Positions 1 through 5,641 of a stretch of 5,641 nucleotides of DNA are shown here, piece by piece. The stretch's first letter is position 1. Every line of letters begins with the position of its first letter. Below the pieces are notes generated by a model. The model made no database searches. It was given only the letters and a program-made list of their open reading frames with translations, and had not been told where the DNA came from. The DNA is from Thermococci archaeon (GTDB taxonomy: Archaea > Hadarchaeota > B88-G9), in NCBI GenBank assembly GCA_003660555.1, contig QMUK01000075.1, positions 1 to 5,641 of the forward strand, written 5' to 3'. The position numbers and the translations under genes were made by a program.

Positions 1-945
1 CATCCTGAAAGCAACCGAGTAAGAGAAGAAGAAAAACAAGGATGAGTATATCAGGAAGAAGTATTTCTTAACATGTATTTCCCTAAACATACTTGCCAAT
101 CCGAATATCCATGCGAATAATGGTAATATAGACATGTAATAAAACATACCAGCAACTAGGGGCTTCTGAAATGCTACAGATCTACTCTCCCCTCCGATAC
201 TCGATAAAGTACTCAAGAGACCTTCTATAGTGCCCACCATGTTCCCGTGGAACATCCAAGGACAAATGCTCAGATATAACAGAGAGCCTATTGAATAACC
301 TAGGACAGTAGATGATATCAAGGAGATGGGAATCCGTATCTCGAAGTACATAACATAGTATCCAATTGAAAAAGTGAGAATTAGAAGATAAACTAGAATC
401 CAAGACTTGTGGGAAAAGGAATGAAGTCCTAGGAGGGATGCGAGAAGTATAGACAACCAAATCGTATCTTTTTTGTTCTCGGAGTGAAGGAGTCTGAGTA
501 TGACTAGGATCTCGGCAGATATTAACAATATGGACAATGAATCAGGTCTCAAGTAGGAATTAGTATACGTCAGATCCAGAGGTATCACCGAAAAGAAGAA
601 TCCGGCTATTATTCCCAATCCCCTTTTCAATTTCTCACCAATTTGGTACATTAAGACCGTCGTTAGGGCACCAAGGATAGATGACACTATCGGTGAGTAC
701 TTCTCTCCAAATAAGTAGATGAATGAAGCTATTACGAAGTGAAATAGTGGAGGATAATCGTGTAACGTCCCGTAGAAATGATATGGATTGTAGGTGGGTA
801 TTCCTTCGCTTAGGATCATCTTAGACACGTAAACGTGATAATATGGATCTATTCCGTAATGGCTTCCAGGAAATCTCAGCATGAATGATAATCTCAAGGA
901 AAGAGATAGCGAGAATAGGAGAATTACCCAATGAAATCTCTTCAG
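1..945 (-). CDS. Multi-pass GT-C glycosyltransferase, STT3/AglB-like, C-terminus cut by window edge
   Basis: An uninterrupted frame of 315 codons runs off the left edge. The product is strongly hydrophobic, with several predicted membrane spans (about residues 5-24, 65-80, 85-101, 108-127, 138-153, 161-200, 206-227, 264-286, 295-313). After the first span comes GIDPYYH (residues 31-37), the place and form of the first acidic metal-binding motif of GT-C enzymes, then aromatic, proline-rich loop text (about 50-68). RPD at 133-135 may be a second acidic site. STT3/AglB oligosaccharyltransferases and PMT-type mannosyltransferases share this layout; they transfer lipid-linked sugar to protein outside the membrane. 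I favour STT3/AglB-like, but the C-terminal WWD-type motif lies outside the window. The start is read as CTG at 945: it overlaps the upstream TGA as CTGA, and GGAGG lies 8 nt before it. The next starts, TTG 897 and ATG 882, would remove most of the first membrane span. It is the last visible gene of the pilin operon. Confidence 0.72.
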   Translation of the reverse strand, partial: MKRFHWVILLFSLSLSLRLSFMLRFPGSHYGIDPYYHVYVSKMILSEGIPTYNPYHFYGTLHDYPPLFHFVIASFIYLFGEKYSPIVSSILGALTTVLMYQIGEKLKRGLGIIAGFFFSVIPLDLTYTNSYLRPDSLSILLISAEILVILRLLHSENKKDTIWLSILLASLLGLHSFSHKSWILVYLLILTFSIGYYVMYFEIRIPISLISSTVLGYSIGSLLYLSICPWMFHGNMVGTIEGLLSTLSSIGGESRSVAFQKPLVAGMFYYMSILPLFAWIFGLASMFREIHVKKYFFLIYSSLFFFFSYSVAFRM

Positions 946-1283
946 CCTAACACCCTCCTAGGTATTTCTAGATATACTGTTCTATTGGATTTCTCTAGGC
1001 GAATCCGAATAGTCGTGGAGTTGCATGATACTGGAAGGGAGAAGCACACTTTACCTTTGATTTCGATGGTTTTATTGGCTAATGAGAGTATTTCTCCATC
1101 TTCGGAGAATGAACAGATAGTTACGTCTCTTTTTCCCTCTGAGCACCTCGATGTTTCAGCTAGAAGTATTGACACACCCTCGCTCTTCGGCACATCCAAG
1201 AAGAAAGTCCAAGAGAGAAGTAATAAAAAAGAAATGAGGAGGGTAGCGAGGACCGAGGCTTTGCAGACGTCCTCTGGCTCCAC
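942..1283 (-). CDS. Small single-pass membrane protein with cysteine-rich, sequon-rich ectodomain
   Basis: This encodes 113 aa from a GTG start preceded by AAGGAG, 8 nt away. The stop of pilin 2 lies 4 nt upstream, and its own TGA overlaps the glycosyltransferase start. Residues 9-29 form one hydrophobic segment after a short acidic N-terminus; the remaining roughly 84 residues look beta-rich and are probably extracellular. The ectodomain has four cysteines (47, 57, 80, 87), enough for two disulfides, and three N-x-T sequons (NKT 70-72, NST 88-90, NRT 100-102). There is no class III pilin signal, so it is not an ordinary pilin. I do not recognise the family. Position between pilins and a glycosyltransferase suggests a glycosylated pilus accessory, anchor or tip protein; this is inference. 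A plus-strand open frame covers the same DNA but lacks comparable support. Confidence 0.75.
   Translation of the reverse strand: MEPEDVCKASVLATLLISFLLLLSWTFFLDVPKSEGVSILLAETSRCSEGKRDVTICSFSEDGEILSLANKTIEIKGKVCFSLPVSCNSTTIRIRLEKSNRTVYLEIPRRVLG
951..958 (-). promoter_or_regulatory. Ribosome binding site deciding the CTG start of the glycosyltransferase
   Basis: On the minus strand GGAGGGTG lies inside the last codons of the 113-aa protein gene. GGAGG ends 8 nt before the CTG at 945, the same spacing seen for pilin 1. No ATG, GTG or TTG in the glycosyltransferase frame lies at a usable distance from it. Confidence 0.6.
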
Positions 1284-1287
1284 TCTT

Positions 1288-1464
1288 TCAGCTCCTTATC
1301 CTGTTCTCGACTTCTTCGTAGACTCTATTCACAGCCCGCTCTGCGCTCTTCCCCACTGACTTGGAGGAGGTGATGAGGTAGTGCACGGCTGAGGCCAGCA
1401 CTACTAGCGCAGCGGCAAATACTATCATGTATTCCACAGAGGACTGTCCCCTTTGCCCTATCAT
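1288..1464 (-). CDS. Class III signal mini-pilin, second copy (58 aa)
   Basis: This short gene encodes 58 aa from an ATG that overlaps the stop of pilin 1 as ATGA. The N-terminus reads MIGQRG followed by QSSVEYM, the archaeal class III (DUF361-type) prepilin signal: cleavage expected between G6 and Q7, Q at mature +1, E at mature +5, with the hydrophobic assembly helix at about 10-31. The rest is a polar, charged helix rich in E, R, S and V ending in RIRS. The mature subunit would be about 52 aa, about the size of a Flp/Epd-type pilin. Known relatives are processed by an EppA-type peptidase and packed by their N-terminal helices into a surface filament. It aligns without gaps to pilin 1 and has exactly the same length, so the two look like a tandem duplication. 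A weak SD (GAGGG) lies 3 nt upstream of the start; translation may be coupled to pilin 1. Confidence 0.85.
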   Translation of the reverse strand: MIGQRGQSSVEYMIVFAAALVVLASAVHYLITSSKSVGKSAERAVNRVYEEVENRIRS

Positions 1465-1637
1465 GGTCCCTCAGCATTATTTAGAGCCTCTTCTATCTCA
1501 TTAGTCTTTTTGTTTATTGTCCTTCCACCCAGCCCCTTGGTCTTCATTAGGTAGAACACTGCGACAGCTACTATCACCAGAGCTACAGCTACCATCAAGA
1601 GGTACTCAACTGCGCCTTGACCCCTCTCACCTAACAC
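1461..1637 (-). CDS. Class III signal mini-pilin, first copy (58 aa, start revised)
   Basis: This is the first gene of the pilin operon. From GTG at 1637 it encodes 58 aa beginning MLGERG then QGAVEYLLM, a class III prepilin signal with predicted cleavage between G6 and Q7 and glutamate at mature +5. A hydrophobic helix (about 10-31) follows, then a polar tail (KTKGLGGR...NNAEGP). It should be the main or co-major subunit of a thin surface pilus. An upstream TTG at 1652 would add five residues, but it coincides with the transcription start predicted from the TATA box and lies before the SD, GGAGGTG at 1650-1644. GTG 1637 sits 8 nt after GGAGG and gives a leader (MLGERG) and total length that match pilin 2 exactly. 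No N-x-S/T sequon is present. Its stop overlaps the pilin 2 start. Confidence 0.88.
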   Translation of the reverse strand: MLGERGQGAVEYLLMVAVALVIVAVAVFYLMKTKGLGGRTINKKTNEIEEALNNAEGP

Positions 1638-1643
1638 GGGCAC

Positions 1644-1650
1644 CACCTCC
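1644..1650 (-). promoter_or_regulatory. Ribosome binding site of pilin 1
   Basis: GGAGGTG on the minus strand complements the usual archaeal 16S 3' end. It is spaced 8 nt (counting from GGAGG) from GTG 1637 and lies downstream of TTG 1652, so it supports the shorter start. Confidence 0.7.
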
Positions 1651-1672
1651 AATCAAATCATTAGAGGAAGCC

Positions 1673-1688
1673 AAAATATAAGGTTTCC
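1673..1688 (-). promoter_or_regulatory. BRE/TATA promoter of the pilin operon
   Basis: Read on the minus strand, GGAAACC followed by TTATATTTT (1681-1673) matches an archaeal BRE plus TATA box. With the usual spacing of about 25 nt from the box centre (1677), transcription would begin near 1651, leaving a short leader of about 14 nt that contains the SD and leads to GTG 1637. Confidence 0.65.
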
Positions 1689-1697
1689 GTAAACACT

Positions 1698-1715
1698 TGT
1701 TGCAACGACTCAACA
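1698..1715. promoter_or_regulatory. Inverted repeat, candidate operator between divergent promoters
   Basis: TGTTG (1698-1702) and CAACA (1711-1715) form a 5-bp inverted repeat with an 8-nt spacer; GTTGCAAC at 1699-1706 is also a perfect 8-bp palindrome. It lies just upstream of the pilin TATA/BRE and some 24 nt from the regulator TATA box, a natural place for a dimeric regulator. The repeat is short enough to occur by chance. Confidence 0.35.
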
Positions 1716-1717
1716 GA

Positions 1718-1729
1718 ATTGCGCGGAAT
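1718..1729. promoter_or_regulatory. Imperfect 12-bp palindrome, candidate operator
   Basis: ATTGCGCGGAAT matches its own reverse complement at 10 of 12 positions. It ends 9 nt before the regulator BRE/TATA element and could be a second operator half of the divergent control region. It also falls in the unusual GC-rich patch between two AT-rich TATA boxes. Evidence is the sequence symmetry only. Confidence 0.25.
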
Positions 1730-1737
1730 GCCCGACA

Positions 1738-1748
1738 GAAATATATAC
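1738..1748 (+). promoter_or_regulatory. TATA box promoter of the regulator gene
   Basis: GAAATATATAC is a good archaeal TATA element with a short purine BRE. Centred near 1743, it predicts transcription from about 1769, with GGGGAG (1771-1776) just upstream of TTG 1781. The distance from TATA centre to start codon (about 38 nt) nearly equals that of the pilin promoter (40 nt). Confidence 0.5.
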
Positions 1749-1780
1749 TACTACTCAGACTAAGGCCACTGGGGAGAGAG

Positions 1781-2320
1781 TTGCTCCACGTAGTTGTGGA
1801 GAGAGGTGAGACTGTCCTAGAAACATTAAGCAGAGCAGTATCGAAGATGAACTCAGAGATAGAGAAGGATTTCGGAAAGATAAAAGCATTTAGGGTGGAG
1901 ATGTCGTCCGAAGAAGCAGGCTCATCAGTAATCATATCTTCACTAGTGGAGGGAGAGGAGAATGCCAAGAAGGCAATACTCTACTCCTACGAAGAGGACG
2001 TAGACATAGACAGAGCAACTAAGAAGGCAATTTCCAAGTTAAATAGAGAAGTTAAGGAAGTGGATGGAGAAATAGTCGATTTTAAAATAGAGACAATCCC
2101 AATAAGTGGATTTTATCCTAAATCCGTCGTTATAATAATAGCGGCCGTGAATTCCAAGACGAAAATGGAAATGGACAGGAGGGAGAGAATAGCTAGGGCC
2201 ATAGAACTCCTAGGAGACCCTCAGGTCATAAACGTATCCAAGTTAGCCGAGGTATTCGGGGTGACTAGAAACACCATATATAATGACCTAGCGTCACTGG
2301 GCTACAAGAGAGTGAAGTAG
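1781..2320 (+). CDS. Putative transcription regulator: duplicated beta-alpha-beta-beta-like region plus C-terminal HTH
   Basis: Read from TTG 1781 this encodes 179 aa. Residues 1-56 and about 65-123 look like two copies of one unit: strand, long amphipathic helix, strand, strand. The best match is helix plus strand (about 15-41 against 80-105), sharing A-S-K-x-N-x-E, then G-x-I, F and E. The C-terminus (about 132-179) is a helix-turn-helix: SKLAEVFGVTRNTIYND carries the classic A...G-V-T...I-Y pattern with a basic end (GYKRVK). It probably binds DNA; the duplicated part may bind a ligand or mediate oligomers. I know no family name for it. An open frame extends to TTG 1697, but that start lies upstream of the predicted transcription start, would carry the TATA box inside the coding sequence and adds 28 residues outside the repeat. 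Divergent from the pilin operon, so probably its local regulator and perhaps autoregulated (inference). Confidence 0.75.
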   Translation: MLHVVVERGETVLETLSRAVSKMNSEIEKDFGKIKAFRVEMSSEEAGSSVIISSLVEGEENAKKAILYSYEEDVDIDRATKKAISKLNREVKEVDGEIVDFKIETIPISGFYPKSVVIIIAAVNSKTKMEMDRRERIARAIELLGDPQVINVSKLAEVFGVTRNTIYNDLASLGYKRVK

Positions 2321-2336
2321 TAGTGGTGGTATAGAG

Positions 2337-3266
2337 TCAAGCACCAGTGATTTTTCCCACAACGAAAGTACCAACCTTAAACACCACTAAGGAGACTGGA
2401 AGCATCAACATTCCGTACTTGATGCCCTTTCTCATGCTACCGAACCTCATGACTCCCACGCCGAGACCGCCTACTAGGGATTGAATAGCTATGTACCCCA
2501 TTACTATGAGCCGTAATTGAGAATACACCTCATCAGTCAGCCCAGAAATTATTTCTCCCTTGAACAACCCTACTATCCCAGTGGCTATTCCTGCGACTAG
2601 AGGAGCTGCCATAGCGCAGCTAACCATTATGAAGGAGCCCTGCATCATGGTCAGGGCAGCTCTCTCTCTTTGTATCATTTGAATTGCCCTCACGTCCTCT
2701 GCGATAGCATCTAAGACGTCTGCTAACATAGCCCCTCTCCTAATAGCCTCTACTAGTATGTTTATTGTCCTCTCATAGAGAGGAGATCCTATCCTCTTGG
2801 ACATTCCGAGTAAGGCTCTATCTAGGGACCTACCTCTTCTAACTTCCAAGAGAGTTCTGCTTATTTCTTCGGAGAGGGGATCGTATTTCGCATCTACTAC
2901 GTCCTCTAGGGCTACTTCTATGCTACTTCCAGATCTCAGTATAGTGGACATGTGTCTGAATGCATCTGGAAGTACTTTCTCCATTTCCCCAATTCTCTTA
3001 CTTATTATTATGGAGGGCACTCCGGCAGTGATCATGAGATAGGCTAGAAAGAAACCGAGTATTCCGGAAAGTATTGGATTCAGTGGAAAAGAAGTCACTG
3101 AAGCCATAAAGAAAACTAATATTCCAGTGAGAATAGAAGAAAGCAGTGCTATGGTTATGTACTCTGATGGAGTAAGGGCGACCCCCATCCTTCGTAGTTT
3201 CAGCTCTGTACTCCTCTCTATACTGGGAGGAATCACCCTCTCTATTAGTTTGGATATTGTGGGCAT
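2337..3266 (-). CDS. Pilus assembly platform protein, TadC/ArlJ/GspF family (second copy)
   Basis: This encodes 309 aa from ATG, with GAGGGAG just upstream and 9 nt after the preceding stop. Two membrane spans (about 34-56 and 63-87) precede a cytoplasmic helical T2SSF domain (about 95-205) carrying the usual pattern LPDAFRHMSTILRSGSSIEVAL ... RGRSLDRAL ... AIRRGAMLADVLDAIAED, shown here in pieces (99-111, 144-151, 175-191). Three more hydrophobic spans follow (about 207-233, 252-274, 284-305). Proteins of this family sit in the membrane under the growing pilus, contact the ATPase and move pilin subunits. Its partner is the adjacent paralogous platform protein; archaeal Epd pili and bacterial Tad systems likewise use two. 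It ends 16 bp from the convergent regulator gene. There is no strong T-run in the gap, so read-through antisense to the regulator is possible. Confidence 0.92.
   Translation of the reverse strand: MPTISKLIERVIPPSIERSTELKLRRMGVALTPSEYITIALLSSILTGILVFFMASVTSFPLNPILSGILGFFLAYLMITAGVPSIIISKRIGEMEKVLPDAFRHMSTILRSGSSIEVALEDVVDAKYDPLSEEISRTLLEVRRGRSLDRALLGMSKRIGSPLYERTINILVEAIRRGAMLADVLDAIAEDVRAIQMIQRERAALTMMQGSFIMVSCAMAAPLVAGIATGIVGLFKGEIISGLTDEVYSQLRLIVMGYIAIQSLVGGLGVGVMRFGSMRKGIKYGMLMLPVSLVVFKVGTFVVGKITGA
2351..2355 (+). terminator. Possible weak T-run terminator of the regulator gene
   Basis: TTTTT at 2351-2355, 31 nt past the regulator stop, is the only nearby T-run on the plus strand and lies within the end of the platform gene. 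Archaeal termination often uses short T-runs, but five Ts is weak evidence. Confidence 0.2.
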
Positions 3267-3275
3267 TTGACTCCC

Positions 3276-4358
3276 TCAGGCAGTGGGTTCCATTCTCTTT
3301 ATCAGGTACACGAAGTAGAACAGTAACGTTGGAATCAATAACAGGTAGATTAGCGCCAGAGTATCCAGAGACACAGTTAACTGCTTAGCCATAGTAGACA
3401 TTATTAGCACCATTATGAGTGCCATGGTAGGTCCTATTGCATCCAGAAACATGAAGATTAATCCATATGTGTTCAGGGTTTGGGCATAATCTCTTATCTT
3501 CATCCTCATTTCGTATGAGATGTCTTCCGCTAGGGTATACAACACCTCGGATAAATCTCCACCTATCCTCAAGGCTCTGTTTATCTGCCTTATACTTCTC
3601 TTCAAACCCTCCGATTCGGTCCTCTCCCACAACCTCCCTAGGGCCTCCTCTAGGCTCAGCCCTCTATGAACATCCATTATAACTCTTCTCATCTCATCTG
3701 AGAGAGCACCATAGTCGGATTGTGCTACCGAAGTTAAAGCCTCAGTCAGAGCAATTCCGGACTTAAGTTGCGTAGCTATGTGTCTTAGGGCATAAGGCAA
3801 GTTCTTGTTTATCTCCAGGGTCATTTTGTTTATCCTGATTCTCGGAATTATCCTAGTCAGGAAATATCCTAATATGAATCCCAGTCCTCCTCCCATTATT
3901 CCTAGGAGGGGATCTATCAACACTGAGAAAAGTAGGAAAAGTGATGCAGAGAACATTATCCCATTTCCTAACATCAGGGCCACGAATTTAGTTGGCGCAA
4001 TCCTCATGTTCGCCCTGTATAACTCCATTTCCAATCCCGTTATGCCTCTAGCAATTTTAGAGGCAGGACCCAGCAAGGGTCTAAATACAGAGTCGACCAA
4101 TCTCTCTGCAAATGGTCTCTCAAGCTCTATTTTCCTCCACTCCTCCAATTCGAGTTCTTCCTCTTCCTCCTCGACGACCTCTGGGATGAGTTTTGGAGAA
4201 ACTCTTCCAGGTTCTAGGATTCTCTTTATCTCCAGTAGCCTTCCGGATACTACTGCTTTCTTTTTCTTCCTCTCTCCCGCAGATGGGGCTATGAGATCAC
4301 CAATCAAGTTAGCAAGTTTTATTAGACACTCTCCTATGATCTCAAGAGGATTTCTCAG
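3276..4358 (-). CDS. Pilus assembly platform protein, TadB/TadC/GspF family (first copy), probable CTG start
   Basis: From CTG 4358 this encodes 360 aa (343 from TTG 4307). An N-terminal cytoplasmic region has a lysine run (KKKK) and a strongly acidic stretch (EVVEEEEEELELEEW, about 60-74). Two membrane spans (about 125-148, 151-172), a cytoplasmic T2SSF helical domain (about 178-290; LPYALRHIATQLKSG, RGLSLEEAL, RIGGDLSEVLYTLAED) and two closing spans (about 297-320, 330-353) follow. It should form the inner membrane platform together with the downstream paralog and be driven by the upstream ATPase. The start is argued from a 9-nt perfect SD (GGAGGTGAT, 4372-4364) placed 9 nt before CTG 4358; TTG 4307 has no SD at a normal distance. 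With CTG the gap to the ATPase stop is 1 nt; with TTG it is 52 nt. The acidic tract is longer than I would expect for the family. Confidence 0.9.
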   Translation of the reverse strand: MRNPLEIIGECLIKLANLIGDLIAPSAGERKKKKAVVSGRLLEIKRILEPGRVSPKLIPEVVEEEEEELELEEWRKIELERPFAERLVDSVFRPLLGPASKIARGITGLEMELYRANMRIAPTKFVALMLGNGIMFSASLFLLFSVLIDPLLGIMGGGLGFILGYFLTRIIPRIRINKMTLEINKNLPYALRHIATQLKSGIALTEALTSVAQSDYGALSDEMRRVIMDVHRGLSLEEALGRLWERTESEGLKRSIRQINRALRIGGDLSEVLYTLAEDISYEMRMKIRDYAQTLNTYGLIFMFLDAIGPTMALIMVLIMSTMAKQLTVSLDTLALIYLLLIPTLLFYFVYLIKRMEPTA

Positions 4359-4359
4359 G

Positions 4360-5641
4360 CTAAATCACCTCCTTTATCCTCATCTCCTCAGCAATTCTCT
4401 CTAGGACTCTATAGGAGTCCGTATAGTACTCTTGAATCAAATCGTGTACTTGGTGAATGCTCCTCATGTTCTTGATTCTGAGATACTCTATTACTGTTTT
4501 CCTCCTTTCGATCTCCTCTCTTATTTCTTCCCCAGTCATTCCGGCATATTCAGCTATTGCGTTTCTGAGGTGACTTGGAACTCCAGTCTCTACTGTTTCG
4601 TCCAATTTCGGATCGTATCTGTAGATCCTACTAAGTTGGGGTTTCCCACCCTCCATTCCTACGACTTCTGCTACTTCAGTGATTCTCCTTATCAACCCCT
4701 TCCTCCTGTGGTATATCCTAGCTTGCATTATTATCAAGTCTAAAGCAGGTATCATTATTTCTGGCACATCACAGGGAGGATTGATCAACCTAGTTATTGT
4801 TTCATGTGCAGTATTGGCGTGTATGGTGCCCATACAGCCGTCGTGTCCAGTGTTCATTGCAGTGAACATGGTCCTAGCCTCCGGACCTCTTACCTCACCT
4901 ACTATTATCCTGTCTGGCCTCATTCTCAGAGCATTCTTCATTAAATCGTCCATGGTTATTTCTCCTCTACCCTCTATGTTCGGGGGTCTAGTCTCAAATC
5001 TCACCCAGTGTTCCAAGGGAAGTTGAAGCTCTGCGGTGTCTTCTATCGAAATCACTCTCTCCCTTTCCGGTATGAATCCCACTAGAGTGTTTAGGGTGGT
5101 GGTCTTACCGGAAGCGGTACCTCCTGAGACTAATATGTTAGCTGGCTTAACTCCTAGACCATCTACAGCAAGCCATAGGAAAGCTGAGAGATCAGGGCTC
5201 ATGGTCTTGAAATTGACTAAGTCAACTACAGTGAGTGGATCCTCTCTAAACTTCCTTATGGTTATGGTAGGACCATCCAGTGAAACAGGAGGGATTGTGG
5301 CGTTGACTCTACTTCCGTCTGGAAGTCTAGCATCTAGAAGTGGAGTTTGTTGATCAATCCTCCTACCGACTTCTCTTCCAATTTTTTCTATTATGACCAT
5401 TATTTCATCGTCCCTAGAAAACTTGACATTCGTCTTAAGCATCCCATGCTTCCTGTGGTATACATACACAGGTTTCCCAGTACCAATTACCATTATTTCC
5501 TCTAGGTTCGGATCAGAAACTATGAGATCTAGTCTACCGTATCCGATCATTTCCCTGACGGTGTTCTCGACTATGAGATCAACTCTTCCCTTAGGTATAT
5601 CCGGGTACTTAGAGAGCAAAATCCTTCTGACCTCTTCGGAG
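4360..5641 (-). CDS. TadA/GspE/VirB11-type pilus assembly ATPase, N-terminus cut by window edge
   Basis: The frame is open to the right edge, so at least 426 C-terminal residues are visible; archaeal relatives run to about 500 or more. Visible residue 1 is the serine codon at 5640-5638. An N2-type domain precedes the motor: DPNLEEIMV (about 44-52), [16 protein letters not shown] (about 103-118) and GPTITIRKF. Walker A is GGTASGKTT (about 173-181), the Asp box [10 protein letters not shown] (about 197-206), Walker B with catalytic glutamate IIVGEVRG (about 245-252) and the His box [11 protein letters not shown] (about 268-278). The C-terminal helical part (GMTGEEI ... RRKTVIEYL ... IQEYY) is usual for archaeal secretion ATPases. 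All motor residues look intact. It powers pilin extraction and assembly from the cytoplasmic face as a hexamer, by family knowledge. Followed by the two platform genes in one operon; its promoter is outside the window. A TTG at 5619 is internal and should not be taken as the start. Confidence 0.95.
4364..4372 (-). promoter_or_regulatory. Perfect ribosome binding site for the first platform gene
   Basis: GGAGGTGAT on the minus strand, inside the last codons of the ATPase gene, is fully complementary to the common 16S rRNA 3' end. GGAGG ends 9 nt before CTG 4358 but about 60 nt before TTG 4307, so it decides for CTG initiation. Confidence 0.65.

Follow-up and report, generated by a model that had tools for sequence, protein, structure and literature searches.

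The window analysed here, a stretch of 5,641 nt, makes up one entire contig of an archaeal genome that is 91% complete, with 1.295 Mb spread over 150 contigs. On its minus strand lies the gene for a secretion ATPase of the T2SSE/TadA-like type (4360–5641; PF00437, E = 1e-49), whose 5′ end is off the contig. It is followed on the same strand by the gene for a TadC/ArlJ-like pilus platform protein with a T2SSF domain (3276–4358; 360 aa counted from a CTG codon; PF00482, E = 5e-20), which also gives partial matches to the NCBIfam ArlJ/FlaJ and UpsF models, both below cut-off, and then by that for a second platform protein with an ATG start (2337–3266, minus strand; PF00482, E = 7e-17). Again on the minus strand, 1288–1464 and 1461–1652 each encode a small pilin-like protein with a class III signal peptide; the second of these genes probably starts at GTG 1638, which is preceded by GGAGGTGGT, rather than at TTG 1652. 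In tandem with the pilin-like genes is a membrane glycosyltransferase gene (1–945, minus strand; PF13231) that has weak similarity to the archaeal oligosaccharyl transferase STT3 and runs off the contig. A divergent gene on the plus strand (1697–2320) encodes a C-terminal helix-turn-helix and is possibly a regulator of the pilus operon.

The ATPase gene ends, read along the minus strand, with ATG AGG ATA AAG GAG GTG ATT TAG C, directly followed by the CTG of the platform gene (4356–4358, minus strand), so that the ATPase stop TAG (4362–4360) is one base before CTG 4358. The platform gene then reads CTG AGA AAT CCT CTT GAG ATC ATA GGA GAG TGT CTA ATA AAA CTT GCT AAC TTG ATT GGT, with a predicted N-terminus of (M)RNPLEIIGECLIK if it starts at the CTG. 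Within the end of the ATPase gene lies a Shine–Dalgarno (SD) sequence, AGGAGGTGAT (4364–4373, minus strand), that is complementary to the 3′ end of the genome's own 16S rRNA, GATCACCTCCTAA, the partner of TTAGGAGGTGATC. The first-pass annotation had proposed CTG as the start here on the strength of this SD. Its 9-nt match to the 16S end, GGAGGTGAT (4372–4364; 10 nt with the preceding A), is borne out, with 5 nt between its end and the in-frame CTG 4358, or 9 nt when spacing is counted, as throughout this work, from the last G of GGAGG to the start codon. The platform frame is closed by a TGA two codons ahead of CTG 4358, and no ATG, GTG or TTG occurs in it between that stop and TTG 4307 (4305–4307, minus strand). 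This TTG is the choice expected of a standard gene finder, and the earlier remark that it has no usable SD is correct, as the match upstream of it is 2 nt at most.

Genome-wide, ATG, GTG and TTG codons led at 7–9 nt by an SD match of at least 6 bases are found far above background, with a modal spacing of 7–8 nt and some at 9 nt. The 9-nt spacing before CTG 4358, which had been called ideal, is usable though non-modal. We found GGAGGTGAT, the longest SD, 26 times on both strands of 956 kb, and 12 of these 26 sites have ATG, GTG, TTG or CTG at 7–9 nt, the codon being TTG nine times and ATG once.

We counted CTG starts in 956 kb of the 1.295 Mb genome (about three quarters), read in stretches, and took as the reference set the 892 complete open reading frames (ORFs) of at least 100 codons that it contains. 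A CTG was accepted when it had an SD match of at least 6 bases at 7–9 nt, opened a coding frame and faced no competing canonical start; one SD-spaced CTG (in stretch L133) was left out of the count for an ATG two codons upstream. Six clean cases were found: both CTG genes of the window (4358 and 945), CTP synthase, a sodium/solute (SSS) symporter and two secreted proteins. The secreted proteins have signal-peptide-like N-termini when started at CTG, and the symporter gene gains a symporter N-terminus. An ornithine carbamoyltransferase, added by homology, brings the total to 7 of 892 ORFs, or 0.8% (95% interval 0.3–1.6%). The SD-led starts of the sampled genome (for example stretches L034–L134) comprise 113 TTG, 92 ATG, 23 GTG and 6 CTG. 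The earlier interpretation is partly upheld: at least five further genes appear to start with CTG, but at about 0.8% of ORFs, and with a share of SD-led starts not comparable to that of GTG or TTG, "routinely" is too strong a word.

Statistics on the SD by themselves barely separate CTG from other codons. The excess of SD-spaced CTG that had been anticipated is slight over all 5′ regions (6 observed, 4.5 expected) and marginal upstream of the first canonical codon (4 versus 1.37, p = 0.049). It is larger in frames that lack a nearby canonical codon (4 versus 0.35; p = 0.0005, uncorrected for the choice of test) and for CTG with an SD of 8 or more (3 versus 0.68). Several measures were discarded. 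Raw tallies of SD-spaced codons that ignore gene context were too noisy to decide. Coding-potential scores of the segment from CTG to the first NTG were indecisive on account of its shortness, and negative for membrane N-termini. Most homology flags against three genomes (G001, G004 and G032) proved to be noise from wrong frames or extensions. The nearest relatives compared have only the phylum in common with the source genome. One of them (G001, 400 kb) was rejected as a control because its genes showed little SD use in the scan. The control that we used is a single archaeon, G032, in which the same scan returned 89 SD-led canonical starts and no CTG start; each of its four CTG sites lies inside a gene that starts further upstream. 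Its SD-led starts include 6 TTG and 78 ATG.

One alternative is that CTG use in the source genome, though real, does not exceed that of many other prokaryotes, and looks high since gene finders leave CTG out and it is seldom counted. Published figures put CUG at 0.024% of annotated bacterial starts and its output at 0.86% of that of AUG in E. coli (PMC11497404). Prodigal takes only ATG, GTG and TTG (PMC2848648), which biases the 0.024% figure and also agrees with the earlier statement that standard annotation would miss CTG starts; the roughly 30-fold ratio between 0.8% and 0.024% is to be read as an upper guide because common gene finders exclude CTG. The comparison with the control archaeon is non-significant taken alone (p = 0.14). 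Against this alternative stand the complete lack of CTG starts beside 89 SD-led genes in that archaeon, the low output of CUG in E. coli, and the rarity of switches to CUG, at 2 of 61,358 AUG codons in reconstructed evolution (PMC5622118). We regard an ordinary frequency as possible but rather doubtful, and consider it very likely that CTG is a genuine minor start in this archaeon, used by roughly 1% of its genes.

The case for CTG rests on homology, gene by gene. Comparison with relatives appears to force a CTG start strongly in CTP synthase and ornithine carbamoyltransferase, and moderately in the platform, STT3-like and symporter genes. CTP synthase is the strongest case. Its 5′ end reads CTG ACC AAA TAC ATC ATC GTC ACT GGA GGA, the CTG aligns with residue 1 (Met1) of a solved structure (PDB 9kao_A), and the predicted N-terminus from CTG is (M)TKYIIVTGGVMSGLGK; with the next canonical start, an ATG, KYIIVTGGV would be lost. 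The ornithine carbamoyltransferase was picked from a list of weaker SDs together with coding potential and has GGTG at 7 nt from its CTG. This CTG is residue 9 of the frame and the first NTG residue 25; the family match begins at residue 15–17, and residue 10 is the counterpart of Met1 in the archaeal (P. furiosus-type) enzyme 1pvv. The predicted N-terminus is (M)KFARTGK.

For the platform gene, a contig search for relatives of the protein gave one distant Thermoplasmatales match and nothing else. We built a profile and a multiple alignment from 17 homologues from other archaea, trimmed to their own likely starts. The profile aligns with the platform protein from residue 5, counted from the CTG. 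In the multiple alignment the homologues have 10–18 residues ahead of a conserved Gly, which in the platform protein lies 8 residues after the CTG, upstream of both TTG 4307 and a rival ATA at 4322 (4320–4322, minus strand). The profile scores 375.4 bits from the CTG and 372.1 bits from TTG 4307, a gain of just 3.3 bits, and when the 17 residues from CTG to TTG were shuffled none of 500 shuffles reached the native score (best 374.4). An initial reading that put the starts of homologues close to the ATA of EII gave way to these alignments, in which homology extends upstream of that ATA. The starts of the homologues do not fall at TTG 4307, and since they share the CTG-to-TTG segment, the true start is probably upstream of TTG 4307 and of ATA 4322. 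Upstream of TTG 4307 the sole codon with a well-placed SD is the CTG. The sequence, the SD match, its spacing and the homology upstream of the first canonical start are direct observations. Together they make it highly probable, in our view, that the platform gene starts at CTG 4358, as do about 1% of genes in this TTG-favouring archaeon.

A start inside the gene, at ATA 4322 or TTG 4307, would turn the 10-nt SD into a by-product of the coding of KEVI at the end of the ATPase, or into an enhancer of ribosome capture. ATA 4322 does have a fair SD, the 6-nt match TAGGAG upstream of it, and three further genes of this genome have apparently genuine ATA starts. We nevertheless hold an internal start to be improbable: the residues shared by homologues, the aligned Gly included, lie upstream of both codons, TTG 4307 is without an SD, and the SD before the CTG is ten bases long at a usable spacing. 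Errors of sequencing or assembly, or decay of start codons, in a fragmented metagenome assembly (150 contigs, 91% complete) are a very improbable source of the CTG cases, since several unrelated genes, at least two of them for conserved enzymes, retain an SD, its spacing and an intact long frame at CTG, and random consensus errors are not expected to cluster at start codons.

The second CTG start of the window (943–945, minus strand) belongs to the glycosyltransferase gene. Its CTGA overlaps the TGA stop (944–942) of the preceding ORF, and an SD, TAGGAGG (954–960, minus strand), is placed 8 nt upstream of the CTG. A match to TIGR04154, below cut-off, begins at residue 11 of this frame, between the CTG (residue 5) and a TTG (residue 21). 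The first-pass view that the window holds two CTG starts, at 4358 and 945, is most likely right.

For the platform gene we infer initiation at CUG, with Met as first residue and with contributions from coupling and from the A at +4. The 30S subunit would be held by the near-perfect SD within the final ATPase codons, probably together with ribosomes that finish the ATPase at TAG 4362–4360. CUG would be accepted by the initiator tRNA by way of its second and third bases, with the A at +4 as a possible aid, and the protein would begin with Met, not Leu.

The base after CTG is A in all seven starts, against 45% of CTG codons in 5′ regions (p = 0.004), and in 39% of SD-led TTG starts. In three of the seven (CTP synthase, a gene in stretch L035 and the window gene at 945) the upstream gene terminates at the TGA within CTGA; with the start at 4358, coupling to an upstream gene is visible in four, and no upstream gene is seen by score in the other three. 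CTG had been tied to translationally coupled genes, and on these numbers coupling appears common but not required. A pair between the A at +4 and U33 of the initiator tRNA is a possibility. One reading, quite unlikely in our judgement, is that the lineage at class level reads NUGA as a start, with the A+4:U33 pair offsetting the lost first-base pair of TTG and CTG, so that CUGA would be a fourth start signal beside rare ATA and ACG, with standard aIF1 and tRNA. The CTGA pattern is a concrete and testable hypothesis. Termination–reinitiation at stop/start overlaps is known in archaea and bacteria (PMC6728339) and resembles the three CTGA overlaps and the one start a base after a stop, with the difference that the published overlaps are ATGA or TGATG whereas here the start codon is CTG.

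The platform CTG start is very probably a real case of a known kind of event that is unusually frequent in the source genome. Like the minor CUG starts described earlier (PMC11497404), it combines a first-base mismatch with a normal initiator tRNA and a strong SD; what differs is the frequency of about 0.8% of sampled ORFs and the CTGA found in all seven genes. A literature search on CUG starts in archaea found little. The suspected CTG start of HVO_1510 in Haloferax volcanii (PMC8305020) is similar in being a conserved archaeal N-terminus without a canonical start, but it concerns one gene, with an out-of-frame ATG plus slippage as a rival, whereas the source genome has several SD-spaced genes. 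Gene finders that ignore CTG would truncate such genes and clip conserved N-termini in this lineage; the losses would include the signal peptides of the secreted proteins and, in CTP synthase, the first strand together with part of the nucleotide-binding loop. Natural CTG starts in conserved enzymes also provide a test bed for the weakness of CUG relative to GUG and UUG elsewhere.

The stronger and more general trait of this genome is a relaxed initiation, led by TTG and accompanied by strong SDs. As causes of CTG use, a missing aIF1 and an aberrant initiator tRNA were considered and rejected. The genome has one normal-scoring copy of aIF1, and its initiator tRNA has A1:U72, a GGG/CCC anticodon stem (three G:C pairs) and a CTCATAA loop. 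Both look ordinary, so a plainly broken start selection is not the reason. Aeropyrum pernix is rich in TTG starts, and heavy SD-led TTG use is common to archaea of this type and to the source genome; CTG, ATA and ACG starts are not known to belong to the description of such archaea. A GGTG ribosome-binding motif is reported for A. pernix (PMC2848648).

A few ATA and ACG starts look real too. A ZPR1-like gene (stretch L126, minus strand, 0-based index 2219 of the complement) probably starts at an ATA that comes directly after an in-frame TAA and has GGAGG at 7 nt; an in-frame ATG-TAA stands just before the ATA, homology begins at residue 10 and the first NTG is residue 32. An AsnC ligand-binding-like gene (L047, minus strand, index 6954) and the Cbf5 pseudouridine synthase gene (L036, minus strand, index 12467) likely start at ATA as well. 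The Ham1/RdgB pyrophosphatase gene has a probable ACG start (L062:9592-9594), with AGGAGG at 7 nt; its first canonical start comes no earlier than residue 24.
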